From Syntrophorhabdaceae bacterium (lineage in GTDB: Bacteria; Desulfobacterota; Syntrophorhabdia; Syntrophorhabdales; Syntrophorhabdaceae), in the NCBI GenBank assembly GCA_036504895.1, contig DASXUJ010000048.1:38189-102188 (forward strand): a stretch of DNA of 64,000 bases. The letters are read 5' to 3'. The notes under the pieces are model-generated. The model had not been told where the DNA came from, made no database searches, and worked only from the letters and a program-made list of their open reading frames with translations. The translations under genes were made by a program, and so were the position numbers. This document shows, piece after piece, positions 1 through 64,000 of the stretch; position 1 is the stretch's first letter, and every line of letters starts with the position of its first letter.

Positions 1-22
1 GAGGGCATTCACTTTAATAATC

Positions 23-53
23 GTTTATAAAGCTCATAACACTGAAAGTCAAG
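23..53. repeat. Direct repeat copy A
   Basis: This 31-base stretch begins GTTTATAAAGCTCA and ends CTGAAAGTCAAG. The same two blocks recur at 2076-2105 in the same orientation, separated by TAACA here and by ACCG there. The copies lie about 2.05 kb apart and bracket three genes. It is not a clear hairpin. Function is unknown. Confidence 0.6.
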
Positions 54-89
54 TATCGAGCCCGGCCCAAGTTTATGGCCTATTTCCCC

Positions 90-1028
90 TCATTCTTTCA
101 GAGGAATATCCTTTTTCAACAGGCTGATTACGTTCGATCCCGCGGCCGGAACGCCCTGGGGAGGTTCCGAGCAGTATTCGTTATACAGGGAGTTAAAATC
201 TTTGTATAGCCGTGTGGCGACTTTTTTCGTCCCGTCGGGACTTATCCTTATTTCGTTCTTTTTGCACAATTGGGCAGCCCTGTAGTACCGGTAGTCCGCC
301 TCTTTGAAAATTGTCAGGAAGGTCTCGGGCGATATCTTCAACGCGTCGAATGTGGTATGGAGCCATTTCAGGTTTTTTCTGCGGATTACCTCTTCAGTGG
401 CGAAGATATCTGCCTGCCGGACCTCGGCCCTTCTCCGTATCCCATCTTTCTCTACCCAATCCTCCTCGTCTTCATAGGTCAGGCAAAGGCTGCTTTCCAG
501 GTGCACATTGACGAAATGGCCTATTTCTTCGACAACCGAATCAAGATGGCGGGAAAGGACCTGGAGAAACAGCCGGCCCGGTTCTGTAAGGGGTTTTCTC
601 AGGGGACCTATCATGGTCCACATGTCCCGTACGGTAACGATTCGGTTCATGGGCGGCTTTGGTGAGGTGCGGGACCAGGATTTGAAATCCGTCTCGGTCA
701 TGGGGTATTCGTCCGCGGGCGGCCAATCGGGATACCACTCAAGGATGAGATTTCCTTTATCGGTGAGACCGACCGAGAGGTGGGCCTTTGGTTTCCGGAT
801 GCCGTCGATCGTCAACACCCGGTCGATGTTCCAGTTTTGTACACCCGCCAGATCATGGACGCGAACGGGCCACCCTGCAATCGAGGCGATGAGGTCCTTT
901 ATCTTCGTGGCATGGGGATAGGGAAGGCCTGCCGGAAAGCTGTCCTTTCCTCCCCTCGCGTTTATTCTTTTCCTCTTTTCGAGGACCTCGAAAATGCCGT
1001 ATACCGGGTTGTGCATCATGGAACCCAT
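90..1028 (-). CDS. Unknown 312-aa protein
   Basis: I do not recognise this protein. It is a soluble-looking 312-aa product without a signal peptide or membrane segment. It is rich in charged residues and Trp (WNIDRV, WYPDWPP, SWSR, MWTM), and the C-terminal third contains basic, helix-like stretches (EVIRRKNLKWLHTTF). The start is supported by AGGAGGAGCTTC immediately before ATG. A plausible promoter (TTGTAT, 17 bp, TATAAC) lies upstream at 1118-1146. The gene is divergent from the small HVA1-like gene at 1257 and sits inside the pair of direct repeats at 23 and 2076. The C-terminal part could bind nucleic acid, but nothing in the sequence proves this. Confidence 0.65.
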   Translation of the reverse strand: MGSMMHNPVYGIFEVLEKRKRINARGGKDSFPAGLPYPHATKIKDLIASIAGWPVRVHDLAGVQNWNIDRVLTIDGIRKPKAHLSVGLTDKGNLILEWYPDWPPADEYPMTETDFKSWSRTSPKPPMNRIVTVRDMWTMIGPLRKPLTEPGRLFLQVLSRHLDSVVEEIGHFVNVHLESSLCLTYEDEEDWVEKDGIRRRAEVRQADIFATEEVIRRKNLKWLHTTFDALKISPETFLTIFKEADYRYYRAAQLCKKNEIRISPDGTKKVATRLYKDFNSLYNEYCSEPPQGVPAAGSNVISLLKKDIPLKE

Positions 1029-1117
1029 GAAGCTCCTCCTTTTTTTCTCGCAGATTCAGGAGTGACGCAGGTTTGGGCTTTGGCACAACCCCGATGGCCG
1101 CGTTACTCCTTCCGCTA

Positions 1118-1146
1118 GTTATAGTTCTTTTATCTATATAATACAA
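1118..1146 (-). promoter_or_regulatory. Putative promoter of the 90-1028 gene
   Basis: Read on the minus strand there is TTGTAT (1146-1141), a 17-bp spacer and TATAAC (1123-1118), about 90 bases before the start codon. On the plus strand the same segment holds TATAAT at 1137-1142, which could serve the divergent gene at 1257, but no good -35 box accompanies it. Confidence 0.4.
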
Positions 1147-1256
1147 ATAAGAAATCCGCACCCTGCTTCATGGAAAGATTATAATTACCCTATGGGTGTC
1201 AGCACCCATTTTCGCCGCACCGCGATAGACGATAAATCAAGGGGATAGGAGCCATC

Positions 1257-1472
1257 ATGACACATAAATTCAAAGTGGGCGACCATGTAGCCTGGAACTC
1301 GGAGGCAGGGCACGCCAGCGGCAGGATCATCAAGGTGCATACGCAAAATGTCGATTACAAAGGTTATACGCATCACGCCGGCGAGAATGATCCCCAGTAT
1401 GAGATCAAGAGCGACAAAACCGACCATATTGCGATGCATAAAGGAGCGGCCTTGAGAAAGATAGACGACTGA
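1257..1472 (+). CDS. HVA1/TUDOR-domain small protein (DUF2945-like)
   Basis: This 71-aa protein matches in pattern the hypervirulence-associated TUDOR-domain family (formerly DUF2945). It starts with a KFKVGDHVAWNSEAG strand-turn block, has GRIIKVHTQ in the middle and ends DHIAMHKGAALRKI. Such proteins are a single small beta-barrel of about 60-75 residues and often lie near stress genes; their molecular role is not established. A GGAG ribosome site precedes the ATG at a normal distance. The protein is complete and cytosolic. It is divergent from the unknown 312-aa gene and convergent with the STAS-like gene at 1498. Confidence 0.8.
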   Translation: MTHKFKVGDHVAWNSEAGHASGRIIKVHTQNVDYKGYTHHAGENDPQYEIKSDKTDHIAMHKGAALRKIDD

Positions 1473-1497
1473 CGGCCGGGATGCCGCATATACCCCG

Positions 1498-1902
1498 CTA
1501 GAGAGGGGTAGGACTCATCTCCTTGATTTCCGAAGGCCAGTTGATCGCATCTTCAAAACTTGTGAAAACCTCATACTGAAATCCCTTCAAGTCGAGACAG
1601 GCTTTAAACTGCATTGCCACCGCCAGCCGCTTTTCTTCATGCGGCACGACGGTCGCGATTTTTCCTTTGAAGAGCGATTTATAACGGGCCATCTCAACGG
1701 CCAACTGTAACATCATTCCAATGCTGTCGTCATCGGCAATCGTTGTTTCCCGCATATCGACAAGAATATTGTGACCTGTATGAAAAGTGGCTGCAGCGGC
1801 AAGCTCGTGAATGATCTCCATCGACCGGTCCAAATCGATATTTCCCGCTTCAGTCTTCCGAATGAAATCCTTCACTTTATATATCTTTACCATGGCAGGC
1901 AT
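1498..1902 (-). CDS. STAS/SpoIIAA-like protein
   Basis: This is a 134-aa protein with the alternating strand/helix pattern of STAS or SpoIIAA-like domains: a short N-terminal strand (MVKIYKVKDF), a helix around EIIHELAAAA, the strand HNILVDMRETTI, then a helix with DDSIGMMLQLAVEMAR, and a closing region QYEVFTSFEDAINW. The IDMRxxx-type strand followed by a small polar residue is where an anti-sigma antagonist would carry its phosphorylatable Ser. Here DDDS is the nearest candidate, so regulation by phosphorylation is only a guess. A GGAGGGAG ribosome site precedes the start. The other possibility is a DUF4180-like or host-type STAS protein. It lies inside the repeat-flanked block. Confidence 0.6.
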   Translation of the reverse strand: MPAMVKIYKVKDFIRKTEAGNIDLDRSMEIIHELAAAATFHTGHNILVDMRETTIADDDSIGMMLQLAVEMARYKSLFKGKIATVVPHEEKRLAVAMQFKACLDLKGFQYEVFTSFEDAINWPSEIKEMSPTPL

Positions 1903-2390
1903 ACCAACTCCCTCCCCTTCGCTTTAACCCCTTCCTCTTCGCTGCTGCCGGTCCCGAGAGGCATAAGAATCCGCCTTGTGAAAGGGCGGAAGTCAGGCCC
2001 TTTCCCCTGTAGCCCCGATGATGGCTCGGAATTGGCGGGCTCCTCAATCCTGCGGGGCACTCGTCTCGATAAATGGTTTATAAAGCTCAACCGCTGAAAG
2101 TCAAGGGTGGGGCAATTGCTTTCCTATCATCCCAATTCCCTGCTCCGGCTTCGCGGATACGTCTTAAAGGGGGTGACAGTACCCCGGCCCTGACGGCCGG
2201 ACCAAACCCCATCCCGGGAAGGGCACGGCTCAAGGGGCCATCATTAGATCACAGATGGAGGCCCGTATAGTATATAATAGGGCATCCCGCAAAGGGGGTC
2301 CGGAATGAATAGCCGGCCCCACGGCATGGACGGGACGGATAATTATCGGCTGCGGCGGATTGCAGCCCTTTGAAGACAGGAGGAAAATGG
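1903..2390 (+). promoter_or_regulatory. Intergenic region with promoter and leader of the dehydrogenase gene
   Basis: This is a 488-base gap without a convincing gene. It contains repeat copy B (2076-2105), a small hairpin CCGGCC-loop-GGCCGG near 2185-2205, and a strong TATAAT -10 box at 2273-2278 without a good -35 box. Transcription from there would give a leader of about 105 bases. The leader holds a 6-bp hairpin (GGCTGC/GCAGCC, about 2349-2368) and then AGGAGG at 2379-2384, the ribosome site of the 2391 gene. Confidence 0.45.
2076..2105. repeat. Direct repeat copy B
   Basis: This is the second copy of the element at 23-53, in the same orientation. It shares GTTTATAAAGCTCA and CTGAAAGTCAAG and differs only in the central few bases. 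It lies in a gap between the STAS-like gene and the dehydrogenase gene. Confidence 0.6.
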
Positions 2391-3572
2391 ATGAAAAACC
2401 CGAGCGCCCGTGACCCCAATCCGACATACCAAAGGCTCCCGGATCGCGGGCGGCCCATAGAGCTTTTCGTGTCTCCTTCTCAATACATTCAGGGGCAGGG
2501 AGTCATCGGCCTCCTCGGAGAGTATCTGTCCCTGTGCGTCTCGGGCTGCGCGGGCGTGCTCATTACCCCGGGGCGGGACCGTGCCCTTGGGGACAGGGTG
2601 GAAAATAGCCTCAGGGCCGCCGGCTTTACCGTAAGAAAGGCTATCTTTCAGGGCGAATCATCCCTGGCGGAGGCGGGAAGGGTCGCCGAATTCTTCGAAG
2701 GTCCCGGTCCCCGAATAGATGTCCTTATCGGCATCGGCGGGGGCAAGTGCCTCGATGCTGCGAGAATGGCGGCCTCGAGGCTCGGCGTGCGGGCCGTTAC
2801 AATCCCCACCACGGCTTCGACCGATGCACCGACATCGGCCCATTCCGTTGTCTACGACGGGAACGGGGTTTTTGCCGATGTCGAATTCAGCTCAACCAAT
2901 CCCTTATTGGTGCTGGTCGATCTCGATGTGGTTGCCGCTGCCCCGACCCGCTTTCTCGTGGCCGGTATGGGGGATGCCTTTTCCACATTCTATGAAGCGC
3001 GCTGCTGCATGGAAAACCAGGAAGCCCGGACCGCACGGGGCGCCAGGCCGACCATGGCGGCCCTGGCTATTGCGCGTCAGTGCCGTGACCTGCTCCTCGA
3101 ATACGGCACCGCGGCCCTGGAAGAGATCGGGAACCGGGAAACGGGCGAGGCCCTCGAACGTATCGTAGAGGCCAATATTCTTCTTAGCGGGCTCGGGTTC
3201 GAGAGCGGCGGCCTTGCGGGGGCGCACGGCGTGGCCCAGGGATTGACCGCCTGCAGGGATTTGCATACAAACTGCCTTCATGGAGAGCTGGTAGCCATCG
3301 GCACGATGACACAATTGATCATGGAAAAACGAATGGACGAGGCGGAGCAGGCCGCCCGCTTCTTTAAGGACGTGGGCCTGCCGTTGCACCTCGCTCAAAT
3401 CGGTTTCGACCCGCTCGAGAGGGGGCCGGAGCTGGACGAGATCGTGAAGCAGAGCCTCAACGTATTCTTCATCCACTACGAGCCGTTTGAAATAAGCCAT
3501 GATTTCCTGAAGGCATCGATTCTCGAGGCGAGCGAGTTCGGAAAGACCATGGGGAAAACCCTGACAAAATAA
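2391..3572 (+). CDS. Iron-type glycerol dehydrogenase-like oxidoreductase (GldA family)
   Basis: This is a 393-aa member of the iron-containing alcohol dehydrogenase superfamily, GldA branch, which oxidises polyols or similar alcohols with NAD. Visible landmarks are the nucleotide-binding GIGGGKCLDAAR, the TTASTDAPTSAHSVVYD block typical of GldA, the metal-region GMGDAFSTFYEA, and the metal histidines in GLAGAHGVAQG and NCLHGELVAIG. Length is slightly above the usual 360-370 aa because of an N-terminal extension. I start at ATG 2391 because AGGAGG lies 6 bases upstream; an in-frame TTG at 2370 lies before that site. The true substrate cannot be read from sequence. The gene appears to stand alone. 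Confidence 0.85.
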   Translation: MKNPSARDPNPTYQRLPDRGRPIELFVSPSQYIQGQGVIGLLGEYLSLCVSGCAGVLITPGRDRALGDRVENSLRAAGFTVRKAIFQGESSLAEAGRVAEFFEGPGPRIDVLIGIGGGKCLDAARMAASRLGVRAVTIPTTASTDAPTSAHSVVYDGNGVFADVEFSSTNPLLVLVDLDVVAAAPTRFLVAGMGDAFSTFYEARCCMENQEARTARGARPTMAALAIARQCRDLLLEYGTAALEEIGNRETGEALERIVEANILLSGLGFESGGLAGAHGVAQGLTACRDLHTNCLHGELVAIGTMTQLIMEKRMDEAEQAARFFKDVGLPLHLAQIGFDPLERGPELDEIVKQSLNVFFIHYEPFEISHDFLKASILEASEFGKTMGKTLTK

Positions 3573-3756
3573 GGGCAGGGGATGCTCCATGGCCGGAGCC
3601 TCACCACGCACGTGAGAAGCTAACCGTTCAAAGCTAAGTTCGACGGCATGGTTATCAAAGATAGGGCGAAGGTCAATCCGATTATTGCACAAGACCCGCA
3701 GCGGAGAAGGTGGATAAAAATAAAAGCCCCGGTGCGGGCAATGAAAGGAGTCCTTT

Positions 3757-4746
3757 ATGAGCGGCGATGGATTGACCGTCGGTTTTTTTGGACCTGAAGA
3801 TGCGGAAGGGGTGGCGAGGCTTTTTACGGAAGTCTATGGAGACGAATATCCGGCGAAGATAGTCTATCACCCCGACCAGCTTGTCGCCGCATTCGAAACA
3901 CGGGAGCAGATACCGATCGTGGTCCGTACTTCCCGAAAGGTGGTCGTGGGGTATAGCTCTCTGTTCCGCGCTGCCCCGGACAAAGGGGTATACGAGAAGG
4001 GGAATGGGGCGGTCTCGCCGGCCTTCCGGAACGCGGGCATTATGAGGATGATCTTCCGCCACGTGAGAGAGACATTGCCCGGCATTCGCGATATCACGGT
4101 GCTTTTCGGGGAGCCGGTCTGCAATCACATCTATATCCAGAAAGCTGCCCTTGCCGAAATACCCTTCATAGAGACGGCCCTCGAGGTCGGCCTCATGCCT
4201 GCCGAGGCATATGAAAAGGAACAGAGCGCACCGGGGCGGGTATCGACGCTCCTCATGTTCATTACCGCGCGCCCGAAGCCGCACGTGGTCCATGTCCCTG
4301 AGATATATGAGGAGTACTTCCAATATATTTACCGCGGCCTCGATGACGGACGGTCATTCTCCCGGTCGGGAGAGGGGCTTCCCGCCTCGGAAACGACCCG
4401 GATCGAGACGGAGATATTTGCCTCCGCCCGGGTTGCCCGCCTGACTGTCCATGCCGCAGGATCGGAATTTGAACGGGCTTTTTCTGCCGAGGAGGAGCGT
4501 ATTCCGGGCGGGCATGGGGAGGTAATCCAGGTGTGGCTGAAATTGTCATGGCCATGGATCGGAAGGGCGGTCGCTCTGTTGAAGGATACGGGCTACTCCT
4601 TTGGCGGCATATTGCCTCAATGGTTCGGTGAGGACGGGCTTCTCATGCAGAAAACCCTCACCCAGCCGGACTGGGAGGCGATTCACCTCTTTTCCGACCG
4701 GGCGAAGCAGATCCTGGAGTTTATCAGGACCGATTGGCAACAATAA
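3757..4746 (+). CDS. GNAT-like acyltransferase-type protein, paralogue 1
   Basis: This 329-aa protein starts like a GNAT acetyltransferase (FGPEDAEGVARLFTEVYGD) followed by strands such as VVVGYSSLFRAAP and a segment FRNAGIMRMIFRHV, where GNAT enzymes bind acyl-CoA. The classical R/Q-x-x-G-x-G/A loop is not clean. The C-terminal half contains QVWLKLSWPWIG, GYSFGGILPQWFG and DGLLMQK. It is clearly homologous along its whole length to the 12147-13166 product and more distantly to residues about 120-435 of the 4882-6189 product. AAGGAG lies 6 bases before the ATG. It stands just upstream of the molybdenum hydroxylase operon but before that operon's promoter. Substrate is unknown. Confidence 0.7.
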   Translation: MSGDGLTVGFFGPEDAEGVARLFTEVYGDEYPAKIVYHPDQLVAAFETREQIPIVVRTSRKVVVGYSSLFRAAPDKGVYEKGNGAVSPAFRNAGIMRMIFRHVRETLPGIRDITVLFGEPVCNHIYIQKAALAEIPFIETALEVGLMPAEAYEKEQSAPGRVSTLLMFITARPKPHVVHVPEIYEEYFQYIYRGLDDGRSFSRSGEGLPASETTRIETEIFASARVARLTVHAAGSEFERAFSAEEERIPGGHGEVIQVWLKLSWPWIGRAVALLKDTGYSFGGILPQWFGEDGLLMQKTLTQPDWEAIHLFSDRAKQILEFIRTDWQQ

Positions 4747-4827
4747 TTTTGCGATACGCCTTTTGGCGGAACGATCCGATCTCCCGGTCCTGCATCCGCG
4801 GGAAAAGGGTCAATAGATTCGGTTTTG

Positions 4828-4856
4828 TTGACGGGTTTCATGCTTCCTGATATAAG
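4828..4856 (+). promoter_or_regulatory. Sigma-70-type promoter of the Mo-hydroxylase operon
   Basis: TTGACG at 4828-4833, a spacer of exactly 17 bp and TATAAG at 4851-4856 make a near-consensus promoter. The predicted transcript starts near 4863, only about 19 bases before the first ATG at 4882. There is no obvious ribosome site for that ATG, so initiation is on a short leader or at the TTG noted for the gene. Confidence 0.65.
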
Positions 4857-4881
4857 TTAGAACCGACCCGTAATCATTACT

Positions 4882-6189
4882 ATGGAGACATCCTTGGAAC
4901 GAGCGCACAGAGAGACTCGCCTTGCCACGCACCTCGACATGACCTACTTCTCTCTCACCATGTCTTTTATCGAGGAATCGGCCGCCGCATTCGGAATGGA
5001 GGCTCAGGATGCGGGGAGGCTGCGGCTCGCGAGCGAGGAGATATTTACGTACCTCGCAGAATATCGGAAAGGCGAGGCCCTTTCAGTGGAGACGGAGGAC
5101 GGCTGTTACTATGTGGGAGTGAAATTCCTCCTCCATGCCGACCCGGACTCTCCGCCTCCTCATCTCCCGGAAAGGGGACCCGGGCCCCTCGAGCCCGGAG
5201 ACGATCTTGCGTCCATGGGCCTCATTATCGCGTCCAGGTTCGTGGACCGTCTTCACATGCTCGAAGACGGCGGAGTGGGTCTCGTGAAAGAAAAAACCTA
5301 TCCCGAGGCAGGTACGTTGGTCAGGACGCCGGTTCCCGCCCTGGCCCGGTTCCATGTGGCCGCGCCCGAAAACGAAGCCCTCAAGCATTTTGTCCGGCAG
5401 GTTGCCGCCTATTATGGGCCTCAATTTTTCCCCGTCGACTTTTGCTTTCCCGGTAAGGTAGTCGATATGGTTGCCCAGGGTCAGTACCGCGTCCTGGTGG
5501 CAACGGGCGGCGGGGCCGAGGTGGCGGGAGGGATAATGTGGCGCACGGAAGGCGCGCGCCTGATTGAGGCCTTCGGTCCCTATCTTTTCGATCAGCCCCC
5601 TCAATACGGCATGTCCGAGGCCCTGGTGGATGGGCTTCTCATGGAGATCGCAAAGACAGAGGCCTTTTGCGTGACCGACATATACCCGACTCCCGAGCTC
5701 CCTCACGGCTATTTCGAATTATTGGGGTCTATCGACCGCATAAAACCTGACGGACTGAGAGAGGCCCGCCTTTTTTATTACCGCCAGCTGAAGGAAGACC
5801 CCGGGCTTAGCGTCTGGGCCCATCCTGACCTCGTATCGTTCCTGGAACAGGAATATGAGCGCCTCTTTCTTGCCCGCCATATCCGCGTCACCACCGGCGG
5901 AGGTGAGGCACGGCCCGCCCATGCCTTTTTTTCTCTCCGCTTCGATCGTGTCCTGAGCTCGGCAATTCTCCGCCTCCTCTGGGACGGCGCCGACGCCCGG
6001 GAGGTCCTCGAAAATCATGTGAAATCATTGAGAGCCGAAGGGTTTTCGGACATTTTTTTTGAAATGGACCTCGCCCATACCCGGGAGGTCGATCTGACCC
6101 CTCTTCTGTTCCGGCAAGGGTTTGCGCCCCGTCTCGTCTTTCCTCACGGGGGTGGTGCGGATATGGTTGCCTTCCAGTACCAGGGGTAA
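4882..6189 (+). CDS. RsbW-like ATPase domain fused to a GNAT-like domain
   Basis: This is a 435-aa fusion. Residues about 1-145 resemble the serine/threonine-kinase-type ATPase of anti-sigma factors (HATPase_c_2): LRLASEEIFTYLAEY aligns with the N-box and MGLIIASRFVDRL with the second nucleotide-contact helix. The N-box Asn is replaced by Tyr57, so catalysis is doubtful. Residues about 160-435 align with the acyltransferase-like proteins at 3757 and 12147; for example QGFAPRLVFPHGGGADMVAF corresponds to GYSFGGILPQWFGEDGLLMQ. The gene is first in the operon behind the 4828 promoter. The start is uncertain: ATG 4882 lacks a ribosome site, whereas TTG 4894 has GGAGA 5 bases before it. A sensor or regulatory role for the pathway is an inference. 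Confidence 0.7.
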   Translation: METSLERAHRETRLATHLDMTYFSLTMSFIEESAAAFGMEAQDAGRLRLASEEIFTYLAEYRKGEALSVETEDGCYYVGVKFLLHADPDSPPPHLPERGPGPLEPGDDLASMGLIIASRFVDRLHMLEDGGVGLVKEKTYPEAGTLVRTPVPALARFHVAAPENEALKHFVRQVAAYYGPQFFPVDFCFPGKVVDMVAQGQYRVLVATGGGAEVAGGIMWRTEGARLIEAFGPYLFDQPPQYGMSEALVDGLLMEIAKTEAFCVTDIYPTPELPHGYFELLGSIDRIKPDGLREARLFYYRQLKEDPGLSVWAHPDLVSFLEQEYERLFLARHIRVTTGGGEARPAHAFFSLRFDRVLSSAILRLLWDGADAREVLENHVKSLRAEGFSDIFFEMDLAHTREVDLTPLLFRQGFAPRLVFPHGGGADMVAFQYQG

Positions 6190-6200
6190 TAATAAAGGCC

Positions 6201-7331
6201 ATGCCCCTTCCTGACCTCGCCTCTCTCGTCCCGGCCCACATAAGGAAATTCGAGCCCTACATCCCCAGCAATCCCGACCGCGTGCTCATGAACCTCTACG
6301 GGTGCGACCACCTGTGGCGGCTTAACAACAATGAGAACCCCTTCGGGCCTCCCCCTTCCGCCCGTGAGGTGATACGGCGGTTCGAGCCGGCGGAGGCGGG
6401 CCTTTACCCGAGCGGCGACTCATACTACCTGCGTCAAAAGCTCGCGGAAAAATACTCGCTCCACCCGGACCAGTTTCTGGTGGGCAACGGCGCAAACGAG
6501 GTAATCGCTTTTGTGATAAAAGCCTTTTGCCGGGAAGGGGACAATATCATTACCGCTGATAAGACCTTTGCCGTCTATGAATGGGTGGCCGCCTTTTCCG
6601 GGTTCCGGGCGCGGCTCACCCCGCTTAAGGACTTCGGCTTCGATGGGGAGGCCATGCTCGGCCAGGTGGACGAACGGACCAAGATACTCTTCGTCTGCAA
6701 TCCCAATAATCCCACGGGAACTTATTGGAGCGAGGAGAAACTGCGCCGGTTTCTCACCCGCACGGAAGGGCGCCGGATTGTAGTGGTGGATGAGGCTTAT
6801 TGCGAATTTGTAGAGGGCCCCGATTTTCCCGACTCCATGAGCCTCCTCAAAGAGTTCCCGAACCTGGTCGTCTTCAGGACTTTTTCGAAAATGTACGGCC
6901 TCGCGGGACTGCGCATAGGGTATCTGGCGGGAAGTCGGGAAGTGGTGGATATTATCAGGCGCACGCGCGTCGTCTATTCGGTGAACAGGCTGGCCCAGGA
7001 TGCTGCCCTGGCCGCCATGGGCGATCACGGGCATATCGAGCGCACTCGCGAGCTGGTGCGGGTGGAAAAAGGGTATCTCACCGCGGAGCTGGCATCCATG
7101 GGTCTCACTACCCAGTCCGGGGAAGGGTGCTTCATCATGGTGAAGCTGCCCATGAGCGATACCCTTGCATACCGCAGGCTCATGAGTCGGGGTGTCATGA
7201 TCCGCAGCATGACGGGGTTCAGGTTCCCCAACTGGATACGGGTAAGCATAGCCCAACATGAGGCCATGGAGGCATTTATCGGGGCCCTGCGCTACATCCT
7301 CGGGGAAAGACCGGGCCATGAAGGTCGATAG
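6201..7331 (+). CDS. HisC-type class I/II aminotransferase
   Basis: This 376-aa protein is a PLP-dependent fold-type I aminotransferase, nearest in pattern to histidinol-phosphate aminotransferase. It has LNNNENPFGPP at the N-terminus, GNGANEVI, CNPNNPTG, VVVDEAYCEF (the Asp and Tyr that hold PLP) and TFSKMYGLAGLRIGY with the Schiff-base lysine, followed by the phosphate-binding Arg region. Length is normal for HisC (350-380). It lies 11 bases after the ATPase fusion and overlaps the hydroxylase large-subunit gene by 14 bases. No other histidine gene is present here, so a role in transamination of a pathway intermediate is at least as likely as histidine synthesis. The ribosome site (AAAGG) is weak. 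Confidence 0.85.
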   Translation: MPLPDLASLVPAHIRKFEPYIPSNPDRVLMNLYGCDHLWRLNNNENPFGPPPSAREVIRRFEPAEAGLYPSGDSYYLRQKLAEKYSLHPDQFLVGNGANEVIAFVIKAFCREGDNIITADKTFAVYEWVAAFSGFRARLTPLKDFGFDGEAMLGQVDERTKILFVCNPNNPTGTYWSEEKLRRFLTRTEGRRIVVVDEAYCEFVEGPDFPDSMSLLKEFPNLVVFRTFSKMYGLAGLRIGYLAGSREVVDIIRRTRVVYSVNRLAQDAALAAMGDHGHIERTRELVRVEKGYLTAELASMGLTTQSGEGCFIMVKLPMSDTLAYRRLMSRGVMIRSMTGFRFPNWIRVSIAQHEAMEAFIGALRYILGERPGHEGR

Positions 7332-9621
7332 AATTCCTTTTGAGATCGGGAAAGCAACGCCCCGCGCGGACGGCAGCGCCAAGGTTTCGGGGAAAGAGAA
7401 ATATGCCGCCGACTATTACGAGGGCGACTTCCTCTGGGCAGGCGTAAAACGGGCAGGCGTGCCCCACGCGACGATCAAGGGCATTCACACGGAGGCTGCG
7501 GAGGCCCTGCCCGGGGTCATTGCGGTGCTTACCTGGAAGGATATCCCCGGGGAGAACAGGTTAGGGATAATCCGAAGGAACCAGCCGGTTCTTGCCGAGA
7601 CCGTGGTCCGCCACTCAGGCGAGGCAGTGGCCCTTATCCTCGCAGAGAGCCGGGGCGCCCTCAAAGGGGCAATCGATTCTATTCTCCTCGAGTATGCGCC
7701 CCTGCCCGGGGTCTTTTCCGCGCAGGAGGCCTTGAAAGAATCCTCTCCCCTCGTGCACGAGGACAACCCCGAAGGGAACGTGATAAAAGCCGTGTCAGTG
7801 GAGACCGGCGCATGCGCTTCTGCCATGGGCGAGTGCGACGTGGTGGTGGGGGGCGTGTACGAGACGCCCGTCCAGGAACATGCCTTTCTCGAGACCGAGG
7901 CAGGGTGGGCCTATCGCGCGGAGAACGGGGCCTGCGTGATCGTCGCCTCTACCCAGACGCCTTTCCGTGACTGTTTCGAGATAGCCCCGGTTCTGGGAAT
8001 GGACCCGGGGAGCATCCGGGTCATCGCGCCCTATCTCGGCGGCGCCTTCGGCGGCAAGGACGGCATCACGGTCCAGTGCCTCCTCGCCCTTGCCCTGCTC
8101 CATGCAGGGGGCAGGCCTGTAAAGATTTGGTGGGACAGGGAGGAGAGTTTCCTTGCCGGGGTGAAGCGCATGAACGCAACGATGCATTACCGGCTGGGCG
8201 CGAAGCAGGACGGAACGTTCCACGCCCTCGAATGCAGGCTTTATTACGACGGAGGCGCCTATTCGCCCCTCGGCGGGGAGATCATGACCTTGGGGGCCGA
8301 GCATGCCGGCTCGGCATACCGTATCCCGAACGTGAGCGTAAAAGGGTGGGCCCTCTATACGAACAACCCCGTGGGCGGACCCTTCCGCGGGTTCGGCGTG
8401 CCCCAGGTGACGGCTGCCATGGAGCAGATGGTCGATATGGCAGCCCGAAAGCTCGGCATGGACCCCCTCTCGATCCGCCTTCAAAACGTGGTGCGGAAAG
8501 GGGACAGGAATTGTGTGGGAGTGATCCTCACCCACTCCACCGGGGCTGCGGAGTGTCTTGAAACAATCTTAGGCCACCCTCTCTGGAAGACCCGGGATGA
8601 GTGGAAAAAGGGGGCGGGCCTATTTAAAGTCCGGGGCGTAGGGCTCGCGTGTATGGCCCATGCCATGGGTTACCCGCCTATGGTGCCCGACGAGGCCCGG
8701 GCAAAGATCGAGCTTACCGCGGAGGGGAAGATCCGGGTCTATGCGGGTGTGGTTGACATGGGACAGGGGAATGCAAGCACCTATCAGCAGATTGCAGGCC
8801 ATATTCTCGTCCAGGACGGCCCCGCAATGGAGCTGGTCCTGCCCGATACGGCGCGCACCCTGCCGTCCGGCTCCTCGTCGGCAAGCCGGACCACCTATAC
8901 CTATGGCAATGCCCTCATCGAGGCAGCCACTGATCTCAAAAAAGCTATCCTGAAGGCCGCCTCCGCCCAAACCGGCGGAACCCGGCCGGAGGAGTTCGTC
9001 CTTGTGCCGGACCGGGTTCGCCATATCCCCACAGGGAACGAGATCTCTCTCGGGGAATTGGCCGGCTCCATGGACGGGCCGGCAAGGACGGCCACGGGAT
9101 ATTTCAGGATGCCCGTGACCCGGGAAAGGCTCGACGCCATTTACATGGGACCTCACCTCATCTTTTCCTACGGCGCCCACCTCGTCTATGCGGAGATCGA
9201 CGAGCTCACCGGGCAGGTGGAGATCGCGCGCTACCTCGCAATCACGGACGCGGGCAAGGTGATGAGCCCCCGGGTGTACGAACAGCAGATCGAGGGCGCA
9301 ACCGCCATGGGCATCGGGTACGCCCTGACCGAAGATTTCAAGGTCGCGAACGGTTCTATCGTCACACAAGACCTTGCCACCTATATCATCCCTACATCCA
9401 TGGATATCCCCCGGATAGAGTCCATACCCGTTGAAATAGCCGAGGAGACGGGGCCCTTCGGAATGAAGGGGGCGGGAGAAATAGGCATGAGCGGACCCAT
9501 GCCCGCCATAGGAAACGCCATCTGCGATGCGTGCGGGATCAGGATCCTTCGTGCGCCCTTCATTGGCGAAGCCGTGCATGAGGCCCTCTTGTCCGGGAAC
9601 GCAGAGGAGGCCGACCTGTGA
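7318..9621 (+). CDS. Molybdenum hydroxylase large (molybdopterin-binding) subunit
   Basis: This 767-aa protein belongs to the xanthine dehydrogenase/aldehyde oxidase large-subunit family, which binds molybdopterin cytosine or a related cofactor and hydroxylates heterocycles, aldehydes or aromatic CoA esters. Landmarks are GKEKYAADY near the N-terminus, YLGGAFGGKDG, GGPFRGFGVPQ, VDMGQGNASTYQQIA and the C-terminal GAGEIGMSGPMPAIGNA with the catalytic Glu expected in GxGE. It starts at ATG 7318 inside the aminotransferase gene; in-frame ATGs further upstream lie within that gene. The 2Fe-2S and FAD subunits follow directly, giving the usual three-subunit order large-small-medium. The substrate cannot be assigned; xanthine, nicotinate, quinoline or 4-hydroxybenzoyl-CoA-type reactions are all possible. 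Confidence 0.9.
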   Translation: MKVDRIPFEIGKATPRADGSAKVSGKEKYAADYYEGDFLWAGVKRAGVPHATIKGIHTEAAEALPGVIAVLTWKDIPGENRLGIIRRNQPVLAETVVRHSGEAVALILAESRGALKGAIDSILLEYAPLPGVFSAQEALKESSPLVHEDNPEGNVIKAVSVETGACASAMGECDVVVGGVYETPVQEHAFLETEAGWAYRAENGACVIVASTQTPFRDCFEIAPVLGMDPGSIRVIAPYLGGAFGGKDGITVQCLLALALLHAGGRPVKIWWDREESFLAGVKRMNATMHYRLGAKQDGTFHALECRLYYDGGAYSPLGGEIMTLGAEHAGSAYRIPNVSVKGWALYTNNPVGGPFRGFGVPQVTAAMEQMVDMAARKLGMDPLSIRLQNVVRKGDRNCVGVILTHSTGAAECLETILGHPLWKTRDEWKKGAGLFKVRGVGLACMAHAMGYPPMVPDEARAKIELTAEGKIRVYAGVVDMGQGNASTYQQIAGHILVQDGPAMELVLPDTARTLPSGSSSASRTTYTYGNALIEAATDLKKAILKAASAQTGGTRPEEFVLVPDRVRHIPTGNEISLGELAGSMDGPARTATGYFRMPVTRERLDAIYMGPHLIFSYGAHLVYAEIDELTGQVEIARYLAITDAGKVMSPRVYEQQIEGATAMGIGYALTEDFKVANGSIVTQDLATYIIPTSMDIPRIESIPVEIAEETGPFGMKGAGEIGMSGPMPAIGNAICDACGIRILRAPFIGEAVHEALLSGNAEEADL

Positions 9622-10094
9622 AGATACGCTTCACTCTCAATGGAGAGGCCAGGGAAATGGAGACGGATGAGAGACGAAGGGTGATCGATCTACTCCGGGA
9701 GGACCTCACGATGACGGGCACGAAAGAGGGGTGCGGCACAGGGGAATGCGGGGCCTGCACGATCCTCGTCAACTCGGAGAGCAGGCTCGCCTGCCTCATG
9801 GTCGCGCCTCAGCTCGACGGGGCCGAGGTCATGACCATCGAGGGGCTGGCACGGAATGGAGAGCTCCACCCCCTTCAGAAGGCCTTCATAGAATATGGCG
9901 CAATCCAGTGCGGCTTTTGCACCCCCGGCATGGTGATGGCATCCCTCGACCTTCTCACGCGAAACCCGAGCCCGACGGAGGCTGAAATCAGGGAAGGCAT
10001 AAGCGGGAACCTGTGCCGGTGCACGGGCTATCAGAAGATCGTGGAGGCGGTGTCGGCCGCGGCGTCTGCACGCAAGTTGGGTGGGCGCCCGTAA
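9618..10094 (+). CDS. Molybdenum hydroxylase 2Fe-2S subunit
   Basis: This 158-aa protein is the complete small subunit with two 2Fe-2S clusters. The N-terminal plant-type cluster is in GCGTGECGACTILV with a further Cys in RLACLM. The C-terminal cluster is CGFCTPGM followed by NLCRCTGYQKIVEA. It starts at a GTG that overlaps the previous stop (GTGA) and has GAGGAGG about 7 bases upstream. It passes electrons from the molybdenum site to the FAD subunit encoded next. Length is typical (150-170 aa). Confidence 0.93.
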   Translation: MKIRFTLNGEAREMETDERRRVIDLLREDLTMTGTKEGCGTGECGACTILVNSESRLACLMVAPQLDGAEVMTIEGLARNGELHPLQKAFIEYGAIQCGFCTPGMVMASLDLLTRNPSPTEAEIREGISGNLCRCTGYQKIVEAVSAAASARKLGGRP

Positions 10095-10972
10095 TGAACG
10101 TCTATCTGCCCGGGTCCTTAAGCGAGCTGTGGAGCAGGCAGGAGGAGTGCGGCATGGCCCAATTCTTTGCCGGCGGCACCGACCTTTTCGTAAAGCTGCG
10201 CGCCTCGGCTCAATACCCCCGGGCCCTCATAGGGCTTGAAGCCGTAAGGGAGCTTCGATCGATCGAGGAAAGGGAGGGCGCCATATTTGTCGGGGCCGGC
10301 GCGAGCCACACGCGCCTCTTGTCCCACCCGCTCATTCAGGCCCATTTCCCGTTGCTTGCGAAGGCCCTGCGCGTGCTCGGCTCGCCGCCCGTAAGGAACA
10401 TGGGCACCATAGGGGGCAACATCTGCACTGCTTCACCTGCGGGCGACGCGCTGCCGCCCCTTTACGCCCTGGGCGCGGAAGTGGAGCTGAGGAGGAGGGA
10501 CCGGTCCCGCCGGCTCCCGATTCACGAATTTATCCTGGGACCGGGGAAGACCGCCCTTGCGGAGAATGAGCTGCTCTACGGGGTGTGGCTTAAGAAGGAT
10601 GACTCCCCTGCGCTTTTTCACTTTGAGAAGGTGGGACCGCGGAAAGCCCTGGCCATCGCGATCGCCAGTTTTGCGGCCCTCATAAATTCCACGGACGCGG
10701 GGATCGTGAAAAAGGCCCGGTTTGCCTGGGGGAGTGTGGGCCCTGTGGTGGTGACCTCACGCGAGGCCGAGGAGTCCCTTGTCGGCTTTCCCCTCACACG
10801 GGAGAGCCTTCAAAGGATCGTGCCCATCGTCGATAAGATCGTCTCCCCCATCGATGACGTAAGGGCGAGTGCATCCTACAGGAGGGCCTTGGCCGGAAAC
10901 CTCGTGCTGCGCCTTGCGGAGTACGGACCCCGGGAAATGGGCGGGAAGGGGGAGGGGCTTACCCGAACATGA
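10094..10972 (+). CDS. Molybdenum hydroxylase FAD-binding subunit
   Basis: This 292-aa medium subunit of the molybdenum hydroxylase carries the FAD-binding PCMH domain, with FFAGGTDLFVKLRAS and the flavin pyrophosphate loop GTIGGNICTASPAGD, and a C-terminal CO dehydrogenase flavoprotein domain (DKIVSPIDDVRASASYRR). Length is typical. It starts at an ATG that shares one base with the stop of the small-subunit gene (TAATG) and ends in ATGA overlap with the transporter gene, so translation is probably coupled throughout the operon. Confidence 0.92.
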   Translation: MNVYLPGSLSELWSRQEECGMAQFFAGGTDLFVKLRASAQYPRALIGLEAVRELRSIEEREGAIFVGAGASHTRLLSHPLIQAHFPLLAKALRVLGSPPVRNMGTIGGNICTASPAGDALPPLYALGAEVELRRRDRSRRLPIHEFILGPGKTALAENELLYGVWLKKDDSPALFHFEKVGPRKALAIAIASFAALINSTDAGIVKKARFAWGSVGPVVVTSREAEESLVGFPLTRESLQRIVPIVDKIVSPIDDVRASASYRRALAGNLVLRLAEYGPREMGGKGEGLTRT

Positions 10973-12150
10973 CCACATTGCAACCGGACAGGCTTTTTAC
11001 CAGGGAATTCACGGCCCTCAATCTCATCTTCTTCTTTGCCGCGGCCGTGATGGCCCTCTTCTTTCAGTTCCAGCACTATCTTCAGGCCCTGTCCATCCCC
11101 TCCGGGTGGTTCGGGTTCCTTATAGGGGCCGACTCTCTTGCATGCTTCGTTCTCCAGCCCATGCTCGCGGTGCGCCTCAATAGCGGGAACGGCCGGAAAT
11201 GGATCGTGGTCTCCCTCTTCGGAATGGCGCTCGCTCTATTCGCCTACAGCTTCGCCTTGGATCTCGTGACCCTCGCAATAGTCCGCGTAATCCACGGCGC
11301 TGCCTTTGTCTGCCTCGTCTCCGCCATAATGGCAATGATCACGGTGTGGATACCCCGTGAGAAAAGCGGCAGGGCCTTCGGCCTCATATCCGTGGTCAGG
11401 CTCCTCCCTTACTCCATGATTCCCCCTCTCGTCGGTCTGATCGGGGAAAGACCGGCGGATTTCCGCCATATCCTGATCCTCGGGGGCCTGGTCATGCTCC
11501 TCTCTTCCCTTGCGGTTTTAGCCGTGAAGCCCGCGCCGCCGGCAGGGATTACAGGCCCCGCAGATATCCGTCCCACCCAGACCCGGGACCTGTGGACGGA
11601 TATTAAGGACCGGAAGGTGGCAACCCTCCTCGTGGTACAGCTCCTGCTCTATAGCTCCTACACCATCGTTTTTTTCTTTCTCAAGGAGTATGCCCACGGG
11701 CAGGGGATAGAAAACCCCGGCTTTTTCTTCACCATCGCCACCGCGGCCATGATAGGCGTGAGGGTCGCGGGATCTGCCTTCTTCGACCGTTTCAACAAGG
11801 CCCCCGTCGCCGGCCTCTCCCTGGCCGGGCTTGCCGCCTCTTACTATGCCCTCGGCGCGCTCTGCCGCCCTGAGACGTTTTATATTCTGGCCCTTATCAT
11901 GGGCCTCGGGTGGGGGATCGCAATGCCCGTGGTTCTCGCCCTCATATTCGATGTTTCCGAGCCCCCTTTCAGGAGCATGAACCTCAACCTCTCCCTCCTT
12001 ATGATGCAGGGGGGCTTCTTTTTGGGCCCCTTTGGAGGAGGGGTTATCATATCCCGCGGGGGCTATGGTCCGCTCTTCATCTTCACCGCCTTCATAGGTC
12101 TCGCTGCCGCAGGCCTTATATGGACAATTTCCCCAAGGAGGAACGCGTGA
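10969..12150 (+). CDS. MFS transporter
   Basis: This 393-aa integral membrane protein has about 12 hydrophobic segments and the layout of a major facilitator. The loop with LNSGNGRKWIVV lies where the MFS signature follows helix 2, and a long cytoplasmic loop near residues 190-215 precedes the second six-helix half. It starts in an ATGA overlap with the FAD-subunit gene and ends in an overlap with the GTG start of the next gene. Placement in the middle of a catabolic-type operon suggests uptake of the hydroxylase substrate or export of its product; the substrate is not predictable from sequence. Confidence 0.85.
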   Translation: MTTLQPDRLFTREFTALNLIFFFAAAVMALFFQFQHYLQALSIPSGWFGFLIGADSLACFVLQPMLAVRLNSGNGRKWIVVSLFGMALALFAYSFALDLVTLAIVRVIHGAAFVCLVSAIMAMITVWIPREKSGRAFGLISVVRLLPYSMIPPLVGLIGERPADFRHILILGGLVMLLSSLAVLAVKPAPPAGITGPADIRPTQTRDLWTDIKDRKVATLLVVQLLLYSSYTIVFFFLKEYAHGQGIENPGFFFTIATAAMIGVRVAGSAFFDRFNKAPVAGLSLAGLAASYYALGALCRPETFYILALIMGLGWGIAMPVVLALIFDVSEPPFRSMNLNLSLLMMQGGFFLGPFGGGVIISRGGYGPLFIFTAFIGLAAAGLIWTISPRRNA

Positions 12151-13166
12151 GAGAGCAGGGACCGGGGATCGAGGCAGGGCAGAAATTCGAGGTGGACGCC
12201 TTTCGCCCTGAAGACGCGGCCGGAGTGGCGCGCCTCTTCAGAGAGGTATACGGCGACGCCTATCCCATGAAACTGGTCTACGATCCCCTTCGGTTGAGGG
12301 ATGCCTGCGAAAGAGGGGACAACATATCTCTCGTGGCCAGGACCGAAAGAGGCGATGTGGTCGGCCATGAGGCGTTTTACCGCTCCGCCCCCAGCCCTAG
12401 GGCCTATGAGCTTGGCCAGGGCCTCGTCTTGTCTTCCTACAGGGGTCTCGCAATACTGGGAAACCTGCAGGAATATGCCTTCGAAGTAATGGCCCCTTCC
12501 ATGGACCTCGACGTAGTCTTCGGAGAAGGCGTCTGCAACCATATTTTTATGCAGAAAGCATTGACCGCATCCCGGACCGTGCCGATGGCCCTCGAAATAG
12601 ACCTCATGCCCGTCGAGGCCTACGAGAAGGAAGGGAGCGCCGGGGGCCGGGTCGCTGCCCTCCTCATTTTCCGGACCTACCACCCGAGACCGCAGACGAT
12701 ATATATGCCCGGACGGTATCAGGACGCCCTTACGTTTGTATATGAAGCCCTGGACGATGAGCGGACCCTCCTGCAATCTCCAAACGAGGCAAACCCGCCG
12801 GGACTGCCCACCACCATTACGACCCGGGTCTTCGATTTTGCCCGGGTAGCCCGCATGGCGGTCCACGAGGGGGGAGAGGATTTCCCGGGGGCTTTCGAGG
12901 TCGAGGAACGTAAGGCCCTCGCCAGGGGAACGATGGTCGTGCAGGTATGGCTCAAGCTCTCGTGGCCATGGATCGGGGCCATAGTGGAACACCTGAAGAC
13001 GAAGGGGTATTTCTTCGGCGGAGCCCTTGCCCAATGGTTCGGCGGCGACGGCCTCCTCATGCAGAAAGTCTTCGCCACCCCCTCATGGGAGGGGATTCTA
13101 CTCCATTCGGACCGGGCAAAAAAGATCATGGAATATGCCAGGGAAGACTGGGCGAACGGCGTATGA
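12147..13166 (+). CDS. GNAT-like acyltransferase-type protein, paralogue 2
   Basis: This 339-aa protein is a full-length homologue of the 3757-4746 product. Shared blocks include RLFREVYGDAYPMKLVYDP, FGEGVCNHIFMQKA, LMPVEAYEKEGSAGGRV, VWLKLSWPWIG, QWFGGDGLLMQK and SDRAKKIMEY. It begins at GTG 12147, with AAGGAGG 4-5 bases upstream, overlapping the transporter stop. The frame is also open far upstream, but that part lies inside the transporter gene. It is the last gene of the operon. The strongly conserved GExVCNH and LSWPWIG blocks are not standard GNAT motifs and may mark the active site. Function is unknown. Confidence 0.72.
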   Translation: MREQGPGIEAGQKFEVDAFRPEDAAGVARLFREVYGDAYPMKLVYDPLRLRDACERGDNISLVARTERGDVVGHEAFYRSAPSPRAYELGQGLVLSSYRGLAILGNLQEYAFEVMAPSMDLDVVFGEGVCNHIFMQKALTASRTVPMALEIDLMPVEAYEKEGSAGGRVAALLIFRTYHPRPQTIYMPGRYQDALTFVYEALDDERTLLQSPNEANPPGLPTTITTRVFDFARVARMAVHEGGEDFPGAFEVEERKALARGTMVVQVWLKLSWPWIGAIVEHLKTKGYFFGGALAQWFGGDGLLMQKVFATPSWEGILLHSDRAKKIMEYAREDWANGV

Positions 13167-13228
13167 CGCCTCACGCCATGAAAGGCACGGGTCCGCAATT
13201 GGCCCCCTGTTCCTGATAAAGGAGAAAA

Positions 13229-13267
13229 ATGGAAATTAAATATATCCGAAAGGGGCTGCTTGCATGA
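13229..13267 (+). CDS. Twelve-residue leader ORF coupled to the exported deaminase
   Basis: A strong AAGGAG site 4 bases upstream precedes an ATG whose reading frame encodes MEIKYIRKGLLA and stops in TGA overlapping the ATG of the next gene (ATGA). The next gene's own ribosome site (AAAGGGG) is 9 or more bases away. The arrangement suggests translational coupling rather than a functional peptide. It could also be chance. Confidence 0.35.
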   Translation: MEIKYIRKGLLA

Positions 13268-13905
13268 AAGGACTCACCCTTACCGCCATTTTGTCAGCCC
13301 TGCTCCTCGCCCTGTCCCTTGCCCCGGTCATGGCCGGCAATGGGGCAGTTGGCCCCAATCAGGCCGAGACCGCTGCAAAAGATCACGAACGATTCATCCG
13401 GCAGGCCTATGACCTGGCGATCAGTGCCGGAAAAAAAGGCAACCACACCTTCGGGGCCCTCCTGGTCCATGAGGGCAAAGTTATGCTGACGACGGAGAAT
13501 ACGGTCTATACCGACAAAGACAGTACCCGTCACGCGGAGATAAACCTCATAGTCAGGGCGAGACGAGAGATTTCGCCCAAAGTGCTGGGGGAGAGCACTT
13601 TGTACACCAGCGCCGCACCCTGCATGCTCTGCTGCGCGGCAATGTGGTACTCAGGCTTCAAGAGAGTCGTCTATGGCGTCTCCTACGACGCCCTGGCGGA
13701 ATTGACGGGATTTAAGGATAAGAGCATTCCCTGTGACAAACTCCATGAACAGACCGATAAACCCCTTGAATGGATCGGGCCTGTCCTCGAAAAGGAAGGC
13801 CTGAAGGTCTTCTGCTGTTGGCCCCGGGATTCGTTTCAATCTTCCATTCTGAAGAAACTGGACTGTGCGGACATGGGGAGCCGCTGCAATGGCGAGCCTC
13901 GATAA
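13264..13905 (+). CDS. Exported cytidine/guanine deaminase-fold protein
   Basis: This 213-aa protein has a clear signal peptide (MKGLTLTAILSALLLAL, cleavage probably after VMAG) followed by a nucleoside-deaminase domain. The zinc and proton-shuttle signature is intact: RHAEINL (His and catalytic Glu) and, about 35 residues on, PCMLCCAAMW (the two zinc Cys). The order and spacing resemble guanine deaminases and TadA-type enzymes, which are normally cytosolic. Export to the periplasm is unusual. It follows the molybdenum hydroxylase operon by 97 bases on the same strand and might deaminate a purine-like substrate, which is a guess. The C-terminal tail is Cys-rich (FCCW, DCAD, SRC). Confidence 0.8.
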   Translation: MKGLTLTAILSALLLALSLAPVMAGNGAVGPNQAETAAKDHERFIRQAYDLAISAGKKGNHTFGALLVHEGKVMLTTENTVYTDKDSTRHAEINLIVRARREISPKVLGESTLYTSAAPCMLCCAAMWYSGFKRVVYGVSYDALAELTGFKDKSIPCDKLHEQTDKPLEWIGPVLEKEGLKVFCCWPRDSFQSSILKKLDCADMGSRCNGEPR

Positions 13906-13934
13906 GGGTTAGGGGCCGATGGGGGCTATGCCTC

Positions 13935-14198
13935 TTATCCTCCGCGGCCGCCCGACACGGGACGGAGCTTCTTCCCCTCCATGACGACATATTGTTCGTT
14001 CCACATGGTGTCATATATCGTATCTCCATGAAACCACCCTTTCATGGCGCCGTCCCTGTCGATGATGGCGCCGTTCTCCGCGATGCGATATGCCTCGTAG
14101 CCGGATAGATCGCGCTCGGTAATCTCGGGGGCCTGCAAATCAGGCACCGCGACCAGGAAAGCCAGGATATAGAGTGCCGGAATAAGGGTCTTATTCAT
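13935..14198 (-). CDS. Small exported protein of unknown function
   Basis: This 87-aa product starts with a signal-peptide-like or membrane-anchor segment (MNKTLIPALYILAFLVAV) and continues with a polar domain containing GYEAYRIAENGAIIDRDG and a tryptophan-rich stretch (KGWFHGDTIYDTMWNEQY). The start at 14198 is preferred over longer in-frame starts that overlap the upstream gene heavily; its ribosome site is weak. The first bases overlap the end of the 14191 gene by 8, so the pair is probably co-translated. I do not recognise the family. Confidence 0.5.
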   Translation of the reverse strand: MNKTLIPALYILAFLVAVPDLQAPEITERDLSGYEAYRIAENGAIIDRDGAMKGWFHGDTIYDTMWNEQYVVMEGKKLRPVSGGRGG

Positions 14199-14457
14199 CC
14201 CTTTTACCCCGTAACGCAGCCCGCTCCGTGCGTCGTCCCTCCTTATGCAGGCAGAGCGCCATGAGGAGAATGCCCTCGCGGGCCAATTGCCCATCGCCTG
14301 ATAGAGCCGATTGAAGGCACCTCGCTTCAAAACCTTCCGCCTCCATGAGCTCGTAGCCATCTCGGTCTCCCATGACGGCCTCCTCCATGGCATCCGCCGG
14401 ATTAAAGGTATCAACGGTTCCGTATGTGTGGTTTATCCTGAACGTGTGTAGCGCCAT
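14191..14457 (-). CDS. Small unknown protein
   Basis: This 88-aa cytosolic-looking protein is preceded by AGGAGGGCGAAG before the ATG, a strong ribosome site. It begins with HTFRINHTYGTVDTF and has an acidic middle (DAMEEAVMGDRDGYELMEAEGF) and a basic tail (RRTERAALRGKRDE). I do not recognise the family. It is the first gene of a two-gene unit with the exported protein at 13935. Confidence 0.5.
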   Translation of the reverse strand: MALHTFRINHTYGTVDTFNPADAMEEAVMGDRDGYELMEAEGFEARCLQSALSGDGQLAREGILLMALCLHKEGRRTERAALRGKRDE

Positions 14458-14536
14458 CTTCGCCCTCCTGTATTGACTGTAGAATTGTATCAGGGGGGAG
14501 TGACAACAGTATGTCAGCGGATTTTAGGAGAATTTT

Positions 14537-15517
14537 TTAAGAATGTTTTCGGGCGGACCGGGAGAGTTCTTCCTCGATCTGTTTCCTTAGCCATTTCGGC
14601 TTCGTAACTTCCACATTGGGGAGCCAGGAGTAGATCCATCGCCTGATTTCATCCACGCCCGAAACGGTAAAGGAGAGCTCCGCATCACCATTGGGGAGGA
14701 TCGTCCTTTTTTCAGAGGGATGCCACTTATCTTTTCTCAGGATGTAATCCGAGACCACCTTTTCGAACCTGACGGTGACTTTCGCCATCTTGCCGTCAAT
14801 GATGCCCCAGGGGCCGGACAGGTAGGCCTTCAGGTCGAAATCGGGTCGATGAGTGAAATAGAGGTTGCGCTCCTCTATATCGATTATCCTGTCGAGGGCA
14901 AAACTGCGGATGCCCTTTCTCAGGTGACAGAAGCCGACGAGGATCCATATACCCTCATAGAGGACCACCACATAAGGGTCTACAGTGCGCCCCGTCTTCT
15001 CTTTGGAGAGGCGGGCCTTGTAGGTGATATCGACCGACCGCTTCTCCTGGACGGAGATGAGGAGTATCCTCAAGATGGCCTCCATCTTTTCGTTGAAGAT
15101 CGTATCGGGGGTCTTGATGACGATGGGGGAACCCTCTCCCGGCGAAATCTTTGCGCCGGGCGTGAACATCCTCGTCACGAGGCTCTGGAAATTCAGGGTG
15201 AAGGGCTTGCCGAGATGAGAGATTGACTCCCCTGCTGCGAGCAGGGTCTGGAACTCCTCATCCGAGAGCATGGGCTTCTTGATGCGGTCGCCATTGGTGA
15301 ATTTGTAGCCGCCCCGGTCCCGGTCATACTCGATGGGATCGATGATGTTAATGAGCTCGAGATAACGGAACACGGTCCTTCTGGCGACCTGGAAACGTTC
15401 CATCATGGAGTCTATGGAAGGGAACTTACTCTGGGCAATGAGGGTGTAGACCTCGAGGAGACGGATGACTTTTTCCGAGATGCCCGCGGGACTCGCCCCT
15501 TTTTTCATTGGTTTCAT
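14537..15517 (-). CDS. WYL-domain transcriptional regulator
   Basis: This protein of about 326 aa has an N-terminal winged helix (MERFQVARRTVFRYLELI) and a central WYL-type domain (KRSVDITYKA, YVVVLYEGIWILVGFCHLRK, IRSFALDRI), followed by the C-terminal extension with VRFEKVVSDYI and the WYL C-terminal helix. Such proteins are ligand-sensing repressors or activators. An in-frame start at 15550 would place a TATAAT box (15532-15527) inside the gene, so I use ATG 15517, which would leave an almost leaderless transcript. It lies between the deaminase region and xdhC and could regulate either. The target is unknown. Confidence 0.8.
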   Translation of the reverse strand: MKPMKKGASPAGISEKVIRLLEVYTLIAQSKFPSIDSMMERFQVARRTVFRYLELINIIDPIEYDRDRGGYKFTNGDRIKKPMLSDEEFQTLLAAGESISHLGKPFTLNFQSLVTRMFTPGAKISPGEGSPIVIKTPDTIFNEKMEAILRILLISVQEKRSVDITYKARLSKEKTGRTVDPYVVVLYEGIWILVGFCHLRKGIRSFALDRIIDIEERNLYFTHRPDFDLKAYLSGPWGIIDGKMAKVTVRFEKVVSDYILRKDKWHPSEKRTILPNGDAELSFTVSGVDEIRRWIYSWLPNVEVTKPKWLRKQIEEELSRSARKHS

Positions 15518-15598
15518 AGGTTCGAGATTATACCATAAGTGGACCCGCAACCCCGCGGGAAAGGCAGATAATTCCAGCCGGCTGAAAAGAAGTCCGCC

Positions 15599-16609
15599 TC
15601 AGCCTTGCCTTTTTCGTGCCGCCCTTACCTTGACCAGTTCGGCCGCAATGCTCACGGCGATCTCCTGCGGTGTTTCCCCATCGATATCGAGACCGATGGG
15701 GGCATGAACATTTTCGAACAACCGCGGGTCCACGCCGCGACCCGCCAGGTGGTCGTAGATTATCTTCGTCTTACGCCTGCTGCCTATCATGCCCACGTAT
15801 GCCGAAGGCTGGGCGAGGACCGATTCGAGCACTTCCGCATCGTTCTTGTGGCCTCTCGTGACGATGACATGGTAATCCTCCGGCGTCCGCTCGAGGTTTC
15901 TCAAGACCTCGTCAAAAAATCCGGCGATCACGCGTTCGGCTTCGGGAAAACGATCCCTGTTGGCAAAGGACATACGGTCGTCGATCACCGTGATGTCGAA
16001 ATCGACCATTGCGGCAATCCTGGAGATGAATTGGGATATATGACCGGCGCCGTACAGATAGAGGCGGGGCTTGGGATTGATCGGCTCCACAAGGAAGCCG
16101 GCCTTCACCAGGGTTTTCCGCTCTCCAAAGGAGCCGCCGGTCACCTCATGGGGAAGGGCCTTCGGGTCGCCGCCCCACACTTCACCGTCTTCAGCTTGGA
16201 CCATTTTGAAGAACCGTCCGTCGCCGACAGCCGTGATGATCCGGGCCCTTCGTCCTGATGTCACGCATGACCGGATCGCCGTATAGAGGTCCCTATGGAC
16301 GGGAAGGACGGGCTCCAGGAAAATATCCACATTGCCCCCGCAGATCATCCCCTCTTCGGCCACTTCCGTTCCCGTCATGGTATAGTGAATTACTTTGGTG
16401 TCCCTGCCTCCCATGAGCCACCTGGCTTCCTTCGTCGCCTCGGCCTCCACGCAGCCTCCCCCGATAGTACCGTGAAGCCGGAAGTCTTCTCCCAAAAAAA
16501 CCTTGGCCCCCGATCCTTGCGGAGTCGCCCCCAGTTTTCTTATGATCGTTGCGAGAACGCCGCCACGACCTTCTCCCAGGTACTGCTCGATTACGTCATA
16601 TAGGTTCAA
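15599..16609 (-). CDS. xdhC: XdhC/CoxI-family molybdenum cofactor maturation protein
   Basis: This 336-aa protein has the N-terminal CoxI domain (TIGGGCVEAEATKEARW, EEGMICGGNVDIFLEP) and the C-terminal Rossmann-type XdhC domain (RLYLYGAGHISQFISRIA, VIVTRGHKNDAEVL, YVGMIGSRRKT). XdhC proteins bind and protect sulfurated molybdenum cofactor and deliver it to xanthine-dehydrogenase-type enzymes. The start is a TTG with AAGGAG 8 bases upstream. A near-perfect promoter lies at 16675-16703. Its natural client here is the three-subunit hydroxylase at 7318-10972. Confidence 0.9.
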   Translation of the reverse strand: MNLYDVIEQYLGEGRGGVLATIIRKLGATPQGSGAKVFLGEDFRLHGTIGGGCVEAEATKEARWLMGGRDTKVIHYTMTGTEVAEEGMICGGNVDIFLEPVLPVHRDLYTAIRSCVTSGRRARIITAVGDGRFFKMVQAEDGEVWGGDPKALPHEVTGGSFGERKTLVKAGFLVEPINPKPRLYLYGAGHISQFISRIAAMVDFDITVIDDRMSFANRDRFPEAERVIAGFFDEVLRNLERTPEDYHVIVTRGHKNDAEVLESVLAQPSAYVGMIGSRRKTKIIYDHLAGRGVDPRLFENVHAPIGLDIDGETPQEIAVSIAAELVKVRAARKRQG

Positions 16610-16674
16610 AGCGGTTCTCCTTTTCCCGTCTCACGCAAGTCCGGAATGGAAGGCTTTCCATTTCACCGGGTTTT

Positions 16675-16703
16675 AATATATCAATTCAAATATATATTGT
16701 CAA
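16675..16703 (-). promoter_or_regulatory. Consensus sigma-70-type promoter of xdhC
   Basis: On the minus strand TTGACA (16703-16698), a 17-bp AT-rich spacer and TATATT (16680-16675) match the consensus closely. The plus-strand side of the same gap carries a 12-bp palindrome, GAGTATATACTC (16724-16735), with TATACT as a possible divergent -10 box. Confidence 0.7.
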
Positions 16704-16807
16704 CTTAGTCTATGATGGTACTAGAGTATATACTCCCCCCCACAAAGATTGCCCAGCTGTTTCACTTTTGCACCGGGATCATCATGTTTTACCGGAGAGA
16801 GGAGATT

Positions 16808-17062
16808 ATGACCGTCCTGACGGTAAACGGAAAGACAGCAGTAATAAAAGCAAGTCCGGACACCCCCTTGCTCTACGTCCTTCGAAATGACCTCGGGCCG
16901 AAGGGGCCAAAATTAGGCTGCGGCCTTGGCCAATGCGGGGCGTGCATGGTTCTTATGGGTGGCTCCGCGATCGCCTCGTGCGTTTGCGGGAGGCGCCTCT
17001 CGTGCTATGGGAGCGGAAGGGACTACCCCCGCAGCGCGCCCGTCCCCCCACTTCTACTCTTC
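16808..17062 (+). pseudogene. Broken 2Fe-2S subunit of a second molybdenum hydroxylase
   Basis: A good ribosome site (GAGAGGAG) and ATG start a reading frame that for about 57 residues is an excellent 2Fe-2S subunit of the isoquinoline/aldehyde oxidoreductase type, with LGCGLGQCGACMVLMGG holding the N-terminal cluster. After ASCV the frame loses all family similarity. In a shifted frame, MGAEGTTPA resembles the usual G-x-E-V-T-T-I-E-G continuation, which suggests a frameshift, followed by loss of the rest. The C-terminal cluster (CGFC, CRCTGY) is absent. The remnant runs into the HPP gene on the other strand. It is divergent from xdhC, which suggests a second, lost hydroxylase operon. Confidence 0.75.
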
Positions 17063-17605
17063 CCACCCTCCCCAGAACATCGCAGGCGGTGATTTCTCCA
17101 GCCACTTTACCGGATAGCGATTCATGCCGGGCAGGATGCGGCTCCAAAAGGTCGCTACTGAGAAGATGATGAGGATGCCCAGGCCCACGGGCTGCCAGAG
17201 GGCCAAGAAGCCGGCGTGGTTGTGGACCATTATGAGGGCGTTGGCTCCTGCGGGAGGGTGCAATGTTTTCGTCGCCAGCATGAAGATGAGGGAGAGGGCC
17301 ACGGCGAGCATGGATACCCATAGGGCATCTCCGCAGATTTGATAGCAGAGAATGCCGATGAGGGCGCTGCTCAGGTGGCCGCCGAAGAAGGCCCTGGGCT
17401 GGACTGCGGGGGCGCGGGTGAGGCCGAAGAGGAATATGGTTGAGCCGCCGAGGGACGCTAAAAGAAAGGGCGAGGCGGGCAGGCCGGTGAATTTGAGCGC
17501 CAGGCCGATGGCGATGGCGGCCCCTGCCACGCACCAGGCGAGCCTTCCCGCATTTTGCCAGATATGATGCAGCTTTTTTTGGTGTTTATCCTTCTCTTTC
17601 ATCAT
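17054..17605 (-). CDS. HPP-family integral membrane protein
   Basis: This is a membrane protein of about 183 aa with four to five hydrophobic segments and the eponymous His-Pro-Pro in ATKTLHPPAGANALI, plus FLLASLGGSTIFLFG. HPP proteins are small four-helix membrane proteins, some of which have been linked to nitrite transport; here the substrate is unknown. An ATG at 17605 is preferred because AGGAGA lies 11 bases upstream; an earlier in-frame ATG at 17644 lacks any such site. The last bases overlap the remnant gene on the opposite strand. Confidence 0.8.
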   Translation of the reverse strand: MMKEKDKHQKKLHHIWQNAGRLAWCVAGAAIAIGLALKFTGLPASPFLLASLGGSTIFLFGLTRAPAVQPRAFFGGHLSSALIGILCYQICGDALWVSMLAVALSLIFMLATKTLHPPAGANALIMVHNHAGFLALWQPVGLGILIIFSVATFWSRILPGMNRYPVKWLEKSPPAMFWGGWEE

Positions 17606-17703
17606 CGTGAGGCTAATCTCCTGCCCATTACATATTGAGTTCATTTTGTGGGGCGCGACGTACGACTTTCTTTTCTATGACCCGTCCGACGACAGGAGAC
17701 AAA

Positions 17704-17738
17704 GGGGGCGGCCCATGTCGCCCTGATGGGCCGCCCCC
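17704..17738 (-). terminator. Strong hairpin terminator after the TRAP receptor gene
   Basis: A perfect 13-bp stem (GGGGGCGGCCCAT paired with ATGGGCCGCCCCC) encloses a 9-base loop. Read on the minus strand it is followed by TTTGT. It lies about 50 bases after the stop of the 17790 gene. Confidence 0.75.
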
Positions 17739-17789
17739 GTTTGCTCTCCCCCCGGCTTCAGGGCGCATCTATCGGTTGTCCTTTTTCCC

Positions 17790-18815
17790 TCACTTCTGAT
17801 GCGTCCTAAGATAGTCTTTACAGTATCCCAGGGCTTCCTCGCCGGGAAGGTTCTTTGCCTTCATCGATTTCACGTAGTCATCGATCATGGGGGCAACCTT
17901 CGAGGCCCACTTGGCATCTTCTTCTTTCGTAAGGGCGATGAATTTAATGCCCTTGCCCTGGGCGTAAACCCTGCCGTCCTTATCCATCTGGTCCCAGAGC
18001 TGGCCGGTCTTCTCTGCCCATTCCGCATTGATCTGGGTAATGATGTTCTGGATGTCCGGGGGAAGGCTCGCCCACTTGCTCTTGTTCATGATGCAGAAGC
18101 CCGCGGTGGTGTAGGCGGAGCCGTAATTCTCGGTGGTGAACTTGGTCCAATCGGCGAGCTTCCATTGCTGCAGCCCTTCCACGGGGATGAGGATGCCCTC
18201 GACCACTCCTGTCCTCATGGCGTCATAGGCCTCCGCGATCGGCATTCCGACCGGGGCGCCTCCCAATACCTGGACGATCTTCGCGCTCAATCCCGTGGAA
18301 CGGATTTTCATGCCTTTCATGTCTTCGAGCTTATTGACCGGCTTCTTGGTCATGAGGATGCCGGGCCCGTGGGCGTGGAGGTACATGACCTTCGTATCGT
18401 CCATCTCTTTCGGTTTGAACTTCTTATAGAAATCATTGACGAGCTTTGTCGCCACGTAGCCGCTCTTATATCCCAGAGGGAGGTCGATCACTTCGAGGAG
18501 GGGGAACCTTCCTCTCGTGTAGCTCAGGAACGACCAGCCGACATCCGCAATCCCCTTGTTGACCGCGTCATAGATAAGGGGCGCGGGCGCCAGGGTGCCG
18601 CTCGAATAGAAGGAGACCTTTACCCTGTTGTTGGTCCTCTTCTCCACTTCTTTGCACCACTGTTCCGCAAGTTGGGCCTGGCGGGTCGAGATCGGCATGA
18701 AATGGGCGTAGTTGAGGGTGATCACCTTCTCCTGGGCCGGCGCCGGCGTGGGCAAAAAAGAAATTCCGAAGAGTATCATCAGAGCGAAACCGTAGATTAA
18801 TCCGTAACGTCTCAT
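17790..18815 (-). CDS. TRAP transporter solute-binding protein (DctP family)
   Basis: This 341-aa periplasmic receptor has a signal peptide (LIYGFALMILFGISFL, cleavage near APAQ) and the DctP fold: VSFYSSGTLAPAPLIYDAV, the substrate-arginine region MKGMKIRSTGLSAKIVQVL, and GMPIAEAYDAMRTGVVEG. DctP proteins bind organic acids and hand them to DctQ and DctM membrane subunits, neither of which is encoded nearby. I use ATG 18815 because the AAAGGGGG site directly abuts the earlier ATG at 18821. The gene lies downstream of the regulator and RdhA-like genes on the same strand, suggesting that it imports the ligand sensed or processed by them. Confidence 0.9.
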   Translation of the reverse strand: MRRYGLIYGFALMILFGISFLPTPAPAQEKVITLNYAHFMPISTRQAQLAEQWCKEVEKRTNNRVKVSFYSSGTLAPAPLIYDAVNKGIADVGWSFLSYTRGRFPLLEVIDLPLGYKSGYVATKLVNDFYKKFKPKEMDDTKVMYLHAHGPGILMTKKPVNKLEDMKGMKIRSTGLSAKIVQVLGGAPVGMPIAEAYDAMRTGVVEGILIPVEGLQQWKLADWTKFTTENYGSAYTTAGFCIMNKSKWASLPPDIQNIITQINAEWAEKTGQLWDQMDKDGRVYAQGKGIKFIALTKEEDAKWASKVAPMIDDYVKSMKAKNLPGEEALGYCKDYLRTHQK

Positions 18816-19044
18816 ACACATCCCCCTTTGTTCGATTTAAAAGAAGATGGCTCACATGGAGTCATCGGTCTCTTCCTGAATGGATTCGCCTGGGTCCGTG
18901 GGCCCCGGGACGGGAGATAGAATCACTCGGGATCTCGACCGAGCCGTCCCTGCCGAGAAATACGGGCGCTGCCTGGATCGCCGCTGCTTTGGACTTCGGA
19001 AGAAGATCACCCATCGAATGCTCCTCTATCTATGTTTTCCTGTG

Positions 19045-19785
19045 TCAGAGTTTTTCGGCTTCCCTCTCCATCGTCTTCCTCAGGGTCTCTTTGAGATAAA
19101 GCATATCCTTTTTGAACAGGTTCTTTACCGCGGCGGTCTTGCCCCGGGCCATCAGCTCTATGGTCTCTCGATGGATGCGGGAGAGCTCCTGCTCGAATTC
19201 GAGATCGAGGAAGTTGAAAGCCGTCTCCGCGAGGATCTCGAGGAGGGACTTGGTGAAGGTCGAGAGGATGGGATTGCGGGTAATACCGGCAACGATCACA
19301 TGGAATTCGAAATTTCTGTTTTTTAGGTATACGGGGTCCTGAAAGTGGTCCTCCACGTCTATATAGAGGTCGCGAAGCCTTTGGATATCGTCCCCGGTGG
19401 CGTTTCTGGTGGCCTCGGCCATCACGAAGGGCTCGAACTGCATGCGGACGTCGAAGATATGGTCGATCGTGATGTCGCCGTTCTCGGCGAGGTTCTTCCA
19501 GAGAACGCTGATGGGCTTGTGGAAGACGTTGCTTACGAAAATGCCGCCCTTCGGCCCCTTCTTTACGTCGACATAACCCGTTGCCTCGAGGAGTCTCAGG
19601 GCCTCCCTCAGCACCGAGCGGCTCACCTTGAGGTCGTCGGCGAGCTGTCTTTCACCCGGGAGCCTCGAGCCTATCTTGATCTCGTCCTTGATGATCTTCC
19701 GCTGGATCATTTGGGCGACCTGCTCCGAAAACCTCTTTGTCTCGAATTGCTGGAAGGGCGTCTCCGGCATGGTATCCCGGCCCAT
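19045..19785 (-). CDS. FadR-type GntR transcriptional regulator
   Basis: This 246-aa protein has an N-terminal winged helix (SRLPGERQLADDLKVSRSVL, LRLLEATGYVDVKKGPKGG) and a C-terminal FCD ligand-binding domain rich in helices, with metal-type residues around DVRMQFEPFVMAEATRNA, RNFEFHVIVAG and RIHRETIELMARG. FCD regulators usually respond to small carboxylates. The ATG lies one base after the stop of the RdhA-like gene, so both are on one transcript. A matching palindromic operator overlaps the start of that transcript (20961-20981), which argues for autoregulation. Confidence 0.88.
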   Translation of the reverse strand: MGRDTMPETPFQQFETKRFSEQVAQMIQRKIIKDEIKIGSRLPGERQLADDLKVSRSVLREALRLLEATGYVDVKKGPKGGIFVSNVFHKPISVLWKNLAENGDITIDHIFDVRMQFEPFVMAEATRNATGDDIQRLRDLYIDVEDHFQDPVYLKNRNFEFHVIVAGITRNPILSTFTKSLLEILAETAFNFLDLEFEQELSRIHRETIELMARGKTAAVKNLFKKDMLYLKETLRKTMEREAEKL

Positions 19786-19786
19786 C

Positions 19787-20941
19787 CTATCTGTCCTCGG
19801 GGACCTGCAGCTTTCCGTCCACGTCTTCGAGGTCCAGCCACCACTTTGTGCGGTAGTCCGGTTTTCCATATCCTAAGAGGTCGTCTCCCATAATGGCGAC
19901 ACTCCTCGCGAGGGCCGAGTTTCTCATGGCCCACCCGACTGCCCTGTGAAGGGGCGTATAGGGTTTATTCCAGGGGCAGACGGTGAGGCAGGTGCCGCAG
20001 CAGGAGCCTTTCTGGTTTCCCACCCGCATGGAGGTGCACTTCTTCACGTCCGTAGGCCACTTCTCGTAGCCGTTATGCATCTCCTTGCCCCCGTCGCTCA
20101 AGGCCCCGGACGGGCACTCGCGGGCGCATTTCTTGCACTTGGAGCAGAAGTCCTGGAGTCCGAAATCGATGGGTTTGTCAGGCACGAGGGGCAGGTCCGT
20201 GGTCACCACCGCCGCCTTGAAGCGCGGCCCCAGAAAGGGGTTTACCACGCAGTCTCCGATCCTGCTCATCTCTCCCAAGCCCGCCCAGAGGAGGATTGGG
20301 GGGACCACGACCCGGTAATTGGGCGCGTGGTGGGCTTCGGCAGGATAACCGAGGCGTCTGATATAGTCGGCGAGGATATTAGCGATAAAGCCGGAAGTAG
20401 CATAGGCGAGCATGCTCATGGAGCCGCTGATCCAGTCGTGTCCCGAGGTCGCCTCCGCGGTCCTCCAGTCCTGGTCCACGAGGATGGCGATTGCATATTT
20501 ATGGGGGAGGTCGACCGGCTTCTCACCTGCATCCAGGTTGAACATCTCTATTGTTTTCGAATAGACCGCGTAGGGCGGGAGCGCACAGACACCCACCTGG
20601 TCGGCCCTCAGGAAATAGGCGGTCTCCTTGATATGGCGGGTGAGCGCCTCCGGGTCGCGGGGAAGGGGCGCCTTGTCAGAGGCGATCGGTCCGTTCTGAA
20701 AAGGTATCATATTGGTCCTGATGGTCGATAAGGCGTTGCCCAGGGGCTGCTTGCGTATGAACCGCCTGAACTCCCTTTCGAGGACGGGGCCATAATCTCC
20801 CGTTGCCGCCTTGATAAAACCCGCATCCCTTTCCCGGACCCTCTCCACCTTGTCATCGTTGATGAGAGTAGTGGGCCGTTCGACTCTCTTCAATGTATGG
20901 ACCGGGAAGGGTTCCGCATCTATATGGGTATATCCTTTCAT
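19787..20941 (-). CDS. Cytosolic reductive-dehalogenase-like protein (RdhA family)
   Basis: This 384-aa protein resembles the catalytic subunit of corrinoid reductive dehalogenases. It has HIKETAYFLRADQVGV, a central cobamide-domain-like region (NYRVVVPPILLWAGLGEMSR, NPFLGPRFKAAVVTTDLPL) and two 4Fe-4S sites: C266, C269, C272, C276 (CSKCKKCARECP), then C302 with C315, C318, C322 (CGTCLTVCPWNKP). There is no twin-arginine signal, no RdhB anchor and no flavodoxin fusion, so it is probably cytosolic. Epoxyqueuosine reductase shares some of these features but is otherwise different. AAGGAG lies 7 bases before the start. It leads an operon with the GntR regulator and probably the TRAP receptor. 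Actual dehalogenation is unproven; related corrinoid reductions are possible. Confidence 0.8.
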   Translation of the reverse strand: MKGYTHIDAEPFPVHTLKRVERPTTLINDDKVERVRERDAGFIKAATGDYGPVLEREFRRFIRKQPLGNALSTIRTNMIPFQNGPIASDKAPLPRDPEALTRHIKETAYFLRADQVGVCALPPYAVYSKTIEMFNLDAGEKPVDLPHKYAIAILVDQDWRTAEATSGHDWISGSMSMLAYATSGFIANILADYIRRLGYPAEAHHAPNYRVVVPPILLWAGLGEMSRIGDCVVNPFLGPRFKAAVVTTDLPLVPDKPIDFGLQDFCSKCKKCARECPSGALSDGGKEMHNGYEKWPTDVKKCTSMRVGNQKGSCCGTCLTVCPWNKPYTPLHRAVGWAMRNSALARSVAIMGDDLLGYGKPDYRTKWWLDLEDVDGKLQVPEDR

Positions 20942-20960
20942 GGCAAATCTCCTTAAAAAA

Positions 20961-21013
20961 TATATAGGTCAGACCTATATATACTATTTAGAAGAATGGG
21001 ATTAATTTGTCAA
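20961..21013 (-). promoter_or_regulatory. Promoter with FadR-type operator before the RdhA-like gene
   Basis: On the minus strand, TTGACA (21013-21008), a 17-bp spacer and TAAATA (20990-20985) form a near-consensus promoter. Immediately downstream, over the expected transcription start, lies a perfect 21-bp palindrome (20961-20981) with half-sites TATATAGGTC and GACCTATATA around one central base. The core TAGGTC-n-GACCTA fits the T-n-GTC-n-GAC-n-A-like operators of FadR-family GntR regulators, one of which is encoded in the same operon. Confidence 0.8.
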
Positions 21014-21041
21014 GAGAAAAATTAAAGATGCGAAAAGGGGG

Positions 21042-21767
21042 CTATTTCGCCTTGCCGCCGTCGGGTTTATAGAATACGTGACGGCCGATGGCGGCGGTCC
21101 TGATATATTTCTGCGACCAGGGAGGTTTAGATCCTTTGCCATGAAAATAGAGGGCACCCCCGGTCTCGTCCTTCAACTCCCGGTTGAGGGTCTTGCGGGC
21201 CACCTCTTTCGCAACCGCGTAGGATTCCTGGTCCTGGGCCGTGTCCGGCTGACCGTCGCACCACCAGGAGAACTGGCAGGCGCCCTTTTCGCGCCCCTCC
21301 TTGACGACCCCGCAGACCGTGTCCGGAAAGCCCTCGTGTCCCACCCGGTTCATGACCACATAGGCGATGGCCCTCATATCGGCCTCGGTCGAGCTCCTCG
21401 CCTCCCAGTAGATCGTGCGGGCAAGACAGGTGATGGCGTCTTCCAGGGGCTCTTTACCCTTGGGATCGACCGCCTGGGCTTCCGCCTCCTTGATGGCAAG
21501 GCCGGGAGGCGGCGGCGCTTTCACTCCTTCGGAGGAGGTCTCCTCGATACGGGCAGCCTTGGTTTTGGCTGCCTTCTCTTTTTGCACCTCTTCGCCGCCG
21601 CCCCCGTTGGCAGGGCATGAGAATAAGGCGAGACAGATCGCGACGAGAACCAGGGAGACGGGAATGGAGCGCGCTTCGCCGCCCGCCCCCGGCCCCTTTC
21701 CTCTCGTGAATATGAGCCGACCTATCGTCGCCATGGCCAGGCTCCTCAATCGGACCCTCCTTTTCAC
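21042..21767 (-). CDS. SleB/CwlJ-type cell wall hydrolase
   Basis: This 241-aa protein has an N-terminal hydrophobic segment ending in LFSC (a possible lipobox), a charged and Pro-rich linker of about 50 residues, and a C-terminal Hydrolase_2 domain: ITCLARTIYWEARS (catalytic Glu), MRAIAYVVMNRVG, ACQFSWWCDG, GALYFHGKG. This family cleaves peptidoglycan; in non-sporeformers it acts in wall turnover in the periplasm. Two starts are possible: GTG 21767 with GAAGGAG upstream and ATG 21734 with GAGGAG. I keep the longer one. Confidence 0.8.
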   Translation of the reverse strand: MKRRVRLRSLAMATIGRLIFTRGKGPGAGGEARSIPVSLVLVAICLALFSCPANGGGGEEVQKEKAAKTKAARIEETSSEGVKAPPPPGLAIKEAEAQAVDPKGKEPLEDAITCLARTIYWEARSSTEADMRAIAYVVMNRVGHEGFPDTVCGVVKEGREKGACQFSWWCDGQPDTAQDQESYAVAKEVARKTLNRELKDETGGALYFHGKGSKPPWSQKYIRTAAIGRHVFYKPDGGKAK

Positions 21768-21982
21768 GCTCGCCCACTCCTTCGCCTGTTGTTCCCGGTC
21801 GCCTTTATCCGGCTATCGAATATATTCACCCCCGATGCCGAAGGCAAGCCCTACGCCCGGTTGACAAGGGATGGACCACGCCTTATTACAATAAAATGAA
21901 GCACGTGCCGGCGGATGGCGAGACGATACAAATCGTGGAGCAGGCGCCTATGAGCCTGTCATAATCCATACAGGCGGATTCC

Positions 21983-22801
21983 ATGAATGAGGACAAGACC
22001 CATACCCGCACCGGGACCGGAGACAGAAAGCTCGGGGACGAGTGGCTCGACTGGGACGGAGGGACCGACCACGGAGAGAAGGGAGTCGACGAGAGGATAA
22101 ACACGTTCCTCATCCTCGCCGCATCCGCTCTTTTCGTCTTCATCGTCTTTCTCGCCCTCGGGTGGTACCTCGCAAAACCCCGGTTCGACCAGGCGAGCCC
22201 CCTTCTCGCGTACCTCGTGGGATCGTTCCTTCTTACGCTTATTGCCGCCTTTCTCCTTATTGCCATTATCGAGGCCGCACTCCTCCTCCAGTTCAAACGG
22301 TCCTTTATCCCTTACGGAATAGAGGAAAAGCTCCTCCTCACCCTTCTGCCCAAGAGCATATGGCTCGGTACGAAGCTCGGCGTCCACAGGGACAGAATAG
22401 GCAGTTCCTTTATCAAGGCCCATAACCTGCTCCTGAAAAGCCATGCCCGAGAAGTGAAGACCGACGCCCTGCTCATCCTCCTGCCCCGGTGCCTGAAAAA
22501 AGAGGCGCGGCAGCAGGTGGCGGCGAGGGTAAACGGAAGGGCAGCTCAAATCGTGACCGTTGCAGGAGGTGAAGAGGCGAGAAAGGCGATCAGGCAGTAC
22601 AGGCCCTCCCTGATCCTTGCCGTTGCCTGCGAGAGGGACCTTCTGAGCGGGATTAAAGACGTGGCGGAGAAGATACACGTCCTCGCCATTCCGAACGAGA
22701 GGCCTGAAGGGCCCTGCAAGAATACCCATCTGCGGCTCGATACCCTCGACGAGGCCTTCAGCTTTATCGCGGCGAGGGAAAAAGGACCAGGAAGGGTGTA
22801 A
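21983..22801 (+). CDS. DUF116 membrane protein
   Basis: This 272-aa protein has a polar N-terminus, two membrane helices (around residues 40-65 and 75-103) and a cytosolic DUF116 domain: DALLILLPRCLKKEARQQV, RPSLILAVACERDLLSGIKD and VLAIPNERPEGPC. The conserved Cys residues in these blocks suggest a metal or thiol site, but no function is known for the family. It lies upstream of a tiny DUF3096 gene and a HAD-HerA fusion, all on the plus strand. Confidence 0.82.
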   Translation: MNEDKTHTRTGTGDRKLGDEWLDWDGGTDHGEKGVDERINTFLILAASALFVFIVFLALGWYLAKPRFDQASPLLAYLVGSFLLTLIAAFLLIAIIEAALLLQFKRSFIPYGIEEKLLLTLLPKSIWLGTKLGVHRDRIGSSFIKAHNLLLKSHAREVKTDALLILLPRCLKKEARQQVAARVNGRAAQIVTVAGGEEARKAIRQYRPSLILAVACERDLLSGIKDVAEKIHVLAIPNERPEGPCKNTHLRLDTLDEAFSFIAAREKGPGRV

Positions 22802-22852
22802 TCCGACGATACGCAGTGTAGCGCCTAAGAAATCCGACTAAGGAGGATACAC

Positions 22853-22999
22853 ATGCCACACATGGCATTCACGGCCATCCATTCATCCGTTATTGCACTG
22901 ATCGCAGGAATTCTCATCCTTATCATGCCAAGGCTGCTCAATTACATTGTGGCGATTTACCTGATCATCGTCGGTCTCCTGGGGATTTTCGGCAGGTAA
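22853..22999 (+). CDS. DUF3096 small membrane protein
   Basis: This 48-residue product starts at an ATG with a strong AAGGAGG site. It has two hydrophobic stretches, IALIAGILILIMPRLLNY and IVAIYLIIVGLLGIFG, matching the pattern of DUF3096 proteins. Function is unknown; the family is found in many Gram-negative bacteria next to stress genes. It lies 51 bases after the DUF116 gene and 47 before the HAD-HerA gene. Confidence 0.8.
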   Translation: MPHMAFTAIHSSVIALIAGILILIMPRLLNYIVAIYLIIVGLLGIFGR

Positions 23000-23046
23000 G
23001 CCGGTCTTCCTTCGTCTTTTCCCGAATCAGTGCCTATATTTCATGT

Positions 23047-24756
23047 ATGAGGTATTTTGCCCTCGCCGTCGATTACGACGGCACCCTTGCGACGCAAGGC
23101 ATCGTCCATGAGGCCACCGTTGCAGCCCTCGAAAGGCTGCGCCACTCCGGGCGGAAGCTCCTCCTTGTCACCGGCCGCGAATTAGAGGACCTTCAGGGCG
23201 TTTTTTCGGGGCTCGCCATATTCGATTTAATCGTGGCGGAGAACGGCGCCCTCCTCTACGATCCCGCCAGTCGCCAGGAAGAGCCGCTTGCAAAGTCCCC
23301 TCCCGGTGAATTCGCGGACACCCTGCGGCTGCGGGGAGTCCTTCCCCTTTCCACGGGCAGGGTTATCGTTGCCACGACGGAGCCGAATCAGACCGCGGTG
23401 CTCGACACGATCCGCACCATGGGCCTCGAGCTGCAGGTGATCTTTAATAAGGGTTCGGTGATGGTGCTGCCGAGCGGGATAAATAAAGCATCGGGATTGG
23501 GGGCGGCCCTTGAAAAGCTGAAGCTCTCTTCCCATAACGTGGTGGCCGCGGGGGATGCGGAGAACGACCATGCCTTTCTCGACAGCTGCGAATGCGCCGT
23601 TGCCGTTGCAAATGCACTGCCCTCCCTTAAGGAATCGGCCGACCTGGTGACATCGGCCGCCCAGGGTGCGGGGGTCGTCGAGCTGATAGATTGGATCCTC
23701 AGGTCCGATCTCACGGAGGTCGAAGCGAAGCTCGCTCGTCACCACCTCGTTCTTGGAGAGACACTGACCGGCGAGCCCGCCTTTCTCAAGCCTTACGGTG
23801 AGAACGTTCTTCTCGCAGGCACTTCCGGCGGTGGAAAGTCGACCCTCGCCACCCGTTTTGTCGAGGATCTGGTCTCCCATCGATACCAGGCGGTGATCAT
23901 CGACCCCGAGGGGGATTATGCCAACCTTCAGCCGGCGGCCATATTAGGAACAACACGTGCCGCACCGGACCCTGCCGAAGTCCTGAAGCTTCTTGAAAAT
24001 CCGCTTCAGCACGTGGTAGTCAGCCTCACCGGGGTAAGCCGGGACCAGCGTCCCTCATATTTCGAGGAGATCCTGCCCCGCCTTCTCGAGATACGGGGCC
24101 GTCTGGGCCATCCCCATTGGATCATCATCGATGAGACGCACCATGTCATGCCCGCGTCCAGGACCCCCGCTGTGGGCCTTTTCCCCGAGGGGATCAGCGG
24201 CCTCATGTTCGTGACCGTCGATCCCGGCCACGTGACTCCGAGCCTGCTGCCCATGATCGACGTGCTGCTTACCATCGGAGACGCACCGGAGCAGACCATC
24301 CGGGATTTCAGCGCTCTCACCGGAAGAGAGCCACCCCTGTTCGACACGTCGGGCCTGAAACCGGGCGATGCGTTTATCTGGCCCGTGCACAAATCCGCAC
24401 CGGTGCGGTTCAAAGGGAGCCCTCCGGAGATGGAGCGGCAGCGGCACAAGCGTAAATATGCCGAGGGAGAGCTGTCGCCGGAGACGAGCTTTTACTTCAG
24501 GGGCCCTGAAAGCAGGCTCAACCTGCGCGCCCAGAACCTCATGCTCTTCATCCAGGTCGCCGAAGGCATAGACGACGAGACCTGGCTCTACCACCTGAAA
24601 AGGGGTGATTACTCCCAATGGTTTCGGGGGTCGATAAAGGACGACGATCTCGCCGACACGGCGAAGGAGGTTGAATCCCTGGAAGGGATTGGGGCCTCCG
24701 TAAGCCGCGAGCGGATCAAATCGCTGATCGAGGAGCGTTACACGGTCGCGGCGTGA
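23047..24756 (+). CDS. HAD-IIB phosphatase fused to a HerA/FtsK-like P-loop ATPase
   Basis: This is a 569-aa two-domain protein. Residues 1-220 are a HAD hydrolase of the IIB (Cof/sucrose-phosphatase) type with D9-Y-D-G-T, the TGR motif, K147 and the GDAEND motif at 169-174. Residues 235-480 are a P-loop ATPase of HerA or type IV secretion ATPase type, with Walker A AGTSGGGKST (257-266), DPEGDY at 286-291 and Walker B WIIIDETHH (358-366). The C-terminal 90 residues are probably helical. Domain fusion is uninterrupted in frame and there is no stop or frameshift between them. The ribosome site is poor, and the start was chosen because the HAD domain begins at residue 2. Function of the fusion is unknown; sugar-phosphate control of an ATPase is conceivable. 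Confidence 0.85.
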   Translation: MRYFALAVDYDGTLATQGIVHEATVAALERLRHSGRKLLLVTGRELEDLQGVFSGLAIFDLIVAENGALLYDPASRQEEPLAKSPPGEFADTLRLRGVLPLSTGRVIVATTEPNQTAVLDTIRTMGLELQVIFNKGSVMVLPSGINKASGLGAALEKLKLSSHNVVAAGDAENDHAFLDSCECAVAVANALPSLKESADLVTSAAQGAGVVELIDWILRSDLTEVEAKLARHHLVLGETLTGEPAFLKPYGENVLLAGTSGGGKSTLATRFVEDLVSHRYQAVIIDPEGDYANLQPAAILGTTRAAPDPAEVLKLLENPLQHVVVSLTGVSRDQRPSYFEEILPRLLEIRGRLGHPHWIIIDETHHVMPASRTPAVGLFPEGISGLMFVTVDPGHVTPSLLPMIDVLLTIGDAPEQTIRDFSALTGREPPLFDTSGLKPGDAFIWPVHKSAPVRFKGSPPEMERQRHKRKYAEGELSPETSFYFRGPESRLNLRAQNLMLFIQVAEGIDDETWLYHLKRGDYSQWFRGSIKDDDLADTAKEVESLEGIGASVSRERIKSLIEERYTVAA

Positions 24757-24802
24757 AGAACGAAAAAGGGCACGCACCGGTGGAAAGGGCGCGCGCCTGT
24801 GT

Positions 24803-27238
24803 TTAAAGCTTTATGTGGAGGCTTTCGCCGAGCTTCCTGAACGCCGCCTCCCGCCGCAGGGCGTCTTCATTTCCCGTCTTCGCCGCTACGTCAATAAACT
24901 CGCCCTTCTCTTTTCTCAAGGTGAAATATACGTTCTGGGCCCTCCACAGGTCGAGGTGCAGGGGCAGACCCTCCAGAACCTGCAGCGCCTCGCTCACCTT
25001 CTCCATGAGGGGAATCATGTCCGGCCCCTCCGGGTCCCGGGCCACCTCGTGGAGTCGCGCATGGATCCAGGTGCCGGCAGCCAGGGAGATCCCTTCCGCG
25101 TTGATCTGAACTTCCCATTTTTTCGTATCCTCCACCAATTGGGAGAGCTTTTCAACAGAGACATCGCCCCTAAAGATCGTCTCCAGGTCGTCGTTCAAAG
25201 TCTGCTCCGCCGCGAGACGCATTTGAGGAGGGACAGGGTTCCGCAAAGATTGGAGAAAAGCCATAAGGCTGTAGTTATCTTCATAGATCGTCCGGTAAAG
25301 GGCCATAATTCCGTCGTAGCGGTCTTTCAGTATCTCATTGATGACGAATCTCTGCTGATCCCTGAAGAGATGCCAGAGGTTGAAATTCGAAGAGGAAGGA
25401 AAGTGCCTGTCCATGGTCCTGACCATTTCCGCCACATCTCCTTTTTTGAATGCAGACATGACTTCATCGTGCATGGTATTGAACTTTTCTTCGGTCTCGA
25501 ACTCTTTTACCCCGCTCGACACATTATGGTCGCCCATGTAGACGGCGGCGAGGTTGAGACAGGCCTCATCCCACGTCCAATCGGAGCGTACGCGCCCCCT
25601 CCCGATCGCGAGCTTCATCTTACCCGCCGCTTCCGTATCGAATACCTCATCATCTATCGTAAAGGAGTAAATACGCTTTCCTTGTTCGGGATATTCCATG
25701 AAGAGAGAGGATATAATGTAATGGGCAGCCACACGCAGGATGTCGACTTTCGCCGGTTTCACGTAGAGCTCGTACACCTTGGCACCGTCCCCGACCACGT
25801 TGCCCGGGGCCTTCGCAAGCATGGCGACGAACTCAGGCTCCACAGGCGATTCCTGTCCCAGGCCGTCGAGGAGTTGGATCATCCGCGCCGCGTATTGTAT
25901 CACCTGAACGGTCTCTATGCCCGAGATCTCGTCGAAGAACCAGCCGCAGCTGGTGTACATGAGCATGGCGCACCGCTGCATCAGAAGAAGCTGGAGGGCC
26001 CTGACCTTCTCCTCGTCGCTGAGGGGCCTGACGCTGTGCTCCTCCAGAAAAAGGGAGACCTTTTCCTCCGAAGGGTCGAGTACCACATCGATATACTCAT
26101 CTCTCGCGCGCCACGGATTTTTAAGGTACTTCCCCGCTTCCTTTTCATAGACCGGTAAGGCCTTGTCCCTTAGCCAGTCGAGGGACTCCCTCAAGGGCTT
26201 TCTCCACTTCTGGTGCCATCCCTGATGCATCCCCGAATTGCACCCGCAATTCTCCTTCCACCGTAACACGCCATGGGCACAGCTCCATGACGAGTTCTCG
26301 TAGATTTCGACGGCCCGGGTCGGTGGGTGGTGTTCAAGATATTCACCGTACACGGTGACCTTTGCAAGGTTGTTCGACTCGATGTGGTGGAGGGCATAGG
26401 CAAGGGCCATATCCCCGAAATGGTGGTGATGGCCGTAGGTCTCGCCGTCAGTGGCGATGTGCACGAGCTGGTCCCATGTCCGGTCATCGTTGAAGGCGCC
26501 GATCAACCTGTTCGCGAAGGACTCTCCCTGCTTCAATATATCTTCGAAGGCGATGCCTCTCGAGATGGGGCCGTCGTAAAAGAACAGGTTGATGCTCTTG
26601 CCCGAGGGGAGGGGACAGGAATAGACCATGGTGGGATCGATCGCCTCCCCGTCCACGCTCTGCCATCCGTTCACGTCGTCGAGGTCCCTCACCTGGTGCG
26701 CCTGTCTCGGCGCGAGCACCGTAAACTTGATCCCCTGCTCCGCCAGGACCTCCAGGGTCTCAAGGTCGACCGCGGTTTCAGGCAGCCACATGCCCTCCGG
26801 CTCGCGATGAAATCTGTGCACGAAATCTTTGATACCCCATAACACCTGGGTCCTCTTATCGCTCCTGTTTGCCAGGGGCATGATGAGGTGGTTATATGCC
26901 TGGGCGATCGCGGAGCCGTGGCCGGAAAACCTCTCCATGCTCACCCGGTCCGCTTCCAGAACCGCTCCATACGTCTCCGGTGCGTGAACCTCCATCCAAC
27001 TCAGAAGGGTGGGGCCGAAATTGAAGCTTATCCTGGAATAGTTGTTGACGATGTCGATAATTCCGCCGTCTCCCCCTGTGATGCGTGACGCGGTATTGGG
27101 GGCGTAACATTCCGCGTCTATCCTGTCATTCCAGTCATGGAAGGGATAGGCGGAGTCCTGCACCTCCACTGCCTCGAGCCAGGGGTTTTCCCGCGGAGGT
27201 TGATAAAAATGGCCGTGAATGCACACGTATCGATCCAT
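24803..27238 (-). CDS. Glycoside hydrolase family 57 / DUF3536 protein
   Basis: This 811-aa protein begins with the GH57 signature YVCIHGHFYQPPRENPWLE and continues with FVHRFHREPEGMWLPETAVD, FNDDRTWDQLVHIATDGETY and GHHHHFGDMALAYALHHI, then the long DUF3536 domain in the C-terminal half. GH57 enzymes are alpha-glucan amylases, branching or 4-alpha-glucanotransferase-type enzymes. The glutamate in MWLPE is a likely catalytic residue and the ATDGETYGHH block a second. No signal peptide is visible, so it probably acts on cytosolic glycogen-like glucan, together with the debranching enzyme and TreZ of this window. Confidence 0.88.
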   Translation of the reverse strand: MDRYVCIHGHFYQPPRENPWLEAVEVQDSAYPFHDWNDRIDAECYAPNTASRITGGDGGIIDIVNNYSRISFNFGPTLLSWMEVHAPETYGAVLEADRVSMERFSGHGSAIAQAYNHLIMPLANRSDKRTQVLWGIKDFVHRFHREPEGMWLPETAVDLETLEVLAEQGIKFTVLAPRQAHQVRDLDDVNGWQSVDGEAIDPTMVYSCPLPSGKSINLFFYDGPISRGIAFEDILKQGESFANRLIGAFNDDRTWDQLVHIATDGETYGHHHHFGDMALAYALHHIESNNLAKVTVYGEYLEHHPPTRAVEIYENSSWSCAHGVLRWKENCGCNSGMHQGWHQKWRKPLRESLDWLRDKALPVYEKEAGKYLKNPWRARDEYIDVVLDPSEEKVSLFLEEHSVRPLSDEEKVRALQLLLMQRCAMLMYTSCGWFFDEISGIETVQVIQYAARMIQLLDGLGQESPVEPEFVAMLAKAPGNVVGDGAKVYELYVKPAKVDILRVAAHYIISSLFMEYPEQGKRIYSFTIDDEVFDTEAAGKMKLAIGRGRVRSDWTWDEACLNLAAVYMGDHNVSSGVKEFETEEKFNTMHDEVMSAFKKGDVAEMVRTMDRHFPSSSNFNLWHLFRDQQRFVINEILKDRYDGIMALYRTIYEDNYSLMAFLQSLRNPVPPQMRLAAEQTLNDDLETIFRGDVSVEKLSQLVEDTKKWEVQINAEGISLAAGTWIHARLHEVARDPEGPDMIPLMEKVSEALQVLEGLPLHLDLWRAQNVYFTLRKEKGEFIDVAAKTGNEDALRREAAFRKLGESLHIKL

Positions 27239-27519
27239 AGTCTCCTCGCTCTCTCATCCGTGGGAGTGGCCCATCGGAAAGGAATATATGTGCAACCTAA
27301 GTACCGGACCCAGGCCCGTCAAGAATTAAAAGTACTACACAAAGAGACGATCAACGCCCAGGGGTCTTGACAATGCCCTAGGGCCGACTCAATGTATGAG
27401 TCATGAGACGGGAGGCCAAAGGTCTGCACGAAAGTGAAAAATAATGGGTCTTTGCGGCCGTGCCCGTTTCGAAACGGTTCCCGGGGAGACGGAAAAGCGT
27501 CTCCGAAAGGAAGGAGACC
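27239..27519 (+). promoter_or_regulatory. Intergenic region before the DUF6496 gene
   Basis: This gap of about 280 bases separates divergent genes. It holds a TTCGAAACGG/CGTTTCGAA-type palindromic patch near 27466-27477 and a hairpin with stem GGAGACG/CGTCTCC around a GAAAAG loop (27485-27504) just before the ribosome site of the next ORF. I see no consensus promoter. Confidence 0.3.
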
Positions 27520-27606
27520 ATGCTCACCAGGATCTTGTCGTTCACTGTCATAGCGGTTCCCGCGGCTCTTAATCGAGTTATGGAGGCCATGCTGACGAAA
27601 AGGTAA
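27520..27606 (+). CDS. Possible 28-residue peptide
   Basis: AAGGAAGGAGACC precedes an ATG opening a 28-codon frame whose product starts MLTRILSFTVIAVPAALN and ends MLTKR. It is mildly amphipathic. The strong ribosome site and its place directly upstream of the DUF6496 gene make translation plausible, but conservation cannot be judged here. Confidence 0.35.
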   Translation: MLTRILSFTVIAVPAALNRVMEAMLTKR

Positions 27607-27634
27607 GCCCGAAAGGGAGAAAAAGGAGGGCCGG

Positions 27635-27817
27635 ATGGCCAGATACTCGAAGAAGTCACAGGATACGGTCAAAGAGGTGATGGAAGAATTTAAGGAAGGG
27701 AAATTGAAAAGCGGCAAGAGCGGGAAGAAAGTGACGAACAGGAAGCAAGCCGTTGCCATAGGACTTTCCGAGGCCCGCAAAAAGGGCGCGAAGGTGCCTC
27801 CGCCGCCGGACAAGTAG
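27635..27817 (+). CDS. DUF6496-like basic small protein
   Basis: This 60-residue, highly basic protein has ARYSKKSQDTVKEVMEEFKEG, then GKLKSGKSGKKVTNRKQAVA, and ends with a KKGAKVPPPP tail. The KSGKVTNRKQAIAIGLSEAR pattern is typical of the DUF6496 family, which is found in many bacteria and probably binds nucleic acids or is a stress protein; that role is not established. AAGGAGGG lies 5 bases before the ATG. It is convergent with the MFS gene 20 bases away. Confidence 0.75.
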   Translation: MARYSKKSQDTVKEVMEEFKEGKLKSGKSGKKVTNRKQAVAIGLSEARKKGAKVPPPPDK

Positions 27818-27837
27818 AACGATTCAGCAGAATTCTT

Positions 27838-29316
27838 TCAGCGCCCCTCTCTTGCCTCGGCGGAAAGGGGCGCTGCCACTTTCTCGAGGGATTGCATCTC
27901 CGCCTTCACCCCGTAGATCGCCTCAATTGCGGCAGCGCCGATCATGAGCAACGCGCCCGCGATATAACCGTAGAAAACGTGTATCCTGGAGCCGGTGCCG
28001 ATGAGGGTGCCGAAGAGCCAGGGAGCGGCGACACCTCCCGCGGCAGTACCCACCGAATAGAAGAAGGCGATCGCCATAGCCCGCGTCTCCAGGGGAAAGA
28101 CTTCGCTTACCGTGAGATAAGCTGAGCTTGCCGCCGCGGAGGCGAAAAAGAAGATCGCGGTCCAGAGCGCGGTCTGACCTTCGGGAGAAAGGCTCGACAG
28201 GGAAAAGAGATAACCGGTAAGGGCCAGGAGAAGGCCTGAAATAGTATAAGTCCCGGCGATCATCTGCCTTCTCCCTATAGTATCGAAGAAGCGCCCGAGG
28301 ACGAGGGGGCCCATGAAGTTGCCTATTGCAAGAGGGAGAAGGAACTGGCCGGTCGCGGTCGCGGGTACGTGGTAGAACCTGGTCAGCACCAGGGCATAGG
28401 TAAAGAAAATCGCATTATACAAAAACGCCTGGGAGATGACCAATGAGAGGCCGACGACGGAGCGGGTCCGGTAATGGGTGAACATGGTGCGGGCGACGCT
28501 GCCGAAGCCGAAGGTCCTGCGGGGGTAGAGGGTCAGGTATTCAGTGGGGGTGGGAAGCTTCCGCCCCGTCGCCCCCTCGATCTCCGCCTCGACCCGGGCG
28601 ACCACTCCCTCCGCCTCTTCGCGTCTTCCGTGGGTGCAAAGCCACCGCGGGCTCTCCGGCACATGCCTTCGCACGAAAAGAATAATAAGCCCGAGCAGCG
28701 CGCCGGTGCCGAAGGCAATGCGCCAACCGAGCTCGACCGGAAAGAGACGGGGGTCGAGAAACCCGATGGCGGAAACGGAGCCGAGGGCGGCCCCCACCCA
28801 AAAACTCCCGTTGATGATCAGGTTCACGCGGCCCCGGACCCGTGCCGGGATCAGCTCATCGATCGCGGAGTTGATAGCCGCATACTCTCCGCCTATCCCG
28901 GTGCCGGTGATAAAACGGAAGATGGTGAAGCTCAGGAGGTCCCAGGAGAAGGCGGTGAGAAAGGCGCCGCTGAGATAGACGGCGAGGGTGACAAAAAAGA
29001 AGACCTTACGGCCGTACCGGTCGGTAAGGTAGCCGAAGACAAGAGAGCCCAGCACCGCGCCCGTGAGGTAAAAAGATGCAATGATGCCGAGTTCGGGGCT
29101 GGTGAAACCCAGAGTCTCAGGCTCCTGGAGTATGCCGCTCATTGCCCCTGTGAGCGTGACTTCAAGCCCGTCAAGCACCCAGGTGATACCGAGGGCGATC
29201 ACCACGAGCCAATGAAACCTGCTCCAGGGCAGCCGGTCGAGGCGTGCCGGCAGGAGCGTCCGGAAGGGCTCCGCGTCGAAAGCCGGACCCTCGGGCGGGG
29301 AAAGGGATGACGCCAC
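27838..29316 (-). CDS. MFS transporter, sugar-porter type
   Basis: This 492-aa protein has 12 predicted membrane helices. GYLTDRYGRKVFF (the MFS signature after helix 2) and GTGIGGEYAAINSAIDELIP with RVRGRVN point to the metabolite:H+ symporter or sugar-porter branches. The second half has the mirrored LGRFFDTIGRRQM motif. The start is GTG 29316, preceded by GGAAGGTGA. Only three bases separate it from the stop of the giant glucan synthase gene, so the two are probably co-transcribed. Substrate is unknown; aromatic acids and sugars are both possible for this branch. Confidence 0.85.
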   Translation of the reverse strand: MASSLSPPEGPAFDAEPFRTLLPARLDRLPWSRFHWLVVIALGITWVLDGLEVTLTGAMSGILQEPETLGFTSPELGIIASFYLTGAVLGSLVFGYLTDRYGRKVFFFVTLAVYLSGAFLTAFSWDLLSFTIFRFITGTGIGGEYAAINSAIDELIPARVRGRVNLIINGSFWVGAALGSVSAIGFLDPRLFPVELGWRIAFGTGALLGLIILFVRRHVPESPRWLCTHGRREEAEGVVARVEAEIEGATGRKLPTPTEYLTLYPRRTFGFGSVARTMFTHYRTRSVVGLSLVISQAFLYNAIFFTYALVLTRFYHVPATATGQFLLPLAIGNFMGPLVLGRFFDTIGRRQMIAGTYTISGLLLALTGYLFSLSSLSPEGQTALWTAIFFFASAAASSAYLTVSEVFPLETRAMAIAFFYSVGTAAGGVAAPWLFGTLIGTGSRIHVFYGYIAGALLMIGAAAIEAIYGVKAEMQSLEKVAAPLSAEAREGR

Positions 29317-29319
29317 TAC

Positions 29320-32300
29320 TCACCTTCCGGTGGGAGCTTCAGCGCGGATTACTGCAGTGACTTCGTGTGTCAGTCCGTCATCGGAAAGGGGCATCCCCTG
29401 TTCATTCAGGATATGCCCGTCACATGTAATTTCCGTAAATCCCCTGTTGAGGCCATGGGGATTTGCCACTTGAATGTGATAAAGGCTTCTTCCGAAGCGG
29501 TATGTCACCCTATAGCCCGGCCAATCTTTCGGAATGCAGGGCGATATGAGGAGGGTATCGCCTCTCCGGCATATGCCGAGGATTGCCTCCAGGCCCACCC
29601 GGTACATCCATCCGGCCGCACCCGTATACCATGTCCATCCTGCCCGACCCGTGTGAGGCGCGGTGCTGTATACATCCGCGGCGACCACGTAAGGCTCCCC
29701 GCGGTAAAGGGCGATCTTCTCCTCTGTATCGCCGTGGGTGATCGGGTTGAGCATACGGAAGAGGTCGACTGCCCGCTCCCCCTGTCCAAGAAGGGCATAG
29801 GCCCAAACGCTCCACAGGGCGGCGTGGGTATACTGACCCCCATTTTCCCTGATTCCCGGGGGGTAGCCTTTGATGTAACCGGGATCGTGGGGGGTTTTAT
29901 CAAAAGGGGGAGCAAAAAGCTGTACGAGCTGTGCCTCCGGGTTTACGAGCCTCTCCATCACCGATTCCATGGCTTTTTCCGTGCGGGATTTTCCACCGGC
30001 CCCCGAAATAACCGCCCAGGACTGGGCGATCGAATCGATCTGACACTCCCGGCTCCGACCCGATCCCAGGGGGACGCCGTAATCATAATAGGCGCGAAGA
30101 TACCATTCTCCGTCCCACGCGGTAGATTCAAGGTTTTGCTTGATGATATCGGCATGCTCGCGGTAAGCAGCAGCCTGTGTGTTCTCGCCCTCCATGTCAC
30201 ATATTCCGGCAAACTCGTTCATTACCGCATAGAGAAACCAGCCGAGCCAGATACTCTCACCGAGACCCTTGACGCCGACCCTGTTCATGCCGTCGTTCCA
30301 GTCGCCTGCGCCTATAAGGGGTATACCGTGCATACCGGAGGTCGATCCCTTGCGGATCGCCCGCCGGCAGTGCTCGAAAAGGCTGTACCCTTCGGGCGTG
30401 GTCTCATAATAGCCGTATCGCTCCTCCTCGTCGGGGTCCAGGGGTTTGTCCCGGAGAAAAGGCATTTTTTCGGCGAGAATCGACCTGTCGCCCGTGCTCT
30501 TCACATAATGAGCCGTGACAAAGGGCAGCCACAGAAGATCGTCGGAAATGCGGGTGCGAACGCCCCTCACCGAGGGCGGGTGCCACCAGTGCAGCACGTC
30601 GCCTTCCTCGAACTGCCTGCCTGCAGCCATGAGAATATGGGCACGGGCCAGTTCGGGGCCCACATGGACGAGGGCCATCACGTCCTGCAACTGATCTCTG
30701 AACCCGTAGGCGCCGCTCGACTGGTAGAGCGCCGTCCTCCCCCAAAGGCGGCAGGTAAGGGTCTGGTAGAGGAGCCAGCGGTTGAGCATGCCGTCCATGG
30801 CCGGATCCGGAGTTTCAACCCTAACCGCGCTCAAGAGGCTCTCCCAAAAAAGGGTTATCTTTTGCCGGGTGTTCTCCCCGTTCCCGGGCTGCCGGTATAG
30901 GTTCGCCAGGCGCAACGCGTCCCCCCGGTCCGCGCCCTCGCCCATGATGAAGCAGGTCTCTTTTGCTTCCCCGGGCTCAAGGTCGATGTGGACCTGTAAC
31001 GCCGCGCATGGATCGATGCCTGCCTCCGTGCGGTTCGCGAGGCCGATACGGGTAAGCGCCGCAGGACGTGCGGGATTTCCCATGGAACCCATGAATTCGG
31101 TGCGGCAGGCGGTCAATCCGTGAAGCTCCGTGTCGGAGCAGACAAATGCCACCCGCTCGTGAAATTCCGTATTATAGGCATTACGGGCGAGCAGTGCCTG
31201 CCCCAGCTCATCGAACTCGGAGACCACGAATTGCTGCATCCGCTCCCGGTCGTTCCCCAGGAGCCATTCCACATAATAGGTGAGGGTGACCCTCCGTGGG
31301 CGGCTCCACAGGTTTTCGAGCCGGACCTGCACGCATTTCACCGGGTCATCGAGGGCGGCGAACAGACATACCTTCTGTGCGAGGCCGTGGCTATGGTGCT
31401 CAAACTGCGAATAGCCCATACCGTGCCGGACCAGGTACGGTGCATTACCCGGAGAGGGGAGAGGCGTGGGTGACCATATCTGGGCCGTTTCTTCGTCCCG
31501 CAGGTAGAGGGCCTCCGCCGGGGTATCGATCAGGGGGTCGTTGTGCCAGGGGGTGAGCCGGTTTTCACCGCTGTTGATCGCCCAGGTGCAGCCCAGGCCG
31601 CCCTCGGACACAAGAAAGCCGAAAAAAGGGTTCGCTATGACGTTTATCCACGGCGCAGGCGTGGCCTGTCCCGGCTCGAGATAGATCACGTATTCCTCTC
31701 CCCCGGGGCTGAAGCCGCCGAGCCCGTTGTCCCATGCAAGATCCGTGGGCCGGGTAAGGGGTGGTGTGGGCTCTGTCTCTTCCGACGCGGATCGCCCGGG
31801 GACAAAGGCCGGCAGAGAGGCAGGCTCTCGCTGGAGGTTCTTCATCTGCTCGGCAAGGGAGCCTTTTTCTCCGTCCAGGATTGCCCTCGCCACCGTTTTC
31901 AGCAGAACCAGCTCCGCCTCATCGATCTGGTCGCCCCTGACGATAAAAATGCCGCCCCGGCGGTTTAACCAGGCATCACTGTTCGTGCGTGCAAGCAGCC
32001 TCAGGAGCTGCCCCTGAACCTCCTGCACATAACCCGTCTCCCGGGTATTGAGAATGACCAGGTCGATTTTCAGGCCCCGGTCCCGCCAATAGGTGTGGGC
32101 CCTGAGCAGCTCCTTCACCAGGGCAAGCTCTTCTTCCCTTCCGATGCAGAGAAGGAGAACAGGATAATCGCCCGAAACGGAAAAACGCCACAGGTCCTTC
32201 TGTCCTCTGGAATTGCTCGCGAGTATTTGCGGGTCCGCACGGAGGGCAGCATGGGGATAGAGAAGCACGGAAAGGAGTTCCTGTATGAGCTGCAGATCCC

Positions 32301-35300
32301 GCGTGGCAAGCTCCAGGCGGCTCAATTCCTGCTCGCTCTGAGATCTGATCTGGCCGAAGGCCCGCTCTATGGCGGGCCACCGCCGGTAGAGCTCCGCGAG
32401 GCGAAGGGCCTCCCGTCGCGTTGAGGCCGCGAGGGTGAAGTAGGCGAGGTGGACGGTGCCGTTTTCAGGCAGCTCCAGCTCACAGGCGAGGGCCATGACC
32501 GGGTCAAGTGTCGCCCCCACCGTGCCGGAAAAGCCATGACGCTGCGTGCCGAAGATCATCGGATCTGCGCAGGTACGCTGCCGCCCGAGAAATCGCGACC
32601 GGTCCGTCTCCCACATGACAGGTCCTTTATACCCGTTTGCTGCCACAAAACCGTGAATGAGCCAGACAGGGTCTTCCGATGCGGATCGGATGCGCCTATG
32701 GAAGAGAAGGGCATTCATCTCGGGCAGGTATTCGCTCTCTATAAAAAGTTTGTTAAACGCCTGGTGGGCCTTGTCCACATCCCTGGCGGCGAGGACTATC
32801 TCGCCGTAGCTCGATATGGTGAGACGTCGCGTACGGGCGCTCACGTTCGTTACCGAAAGACGCCTGATTTCAACGGGCTCGTGGGGCGCCACGGTGATCT
32901 CCAGGTGAAGCACGATATCCTGCGTCTGGCACTGAAAATCTACCTTATCCGGGGCAAAAGAGACTTTCCGCAACTGGGTCGTACCGTCTGCGGGTTGGTA
33001 TCCTGCCGACCAGAGATCTCCGGTTTCCGGTTCATGGACGTAGATCCAGCTCCCCCAGTTATCGAGGGTTGAATCGGCCCGCCATCGCGTTAAGGCAATC
33101 TCCTTCCACCGGCTGTAGCCGGCCCCGCCATTCGTGATGAGGACTCCGTAATCTCCATTCGAGAGGAAATGAACGCGCGGCACGTGAGTCTGCACGGGAA
33201 CCGACCACGGGGTGAGGGCCACCTTCGCCCGGGCAACGGGTCCTGACGCAGCCTCATCCTGCATGTGGTGATCGACAAAGGCCTTCTCAGGTACCTGCTC
33301 CTGAAGTAAAAGCTCCACGCTCTGGATGCGCGGATCGCAATGAAAGTGTCTGACTATGGTCCCTTCAAGCAGATAGTTGGCCATGGACAGGAATATCATA
33401 CCCTGGTGGTGCGCATAGAAGGAGCGCACAATGGCATGTTTTTTCCCCATGGCAAGGCGTGCCTCGGTATAATCGATCGATTCATAAAGACCGAAATTTC
33501 CCAGCATGCCCGTGCGGACGAGGGAGGCCACATTCTCCATTACCGCCTTCGGCCGATATGGCAGCGCCAGCATCGAGGCATAAGGAGTGATCACGAGATC
33601 GTCTTCGGCCCCCCTTTTAAACCCCAGGCCGGGGACGCCGAAGGCCCTGTACTGGTAGTTCATGTGGGGATCGAACTGATAATAGGCCGATTCCGAAATT
33701 CCCCAGGGCACGCCCTTCTTTTTGCCGTAGGCAATCTGGCGCTCGACCGCCGCCATGTCGACCCGGCCGAGGAGGGAGTCGTCATCTTCATGCATGAACA
33801 GGGTCGGCATGAGGTATTCGAACATGCTGCCGCTCCACGAGAGAAGGCCCACTCCGTCTCCGTCCATCAGTGCCAGGGGACGGTTGAGGTGGAGCCAATG
33901 AGATTGAGGGACATCACCTTTTGCGATCGCGATCAGACTCGCGATGCGCGCTTCAGAGGCGAGTAAGTCATAATAGTTGCTGTCGAGTTTTCCCGCATCG
34001 ACATTGTAGCCGATATGGAAGAGCTGGCGCTGCCGATCGAGAAGAAACCCGAAATCCATCTCTTCGACAAATCTATCGGACTGACGGCCGAGCTCATCAT
34101 ATATCTTTAAGAGGTTTCGCGCATTCACCTCCGCAGCCACCAGCGCGTCGCCCAGGTCGACAGCCCACATAAGGGCCTCACCCAGGTCATCCTCATCGGC
34201 TACTAGGCCGGGGAGCAGTGAGCGCAGGCGATTCAAAAACGCATAGGCCTCCTCGCATGCCTGTTCCACCTCATCGAGAAGCGGCGTTGGCGGCAGGGCA
34301 TGGTTCAATAAATTCCACGTATCGGAGATCAAAGGCTCCTCGGAGCCGGAGATAACCACCGGCGCACGCTCGAGCATCTTGAGCCACGGCGCAAGGGTCG
34401 CCATCTCCCGCTCGGCCGTATGCAGCTGATAATGGATACGCTCGACCCAGAGGCGCACGGCCGACAGGCTTGGGGCCTCAACAGCCCGCCCCCCGGCCTC
34501 GATGAAGGCCATCAGGTGCCTGTCGAGCTCCGGCCGCTCTTCTTTCTCGAGATGACCGAGAAGGGGTCCCCACGCCGCCGGATCGTCCTTGACCGCCAGG
34601 ACCTTCCCGCGAATCCGGTCCCAATAGGCCTGGAGCGAATTCACGGCGATCGGCGCCGATTCTTTCAACTGTTCGACTACCTCGTCCATTATGTCGAGCG
34701 TATCGAGGAGTCCCTGCAGGTACTGCCAGCGAATGAGCGGCGCGTGTCTCAGGGAGAGAAACCCCTGCTTCAACGTGATGAGGCAGGCGGCAAGGTTTCC
34801 GCTGTCGACGGTAGAGACGTATCTCGGGGGCAGGGGGCTTGCCGCCCGCGTATCGTACCAGTTCAGGAAGTGTCCCCGGTACCGCTCCAGCCTTTCCATT
34901 GTCTCGAACGTTGATTGCAGGCGGTTGGCCAGGGCGAGGGCGCCGATATACCCGAGGTCGTGGGCGGCCATGGCGGAAAGGAGCATGAGGCCCACATTGG
35001 TGGGAGAGGTGCGCCGCGCCGGCAGTCCCCGGGGCGACTCCTGGAAATGGTCCGGAGGAAGCCACTGGTCGTCGGGGCCGACAAACTGCTCGAAGTAAAA
35101 CCACGTGCGCCGTGCGAGGCGCCTCAACTGGTACCGTTGCCCCATGGGAAGCACCTCCCGGACACGCTTCAACGGGAGACCTATCCGATAGGAGATTTCA
35201 GGTGAAAAGAACCAGAGGCACAGGAGCGGGGCACAGGGCAGAAGGAGAGACGGATTGAATGCCAGGACCAGAAGGGCAATGGCCGCGCTCACCAGCGCTG

Positions 35301-37914
35301 CGCCGCCCATCTCCCTCCACACGGCAATTGAAGAATCCCGCATGCTCAGAAGGCGCGCGGTGTGGGCAGCGGTGGTCCATTTCAGCAGGTGCCTGCGCGT
35401 GATAATCAGGCGGAAAAGGGTGCTCACGATTGCATCGACGGCCATAATCGCTTCATAAGGCATGAACGTGACGAGGAGGAGCCACCGGGCCGCTGACTGC
35501 CACACCGACGAAGCTACCCCCTTTATTGTGCGGCCGTTCAGAAGGCCGGATAGCTCCGATGCGGCCCCGGTAAGCAAAGGCGTTGCCGAGGCAAGGAAGA
35601 CAAAGATGGTCCATGGGAGGGCCGGACCGAGAAGCCCGAGCCACGCAAGAATCAGGAGGACGAGGAGGGCAGGCGAAAAAAGGCTGCGAAAAAGGTTATC
35701 GAGAATTTTCCAACAGCTGATGAGGGAGAGCCTGTGGGGTCTCGTGCAGCGGTCTGGATAAGGCAGTCGGGTAAAGAGCCAGGGCAGGAGTTGCCAATCT
35801 CCCCGCATCCAGCGGTGGAGCCTTCGGGCATACGCGATGTAGGTAGGGGGATACTCCTCCACGAGGGTGAGGTCCGTGGCCAGGGCCACCCCGACGTGCA
35901 ATCCCTCAAACAGGTCGTGACTGAGGAGCGCATTCTGGGGCACCCTGCCGGCCAGGCCCCGCTCGAACGCGGCGACATCGTAAATGCCTTTCCCCACGTA
36001 AATCCCCTCGCCGAACAGGTCCTGGTAGATGTCGGAGATGGCGCGCGAATAGAGGTCGAACCCTGTGTCGCCGGCAAAAAGCCGCATGAAACGGGACCGG
36101 CCGGCCCCCGGGGGTCTTATTTGAATCCTCGGCTGAAGGAGGGTATAACCCCCGGTTATTTCACCGGTCCTTTCATCGAGCCGGGCGCGGTTCAAAGGAT
36201 GGGCAAGGGTGCCTATGAGGCGAAAGGCCTCACCCCGCGGGAGTATGGTGTCCGCGTCGAGGGTGATCACATATCTCACGTCAGGCAGTATGGTCAGATC
36301 GCCGGCAAGAACGATAAAAGAAGTGGCTTCATTCCCGGCAAGTAACCGGTTGAACTCTTCTATCTTGCCCCTCTTGCGCTCCCAGCCCATCCAGACGCCC
36401 TCAGTCTCATTCCATTGGCGCTCACGATGAAAAAGGTAGAATGGTCCGGGCGGACCGGCCGCATCAGGGCGTGCATATCGCGCGTTGAGACGCTCGATCC
36501 CCGCGACGGCCTCATCCACGAGCGCCTGGTCCGCCTCGGTCACCCTTTGGGATGCATCGGTAAAATCCGTCAAAAGGGCGAAGGAGAGGTAGGGATCTTC
36601 ATTACCGAGAAAATGAAGCTCAATCTGGCGCAGCAGAGCGGCGACTTCATCCTGATCTGTCAGCAGGGCGGGGACGACCACCATGGTACGGCAATCCGGG
36701 GCGACCCCTTTGCTGAAATCGAGCTTCGCCAGGACACGGGGCGGCAGGACATGAGTGAAAACCCAGTTCATCAGTCCGGTGGCGCAGACGAGAACGGAGA
36801 CGACAATGAGCGGCATGATAAGAGACAGGGACATAGGCCCCGTGTCGTCGTTGAACACGTACCGAGCCAGGGCAACGAAGATAAGCAGGGCCGTACCGCC
36901 GATACTGCCGAGGTAAAGCAGGGTCGGCCTGTCGCGCAGCCAGCGCAGGGCTCGTTCCTTCCGGGGTGGGGCGTATCCAAGACGGGCTTCCAACTGAAGG
37001 CATCCGGGACCTATGAGATAATAGCCCACATGGCGTTCGCGCGGGTCCCCGCCCTTATGCCGCCGGGACTTCTCTTCAGCGAGCCCGATCGCAAGGCGCG
37101 CCACATCGGTCTCGCTCTCTCCTGTGGCGAGGGCGAGCCTCTCCACCTCCTTTCTGTACCGGTCGCGGGTGTCGAAATCCATGGAGCCATATGTTCCGGA
37201 AGGGTCGGCCCGCAGGACCTGCTCCACATGGCTCAGGTTTTCGAATATCTCTTTCCAATCGAGGGCGGCAAGCTCTCTTAAACTCAAGATCCCATTGGCG
37301 ATGATCGTCTCATCGGGGGCAGACGCCGTAGGGATGGGAATCACGGCCCCGGTCTCTGATATGCTCCCGGTTTGGGAGAGCCCCATTACCCGGGTCACGG
37401 CCTGTGCCACGGAGCCCAGAATCACCACGCGATACATGACGGGTAAAGCCCAGAGCTCGCCAATCTCGAGCACCCTGGTTTTTTGATATGATTCGATAAA
37501 GTGGAGTACCTCTCCAATCTGGAGAAGCCCTTGAGAGCTGCTCATCATCTCGACGGCGATCGCATATACGCGGGGTTTGCCCTTATATGGCGGCGCCGCC
37601 AGTTTAGGCAACTGGGCATAATAGGCGGGCGGTATATCTTTTCTTATCTCCCTGAGCGCCTCTTCAATGATGTGAAAATTATCGAGAAGCCATTCCGCTG
37701 CGTAGGATTGGGTGAATTCCTGCTCGGATAATCTGAGGAAATACTGGTAGGCCCGCTTAAGGGTATCCTCCCGTGCCTTAAGAGTATTCGCGAGCCAGTC
37801 AGGCTCCCCGGGGCCATGGGCAGCCTCGTGGGCCTCGGCCGCTCGTGCCGCCTCTTTTTCGACTTGATCAGGGTTCGAACTGGGCTCGTTCCGATACAAA
37901 AGGCCTCCATTCAT
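29320..37914 (-). CDS. ndvB: Cyclic beta-1,2-glucan synthase (NdvB/ChvB type)
   Basis: This 2864-aa protein has the full architecture of NdvB. Residues about 330-385 are membrane helices. About 400-710 form the GT84 glycosyltransferase, with YVITLDADTILPRGEAFRL (the DxD-type site near 553) and RRLHRWMRGDWQ near 700. About 730-880 are further helices, followed by a glycoamylase-like domain (YVSTVDSGNLAACLITLKQG). The C-terminal half is GH94 phosphorylase-like, with YGFRDQLQDVMALVHV and HWWHPPSVRGVRTRISDDL. Length equals that of known cyclic glucan synthases (about 2800-2900). The product, periplasmic cyclic glucan, serves osmotic adaptation and surface interactions. UspA lies 33 bases upstream and MFS 3 bases downstream on the same strand. 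The ribosome site (GACGGGAA) is weak. Confidence 0.93.
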   Translation of the reverse strand: MNGGLLYRNEPSSNPDQVEKEAARAAEAHEAAHGPGEPDWLANTLKAREDTLKRAYQYFLRLSEQEFTQSYAAEWLLDNFHIIEEALREIRKDIPPAYYAQLPKLAAPPYKGKPRVYAIAVEMMSSSQGLLQIGEVLHFIESYQKTRVLEIGELWALPVMYRVVILGSVAQAVTRVMGLSQTGSISETGAVIPIPTASAPDETIIANGILSLRELAALDWKEIFENLSHVEQVLRADPSGTYGSMDFDTRDRYRKEVERLALATGESETDVARLAIGLAEEKSRRHKGGDPRERHVGYYLIGPGCLQLEARLGYAPPRKERALRWLRDRPTLLYLGSIGGTALLIFVALARYVFNDDTGPMSLSLIMPLIVVSVLVCATGLMNWVFTHVLPPRVLAKLDFSKGVAPDCRTMVVVPALLTDQDEVAALLRQIELHFLGNEDPYLSFALLTDFTDASQRVTEADQALVDEAVAGIERLNARYARPDAAGPPGPFYLFHRERQWNETEGVWMGWERKRGKIEEFNRLLAGNEATSFIVLAGDLTILPDVRYVITLDADTILPRGEAFRLIGTLAHPLNRARLDERTGEITGGYTLLQPRIQIRPPGAGRSRFMRLFAGDTGFDLYSRAISDIYQDLFGEGIYVGKGIYDVAAFERGLAGRVPQNALLSHDLFEGLHVGVALATDLTLVEEYPPTYIAYARRLHRWMRGDWQLLPWLFTRLPYPDRCTRPHRLSLISCWKILDNLFRSLFSPALLVLLILAWLGLLGPALPWTIFVFLASATPLLTGAASELSGLLNGRTIKGVASSVWQSAARWLLLVTFMPYEAIMAVDAIVSTLFRLIITRRHLLKWTTAAHTARLLSMRDSSIAVWREMGGAALVSAAIALLVLAFNPSLLLPCAPLLCLWFFSPEISYRIGLPLKRVREVLPMGQRYQLRRLARRTWFYFEQFVGPDDQWLPPDHFQESPRGLPARRTSPTNVGLMLLSAMAAHDLGYIGALALANRLQSTFETMERLERYRGHFLNWYDTRAASPLPPRYVSTVDSGNLAACLITLKQGFLSLRHAPLIRWQYLQGLLDTLDIMDEVVEQLKESAPIAVNSLQAYWDRIRGKVLAVKDDPAAWGPLLGHLEKEERPELDRHLMAFIEAGGRAVEAPSLSAVRLWVERIHYQLHTAEREMATLAPWLKMLERAPVVISGSEEPLISDTWNLLNHALPPTPLLDEVEQACEEAYAFLNRLRSLLPGLVADEDDLGEALMWAVDLGDALVAAEVNARNLLKIYDELGRQSDRFVEEMDFGFLLDRQRQLFHIGYNVDAGKLDSNYYDLLASEARIASLIAIAKGDVPQSHWLHLNRPLALMDGDGVGLLSWSGSMFEYLMPTLFMHEDDDSLLGRVDMAAVERQIAYGKKKGVPWGISESAYYQFDPHMNYQYRAFGVPGLGFKRGAEDDLVITPYASMLALPYRPKAVMENVASLVRTGMLGNFGLYESIDYTEARLAMGKKHAIVRSFYAHHQGMIFLSMANYLLEGTIVRHFHCDPRIQSVELLLQEQVPEKAFVDHHMQDEAASGPVARAKVALTPWSVPVQTHVPRVHFLSNGDYGVLITNGGAGYSRWKEIALTRWRADSTLDNWGSWIYVHEPETGDLWSAGYQPADGTTQLRKVSFAPDKVDFQCQTQDIVLHLEITVAPHEPVEIRRLSVTNVSARTRRLTISSYGEIVLAARDVDKAHQAFNKLFIESEYLPEMNALLFHRRIRSASEDPVWLIHGFVAANGYKGPVMWETDRSRFLGRQRTCADPMIFGTQRHGFSGTVGATLDPVMALACELELPENGTVHLAYFTLAASTRREALRLAELYRRWPAIERAFGQIRSQSEQELSRLELATRDLQLIQELLSVLLYPHAALRADPQILASNSRGQKDLWRFSVSGDYPVLLLCIGREEELALVKELLRAHTYWRDRGLKIDLVILNTRETGYVQEVQGQLLRLLARTNSDAWLNRRGGIFIVRGDQIDEAELVLLKTVARAILDGEKGSLAEQMKNLQREPASLPAFVPGRSASEETEPTPPLTRPTDLAWDNGLGGFSPGGEEYVIYLEPGQATPAPWINVIANPFFGFLVSEGGLGCTWAINSGENRLTPWHNDPLIDTPAEALYLRDEETAQIWSPTPLPSPGNAPYLVRHGMGYSQFEHHSHGLAQKVCLFAALDDPVKCVQVRLENLWSRPRRVTLTYYVEWLLGNDRERMQQFVVSEFDELGQALLARNAYNTEFHERVAFVCSDTELHGLTACRTEFMGSMGNPARPAALTRIGLANRTEAGIDPCAALQVHIDLEPGEAKETCFIMGEGADRGDALRLANLYRQPGNGENTRQKITLFWESLLSAVRVETPDPAMDGMLNRWLLYQTLTCRLWGRTALYQSSGAYGFRDQLQDVMALVHVGPELARAHILMAAGRQFEEGDVLHWWHPPSVRGVRTRISDDLLWLPFVTAHYVKSTGDRSILAEKMPFLRDKPLDPDEEERYGYYETTPEGYSLFEHCRRAIRKGSTSGMHGIPLIGAGDWNDGMNRVGVKGLGESIWLGWFLYAVMNEFAGICDMEGENTQAAAYREHADIIKQNLESTAWDGEWYLRAYYDYGVPLGSGRSRECQIDSIAQSWAVISGAGGKSRTEKAMESVMERLVNPEAQLVQLFAPPFDKTPHDPGYIKGYPPGIRENGGQYTHAALWSVWAYALLGQGERAVDLFRMLNPITHGDTEEKIALYRGEPYVVAADVYSTAPHTGRAGWTWYTGAAGWMYRVGLEAILGICRRGDTLLISPCIPKDWPGYRVTYRFGRSLYHIQVANPHGLNRGFTEITCDGHILNEQGMPLSDDGLTHEVTAVIRAEAPTGR

Positions 37915-37947
37915 TTCCCGTCCGTCTGATGGGATATTAGATTATTG

Positions 37948-38904
37948 TTAATGGCCTTTCATCTGTCGGGCGACTGTTTCGGCCTCACTCGGTTCGACTG
38001 CGCCTCGCGGCAGATCCTGCACCACGAGCAGCGGGGTAACACCATATTCAATAAAGGTGGAGGCCACGCTTCCATAGGGCCATTTTGTTTTTCCTGAATA
38101 CCCATGGGCGCTCAGGATCACGAGATCGGCCTTTTCCTGCTTCACCAATTCATGAAGCCGTTCGGCCACGTGACTATCGGCGACGACCCGTATCTCCGTA
38201 TCCACATTCGCACGTTTCTCAAGCTGTTCGAACTGCCTTGTCATTTCTTCCAGATTGCGCTCCACCACGCGGTCAGCGAGATCCATATCTTCCTGGGTCG
38301 GCACTTTGAGGCGGGGCATTTCCGGCCGTGCCGTCACATGGACGAGAAAAAGCTTACTTTCATAGGCCTGAGCCAGGGCGATTGCGGGCGATAAGACACA
38401 TTCCGCCCTTTTCGACCCATCGAGAGGCAGCACAATCCTTTTGAATATTGACTGTTTCTCTTCCCGCTGTGTTTCCTTGTAGGCGCGCACCACCAGAATG
38501 GATGAATGGGCAAGGGCAATGACTTTGCGCATAACGCTTCCGTAGTTCCAGCTGCTCAACCCGCTCTGACCGTGACTGCTTAGCGCGATAAGGTCAAGGT
38601 CCCACTCGCCCACCAGTTTCACGATATGCTGTGCCGGGTCGCCATCGAGAAGGACCGACTCTGTTTTCGGACCCCTTTCTCCCAGAAGTCCGGCGAGGTT
38701 ATCGAGGTAAGATTTGGCTTCCACTTTACACATGCGCCAGTCCAGCGGATCGACCGGTTGGGAGCAACCGTTCTGGTAGGGCTTTTCAAGGACCCTTAGC
38801 AGGGTTATCCGCGCGTCGAAGGCCTTGGCGAGCGCTGCCGCGTAAGGGATTGCGCATTCGGCAAGGCTCGATCCATCGAGCGGCAAAAGTATATGTTTAA
38901 ACAT
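37948..38904 (-). CDS. Tandem universal stress protein (two UspA domains)
   Basis: This 318-aa protein contains two UspA domains. Domain 1 starts FKHILLPLDGSSLAECAI and ends LSSHGQSGLSSWNYGSVM; domain 2 starts FKRIVLPLDGSKRAECVL and ends LSAHGYSGKTKWPYGSVAS. Both keep the G-x2-G-x9-G-S nucleotide-binding signature, so ATP binding is likely in both. ATG 38904 is chosen because GGAGGGAAGGAG lies directly upstream. A possible promoter lies at 38950-38977. It is the leading gene of a probable unit with the glucan synthase. Confidence 0.88.
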   Translation of the reverse strand: MFKHILLPLDGSSLAECAIPYAAALAKAFDARITLLRVLEKPYQNGCSQPVDPLDWRMCKVEAKSYLDNLAGLLGERGPKTESVLLDGDPAQHIVKLVGEWDLDLIALSSHGQSGLSSWNYGSVMRKVIALAHSSILVVRAYKETQREEKQSIFKRIVLPLDGSKRAECVLSPAIALAQAYESKLFLVHVTARPEMPRLKVPTQEDMDLADRVVERNLEEMTRQFEQLEKRANVDTEIRVVADSHVAERLHELVKQEKADLVILSAHGYSGKTKWPYGSVASTFIEYGVTPLLVVQDLPRGAVEPSEAETVARQMKGH

Positions 38905-38949
38905 CTCCTTCCCTCCTCGCCACGTGCAAACTGTGAAACTCACTGATCA

Positions 38950-38977
38950 AATATAATGCAGTTTACGGGAAGTACAA
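38950..38977 (-). promoter_or_regulatory. Putative promoter of the uspA-ndvB unit
   Basis: On the minus strand TTGTAC (38977-38972), a 16-bp spacer and TATATT (38955-38950) precede the UspA start by about 45 bases. Match to consensus is fair. Confidence 0.45.
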
Positions 38978-39011
38978 TGGCGCGAGGAGCCGCGTCATGC
39001 CCATGGCCCGT

Positions 39012-40742
39012 CTATCTTCCGCCCAACAGCTCCTTTATCTCTTCCGGGTTTCTTGTGTTAAGCACATCGTCCGGCCCCAGCCATCCCCGTCTTGCCTGAG
39101 AGACGCCGAAGCGCATGAAGGCAAGGTCCAATACGCTGTGGGCATCGGTGGAAATAGCTACCTTGACGCCCATATCTTTTGCCATCTTACAGTAGGTGTC
39201 CGTGAGGTCAAGGCGGTCGGGATGGGCGTTCACCTCCATGACGCGGCCCCGGACCCGGGCTGCCCGCATGATCTGCTCCATATCCACTTCGTATGGCTCT
39301 CTCCTGTTAATCAGTCGTCCGCTGGGATGGGCGAGGATATGAAAGTAGGGGTTCTCCATGGCCTTCAGGATCCGTTCCGTCTGTCGCTCTCTGGAGAGCT
39401 TGAATTTGGAATGGACCGCGCAGACGGTCAGGTCCAGCTCCTCGAGACTGCGGTCGGGGAGATCGAGGGAGCCGTCTTCGTGGATATCCACCTCGATCGA
39501 TTTCAAGAGCCGGATTCCTTTCAGCTTTCTGTTCAGCTCGTCTATCTCGGCATTCCTCAGAGCGAGACGGGCCGCGTCGAATCCATGGGTCATGGCAAGG
39601 CGAACCGAGTGATCCGTGATGGCGAGATAGGTGTATCCTAATTTTAGTGCGGCTTCCGCCATCTGTAATGGGGTGTTTCGGCCATCCGTCTCTTTCGTAT
39701 GGGCATGGAGGTCGCCTCTGATCTGCCCGAGCCCGACGAGGGCGGGAAGCCGCCCCGACGAGGCCGCCTCGATCTCGCCCCAATTTTCTCTCAGCTCCGG
39801 CTCGATGTAAGGGAGACCGACCTGCCGGTACACCTCCTCCTCGGTCCTGCCCGCAATTTGCGTGCTCCCCCTGAAGACCCCGTACTCGTTGATTTTGAGT
39901 CCCTTCTTGAGACCCATCTTCCTGACGGCGATATTGTGATCCTTTGAGCCGGTGAAATAGTGAAGGGCGGCCCCGAAGCTTTCAGTGGGGACAAGCCTCA
40001 GGTCCACCCGGAGACCGGAGCGAAGGACGACGCTCGAGCGGGTCGTCCCGCGGGATATCACCTTCAGGACGTTTTCAAACCGGATGAAGCGGTCCATTAT
40101 CGGACAATCAGCGCTGCATGCGGCGAGGATATCGAGGTCTCCCACCGTCTCCTTCCTGCGACGGTAGCTTCCCGCCACTTCCAGCCGGTCAAGGCCGTCA
40201 ACACCCTTTAAATACCCCGTAAGGGACCGGGCGATCTCCTCGGCGGCGGAGAGCTTAATCCGCTCTTGCCCTGTACCGTCGGATTCTGCCCTGGTCATTT
40301 CCTCTATAACAAGACGTGCGGTTTTTTCCCCGAATCCCGGTAGCCGGCTCATCGAGCCGCCGAGCGCCGCCTCTTTCAATTGCTCGAGGGTGCTGACGCC
40401 CAGCTCCCGGTAGAGCGCTTTGACGCGTTTCGGCCCGAGGCCCCCTACCTTCATAAGCTTCGTCAGCTCTCCCGGCAGCTTTTCCTCTATGGCCTTCAAT
40501 TGTGAAAAGGATCCTGTGGTTACGATCTCCCTGATTTTTCCCGCCAGATCCTGGCCGATGCCGGGAAGTTCCTTGGGGTCTTCACCCCGTTCGACCATTT
40601 CCGCCAGGCTTCGGGGAAGGCTCGCAATTACCCGGGCCGCGTTTCTGTATGCTCGCACCCGGAATTCATTGGCGCCTTCTATCTCGAGAAGATCGGCCAT
40701 CTCGAAAAATTGTTCGATAATATCCGAATTGGGGACGGCCAT
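39012..40742 (-). CDS. polX: DNA polymerase X with PHP domain
   Basis: This 576-aa protein has the bacterial PolX layout: an N-terminal 8-kDa helix-hairpin-helix region (EFRVRAYRNAARVIASLPRS, then LPGIGQDLAGKI and GLGPKRVKALY), a polymerase-beta-like palm with GSYRRRKETVGDLDIL (two metal aspartates) and LRVDLRLVP (third), and a C-terminal PHP phosphoesterase domain with DLHAHTKETDG, AITDHS, EVDI and AISTDAHS. Such enzymes fill short gaps in base-excision repair and use the PHP domain as a 3'-5' exonuclease. Length is standard. It stands between the glucan genes but has no functional link to them that I can see. Confidence 0.93.
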   Translation of the reverse strand: MAVPNSDIIEQFFEMADLLEIEGANEFRVRAYRNAARVIASLPRSLAEMVERGEDPKELPGIGQDLAGKIREIVTTGSFSQLKAIEEKLPGELTKLMKVGGLGPKRVKALYRELGVSTLEQLKEAALGGSMSRLPGFGEKTARLVIEEMTRAESDGTGQERIKLSAAEEIARSLTGYLKGVDGLDRLEVAGSYRRRKETVGDLDILAACSADCPIMDRFIRFENVLKVISRGTTRSSVVLRSGLRVDLRLVPTESFGAALHYFTGSKDHNIAVRKMGLKKGLKINEYGVFRGSTQIAGRTEEEVYRQVGLPYIEPELRENWGEIEAASSGRLPALVGLGQIRGDLHAHTKETDGRNTPLQMAEAALKLGYTYLAITDHSVRLAMTHGFDAARLALRNAEIDELNRKLKGIRLLKSIEVDIHEDGSLDLPDRSLEELDLTVCAVHSKFKLSRERQTERILKAMENPYFHILAHPSGRLINRREPYEVDMEQIMRAARVRGRVMEVNAHPDRLDLTDTYCKMAKDMGVKVAISTDAHSVLDLAFMRFGVSQARRGWLGPDDVLNTRNPEEIKELLGGR

Positions 40743-40848
40743 GTTCCACCCTTCGCTGGAGGGACCTACTATTCTTTATCCCGCGGGCCGGTATAGGTAT
40801 GTCCATAGGGCGACGCATTTTCTTGGGAGATCCGAAGGATATCCGCCA

Positions 40849-42930
40849 TTATATCCCTCCTTGCGGGCCGCCGTTTAAGTCTTCATCCGCGGTTTTCACC
40901 CAGGAGCGGAGGACTTCCGCCACGCTCCATGCCTGAGAGATGCAGCCATGGGGGTGAAAGGGCGGATCGCCGTCGAATATTTCACTTATGGAACCCACGC
41001 ATTTGTCCGCCAGGTGGGTCGATATCCCTTCAATAAAACCGCGGGCAGTGGCCGTGTCATCGGGGTACAGTTTGAGCCATCCGTCGATAAAGGGACCGAT
41101 AAGCCAGACCCAGACCGTTCCCTGGTGGTAGGCTGCGTCGCGGGAGCGGATATCGCCGTAATATTTCGATTTATAGTGCGGATCGGAGGGAGCTAAGGAG
41201 CGCAGCCCGACCGGCGTCAGCAGGCGCTCCTTCACTACGTCCATCACCGGTTTCCAGAACTGTTGTTCCAGGACCGGATGACGCAGGGCGAGGGCGAGCA
41301 CCTGATTCGGCCGGCATGAAGGATCATCGCCTTTTCCGCCGTCCAGCACATCATAAAGATACCCGCCTTCGGGAAACCAGAAGCGCTCGTTAAAGGACTT
41401 ACGACATTTTTCCGCCAACTCCGAGAGGAAGGGCGCTTTTGAAACCTCCTTTTCCTCCGTCACCCATCCTTCGAGGAGCTTAAGGGCATTATACCAGAGC
41501 GCGTTTATCTCCACGGCCTTCCCCCTGCGCGGGGTGACGACCCAATCATCCACCTTGGCATCCATCCATGTAAGCTGGTACCCCTCCTGACCCTGGGTGA
41601 GAAGACCGTCCCGGGGATCGACCTTGATCCCGAAGAGGGTGCCGCGTACATGATGGTCTATGATATCGATGAGTTTGGGCAAGGCGAGGCGCAGGGTATC
41701 ACGGTCATTCGTATACGCGAGATAACGGTCGAAGGCATGGAAGAACCAGAGGCTGGCGTCCGCCGTATGATAGAGGGCTTCTTGCTCGCCCTCGGGAAAA
41801 AGATTGGGAATAAGACCGTCCCGGACATAGCGGAGAAAGGATTTGAGGATCCATCCCGCCTCCGTGTGGCGTCCTGTGACCAGCGTAAGCCCTTCCAGGC
41901 TGATCATCGTATCCCGTCCCCAGTCGGTAAACCAATGATAGCCGGCGATCATCGTTCTCACTTCATCGCCCGACGCACGCGCCCTCACCTCATCCTGCAT
42001 CCGGCCACCCGGGGTGATGATAAATTGATCGGCAGTAAGCACGAGCTCCCCGCCCATCCCGCTGCGTGCCCGCGGTGCGGCGGCCTGGATAAGCAATCTC
42101 CTGCGTTCGGACTCGGCCAGCAGCGCTTCTTCGGGAGTGAGGGCAAAGATGACATCCCATGATTCCGTCGATGCGACGAGAGTCGTCGAGCCGCCCTGGT
42201 ACAAGGGTATATGGAAATATCCCGGACTCCACAAATTCCCCCGCGCCTCGTATCCGCGGCTCTCTTCGATCCGGTAGAGGATCTCCTCGATCTTTTTCCC
42301 ATCGACTGTAAAGTTTGCGTCCTGGCCGTACAGGAAGAGCCGCAGCTTGGGACGGTCGGGACGATGAGAGAGCTCGTACCGGTTATCGAGAATGGTCAGT
42401 GCATAAGGGAGCTTCAGGCTCTCGCCGACGGGCGCCTCATGGGAGCGGAAATGGACGGCAGGGCGGAGCTCCAGGCGGAGCGGTCCCGATGCCTTTATGA
42501 CCCGATAGGTGATGTGGACCGTATTTTGATGGTGAGGGAGGATAAGCCGTTTTTCGATTTCCATATCACCCACGCGGTAATACCAGACAGGCAGACCCAT
42601 TTCGAGCCGGAATTCCGATATGGGGCACTCTTCCCTGACCTGGCAGTATTCAGGCGCGTTTACCTCATTCGTGAGATCGAATACTGTCCCGTCGCTCACA
42701 CGGATGCGCTCTGAGAGGTGGTTCAGCATTACCATTCTTCCAAGGGGCGAGGTGAGGGCGGCTACGAGAAGACCGTGGTATCGCCGCGTGATGAGCCCTG
42801 ACACCCTTCCGGAGGCATAACCCCCAAGACCGTTCGTAACGAGCCACTCACGGACGAGGAGGGGTTCGCCTTCCTCGGGCTGCATTTCCGGTAATTCGAT
42901 TGTCCGGATAAAACGGTTCATTGGCGTCAT
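40849..42930 (-). CDS. Amylo-alpha-1,6-glucosidase / glycogen debranching-type enzyme
   Basis: This 693-aa protein has the N-terminal domain of debranching enzymes (LVTNGLGGYASGRVSGLITR, YHGLLVAA) and a C-terminal GH133-like (alpha/alpha)6 catalytic domain with WFTDWGRDTMISLEGLTLV, DASLWFFHAFDRYL, MDAKVDDW and RPNQVLALAL. It removes alpha-1,6-linked glucose stubs from glycogen. The start overlaps the stop of treZ by 4 bases (ATGA); a second ATG nine bases later is equally placed relative to GGGAG. No signal peptide is visible. Confidence 0.92.
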   Translation of the reverse strand: MTPMNRFIRTIELPEMQPEEGEPLLVREWLVTNGLGGYASGRVSGLITRRYHGLLVAALTSPLGRMVMLNHLSERIRVSDGTVFDLTNEVNAPEYCQVREECPISEFRLEMGLPVWYYRVGDMEIEKRLILPHHQNTVHITYRVIKASGPLRLELRPAVHFRSHEAPVGESLKLPYALTILDNRYELSHRPDRPKLRLFLYGQDANFTVDGKKIEEILYRIEESRGYEARGNLWSPGYFHIPLYQGGSTTLVASTESWDVIFALTPEEALLAESERRRLLIQAAAPRARSGMGGELVLTADQFIITPGGRMQDEVRARASGDEVRTMIAGYHWFTDWGRDTMISLEGLTLVTGRHTEAGWILKSFLRYVRDGLIPNLFPEGEQEALYHTADASLWFFHAFDRYLAYTNDRDTLRLALPKLIDIIDHHVRGTLFGIKVDPRDGLLTQGQEGYQLTWMDAKVDDWVVTPRRGKAVEINALWYNALKLLEGWVTEEKEVSKAPFLSELAEKCRKSFNERFWFPEGGYLYDVLDGGKGDDPSCRPNQVLALALRHPVLEQQFWKPVMDVVKERLLTPVGLRSLAPSDPHYKSKYYGDIRSRDAAYHQGTVWVWLIGPFIDGWLKLYPDDTATARGFIEGISTHLADKCVGSISEIFDGDPPFHPHGCISQAWSVAEVLRSWVKTADEDLNGGPQGGI

Positions 42931-44840
42931 CTCCCATTCCGATACTCATTCACCATTCCAGGCGCAAGCACTATAGTCGACCTTGCCGGTATTTTCCACT
43001 TCTCTTCCAGATGGAAAATGGGAGTGCCCAGGCCTCCATACAGCACATCCTCGCTGTTCCAGAGGATTTTCCACCTCCTGTCGGGGGGAGGCGCCAACAG
43101 CGGTTCGGGGGCGGGACTGAGATCAAGGTCTGAGCCGAAATTGACGCTCACGAGCCTGTCATCGCCATCTTCGCCGAAAAACCTCAGGAGAAAGGCTTCG
43201 TCGGATAAGACCGCTCCGTCGAGCCCATTTGCCCCCTGGGCCCTGAATACGGGGTCTTCCCGCCGCAGCCTCAGGAGGTCCCTGTGAAGGGCATAAATAT
43301 CCCGGTTGGTCATGCGTTCCCGAAAATCGAGTTTGGATCGTTCGAAGGTCTCGGGAGCGGTCGCGTCGGCAATGCGCTCCCTCATTTCGATTTGTGCGAG
43401 ACTCGGAAATTGAGCAAGAAAGGAGAGCCTGTCCTGCTGCGCCCTTCGGGAAATCTCGGGCGCCAAGTCGGAGAAGTAGAAAAACGGGGTAGATGCCGCA
43501 AATTCCTGACCCTGAAAGATCATCGGGGTGCCGGGTGAGAGCAACATAAGCGCGGTCATGGCGCGCAAAAGTCCCGGACTCGTGATTTGATGAGCCCTCC
43601 GGCCATAACCTGAATTGGCGATCTGATCGTGGTTCTGAATGAAAGTGACGAAGGCGGCGGGAGGCAGACCGAGGGTCGGCGTGCCTCGCGGAGCAGTCTG
43701 CCAGGTATAATACTGACCCTGATACAGAAAGCCCCTTTTTGCAGCGGAGATAAATTCCTGAGGTTTTCCGGAGTAGTCGGTGTAATAAGCCTCTTTGTGA
43801 CCGCTGAGCACGACCATGGCGGAGTGATGAAAGTCATCGTTCCAGACCGCGTCCATCCCGTACCCGCCCTTGCTGTAAGGTTTTATGAAGCGCACCTGCT
43901 GAGATTCGTTTTCGGCTATGATTAAGGTCCGTCGCTTTCCCGCGGCCTCGCGGATCCGCTTGGTGACGGGAATCAGGATATGTTCGAAGGAATCGTCGAA
44001 TATGTTTTCTACTGAATCGATGCGCAGCCCGTCCAGATGGAATTCATCGATCCAATAGCCGGCGTTGGCAATGAAAAACTCCCGGACGGCGGCTGCCTGG
44101 GGGCCGTCAAAGTTGACGGTATTCCCCCACTGTGACTTTCGCCTGGCAGTGAAATAGGATTGGGAAAAACTCCCGAGGTAATTTCCGTCAGGCCCCACGT
44201 GATTAAAGACCACGTCGAGTATGACGCCGAGGCCCACGCTATGAGCGGTGTCCACGAAATAACGAAAATCATCGGGCTCGCCATAGAGACGGGTAGGCGC
44301 GAAAAGGTCCACTCCGTCGTACCCCCACCCATATCTCCCGGGAAAATCGGCTACAGGCATCATCTCTATCACCGTAATACCCTGGGAGGCAAGCTCGGGA
44401 AGCTCCGATGCCGCCGCACGAAAGGTACCTTCCCTGGTAAAAGTACCTATATGCATTTCGTAGATGACCTGGTTGGGGAGGGCAATACCCCTCCAATCGG
44501 AGTCGGCCCACGCATAGTGGGAAGGATCGACTACCCGTGACGGGCCGTGAGGCCCTTCAGGCTGGAAACGTGAAGCGGGATCGGGGAGAAGCAACTCATC
44601 CCGGTCCAATCGAATCCTGTAAAGGGTGCCGTCTTCTGCTTCGGGTAGAAAAATAGAGAAGTAACCGCGGTCTTCGGCCTTCATTTCGACTGAAATGGGA
44701 CGACCTGCCCGAAAAGAGCCCGGACCGCCCTCCAGTACTATTTCCGCTTTTGTGTGCCGGTCGGCCCAGAGGCGGAAATGGACACCTTGATCTTTAATGA
44801 CTTCAGCGCCTATCGGGAGCCGCCGGGATATTCCGTCCAT
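42927..44840 (-). CDS. treZ: Malto-oligosyltrehalose trehalohydrolase
   Basis: This 637-aa GH13 enzyme releases trehalose from malto-oligosyltrehalose. It has an N-terminal CBM48-like domain (GVHFRLWADRHTKAEIVLEG) and a catalytic barrel with YGWGYDGVDLFAPTRLYG, VILDVVFNHVGPDGNYL, HLDGLRIDSVENI (nucleophile Asp), RTLIIAENESQ (acid Glu) and FIQNHDQIAN (transition-state Asp). I start at ATG 44840, where the domain begins; an in-frame start at 44912 is also open. Its usual partner TreY is not encoded in this window. The debranching enzyme gene follows with a 4-base overlap, so glycogen-to-trehalose conversion is a sensible joint role. Confidence 0.9.
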   Translation of the reverse strand: MDGISRRLPIGAEVIKDQGVHFRLWADRHTKAEIVLEGGPGSFRAGRPISVEMKAEDRGYFSIFLPEAEDGTLYRIRLDRDELLLPDPASRFQPEGPHGPSRVVDPSHYAWADSDWRGIALPNQVIYEMHIGTFTREGTFRAAASELPELASQGITVIEMMPVADFPGRYGWGYDGVDLFAPTRLYGEPDDFRYFVDTAHSVGLGVILDVVFNHVGPDGNYLGSFSQSYFTARRKSQWGNTVNFDGPQAAAVREFFIANAGYWIDEFHLDGLRIDSVENIFDDSFEHILIPVTKRIREAAGKRRTLIIAENESQQVRFIKPYSKGGYGMDAVWNDDFHHSAMVVLSGHKEAYYTDYSGKPQEFISAAKRGFLYQGQYYTWQTAPRGTPTLGLPPAAFVTFIQNHDQIANSGYGRRAHQITSPGLLRAMTALMLLSPGTPMIFQGQEFAASTPFFYFSDLAPEISRRAQQDRLSFLAQFPSLAQIEMRERIADATAPETFERSKLDFRERMTNRDIYALHRDLLRLRREDPVFRAQGANGLDGAVLSDEAFLLRFFGEDGDDRLVSVNFGSDLDLSPAPEPLLAPPPDRRWKILWNSEDVLYGGLGTPIFHLEEKWKIPARSTIVLAPGMVNEYRNGR

Positions 44841-45274
44841 CCTTATCGTCCCTGTTTTCTTATATTGTCCGGTATGGGGGCCGGAATAATATCGGGAATG
44901 GACCCACGGCAAAAGACCGTTTCTGTCATTCCTTGATTCTTTGGTAATCCTAAACTAGGCAGCAGCCGCTCCTTTGTCAACGGTATGAGATCGGGGCGAT
45001 ATCGCCCCCCAATCGGGAATCTTCCGAAGATTTTCGGCCGGCGCCGCCACTTGACAGCCGGAAAGGTCATGACTATCCTGCGACTAAGAGGCAACGTGAT
45101 AAAAGACTGCCACATGTTCCCACGCAAGTTCATTCCCGGCACCTGATCCTCCTCCGCCTGAACATGTTTCTCAGGGACAGGCTTCGGCCCCTTGTCCAGT
45201 ATCTTGATTGTGTGTCCACCGATGATAGGGTGTTGCTATATTTGGGCAAAATTAACGTGAAGGAGGTGAAAGGA
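44841..45274. other. Gene-free gap between divergent operons
   Basis: About 430 bases separate treZ from the exported protein at 45275. The only structure I see is a perfect 16-bp palindrome, GGGGCGAT joined to ATCGCCCC (44993-45008). I see no consensus promoter for either side and no good ORF. Confidence 0.4.
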
Positions 45275-45616
45275 ATGAAGAAGACATTGATAGTTTTTTT
45301 AGTGGTGATAATCGGGATGGTTTTCGTAACCGCTTCGTTTGCAAAAGGAACGGCGAAAACCAAGACAGTCTCCGGTGAAGTGGTCAGCGTCGACCCCGCG
45401 TCCAATACCGCGGTGGTCAAAGCAGACCAGGGAGATATGACCTTCGCCATGGCTTCGACGAAATGGAAAAATTACAAATCCATGGAAGAGATGAAGCCCG
45501 GAGACAAGGTGAAAATCACGTACACGGAAAAAGACGGGAAAATGATGGCCACCTGGGTCGAGAAGAAATCATTAACGGAGCGGATGAAGGAGAAGGTCAA
45601 GGGAGATGAAAAGTAG
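45275..45616 (+). CDS. Small exported protein with OB-like domain
   Basis: This 113-aa protein has a signal peptide (MKKTLIVFLVVIIGMVFV, cleavage after SFA) and a mature beta-rich domain with TVSGEVVSVDPASNTAVVKA, MEEMKPGDKVKITYTEKDG and MMATWVEKK. The pattern of a short five-stranded barrel is that of small periplasmic OB-like proteins of unknown function. AAGGAGG plus a second AAAGG site stand before the ATG at 45275. It heads the stress cassette on the plus strand. Confidence 0.7.
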   Translation: MKKTLIVFLVVIIGMVFVTASFAKGTAKTKTVSGEVVSVDPASNTAVVKADQGDMTFAMASTKWKNYKSMEEMKPGDKVKITYTEKDGKMMATWVEKKSLTERMKEKVKGDEK

Positions 45617-45705
45617 AGGCCAAACGTGTGCCGGGATGGGAAGTGGTCTCATATTCTTCTCTTCCCGGCCCGGCCCGGAAATTTTTCCTAAAAAGGAGGT
45701 AGCCC

Positions 45706-45921
45706 ATGGATGAAGACGTGTTGAAAGGAAAGTGGAAGGAGATCAAGGGCGGGATAAAGGAGAAATGGGGAAAACTGACCGATGACGATCTCACTCAGAT
45801 CGAGGGCAAACAGGAGAAACTCCTGGGGATACTTCAGAAGACCTATGGGTATTCCAAGGAAAAGGCCGAGGAGGAGTACAAGACTTTCATGAACCGGTAC
45901 AATGAGCCGCGGAAAGGGTAA
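45706..45921 (+). CDS. CsbD family stress protein
   Basis: This 71-aa acidic/basic protein has the family pattern LKGKWKEIKGGIKEKWGKLTD, then DDLTQIEGKQEKLLGILQ and a helical tail KTYGYSKEKAEEEY. CsbD proteins are small, predicted helical stress proteins, induced via general stress sigma factors in other bacteria. AAAAAGGAGG lies 8 bases before ATG. It is complete. Confidence 0.93.
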   Translation: MDEDVLKGKWKEIKGGIKEKWGKLTDDDLTQIEGKQEKLLGILQKTYGYSKEKAEEEYKTFMNRYNEPRKG

Positions 45922-45971
45922 GGACCGGCGGGCGCTCGTGCGGCCCTAATTAAACAAAAAAAGGGGAGCCT

Positions 45972-46124
45972 ATGAGATTCATACTTTTAATAATCGTGCT
46001 CGTATTGCTTATAGGTGCGCTGCCCAGCTGGCCCTATAGCTCCGGCTGGGGTTATTACCCTTCGGGCGGCCTCGGATTGATCCTTCTGATTCTCATCATC
46101 CTCTTGCTGACCGGCGTGATATAG
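45972..46124 (+). CDS. DUF3309 small membrane protein
   Basis: This 50-residue product starts MRFILLIIVLVLLIGALPSW, has the Tyr/Gly-rich loop SSGWGYYPSGG and ends in a second helix GLILLILIILLLTGVI. That arrangement is diagnostic of the DUF3309 family. AAAGGGGAG lies 7 bases upstream. It sits between csbD and the SDR gene. Confidence 0.88.
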   Translation: MRFILLIIVLVLLIGALPSWPYSSGWGYYPSGGLGLILLILIILLLTGVI

Positions 46125-46218
46125 AAACCGTCCGGGGGACATCCGTGCCGGACACTGACGGGATGGGTGGCCCCCGGAATTGTCGAGCAGGACAGATATT
46201 CTCGACGAGGAGGCTATC

Positions 46219-47076
46219 ATGGCACCAAGGGACCTTCCCGGAGAATTTCCCGATCAAACACAGGAAGCTCCCGGTTTAGAGCGCAGGATGTACCCGAGGC
46301 CCGAAATCATAAGGCCCGATTATAAGGGGGCGGAAAAGCTACAGGACAAGGTAGCCCTCGTCACCGGCGGCGATTCGGGGATAGGCAGGGCAGTCGCGGT
46401 CCATTTTGCCCGGGAAGGCGCGGATGTCGCCATAGTCTACCTGGAGGCGGAGCAGGAAGACGCGGAGGAGACGCGACAGATGATCGAAAAGGAGAAGAAA
46501 AGGTGCCTCCTCATCCCCGGTGATGTACGGGACCGCGCATTTTGCGCCGAAGCGGTCAGGAGGACTTTAAAGGCCTTCGGTAAACTCAACATTCTTGTAA
46601 ATAATGCCGCGGAGCAGCACCCGGCCGATTTCCGGGATATTGACCTTGACATGATGGAGAGCACGTTTCGCACGAATATCTTCGCCATGTTCTATCTTGC
46701 GAAAGCTGCCCTTGCCCATATGAGTGCAGGCGATAGCATCATCAATACCACGAGTGTCACCAATTATCGCGGCAGCGACTATCTGGTCGATTACTCCTCT
46801 ACGAAAGGCGCCATTACCGCTTTTACGAGATCTCTCGGAAAGAACCTGGCAAAAGAGGGGATACGGGTGAACGGCGTTGCACCGGGTCCTATTTGGACGC
46901 CCCTTATTCCATCGACTTTTGAAAGCGTGAAGGACTTCGGTAAGAAGACACCCATAGGGCGGGCAGGCCAACCGAGCGAAGTTGCCCCTGCCTACGTGTT
47001 CCTTGCATCGGAGGACGCCTCTTACATCACAGGGCAGATCATACACCCGAACGGTGGTGAAGTGGTCAATGCATAG
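46219..47076 (+). CDS. Short-chain dehydrogenase, YghA/GSP39 stress type
   Basis: This 285-aa NAD(P)-dependent SDR has the N-terminal extension typical of YghA-like proteins (PEIIRPDYKGAEKLQDKVAL), the TGGDSGIGRAVAVHFA cofactor loop, NNAAEQHP, the catalytic Tyr and Lys in YSSTKGAITAFTRSL, and PGPIWTPLIPSTF. Substrate is not known in this subfamily; several members are general stress proteins. ATG 46219 is used because GAGGAGG stands before it. It lies between the DUF3309 and DUF4142 genes. Confidence 0.9.
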   Translation: MAPRDLPGEFPDQTQEAPGLERRMYPRPEIIRPDYKGAEKLQDKVALVTGGDSGIGRAVAVHFAREGADVAIVYLEAEQEDAEETRQMIEKEKKRCLLIPGDVRDRAFCAEAVRRTLKAFGKLNILVNNAAEQHPADFRDIDLDMMESTFRTNIFAMFYLAKAALAHMSAGDSIINTTSVTNYRGSDYLVDYSSTKGAITAFTRSLGKNLAKEGIRVNGVAPGPIWTPLIPSTFESVKDFGKKTPIGRAGQPSEVAPAYVFLASEDASYITGQIIHPNGGEVVNA

Positions 47077-47121
47077 TCAAAAATTGTCCGGATCCGCAAC
47101 AAATAAAAAGAGGAGGTCAAT

Positions 47122-47640
47122 ATGAAAAAGGTGATGGTTCTTGTTTTTGCATTTGTTTTTGTATTTGGGGTTGCCGTCGGTCTTTCCGCTAAAGAGAGCA
47201 AGTTCAAAGATAACAGCTTTGTCAAGGATGCGGCGAGCAGCGGGATGTTCGAAGTGGAGGCAGGTAAGATCGCGGCGGAGAAGGCCACAAACTCGGAGGT
47301 AAAGAACTCCGCCCAGCGGATGGTCAACGACCACTCGAAGGTAAACCAGGAGCTCATGTCGATGGCGGAGAAAAAAGGGGCCCTTGTTCCCCAGAAAATG
47401 GAGAGGTCCCACGAAAGCGACCTTGAAAAACTTAAAAAGCACGCCCTTGCCGAGTTTGACAAGGAGTATGTGGATATGATGGTGAAGGAGCATAAAGCCG
47501 CTGTATCCCTCTTCGAGAAAGAATCAAAAAAAGGAAAAGACGCCGATATGAAGGCGTTCGCGGCCAAAACTCTGCCCACACTGAAGGAACACCTTCAGAT
47601 GTGGGAGCAGATGGCCGGAAAATCAAAGAGCGGCAAATGA
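47122..47640 (+). CDS. DUF4142 exported ferritin-like protein
   Basis: This 172-aa protein has a signal peptide (MKKVMVLVFAFVFVFGVAVG, cleavage near LSA) and a four-helix DUF4142 domain: FVKDAASSGMFEVEAGKIAA, SAQRMVNDHSKVNQELMSMA, DKEYVDMMVKEHKAAVSLFE. The family is structurally ferritin-like and periplasmic but its function is unknown. AGAGGAGG precedes the ATG. It is followed 44 bases later by a hemerythrin-like gene. Confidence 0.9.
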   Translation: MKKVMVLVFAFVFVFGVAVGLSAKESKFKDNSFVKDAASSGMFEVEAGKIAAEKATNSEVKNSAQRMVNDHSKVNQELMSMAEKKGALVPQKMERSHESDLEKLKKHALAEFDKEYVDMMVKEHKAAVSLFEKESKKGKDADMKAFAAKTLPTLKEHLQMWEQMAGKSKSGK

Positions 47641-47684
47641 GAGGCAGCCCGGCTCAATGCCGCCCGATAAAAGGAGGTCTCACC

Positions 47685-48140
47685 ATGACACCACAAAGTA
47701 CCCAGATTTTTAAGATGCTGGAGCATGACCATCAAATCGTGAAGTCCCTGTTTAAATCGATGAAGAGCAAAAAGTCAGACCATGACAATATCTTCGAGCA
47801 GATAAGTAAGGAGCTCACCGTCCATTTTTCAGGGGAGGAGGAACTGCTTTACCCCGTACTCGAAGAAAAAGGACCCACCCACGAAAAAACACTCGAGAGC
47901 TGGGAGGAGCACAATTATGCAAAAGAGGTGCTCAAGGACCTGAAGGGAATGAACAAACAGGACGAGCACTGGCAGGCAAAGCTTACGGTGCTGCAGGAAA
48001 TGGTGGAACATCATATCCAGGAAGAAGAGGGAATCCTCTTCAAACAAGCACAAAAGGTGATCGATAAGGCCCAGTCGGATGAGATCGGAAGGCGTTATCA
48101 CGAGAAGAAGGAGCAAATGAACGGACCTATGAAGTCCTGA
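47685..48140 (+). CDS. Hemerythrin HHE-domain protein
   Basis: This 151-aa helical protein has the HHE metal motifs: MLEHDHQIVKSLF, then ELTVHFSGEEELLYPVLEE, SWEEHNYAKEVL and EMVEHHIQEEEGILFK. It is expected to bind a di-iron site and, in this family, to sense or scavenge oxygen, nitric oxide or peroxide in the cytosol. AAGGAGG lies 7 bases before the ATG. It is part of the stress cassette. Confidence 0.92.
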   Translation: MTPQSTQIFKMLEHDHQIVKSLFKSMKSKKSDHDNIFEQISKELTVHFSGEEELLYPVLEEKGPTHEKTLESWEEHNYAKEVLKDLKGMNKQDEHWQAKLTVLQEMVEHHIQEEEGILFKQAQKVIDKAQSDEIGRRYHEKKEQMNGPMKS

Positions 48141-48275
48141 AAAGCGTCCCCAAGGAGATATCCGGATGTACAATAAAGACCCCCCGAAATTTAAGAAATA
48201 AGAGATAATTGAAAGGCGGGAAGGGTCTGCGACAGGGGGAGGAAAGAACCCCTCTTCAGCCCACGGGAGGAAAAG

Positions 48276-50030
48276 ATGGCAAAGACAACAGCGGATCTCT
48301 TGGTCGAAAAACTGATCGACTGGAAAGTGGAGGTAATTTTCGGCATACCGGGCGACGGGATCAACGGGATCATGGAAGCCCTGCGAAAACAGCAGGACAA
48401 GATCCGATTCATTCAGGTTCGCCACGAAGAATCCGCCGCCTTCATGGCCTGTGCCTATGCGAAGTATACCAACAGGCTCGGCGTCTGTCTCGCCACCTCC
48501 GGACCCGGAGGCATTCACCTTTTGAACGGCCTCTATGATGCAAAACTCGATCAGCAGCCTGTGCTTGCGATCACGGGACTGCAATTCCATGACCTCATCG
48601 CAACGTATACCCAGCAAGATGTGGAGCTGGATAAGCTCTTCATGGACGTAAGCGTCTATAACAGCCGGGTGATGTGCCCGCAGCACGTGGAAAATATCGT
48701 AACCCTCGCCTGCCGGTCCGCCCTTGCCTATCGGGGTGTCGCTCATCTTACTATCCCGGCCGACATTCAGACCGAAAAAATTTCCGAAGAGGAGCCTACC
48801 CCGCGGAATGTGCCGCACCATACGTCGGATGTACCGATGCACATGTTCGCGACCCTGCAGCCGGCCGACCTGACGAAAGCCGCAGAAATCCTGAACCAGG
48901 GGAAAAATATCGCCATCCTGGCAGGCCGGGGCGCGCTCGATGCGACCGAAGAATTGGAGATTGCAGCAGAGATGCTCCAGGCGCCCATTGTGAAGGCGCT
49001 CCTGGGTAAGGCCGCAGTGCCGGACGATAGCCCTTACACGACCGGCCCGATCGGCCTGGTGGGCACGAAGCCGTCTCAGCAGGCCCTCGAGGAGTGCGAC
49101 ACCCTTCTTATCGTGGGAAGCAGTTTTCCTTACATAGAATTTTATCCGAAACCGGGAGATGCACGGGCAGTCCAGATCGAATTGGATTCCACACGGATAG
49201 GCCTCAGGTATCCCGTGGAGGTGGGGCTTTTAGGCGAGAGCAAGGCTATTCTGCGACAGCTCCTGCCCCTGCTTAAAAGGAATGATCACGACGGGTTCCT
49301 GAAAAAGGCACAAAAAGGAATGGAGGAGTGGTGGCAGCTCATGGAAATCCGCGGGACGAGGAAGGACACGCCCATGAAGCCCCAGGTAGTCGCGTGGGAG
49401 CTCGGCAAGCGACTCTCGAAGACCGCCATCGTATCCTGCGACTCGGGCACCATCGCCACATGGTGGGCACGCCAGATACCGGTGCGAAAAGGTCAGATGC
49501 ACTCTGTATCGGGGAACCTCGCCACCATGGCCTGCGGGTTGCCCTATGCCATCGCGGCTCAGATAGCCTATCCGGACCGCCAGTCTGTGGCATTCGTGGG
49601 GGATGGAGGCTTCTCCATGCTCATGGCGGACTTCGTGACATGCGTCAAATACCACCTGCCTGTAAAAATTTTCATTATCAAAAACAATTTACTGGGTCAG
49701 ATAAAATGGGAACAGATGGTCTTTTTGGGCAACCCTGAATACGCATGTGACCTGGAGCCGATAGACTTTGCGGCTTTCGCCCGGGCCTGCGGCGGGACTG
49801 GATTTACCGTCGATGACCCGGAAATGTGCGGCCCCGTGATACATGAAGCCCTCAACGCCCCGGGCCCCGTGGTGGTTGAAGCCGTGGTCGATCCCCATGA
49901 GCCTCCGCTGCCCTCGAAAGTGACTGTCGACCAGGCGCTCAAATTCGCCGAATCTTTGGCGCGGGGTACCCCTTACCGGGAAAGGATTATCATGACAGTG
50001 CTCAAAGATAAAGTGAAGGAGATGATCTGA
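48276..50030 (+). CDS. Pyruvate oxidase-like ThDP enzyme (PoxB family)
   Basis: This 584-aa protein is a ThDP-dependent enzyme with the pyrimidine-binding domain (FGIPGDGINGIMEAL, RHEESAAFMACAYAK with catalytic Glu51), the central Rossmann-like domain, and the cofactor domain with VGDGGFSMLMADFVTC...NN (metal binding). It resembles PoxB and acetolactate synthase-like proteins. There is no clear C-terminal lipid-binding helix of the E. coli PoxB kind, so membrane association is uncertain. GGGAGG stands 6 bases before ATG. Fragments of its usual neighbours follow directly. Confidence 0.88.
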   Translation: MAKTTADLLVEKLIDWKVEVIFGIPGDGINGIMEALRKQQDKIRFIQVRHEESAAFMACAYAKYTNRLGVCLATSGPGGIHLLNGLYDAKLDQQPVLAITGLQFHDLIATYTQQDVELDKLFMDVSVYNSRVMCPQHVENIVTLACRSALAYRGVAHLTIPADIQTEKISEEEPTPRNVPHHTSDVPMHMFATLQPADLTKAAEILNQGKNIAILAGRGALDATEELEIAAEMLQAPIVKALLGKAAVPDDSPYTTGPIGLVGTKPSQQALEECDTLLIVGSSFPYIEFYPKPGDARAVQIELDSTRIGLRYPVEVGLLGESKAILRQLLPLLKRNDHDGFLKKAQKGMEEWWQLMEIRGTRKDTPMKPQVVAWELGKRLSKTAIVSCDSGTIATWWARQIPVRKGQMHSVSGNLATMACGLPYAIAAQIAYPDRQSVAFVGDGGFSMLMADFVTCVKYHLPVKIFIIKNNLLGQIKWEQMVFLGNPEYACDLEPIDFAAFARACGGTGFTVDDPEMCGPVIHEALNAPGPVVVEAVVDPHEPPLPSKVTVDQALKFAESLARGTPYRERIIMTVLKDKVKEMI

Positions 50031-50305
50031 ATGTCTTCTGCCGAGTCCTTTACCGGTCGTCCGGAGACGCGGGTTCTCCCATGAGACCCCTTCTGCCTAT
50101 CGGAAAAGTGACCGTGTCGGCATGCCCTGTACCGACGGATTTTCCCGAAGCCGACGGTACCCTTCCATGGGATGAGACCACCCTGGTAATGGTGGAGGCC
50201 GAAGCCGGCGGAGCGCGGGGCCTCGGTTTTACTTATGCCGACATGGCGACCGCGGTGCTGGGGCTCCAGTTAAAGCGACCCGACGCCCATAAATGCGACA
50301 TCTGA
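50031..50305 (+). pseudogene. Fragment of an enolase-superfamily (mandelate racemase-like) gene
   Basis: Immediately after the PoxB-like stop, an ATG with AAGGAG starts a 17-codon frame (50031-50084) that ends in ATGA overlap with a second frame (50081-50305). The second frame encodes VSACPVPTDFPEADGTLPWD and VMVEAEAGGARGLGFTYAD, the N-terminal capping domain of a mandelate racemase/muconate lactonising enzyme homologue. It ends after about 74 residues with no barrel domain. A whole family member has 350-400 residues, so about 80% is missing. Frameshift plus deletion is the likely cause. Confidence 0.8.
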
Positions 50306-50320
50306 TCAAAAGGAGGGGCC

Positions 50321-50617
50321 ATGTCCGCCACAGTGCATGACGAATACCGATACGTGGCGGTGGTGATTGACTTCTCCAAATATATGCACCGCACCCTTGA
50401 GCTCGATCCGGCTCGTAGAGTCGCGAGGGTACACCCGGGGACTGTGCTCGATCACCTCAGGAGGGAGTTAGAAGAGCATCACCTCGCCTTCGGCCCCGAC
50501 CCCTCTCCCCATTCCCACAATACCCTCGGGGGCATGATCGGAAATAACTCCTGCGGCATCCATTCGGCCATGGCAGGGGAGACGGAGGTCAAAGGATCTT
50601 ATGAGGTGAGGCTATGA
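50321..50617 (+). pseudogene. Fragment of a GlcD-like FAD-linked oxidase gene
   Basis: A strong AAAAGGAGGGG site and ATG open a 98-codon frame whose residues 14-85 match the FAD-binding PCMH domain of GlcD-like oxidases: VVIDFSKYMHRTLELDP, VHPGTVLDHLRRELEEH, FGPDPSPHSHNTLGGMIGNN. The N-terminal part of the domain, the remaining flavin region and all of the substrate domain and Fe-S part are missing. It ends in ATGA overlap with the SDR gene, so it may still be translated. In related gene clusters a complete FAD-linked oxidase can stand here. Confidence 0.8.
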
Positions 50618-51609
50618 AACGGGACGTGGTACTGATTACAGGGGCTTCGGCCGGGGTGGGACGGGCGACTGCCCGTGAATTCGCCCGGCAGGGGGCATAT
50701 ATCGGTCTTGTTGCGCGCGGGCTCGAAGGGCTTGAGGCGGCAAAAAGGGAGGTTGATGCTCTGGGAGGCCGGGGTCTGATAATCCCGACCGACGTATCCG
50801 ACCCGGAGCAGGTCGAATCGGCGGCACAACTCGTGGAGAGTGCCTTCGGTCCGATAGACGTATGGGTGAATAATGCGATGGAGACGGTTATGTCTCCCTT
50901 CCTGGAAATGACCGTTGACGAGTTCAGGCGCGTGACGGAGGTGACCTATCTCGGCTACGTCAACGGCACGCGGACCGCATTGAAAAGCATGCTCCCGCGC
51001 GATAAGGGCGTCATAATCCAGGTAGGTTCCTCCCTGGCATACCGGGCAATACCCTTTCAATCGGCATATTCGGGGGCAAAGCATGCGATCCGGGGATTCA
51101 CCGACGCGCTCCGTTCGGAGCTGATCCACAAGAAAAGCCGGGTCCGCCTCACTATGGTGCAGCTGCCGGCGGTCAATACACCCCAATTTTCATGGTGTAA
51201 GTCCCGCCTGCCCCGCAAGCCGCGGCCCGTACCGCCGATTTATCAACCCGAAGTGCCGGCCCGCGCGATTGTGTGGCTCGCACGGCACCCGCGGAGGGAG
51301 CTTTTCGTCGGAATGAGCACGGTGATCGCTATTTGGGGCAATAAAGTTTTTCCGGCCCTGGGGGATTGGGTCCTCGGTAAGAGGGGATGGCAGGCGCAAC
51401 AGTATAACGGTCCTGCGGACCCCGATCGGCCCCATTATTTGTGGCTTCCCCTCCCGGGTGATCACGGGGCACACGGCGAATTCGACGAGCGCTCCCGCTC
51501 GCAGAGCCTCGAGCTCCGGATGGCGACCCATAGGGGCTGGACCGTTTTTTTCGCGGCCGCTGCCTCGGCATTCGCCCTTCTCTCCATGTGCAGGAAGAGA
51601 AGAGGTTAA
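50614..51609 (+). CDS. Short-chain dehydrogenase with C-terminal anchor
   Basis: This 331-aa SDR has LITGASAGVGRATAREFA, NNAMETVMSPF, the catalytic YSGAKHAIRGF and PAVNTPQFSW. After the 260-residue catalytic domain comes an extension ending in a hydrophobic segment (VFFAAAASAFALLSM) and a basic tail, suggesting membrane attachment. The ATG overlaps the stop of the preceding fragment. Substrate is unknown; co-occurrence with ThDP enzyme and oxidase fragments suggests a keto or hydroxy acid reaction. Confidence 0.85.
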   Translation: MKRDVVLITGASAGVGRATAREFARQGAYIGLVARGLEGLEAAKREVDALGGRGLIIPTDVSDPEQVESAAQLVESAFGPIDVWVNNAMETVMSPFLEMTVDEFRRVTEVTYLGYVNGTRTALKSMLPRDKGVIIQVGSSLAYRAIPFQSAYSGAKHAIRGFTDALRSELIHKKSRVRLTMVQLPAVNTPQFSWCKSRLPRKPRPVPPIYQPEVPARAIVWLARHPRRELFVGMSTVIAIWGNKVFPALGDWVLGKRGWQAQQYNGPADPDRPHYLWLPLPGDHGAHGEFDERSRSQSLELRMATHRGWTVFFAAAASAFALLSMCRKRRG

Positions 51610-51698
51610 CCGCCCCCGGCGGAGTAATGAGCCTGCTTCTCTTGCATGATGGAGAGAACGAGAAATATTCCTATATTCGGTAGGAGGAAGAAAGGAGA

Positions 51699-53306
51699 AT
51701 GGAAAAAGAACAACTGAGTGCTCCAGGAGAAAAATCCTCCCTTAGAATGAAATGGTGGATGTGGGTTATCATCGGGGCCGGAGGGCTGATCCTGGTCGCG
51801 GCGATTGTCTCGCAGGTGAGTATCAAGAGTCTCAGCCGCCATATCGAGCACCAGATGAATAGCAGGCTCAAGGGCTATACCGTCCGCGTGGGACGGGTCT
51901 ATTTCAAACCCCTGCCCCTCTCAGTGGGATTGAGCAACGTGGCGCTCGTGCAGAACGCAAATCCCGACCCCCCGATGGCCGATGTGAAATGGATCTACGG
52001 GAGCATCCATTGGAGAGCTCTCCTGGCGGGACATCTTGTCGGAGATATCCTGATCGATACCCCAAAGTTACATCTGAACCTCGCCCATATCCGTGAAGAA
52101 GAGAAGAGCAAGGTCCCTCTCAGGCAAAAGGGTTGGCAGGAGTCGATCCAGGCCGTATTGCCGATCAGGATCAATATAATCACCATCAGGAATGGAGAAG
52201 TGACCTACATCGACGAAGGCCCCGCCAAACCGTTGCAGGTGAGGGAAATCTTTTTGAAGGCTTCCAACATCCGCAATATATCCGTTCCCGATAAAACATA
52301 TCCTTCCGGAATAAAAATGGAGGCGCGCGTATTCGAGAAAGGGGCACTCAAGCTCGATGGCCGCGCCAATTTCCTGCAGGAGCCTTACCCCGGAGTGAAA
52401 GCGACGGTGGAGCTTGCCGGGATCGAATTGGCAGATCTCACGCCTGTTCTGAAGAAGGCGAACATTCTCATCAAGAAAGGAACACTTTCCGGAAAAGGGG
52501 CCGTGGAATACGCACCGGATATTACGGAGATCAACCTTGAGAGCGTCGAGTTGAAGGGCCCGGCCATCGATTACGTGACCCTTCCGCAGACGACCGAAGC
52601 GGAGAAGGAAAGGGCCCGGGCAGCCGCGCGTAAAGCGAAGGAGGCAAGCACCGAATCTTCGGCAAAGATACGTGTGGGCCTTCTCACCATCAGCCAGGGG
52701 GCCTTCGGTTTCGTGAATAAGTCGGAAAGCCCCCCCTTCCGGCTTTTTATCGACAATACAAATGCCACGATGAAGAATTTCAGTAACAGGTTTGCGGAGG
52801 GGCCGTCCAACCTCGACCTCACCGGGAAATTTATGGGTACGGGGAGTACCCGGATAACCGGTACATTCAGGCCGGAGAAGAAAAGCCCTGATTTTAACGT
52901 GAACGTCGTGATCGAGAACACCGAGATGCCCGCCATGAGCGACCTTTTTCGCGCTTACGGCGACTTTGATATCAAATCGGGGTTATTTTCCTTCTATTCG
53001 GAAGTAGGAGTGAAAGACAACATGGTCAAGGGTTATGTGAAGCCCCTCTTCAAGGAGATGAAGATAGAAAACCGGCAGGAGAAGGGCGTGATCCACAAGG
53101 CCTATGTGGGGGCAGTGAAAGGCCTCTCGAAACTGCTCCGGAACGAGCCCCGTAAGGAAATAGCGACCCAGACGGACATCTCGGGGCCCCTTGAGGGGCC
53201 CCGCCCCGATACCTGGCAAGCGCTCGTTAACCTCGTACGAAACGCCTTTATAAAGGCGATTCTTCCAGGTTTTCAGAGAGAAGTGGGACGGCCGTCGAGC
53301 AGTTGA
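51699..53306 (+). CDS. DUF748/AsmA-like envelope protein
   Basis: This 535-aa protein has one N-terminal membrane helix (MWVIIGAGGLILVAAIV) and a long periplasmic beta-rich part with repeated DUF748-type blocks: GRVYFKPLPLSVGLSNVAL, NIITIRNGEVTYIDEG, IRVGLLTISQGAFGFVN, DLTGKFMGTGSTRITGT, DFDIKSGLFSFYSEVGV. AsmA-like proteins are involved in outer-membrane lipid transport and assembly; function of this member is not known. AGGAGGAAGAAAGGAGA precedes the start. It is convergent with the 53501 gene. Confidence 0.85.
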   Translation: MEKEQLSAPGEKSSLRMKWWMWVIIGAGGLILVAAIVSQVSIKSLSRHIEHQMNSRLKGYTVRVGRVYFKPLPLSVGLSNVALVQNANPDPPMADVKWIYGSIHWRALLAGHLVGDILIDTPKLHLNLAHIREEEKSKVPLRQKGWQESIQAVLPIRINIITIRNGEVTYIDEGPAKPLQVREIFLKASNIRNISVPDKTYPSGIKMEARVFEKGALKLDGRANFLQEPYPGVKATVELAGIELADLTPVLKKANILIKKGTLSGKGAVEYAPDITEINLESVELKGPAIDYVTLPQTTEAEKERARAAARKAKEASTESSAKIRVGLLTISQGAFGFVNKSESPPFRLFIDNTNATMKNFSNRFAEGPSNLDLTGKFMGTGSTRITGTFRPEKKSPDFNVNVVIENTEMPAMSDLFRAYGDFDIKSGLFSFYSEVGVKDNMVKGYVKPLFKEMKIENRQEKGVIHKAYVGAVKGLSKLLRNEPRKEIATQTDISGPLEGPRPDTWQALVNLVRNAFIKAILPGFQREVGRPSSS

Positions 53307-53379
53307 AAGGTGCGGCGCCTCCTTCCCTCGATGTCATACGGGCCTCGATCTTCCGTGACGCCTTGCGGGCCGGTCCGGC

Positions 53380-53505
53380 TCAGCCTCTTCTGAAAAGATG
53401 GGCGACGAGGCTGGCAATGAAGAGGACGATGAAGATGAAGAAGAAGATCAGGGCGATACTTGCGGCAGCGGAGGAACGAGATTCTGTAGATGAAACCCTT
53501 TCACA
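53380..53505 (-). other. Possible small membrane ORF without a canonical start
   Basis: On the minus strand after the 53501 gene there is an open frame encoding SSAAASIALIFFFIFIVLFIA and a basic end (HLFRRG) before TGA at 53382-53380. The segment is a convincing membrane helix with a positive C-terminus, but I find no ATG, GTG or TTG start in frame. It may be a decayed gene or a product started at a non-standard codon. Confidence 0.25.
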
Positions 53506-53881
53506 TGTCCCGGAACTCGTTCAGGGCGAGGTACCTGAGGAGTTCTTCGGCCTTTTCCATCATCTCACGGTCGATGCCAATCGCGGGATAATCGAGGCTT
53601 ACAAGAAGGCTCAAGGCCCTGTTGACATCAGCCAGGGCCTTCTTCCTTTTCGCACCGCCTTCGCCGGCCGCTCCTCCACGGATATCGACGATAAGTTTAT
53701 CCCGTAGACTAACCAGTGCCCGTACCGTGTGGTCAATGCGGTTTTCAAGACTGACCGGATCGTGATCGTATGCCTCATTGAGGCGGGAGATGGTCCTACG
53801 ACAGAGCTCCTCGTAGCCCGCCTCGGATATTCCCGTGGCTGTTATGCGACCCTGTTTTTCCGCTGTTTCATGGTTATTCAT
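53501..53881 (-). CDS. Unknown helical protein following the formate dehydrogenase operon
   Basis: This 126-aa protein is predicted helical and cytosolic: GYEELCRRTISRLNEAYD, IDHTVRALVSLRDKLIVD, REMMEKAEELLRYLALNEF. The start overlaps the end of the NrfD gene by 8 bases, so it is probably coupled to that operon. I do not recognise the family. A frame on the opposite strand (53303-53707) is open but looks like a shadow. Confidence 0.6.
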   Translation of the reverse strand: MNNHETAEKQGRITATGISEAGYEELCRRTISRLNEAYDHDPVSLENRIDHTVRALVSLRDKLIVDIRGGAAGEGGAKRKKALADVNRALSLLVSLDYPAIGIDREMMEKAEELLRYLALNEFRDM

Positions 53882-55040
53882 GGGGTCCCCCTTTTGCCAT
53901 TATCCCGGCAACCCCCAGGATAACGACCGCGAGCCCCCATCTCACGATAAAAGGAAGTTTTTTTGCGGCCTCGGGTCGGTTGGCGTACTCCGACGGATGG
54001 GCGGGCATTTTACGCCCTTTGTCCTCTTCCTCCGTCTGGATATGAATAAAGTAGGCTACCGGATCGTTTCCGGACCGATTCCCTGCGCGGAGAAGCATCG
54101 CCGGCACCAGTGCACCCAGTGCGACGCCGGATATCAGGCTCATGGCGGTCATGGGCAAGGCCCGTCTGCCGAAGATCAGGGGCAGGAGCTTTCCCGTGAA
54201 AAAGATCGCGGAGGCAATTCCCAAGCCGCTGCCACGGGGGACTGCAGTGCCTTGCTCTTCCTGCCGGGCACGGGGCCTGCTTTCCCATACCTTTTGGAGC
54301 ATCATCAGGGCAAAGGCGCCCGTCAGTATTGAAAGCCGCCCTAAGCCCTCCGATCTCTTCCCGGCAAGAGTCCGTACCCCTTCCATAATCGAAAGGGCGG
54401 CTGTTGCATTTGCCGAAGCGACAAGGGAGGACATGCGCGGGAAACCGGCAGACCAGAAGGGGGTGCTCGTCTCTTCGAGCTCTGTCCCCACATAAGACGA
54501 AACGACCGTGCCTGCCAAAGACGCGGGTACCTGAACAATTCGTCCCATGATGCGTCCCGCCCGAGGGAGACCAAAATCTTCCATAAGCTGTGCAACTGAA
54601 GTCAGGGCGGACAATAGCCCGAACTTCGTCAGGGACCACACTCCGATGGACATGACCGAGGTGGGACGGAAGAGGCGCAGCATATTATACCATCGGGAGC
54701 GGGTATGGAGGTCGAGGACGAAAATGAGCAGAGCCATGAGGGCCCCGGCGGAGGCCATATGCCGCCCGGTCCGCACCATGGGCCGGTCCCCTTCGCCCCC
54801 GAATAAGTCCGCCACGGTGGCGATATATTGAGCGGCGCTTCCGATACCCTCCGTAAAAAAACCGGCGCCCGCACGCAATCCATAATGGCTCGATTTTACC
54901 GCAGGCATACCGTAATATGTTTCACCCTTGTATGCGGGCAGGGGCCTGCTTTTTACTTTCCCCCGAGGTCCGGGATCCGGGTTTTTCAGGAGCCCCTTTT
55001 CCGGCTCGCGAAGAAGAACCTGCCCATTATCCAGATACAT
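53874..55040 (-). CDS. NrfD-type membrane subunit
   Basis: This 388-aa protein has eight or so membrane helices and the pattern of NrfD/PsrC quinone-reacting subunits: MASAGALMALLIFVLDLHTR, LRLFRPTSVMSIGVWSLTKF, SIMEGVRTLAG. NrfD proteins carry electrons between a quinone pool and a periplasmic or cytosolic iron-sulfur subunit. It follows the iron-sulfur subunit gene by 21 bases in the order catalytic-FeS-membrane that is usual for such complexes. The N-terminus (DNGQVLLREPEKG) is an extended soluble part. It is the likely quinone module of the formate dehydrogenase. Confidence 0.88.
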   Translation of the reverse strand: MYLDNGQVLLREPEKGLLKNPDPGPRGKVKSRPLPAYKGETYYGMPAVKSSHYGLRAGAGFFTEGIGSAAQYIATVADLFGGEGDRPMVRTGRHMASAGALMALLIFVLDLHTRSRWYNMLRLFRPTSVMSIGVWSLTKFGLLSALTSVAQLMEDFGLPRAGRIMGRIVQVPASLAGTVVSSYVGTELEETSTPFWSAGFPRMSSLVASANATAALSIMEGVRTLAGKRSEGLGRLSILTGAFALMMLQKVWESRPRARQEEQGTAVPRGSGLGIASAIFFTGKLLPLIFGRRALPMTAMSLISGVALGALVPAMLLRAGNRSGNDPVAYFIHIQTEEEDKGRKMPAHPSEYANRPEAAKKLPFIVRWGLAVVILGVAGIMAKGGPHE

Positions 55041-55061
55041 GCCACCTCCCTTTTACCCTGC

Positions 55062-55991
55062 TCACTCCCTCTCATTCGCAGAAGCGCGTATAGTCATCGC
55101 AGTACATACTATTATGCCGGCGACCGTAGCGAGACCCCGGAAAATGCTGTGGGCGATGCGGCGGGACGGCAGCCTCGGGGACCGCGGCAGATTGTAGACC
55201 TCGGGACTGTCGAGGAGGAGAAAAAAGGCATGGAGACCCTTGATGCCTCCCGTCGCGCCGGGTGCACCGGGTACTCCATACAGGTATGCATCATCCCTAC
55301 CGAGTGCGTGCAGCCGTTCGAGCCGGCCATGGGCGCGGTCGATAAGCTCACCCACTTCTCCGAACTGTATCGAATTGGTGGGGCACGTCTTCGCGCACGC
55401 AGGCTCCAGGCCCGCCTTAAGCCTGTCATAGCAGAGGGTACACTTATGGGCCTTCCCGTCATGCATATTAAGCTCTATTACTCCGAAAGGGCAGGACGGG
55501 ACGCAGTAACCGCACCCGTTGCAGATGTCCTGCTGGACTACCACCGAGCCGTACTCCGTGCGGAAAAGGGCGCCTGTGGGACATGCCTCGAGGCACGCGG
55601 CCCGACGGCAGTGCTTGCAGACATCGCTCATCATGAGCCAGTTGCTCTGGAAGGGGGCAAGCATGGTAGGCCGCGATCCGCCGTTATCGGACATCTTTTC
55701 GATAAACCGCACATGACGCCAGGTGCCGGCCGACAGACTCCCAGTATTGTCAAAGCTGGTCCCCCGGAGGCCGATGTTGTCGGCGGGCAGCCCGTTCCAT
55801 TCCTTGCAAGCCACCTCGCATGCCTTGCAGCCGATGCAGAGGCTGGTATCCACAAAAAACCCATATGTCCGGCCCGGCACCACGCGCACCCCGGCGGTGA
55901 CTTCCGCTTCATCCGGGATCATCCCGCTGAGGCCTTTTTCGTAGGAGACCGCTCGCGCAGGAACGGCATCGGGATACACGGGTTTTGTCAT
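55062..55991 (-). CDS. Formate dehydrogenase iron-sulfur subunit
   Basis: This 309-aa protein carries four 4Fe-4S sites: CIGCKACEVACKEW, CKHCRRAACLEACPTGALF, CNGCGYCVPSCPFGVIEL and CTLCYDRLKAGLEPACAKTCP. A hydrophobic helix near residues 280-302 (IFRGLATVAGIIVCTAMTI) resembles the C-terminal anchor of FdnH. It transfers electrons from the catalytic subunit to the NrfD protein. The start lies 4 bases after the fdhA stop; AGAGAGG is a fair ribosome site. Confidence 0.92.
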   Translation of the reverse strand: MTKPVYPDAVPARAVSYEKGLSGMIPDEAEVTAGVRVVPGRTYGFFVDTSLCIGCKACEVACKEWNGLPADNIGLRGTSFDNTGSLSAGTWRHVRFIEKMSDNGGSRPTMLAPFQSNWLMMSDVCKHCRRAACLEACPTGALFRTEYGSVVVQQDICNGCGYCVPSCPFGVIELNMHDGKAHKCTLCYDRLKAGLEPACAKTCPTNSIQFGEVGELIDRAHGRLERLHALGRDDAYLYGVPGAPGATGGIKGLHAFFLLLDSPEVYNLPRSPRLPSRRIAHSIFRGLATVAGIIVCTAMTIRASANERE

Positions 55992-55995
55992 GGCA

Positions 55996-58900
55996 TCAAC
56001 CTCTCTTGAGCCTTCCTTTTTCTATATTGCAGGTAAACGCTTTTCCTTCGTGGATGGAGCAGTTAGGGTCGCCCACCACCGCCGTCAACGTGTTTGCCAC
56101 ATCGCCGGTCGCATATCCCTGCCATCCGAAATGCCATGGAATACCGACCTGATACACTATGCCGCCGTTGATGCGAAAGGGCCGGAGTCTTCGGGTCACG
56201 AGCGCCTGGGCTTCGATGCTGCCGCGCGCGGTGGAGACAATTACCCAGTCGAGATTTCGTACGTCCTTTTCCTCCGCCAGCTCGGGTGGAATTTCGACGA
56301 ACTGTGAGGGCTGCAGCTCGGCGGTGGAAGGGATCATACGTGTGGGAAGGGCGCCCGTATGCTGCTCGGTCAGGCGAAACGTGGTGATTGCATAGGGATA
56401 GGCGGGATCGGCGATACCGTGCAACACGTTGTCGCTCCTTACCCATTTTTTTGTGACAGGATTGTCCTGCTGCGTGTAGAGAAGATTCCTGACCGGAGAT
56501 TCAACAGGTTCGTAATGGGTTGGTATGGGGGCATCTTTCAGGCCTGACGGCACGAAAAGGGAGCTCTTGCCATCGGCGATCATGATAAAGGGCGATCTAC
56601 CGTCAAGGGCGTCCATTCCCTTCGGCTCCTTCGACCAATCGGGTTGGAAGCCCGGCTCTTTCGTTTTCTTGAAATCCGGGACATCGAGGCCTTCCCAGTG
56701 TCCGGAGCCCTCGTCCCACCAGATATATTTCTTCTTCTCCGACCAGGGCCGCCCTTCGGGATCTGCGGATGCCCTGTTATAGAGGATGCGACGGTTCTCG
56801 GGCCAGGCGAAACCCCAACCGAGATGGGTGCCCGGGCCGTCGGGGCCGTCTGCTTTGCGGGAGCGGGCGTGATTGAAACCGGCCCTGGGGAAGACCCCCG
56901 TATAGATCCAGCATCCCACGGCAGTCTCGCCGTTATTCTTGATATCTTCGGGTCCGGCGATCTGTTGCTTGTCTTTCCAGGTATACCCGTTTATCTCCCT
57001 TATCACCGCTTCGGTTTCGGGCTCCCCTGTGGGACCTTCAACAGGGTAATCCCACGTCAGGTTCTGGATGGGCTGGTCCGCTTTCTTCCAGCTTGACCGG
57101 TAAAGTTCCTTGAGCCGGCGGCCCAGGTGATAGACAAACCAGAGGTCCGAGCGACAATCTCCCGGCGGGTCGACCACCTTGTCGTGCCACTGGATGAGGC
57201 GATGGGTATTCGTGAAAGTCCCTTCCTTCTCGCCCGGCAGCGCGGCCGGGAGCAGAAAGATCTCGGTTTTAATCTGTTTTGGGTCGAGCTCGCCGGAGGC
57301 CGCCTCAGGGGATTTATACCAGTATGACGCGGTGTCGCTTTCAAAGATCTCGCGGACTACCATCCATTCGAGGTTCGGAAGGGCCTTGCGGATCATACGG
57401 CTGTTGGAGCCTCCGATCACAGGGTTCTGACCCATAAGGAGGAGCCCCCGTATGATGCCGTCTTCGATCGCCAGGGTCATGGGCAGTTGGGAATGATCGC
57501 CCATGATCTTGGGGATCCAGCCATACCCCCATCCGTTGGTCTCCGTGGCGTGGTCGCCGTACCACGCGCGCAGCAGGCTTATGAAGAATTTGTCCAGATT
57601 ATGCCAATAGCCCGTGGGGACCGCTTCATTTTTCAAATACTCATCAAGGGTCTTATGGATGGACTGGTACGCGTTCGGATGGCGCAGGTACCCCGGAAGC
57701 ATGTTATAGAGGGTGGGGATGTCGGTGCTCCCCTGGATGCTGCTATGACCGCGAAGAGCAAAAAGGCCGCCCCCGGGGCGGCCGATGTTGCCGAGGAGAG
57801 ACTGAACGATAGCTGCCGCCCGGATGATCTGGACACCCGTGGTGTGGTGGGTCCAGCCTACCGAATAGCACCAGGCGGAGGTGCGCTCCCGTCCGCTGTT
57901 CCGCGTCAGCGTCCTGGCTATTTCAAGGAATGTCTGCCTGGGACATCCCGTGATACGTTCCACCATCTCGGGTGTATAGGCGGCATAGTGGCGTCGCAGG
58001 ATCTGGTAGACGCAATGGGCGTCTTTAAGAGTTTCGTCGCGGGGAGGCGGTCCTTTCTCCATCCGCTTCAATTTTTCGCTATATGATTCGCCCGTATTCA
58101 CATGATGTTCCGATAAGGAGGAAGGCATGACCTCCCCCTTGTACTGCCAGCTCTCGTGATTATATGAGCCCGTCTCGCTGTTCCAGCCGGAAAAAAGCCC
58201 GTCCAGTTGACTTGCGTCCTTGAAGTCTTCGTTTATGATCGTGCTGATATTTGTATAGTTGAGGGCATACTCCCTGAACCAGAGGTCGTTCTCAAGGATA
58301 TAACGGATCAGCCCTCCCAGAAATGCGATGTCGCTGCCCGCACGGACCGGCGCATAAATATCGGCCAGCGCCGAAGTACGGGTAAAGCGGGGATCGGCGT
58401 GAATGATCGTGGCGCCCCTCTCCTTGGCCTCGAGAACGAACCGGAATGCGATGGGGTGGTTCTCCGCCATGTTGGAGCCCATGATCATAACGCAATCGCT
58501 GTTAACGAGGTCCCATTGGGCGGTGGTGGCTGCCCCCCGACCGAAGCTTGCGCCCAGACCGGGCACGGAAGGGCTGTGTCAGACCCGCGCCTGATTTTCC
58601 ACCCATACCATTCCCAGGCCGCCGGCGCAGAGTTTCTTTATGAGGTAGTTCTCCTCGTTATCGAGTGTGGCGCCGCCAAGCTCCGCAATGGCCATTGTGT
58701 GGTTTACCTCGACATTACCGGGGAGGGTTTCCACAAAGGTCTCATCCCGCGTTTTTTTCACGAGTTGGGCGATTCGGTCCATGGCCCAATCGAGGGGCAC
58801 CTCCTCCCAGGATTCGGCGAAGGGTGCTTTATATTTCACCGTCGTGAGCCTGTTCGGGTTCATCATCCAGCTCACGGTGGCTGCCCCTTTCGGGCAGAGT

Positions 58901-59163
58901 GTTCCCTTGTTTATGGGACTTCGGGGATCACCTTCCACGTGGATGATGTCATTCCCTCTGGCATAGACAAGCTGGGCACACCCCACGGCGCAAAAGGGGC
59001 AGATACTTCCTCCCACGCGGTCCGCGTCTTGCAGTCGTGCTTTAATGGCGCGCGAACCGGGCGATTCGGCTGCTTTCCCGAACCCGTCTTCCCCGGCAGC
59101 CTGGCGCATGAGCGGCCATGCCTGACCCGTACCCGAAGACGACGGCCTTTTCGTCTTTTCCAT
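55996..59163 (-). CDS. fdhA: Formate dehydrogenase catalytic subunit with selenocysteine
   Basis: This 1055-aa molybdenum/tungsten-bis-MGD enzyme oxidises formate or reduces CO2. It has a 4Fe-4S site C55-x2-C58-x3-C62-x27-C90, VENQARV followed by an in-frame TGA (58579-58581, residue 195) and HSPSVPGLGASFGRGA. The position of TGA is exactly where formate dehydrogenases carry selenocysteine (U-H), and a SECIS hairpin follows. Conventional translation would break it into two ORFs. ATG 59163 has AGGAG 7 bases upstream. No twin-arginine signal is visible, unlike FdnG. C-terminal residues include RLTEQHTGALPTRM and YTWKD-like MGD-binding parts. It heads an operon with iron-sulfur and NrfD subunits. 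Confidence 0.9.
58550..58581 (-). promoter_or_regulatory. Selenocysteine TGA and SECIS hairpin in fdhA
   Basis: The TGA at 58581-58579 is followed 12 bases later by a 6-bp stem (GTGCCC paired with GGGCGC, including one G-U) closing a GGTCT loop. E. coli fdhF has the same GGUCU loop at a similar distance from its UGA. This is the element read by SelB. Confidence 0.85.
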
Positions 59164-59179
59164 CTTTCGCTCCTGCAAA

Positions 59180-59437
59180 TTACACGGCGATTCCCACGGC
59201 GTGTGCCGTTGCCGATTCGAAGCCTTCATCGCCGGTGAATTCAACGATGACATGGGTGCCCTTTTCATACCAGTCGAGGAGATCATTCCCTGTCGAAGCT
59301 GTATCATGGGCGAGGGTAAGAAGAATACTTTGCCCTTCGGACGTGGTGAGACGAAAGCGGCCTTCCTGCACAAGGGTGATATGTCCTTCCGCGATTTTCA
59401 TTGCCTCCCCGCATTTTATCTGCGTCGTGCCAACCAT
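59180..59437 (-). CDS. Small unknown protein upstream of fdhA
   Basis: This 85-aa protein (or 73 aa if started at ATG 59401) has GHITLVQEGRFRLTTSEGQS, LDWYEKGTHVIVEFTGDEG and ESATAHAVGI. It looks like a small beta-barrel similar to OB or CSD folds. Both starts have a ribosome site (GAGGGA at 59437, GGGGAGG at 59401). It ends 16 bases before fdhA on the same strand and is probably co-transcribed with it. I do not recognise the family. Confidence 0.6.
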   Translation of the reverse strand: MVGTTQIKCGEAMKIAEGHITLVQEGRFRLTTSEGQSILLTLAHDTASTGNDLLDWYEKGTHVIVEFTGDEGFESATAHAVGIAV

Positions 59438-59576
59438 TCCGTCCCTCTAGCGGAAAAGATGGTCAGAGGGAGGAAAAAAGTCAAGTGGAAGAGGAGAGGT
59501 CCTCCTCCCTTTGCGTTCTGTTCCACACGGGTGGTGGTCGGCTCGCACGGTAAGTCCCGATCCGGCCCCAGGTCAT

Positions 59577-60704
59577 TTAAGGCTTCATTATCACCTTGGT
59601 CGCACCGTTCGCTTTTTTATCGAACATCTCGTATGCCTGGGGTGCTTCCTGGAGCTTGACGCAGTGACTTATTATCTTCGTCGTGTCGCAACGGCCGGTC
59701 TCGATCAGATGGAGCAGCTGCTCGTTGTAATTCTTCACGGGACACTGGCCCATCCGTATCTGGATCTCCCGGTTAAAGAGGTCGCCAAACGGGAACTGGT
59801 CGTAGGCGCCGAGATAAACACCCGGGACTCCGACGGTGGAGAATTTTCGGGCCACCTTTGCAATCCACATGAATATCTGCACGGGATTTTGCCCCTCGTA
59901 GGCGGGCTTCTTGACCTGCGGCGATTGCCGGTGTCCGACCGCCTCATAACCTACCGCATCTATGCAGACCGTGCCGGCGCCTTTGGTCGCATCGTGAACG
60001 AATTCCACGGGATCGGTTTTGCTGAAATTGATTACTTCGGCACCGAGGGCGCCTGTTTTCGCGAGTCTGTCGGGCTCACGGTCAACAGAGAAGACCCGGG
60101 CGGCTCCGCGCAGGAAGGCGCTCAATACCGCAAAATAACCGACGGGACCGGCCCCGAAAACGGTCACGTCATCTCCGGGTTGAACGTTTGCAATATCGGC
60201 CCCGAAATAACCGGTGGGGAAGATATCGGAAAGAAAGATCACCTGCTCGTCGGTCAGCCCCTCGGGCACGAGCAGGGGACCCGTATTGGCATAGGGCACC
60301 CGGACATATTCCGCCTGTCCTCCATCGAACCCCCCGAGCTTCTGGGTATAGCCGAAGGCCGCCCCCACTTCACCGTTGGGATTCGACCTATCGCATTGGG
60401 ACCATAACTGGTGGCGACAGAACCGGCAGCGTCCGCAACTGATATTGAAGGGAATGACGACCCTGTCTCCCCCCTTTACCTCGTGGACCTCCGGCCCCAC
60501 TTCCTGAATGATGCCCATAAATTCATGGCCGAGGGTTTGGCCGGGCTCCATTCCCTCCACGCTCCCGTGATAGAGATGGAGATCGGACCCGCAGATGGCC
60601 GTGGTGGTTACCTTTAATATTGCATCTTCAGGATGTTCTATTTTCGGGTCGGGTTTATCTTCAATCCTGACGTCATAGGCGCCACGATAGACTAATGCTT
60701 TCAT
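59577..60704 (-). CDS. Zinc-dependent alcohol/formaldehyde dehydrogenase-type protein
   Basis: This 375-aa medium-chain dehydrogenase has the catalytic zinc ligands in TTAICGSDLHLYHG and GQTLGHEFMG, the structural zinc cysteines CGRCRFCRHQLWSQC, and the NAD loop VFGAGPVGYFAVLSA. The extended region after the cofactor domain (GHRQSPQVKKPAYEGQNP) is typical of glutathione-independent formaldehyde dehydrogenase-like proteins. The true substrate is open. A GGAGGAGG site precedes ATG 60704; the frame is open upstream but no further start has such a site. It sits behind a terminator and appears to be monocistronic. Confidence 0.9.
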   Translation of the reverse strand: MKALVYRGAYDVRIEDKPDPKIEHPEDAILKVTTTAICGSDLHLYHGSVEGMEPGQTLGHEFMGIIQEVGPEVHEVKGGDRVVIPFNISCGRCRFCRHQLWSQCDRSNPNGEVGAAFGYTQKLGGFDGGQAEYVRVPYANTGPLLVPEGLTDEQVIFLSDIFPTGYFGADIANVQPGDDVTVFGAGPVGYFAVLSAFLRGAARVFSVDREPDRLAKTGALGAEVINFSKTDPVEFVHDATKGAGTVCIDAVGYEAVGHRQSPQVKKPAYEGQNPVQIFMWIAKVARKFSTVGVPGVYLGAYDQFPFGDLFNREIQIRMGQCPVKNYNEQLLHLIETGRCDTTKIISHCVKLQEAPQAYEMFDKKANGATKVIMKP

Positions 60705-60728
60705 CTGTTCCTCCTCCAGGTGAAGCAA

Positions 60729-60754
60729 AGCCCCCGGCCACGACACCGGGGGCT
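60729..60754 (-). terminator. Hairpin terminator after the PRC-barrel gene
   Basis: AGCCCCCGG pairs with CCGGGGGCT over 9 bp around an 8-base loop. It lies just after the PRC-barrel stop at 60763 and before the dehydrogenase start. On the minus strand it is followed by a weak T-rich stretch (TTGCTTC). Confidence 0.7.
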
Positions 60755-60762
60755 TCAGCCAT

Positions 60763-61110
60763 TTACATCGCCTTTTGCCAGTACGATTCGGTATTCGTAT
60801 TCCACATGGGGTCACTCGTATCGGGCCAGTTGTCTTTATCGAAGCCGGGTGCGTTTTCAAGCCGCTCCCGGGGTACATCGAGTATGAACTTGTGCTCTTC
60901 CTCTGAAATACTGAAGGCTTTCCAAGGGACCGCGAACAGCTTGTCTCCCACGCCCAGAATACCTCCGAAGCTGAGAACGACATAGGCAACGGTACCTGTT
61001 TCAAGGTTGATCATGATCTCTTCGACATTGCCCAGGTCTTCACCCGCTTGATTTCTTACTGCATCTCCCGCCAGAGTGGAACATGAAAGCACTCCTCTGT
61101 ATTTTGCCAT
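60763..61110 (-). CDS. PRC-barrel domain protein
   Basis: This 115-aa protein has the PRC-barrel pattern: LAGDAVRNQAGEDLGNVEEI, INLETGTVAYVVLSFGGILG, DKLFAVPWKAFSI and ILDVPRERLENAPGF, followed by a C-terminal tail with SDPMWNTNTESYWQ. PRC-barrels are found in photosynthetic reaction centres, RimM and many stress proteins; partners of this small type are unknown. AAGGAGGAAAA stands before ATG. Confidence 0.9.
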   Translation of the reverse strand: MAKYRGVLSCSTLAGDAVRNQAGEDLGNVEEIMINLETGTVAYVVLSFGGILGVGDKLFAVPWKAFSISEEEHKFILDVPRERLENAPGFDKDNWPDTSDPMWNTNTESYWQKAM

Positions 61111-61285
61111 GATTTTTCCTCCTTAATAAGATACGGCTCCATCCGGTAAGCCATGCCTCCCATGACGGCACCGTGTGCAAATAATTGGAGAACTGCCCCG
61201 TACGCATTATATGCCGACACGCCTGCTCCATCCCTGAAGTCTTGACCCTCCCTGCGGCAAGCGCCGGGCAAGTCTACCCTTCTTT

Positions 61286-61609
61286 TCATATCTGACCTGA
61301 CGGCTCCCCGCGGTCCGAAAGATTCTTCTTCAGGGTCTCGGCCCCTGCTTCGGCCGCCGACTTCATAGACTCTTTGCCTGCTTCATAATATGTCTGTGCC
61401 TTCTGCGCTGCTTCAGATACCCCGCCTTTCATATCATCATAGTATTTTCCTGTCTTCTCCTTCGCATCCCCCGCCATTGCTTTCAGCTTCTCCCTTGTCT
61501 CCCGACCGGACTTCGGCGCCACAAGCAGCGCGACTCCGGCGCCGATGGCGGCTCCCATAAGAAAAGACAAACCTGATCCCATGCCTGAGCTACTCTCTTC
61601 TGTTCTCAC
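61286..61609 (-). CDS. YtxH family protein
   Basis: This 107-aa protein starts at GTG 61609, preceded by AGGAGG, and has the YtxH glycine-rich hydrophobic stretch LSFLMGAAIGAGVALLVAPK, followed by the signature SGRETREKLKAMAGDAKEKT and an Ala/Lys-rich helical tail. YtxH proteins are small membrane-associated stress proteins of unknown function. An in-frame ATG at 61660 lacks a ribosome site. Confidence 0.88.
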   Translation of the reverse strand: MRTEESSSGMGSGLSFLMGAAIGAGVALLVAPKSGRETREKLKAMAGDAKEKTGKYYDDMKGGVSEAAQKAQTYYEAGKESMKSAAEAGAETLKKNLSDRGEPSGQI

Positions 61610-62079
61610 AATTTCCTCCTTTAATAGGTGTTTAGTCTTCAGAAACTCTATCCCCCGCAATTACCGCGCGAAAGATGTTCCTGAAGCGGGTCTTGTTTCC
61701 TTCGGGCTCCTCTGAACGAATGCCCATGCGTGGAAATCAGCCGATCGAGTTCATAATGAGTGCTTTGATCAATAGCAGGAGAGGGTGAATGGAAGCTGAA
61801 TGGTTTGCAACACCGGACGCTTTAGTTTAATGGAGCCATGGCTCCTCCTTTCTCTAATCTCATAGAGACACGGTAATCATTGAAGCTCTGCCGCGTCAAG
61901 CCGTGGAGAAGGTATGGGGAGAACTTTTCGGCTGATGATATTGAAGGAATTCATCCTTTGCAGGACGGAATTTTTGCGCTATTGACATCAAGCGCCGGAG
62001 TACCTATTTAGTTTTAAGAACAGGCGATCATGTGGTCCACCAGTCGCCATGAATAACACTTCAAAGGAGGTATGACGTC
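61610..62079 (+). promoter_or_regulatory. Intergenic region with the promoter of the BON lipoprotein gene
   Basis: This gap of 470 bases contains TTGACA at 61982-61987, a 17-bp spacer and TATTTA at 62005-62010, a close match to the sigma-70 consensus, about 60 bases before the BON gene start. At 61832-61845 a 14-bp palindrome GGAGCCATGGCTCC includes a minus-strand ATG with AGGAGG that opens a frame of only five codons. No larger gene is visible. Confidence 0.6.
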
Positions 62080-62394
62080 ATGAAACGAAAGAACATGCTT
62101 ATCCACCTGTTGATCCTTCTTATGTTTGTCGCTGCCTTAGCTGCTTGCGGGTCCACGCCCAAGCAGGAAAGTACCGGAGATTACGTGGACGACTCGGTCA
62201 TCACCACAAAAGTAAAAGCCCTTTTGGCGAAGGATGATATCCTGAAATCATTCGAGATCAGCGTCGAAACCCGGAAGGGCGTGGTGCTCCTGAGCGGCTG
62301 GGTCGACACCCGTGATTCCGTGAACAGAGCAGGGCAGATTGCACGAAGCGTAGCAGGCGTGCAGTCGGTGAAGAATAGCCTGATGGTGAAGTAG
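62080..62394 (+). CDS. BON-domain lipoprotein (OsmY-like)
   Basis: This 104-aa protein has a lipoprotein signal (LLILLMFVAALAAC with lipobox LAAC) and one BON domain: VDDSVITTKVKALLAKDD, FEISVETRKGVVLLSGWVDT and VNRAGQIARSVAGVQSVKN. BON proteins bind phospholipid or protect the envelope under osmotic stress. AAAGGAGG and a consensus promoter precede it. It probably resides at the outer membrane. Confidence 0.92.
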   Translation: MKRKNMLIHLLILLMFVAALAACGSTPKQESTGDYVDDSVITTKVKALLAKDDILKSFEISVETRKGVVLLSGWVDTRDSVNRAGQIARSVAGVQSVKNSLMVK

Positions 62395-62400
62395 TCCCGC

Positions 62401-62440
62401 GTGTCCGGCCGGGACCAAAATCCCGGCCGTGACAGGACAC
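62401..62440 (+). terminator. Hairpin after the BON gene
   Basis: GGCCGGGA pairs with TCCCGGCC (62407-62414 and 62421-62428) around a CCAAAA loop, with an outer GTGTCC/GGACAC stem (62401-62406, 62435-62440). No T-tract follows. It lies right after the stop at 62394. Confidence 0.6.
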
Positions 62441-62899
62441 CCGGCTACTTCACAGGTAGATAGAAAGGAGAAGATGGTGTCCATGGGAACGTGGACGAAG
62501 AAATGAAGGAGGTGCAGATATGATTTGAGAAATTGCCACATAGGCTTGGAAATTTATATACGGATAGGTATCACGCGCACTTCCTCGTGCAGTCCGCCTC
62601 GATGCACCCTCTCAATTCATCCGATCTTCACACGTACCCGCGCAAGTGAAAAAATATTTCCAGGAGTCTCGCCGGCAGTAAAGCTGCGGGGCGAGTTGTT
62701 TCCGGACGGACGGGCGCCCCACGCAATAAAGAAGGGCGGATATCCGGGATGAAGATGGAGTAGTCGACGCAGCAAATAAAAAGACTACCCCGAACTGCAC
62801 GAGGACCCCCGACTGATGCTTCTCCACTAAAGGCTGGTCGCGAACGGGTTGTATAACGGGAAAGAGGCTTGATTGAAAACCAAATTTAAGGAGACAAGT
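62441..62899 (+). other. Gene-poor gap with orphan ribosome sites
   Basis: This gap of about 460 bases contains two good ribosome sites leading to very short frames: GAAAGGAGAAG before ATG 62474 (10 codons) and AAGGAGG (62506-62512) before ATG 62520, which is followed after one codon by TGA. In this second frame the readable residues between stops are few and resemble no known protein. The rest shows no gene. It may hold decayed small genes or a small RNA. Confidence 0.4.
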
Positions 62900-63253
62900 A
62901 TGAATAAGCTTATCGCAATATCGGCAGTTGCATTATGTGTGCTCTTTGCAGGAGTAGGTCCGTTGGCAGCTGCGGGTGATTCTGGGTATACCAGGTCCGA
63001 TTCACAGAGCCGCAGCGATAGTGTAGATCAGTCAGCCACGGGTTCCACGGGCACCGGCTCCATGAATCAGCCGGACACAGGGACCATGAATCAGCCGGAC
63101 ACAGGGACCACGAGTGATACGGGAACCGGATCGATGAACCAGCCCGGCACCGGCTCCTCCTCGAGCGGACCGGCCAGCGGCTCCTCCATGAGTGGCCCCA
63201 GCACCGGCTCCATGGGAGGATCTTCGGGCGGCGCAACCGGCTCGGGCAGATAA
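62900..63253 (+). CDS. Exported low-complexity protein rich in Ser, Gly, Thr
   Basis: This 117-aa protein has a signal peptide (MNKLIAISAVALCVLFAG, cleavage near AAA) and a mature part composed mainly of Ser, Gly, Thr, Asp and Pro. It contains tandem MNQPDTGT units and further SMNQPGTG copies; the first two are exact 24-base repeats in the DNA. No domain is visible. ATG 62900 is used because AAGGAG lies 6 bases upstream; a TTG at 62873 is in frame but has no such site. The protein is likely disordered and periplasmic or surface-exposed. Confidence 0.65.
   Translation: MNKLIAISAVALCVLFAGVGPLAAAGDSGYTRSDSQSRSDSVDQSATGSTGTGSMNQPDTGTMNQPDTGTTSDTGTGSMNQPGTGSSSSGPASGSSMSGPSTGSMGGSSGGATGSGR
63061..63110 (+). 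repeat. 24-base tandem repeat within the low-complexity gene
   Basis: The unit ATGAATCAGCCGGACACAGG(GACC) occurs twice in succession with no mismatch visible, and a third, degenerate copy (ATGAACCAGCCCGGCACCGG) follows about 50 bases later. Unit length is a multiple of three, so copy number can change without breaking the frame. Confidence 0.75.
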
Positions 63254-63262
63254 GAATGGAAA

Positions 63263-63292
63263 GAGGGGGCCGGGGAAGGGTCCGGCCCCCTC
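63263..63292 (+). terminator. Hairpin terminator after the low-complexity gene
   Basis: GAGGGGGCCGG pairs with CCGGCCCCCTC over 11 bp around an 8-base loop, 10 bases after the stop codon. There is no T-tract, but the stem is very stable. Confidence 0.7.
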
Positions 63293-63359
63293 AGGAATAT
63301 TACGGCAAGGCTATGTCTCTTTACATGCAATCAATAAGATTTTACTAAAGGGATTCACC

Positions 63360-63647
63360 TCATGCAAATTTTGACATGGCATGTTCAAATGCTGTCTTGA
63401 GATCGTTCCACGTCTCTTCACTGTCGATCCTCAGATCTTCCCATGCATCCTCATCGGCTGTTTTGAGGTTCTCGAGCCTCATTCTCGCCTGGCGCTGTTT
63501 ATGTTCGAGGTGCTCGATCATCCTGTTGTACTCAATCCGGCCTTCCGCGTTCGCATCGGCCGCTTTGGCCCTGAGGAGATCGATTTCCCCACTCCATTCC
63601 CGCAGCCTGGTTTCCAGCTTATCTTCATATTCTTGACGTGTTTCCAT
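63360..63647 (-). CDS. Small coiled-coil protein
   Basis: This 95-aa protein is almost entirely helical with heptad-like spacing: EYEDKLETRLREWSGEIDLL, RIEYNRMIEHLEHKQRQARM and EDAWEDLRIDSEETWNDLKT. It resembles small coiled-coil proteins often found beside CsbD/YtxH-type stress genes. ATG 63647 is used because AGGAGG lies about 8 bases upstream; a longer in-frame start at 63683 also exists but lies upstream of that site. Function is unknown. Confidence 0.75.
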   Translation of the reverse strand: METRQEYEDKLETRLREWSGEIDLLRAKAADANAEGRIEYNRMIEHLEHKQRQARMRLENLKTADEDAWEDLRIDSEETWNDLKTAFEHAMSKFA

Positions 63648-63798
63648 CCGGACCCACCTCCTGGAATGATGTTCAAATGACATGCTTCTGTCCCCGGAGC
63701 CTATATGTAAAAGATATAGAGGACAACCGATAGGCCTCTCTTCGTGCCGGTCCGATCGATCGTCCTCTTCGTCTTTCGGGCGTGTCCGCCGCCCCTTT

Positions 63799-63945
63799 CT
63801 ACACTCTTCGTCCCCTGAAGAATCCTAAAATAAGGACGATAATGGCGATCACCAGAATGATATGGATAAAACCGCCCAGAGTGTAGCTAGTGATCAATCC
63901 GAGAAGCCATAGAACTAGCAATATTATCGCAATGGTCCATAACAT
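63799..63945 (-). CDS. Lmo0937-type small membrane protein (DUF5670)
   Basis: This 48-residue protein starts MLWTIAIILLVLWLLGLITS, has YTLGGFIH in the loop and a second helix IILVIAIIVLILGFFRG ending in basic residues. This is the pattern of the lmo0937 (DUF5670) family of small membrane proteins induced under stress. CAGGAGG lies 7 bases before ATG. It is complete and close to the window's right edge. Confidence 0.88.
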   Translation of the reverse strand: MLWTIAIILLVLWLLGLITSYTLGGFIHIILVIAIIVLILGFFRGRRV

Positions 63946-64000
63946 GATAAGCCTCCTGAAGTTTTTTTGTCGACGCCACCACCTCCCTGTCAGAAAATTA

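Follow-up and report, generated by a model that had tools for sequence, protein, structure and literature searches.

RsbW-like and GNAT-type proteins in a recurring molybdenum hydroxylase gene block of a Syntrophorhabdaceae bacterium

Sigma factors are the main outputs known for partner switching, together with a few enzymes such as a diguanylate cyclase. RsbW-type kinases bind ATP through the N-box Asn and the D-x-G of the G1 motif, and GNAT enzymes bind CoA through a loop of the form R/Q-x-x-G-x-G/A. Compared with the RsbU-RsbV-RsbW partner switch, the arrangement here has the RsbW-like domain fused to GNAT-like domains. In Pseudomonas aeruginosa (PMC7647112, PMC8457831), SiaABCD is a partner switch in which SiaC activates the diguanylate cyclase SiaD, with a PP2C-type phosphatase, a kinase and the SiaC target acting on an enzyme and not on a sigma factor. 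The same logic is proposed for the present locus, but the output in SiaABCD is a diguanylate cyclase, and the proposed output here is a GNAT-type protein with a kinase-type domain fused to it. PMC8256260 makes no mention of acetyltransferase, GNAT or "enzym", and a search of titles and abstract openings of open-licence papers, which is weak evidence on this point, found no RsbW-GNAT fusion, no acyltransferase output of a partner switch and no description of this operon.

The GNAT N-acetyltransferases (e.g., PA4866, 2j8m) differ from the family described below, which carries two tandem GNAT-like domains and in which the CoA loop is imperfect in P0008 and absent from the P0002 family. P0004–P0006 share the three-subunit make-up and the domains of the XDH-family molybdenum hydroxylases 1rm6 (4-hydroxybenzoyl-CoA reductase) and 3hrd (nicotinate dehydrogenase), which are the nearest solved relatives of P0004; however, P0004 lies under every NCBIfam cut-off shown (pucD, 494.6 vs 783.65 bits).

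The gene block in the window

The window, the whole stretch of 64,000 nucleotides analysed on contig C48 of the source genome, contains the following features.

3757..4746, + strand: P0001, stand-alone two-domain GNAT-type protein in a clade apart from P0008
4882..6189, + strand: P0002, RsbW-like domain fused to two GNAT-like domains (from profiles, structure model and motif loss)
4906..5298, + strand: RsbW-like domain of P0002 (residues 9–139), Tyr57 for the N-box Asn, G1 motif absent, Glu53 kept
5344..5811, + strand: first GNAT-like domain of P0002 (residues 155–310), without CoA loop
5812..6180, + strand: second GNAT-like domain of P0002 (residues 311–433), profile E 2.4e-11 to the matching fusion domain
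6201..7331, + strand: P0003, HisC-like aminotransferase (TIGR01141), with a second copy in the genome
7258..9621, + strand: P0004, large molybdenum-cofactor subunit of the XDH family (MoCoBD_1, MoCoBD_2, Ald_Xan_dh_C)
9618..10094, + strand: P0005, [2Fe-2S] subunit (Fer2, Fer2_2)
10013..10972, + strand: P0006, FAD subunit (FAD_binding_5, CO_deh_flav_C)
10969..12150, + strand: P0007, MFS transporter (MFS_1)
12147..13166, + strand: P0008, stand-alone two-domain GNAT-type protein of the operon clade (from model, GNAT match and tree)
15599..16609, − strand: XdhC/CoxI-family protein (XdhC_C, XdhC_CoxI)

By its coordinates, P0007 shares 4 bases with each neighbouring gene. The start of P0004 is more likely at 7318 than at 7258, and that of P0006 near 10091–10094 rather than at 10013. 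The three hydroxylase subunits belong to the XDH family, with MoCoBD_1/2, two [2Fe-2S] domains, FAD_binding_5 and CO_deh_flav_C all above the Pfam cut-offs, and 1rm6_A is the nearest solved chain to P0004. The XdhC/CoxI-family protein is possibly the molybdenum-cofactor helper of the hydroxylase. Between 3400 and 13400, promoter-like sites are as many as expected (3 vs 3.0), terminator-like sites number 13 against 9.8 expected (sd 2.9), and tRNA and Rfam scans of the 64-kb window gave no matches.

P0003 resembles HisC, the histidinol-phosphate transaminase, in passing TIGR01141 (303.7 bits, cut-off 276.55), but its neighbours are not histidine genes. P0003 as the sole HisC of the genome is ruled out by a second TIGR01141 gene (303.1 bits) on contig C109, which adjoins a histidinol phosphatase-type gene. 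Because of this second gene and the non-histidine neighbours of P0003, the substrate of P0003 is likely another than that of HisC.

Family relationships and loss of catalytic motifs

P0001 and P0008 are homologous end to end, as the original prediction had it, with 48% identity over the full length, and BLAST gives no pairwise match of P0002 to either. In Pfam, P0002 reaches HATPase_c_2 and P0001 reaches GNAT families below threshold only, and P0008 has no match. By sequence, the P0002 family has no solved relative at E up to 1, and the P0001/P0008 family has weak GNAT matches only (best E 0.18). Predicted structures place both domains of P0002 that the comparison rows span, residues 6–141 and 153–313 (the RsbW-like and first GNAT-like domains), in the GHKL/RsbW and GNAT folds, respectively; the GNAT fold of P0008/P0001 is indicated by predicted structure and a GNAT match.

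The relation of P0002 to the other two proteins becomes apparent through longer relatives. In the source genome, the P0008 family has five members, including P0008 and P0001, and P0251 (contig C44) and P0252 (contig C21) are full RsbW-GNAT-GNAT fusions, in which an RsbW-type domain is followed by an entire P0008-type module. A profile built from 111 such fusions bridges P0002 (E 8e-12) to the P0001/P0008 family (E 6.5e-44). Within P0002-family proteins, the fusion profile matches the RsbW-like part at E 4.9e-13, the first GNAT-like domain at 1.9e-4 and the second at 2.4e-11, with domain order kept, and eight pairs of mismatched domains give profile E values of 0.077 to 0.58. Without the bridge, the two families match weakly (profile E 0.034), the C-terminal part of P0002 at E 0.016 and its two domains at 0.055 and 0.0024. 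The relation of this C-terminal part to P0001 and P0008, which had also been predicted, is thus significant in profile comparison, only via the bridging fusions. As judged from these profiles, the three proteins share ancestry, and the complete form of the family is the RsbW-GNAT-GNAT fusion; the idea of one GNAT-type family with an RsbW-type fusion is thereby borne out.

P0002 and the intact fusions differ markedly in their motifs. The G1 Gly is conserved in 100% of the 111 fusions and the N-box Asn in 96%, while the G1 Asp is found in 83%, with Glu in another 16%; the CoA loop keeps R255 in 110/111, G256 in 100/111 and G258 in 92/111. Across 50 rows of the P0002 family, the N-box Asn column is Tyr (Tyr57) in 96%, the G1 motif is absent, and no CoA-loop pattern exists in columns 237–244. 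The P0002 family thus differs from RsbW/SpoIIAB kinases in lacking the N-box Asn and the G1 motif and in being fused to GNAT-like domains. Since the family has neither the ATP-binding motifs nor the CoA loop, P0002 is likely a pseudo-enzyme, as far as sequence can tell. Meanwhile, E52, E53 (Glu53), G113, R119, K136 and K138 are invariant in its RsbW-like domain, which argues against plain decay. The family, with both signatures gone, may bind neither ATP nor CoA. P0002 as a working kinase is unlikely after the motif counts.

The stand-alone proteins keep more of the loop. In the P0008 set, R99 is present in 59/60 and G102 in 35/60, with P0008 itself carrying Ala102 at the latter position; for P0008 together with the copies at the loci described below (49 rows), the values are 45/49 and 27/49. 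The loop region of P0001 reads RNAGI.

Recurrence of the block in other genomes

A scan of public genomes with the P0002 family yielded 74 loci, whose genes were counted with profiles. The recurring order is P0002, HisC-like gene, molybdenum hydroxylase, MFS or MATE transporter and P0008, and the predicted recurrence of the neighbourhood with XDH-type subunits holds. The counts, with many contigs ending within the block and a few matches weak or edge-cut, are HisC 70, large molybdenum subunit 46, stand-alone GNAT type 44, FAD subunit 43, FeS subunit 42, MFS 40, STAS 21, SpoIIE type 18, RsbW 17, MATE 10, GDSL type 9, XdhC 9 and NMT1 type 7. Where at least 9 kb is present on each side (31 loci), HisC occurs in 30, the FAD subunit in 28, the large and FeS subunits in 27 each, the stand-alone GNAT protein in 25 and an exporter in 25 (19 MFS, 6 MATE, none both). 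The block occurs in bacteria that are only distantly related, and its named carriers comprise, among others, Sporomusa malonica, Syntrophomonas wolfei, Desulfobacter vibrioformis and Dethiosulfatarculus sandiegensis; among the sampled genomes of Desulfobacterota, the phylum of the window, 40/297 match the P0002 family at E 1e-3, eight on short matches and 32 at E 1.8e-88 or better.

HisC is the closest companion of the P0002 relative. It lies at most 400 bases downstream in the same orientation in 64/71 loci, and its frame overlaps the end of the P0002 relative in four more (L025, L033, L055, L063), so that the two are adjacent in 68/71 when these overlapping frames are read as such; HisC is 2.4 kb off in L075 and missing from L045 and L049. 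At the other end of the block, MFS and MATE genes exclude each other across the 74 loci (40 MFS only, 10 MATE only, 24 neither). Because 7/10 MATE loci are from Bacillota by record titles, the exclusion is partly one of lineage and the loci do not count as independent cases. MATE proteins generally act as exporters, and since one stands in for the MFS protein the block points outward, which makes the original description of a catabolic-type locus doubtful.

The three window proteins had also been taken for a triplication within one locus. In the tree, P0001 groups with P0133, P0137, P0253 and others, and P0008 with L007, P0135 and other operon copies; the three proteins stand in separate old clades, which rules out local gene triplication, and two further copies beside the P0002 relative are clear in only 6/74 loci (L007, L038, L046, L053, L057, L072). 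In L007, the place upstream of the P0002 relative holds an RsbW-GNAT-GNAT-type protein. Five loci of the P0001 clade (L120–L124) have no P0002 or HisC homologue nearby, and L121 and L122 contain another molybdenum hydroxylase-type enzyme; P0001 possibly lies outside the conserved block. In L029, two pieces look like one gene.

Partner-switching genes and possible roles of the block

Representatives of the genes neighbouring the block include STAS, HATPase_c_2 (RsbW) and dCache-HAMP-SpoIIE proteins and an NMT1-type binding protein. At least one of STAS, RsbW and SpoIIE is found in 26/74 loci, and all three in 12, one of them with a weak, edge-cut SpoIIE match (L034); the other 48 loci, many on short contigs, have none of them. 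A SpoIIE-type phosphatase is present in 9/27 long loci, where the number of SpoIIE genes per genome predicts 0.57, and 0 of 200000 simulations reached 9; at SpoIIE-bearing loci the match is the only one of its assembly in 4/12 tested. On the contig of the window, a profile search gave no RsbW (PF13581) or SpoIIE (PF07228) match. Elsewhere in the source genome, on contig C44 (L111), STAS, RsbW and the fusion P0251 form one run, with the same order in L128. In L116 and L117, two adjacent frames encode the RsbW and GNAT parts separately, although these split genes could be frameshifts. A modification or control system, as suggested, may exist, and its control part is supported by the neighbouring partner-switching genes.

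In an ordinary metabolic operon, the GNAT-type proteins would be enzymes or auxiliary proteins of the pathway, and the RsbW-like domain of P0002 would be vestigial and unconnected with partner switching. The 48 loci and the window contig that lack such genes are consistent with this account, as is the loss of the kinase motifs; however, the degenerate domain retains its invariant residues, SpoIIE is in excess near the loci, and STAS and RsbW genes accompany the intact fusions. On balance, we regard such an operon as quite improbable.

The family also occurs away from the block. L115 and L118 contain an MFS-GNAT-STAS-RsbW run with no HisC or molybdenum hydroxylase match within the 15–16 kb taken, and in L118 the run continues with OEP, HlyD, ABC and MacB-type genes, which again indicate export. 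These two loci speak against acylation of lysines of HisC or the hydroxylase by the GNAT-type proteins as a means of pathway regulation. The shared GNAT-type fold and the close gene neighbourhood would suit such protein acylation, but no target is indicated and P0002 is without the CoA loop, leaving it very unlikely.

Export would also be expected of a detoxification cassette, in which the hydroxylase would oxidise a toxic compound, the aminotransferase and P0008 would convert and acylate it, the MFS or MATE protein would pump it out, and a partner switch, where present, would sense the compound or stress. Oxidation, acylation and efflux form a known sequence of steps in detoxification, and the MATE and MFS exporters and the MacB/HlyD/OEP set of L118 fit this account. 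However, the fixed aminotransferase beside the P0002 relative is more typical of synthesis, and no resistance gene occurs among the families scanned. Detoxification is unlikely in our view and ranks second; a pathway that makes or modifies a compound and exports it is favoured.

In such a pathway, the three GNAT-family proteins may provide acylation and control within a conserved operon predicted to make or modify a small amine and to export it under partner-switching control, a tentative reading that we place somewhat short of an even chance. It is favoured because of the common family found via the bridge, the HisC adjacency, the SpoIIE excess and the runs of STAS, RsbW and fusion genes; the loci without switch genes, Ala102 of P0008 and the lack of RsbW and SpoIIE on the window contig count against it. 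In the proposed mechanism, an outside ligand would be read by the dCache phosphatase, which together with the RsbW kinase would set the phosphorylation state of the STAS protein. This protein would then associate with or dissociate from an RsbW-type domain, whether that domain is part of a GNAT-type protein or encoded by an adjacent gene, and acyl transfer would be turned on or off in this way. P0002, having lost both catalytic signatures, could serve as a pseudo-enzyme on which HisC or P0008 docks. The amine would be N-acylated by P0008 and leave the cell through the MFS or MATE protein. A more specific form, which we consider rather doubtful, is a partner switch with N-acyltransferase output in anaerobes of distant lineages: P0002, as a pseudo-kinase/pseudo-acetyltransferase, would dock a phosphorylation-controlled STAS protein onto the HisC-like transaminase and the two-domain GNAT enzyme, and an external signal would thereby directly control whether the acylated amine is synthesised and exported.

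The widespread fusion of RsbW-type kinase and acyltransferase-type domains raises the question of whether small-molecule acylation is switched by partner signalling. Likewise, the strongly conserved operon, for which no name was found in the literature searched, raises the question of which compounds its anaerobic carriers produce and release.

Further window genes

The glycerol dehydrogenase-type gene immediately upstream of P0001, a stand-alone two-domain GNAT-type protein, does not belong to the recurring block that carries the molybdenum hydroxylase. A deaminase-family protein and a DUF3536 protein were also annotated.

2370-3572, +, protein of the glycerol dehydrogenase type, scoring 356 bits with NF006941 against a cut-off of 336
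13264-13905, +, deaminase-family protein (dCMP_cyt_deam_1 match, 1.4e-18)
24803-27238, -, DUF3536 protein that also contains a domain of glycosyl hydrolase family 57

Judged by eye, the N-terminal of the deaminase-family protein resembles a signal peptide; an extracytoplasmic location, if true, would be unusual for a deaminase of this type.

Loci of relatives

In L121 and L122, loci of P0001-clade relatives, a P0001-type gene is divergent from a molybdenum hydroxylase whose FAD subunit is part of a fusion protein.

L121:1648-6814, and also L122, molybdenum hydroxylase in which the FAD subunit and a pyridine-nucleotide oxidoreductase form one fusion
L118:2735-14762, MFS-GNAT-STAS-RsbW run with flanking genes

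The L118 run is flanked on one side by a sigma-54 activator, a PAS-HD protein, and MarC, and on the opposite side by OEP, HlyD with PAS, ABC, and MacB-type genes.
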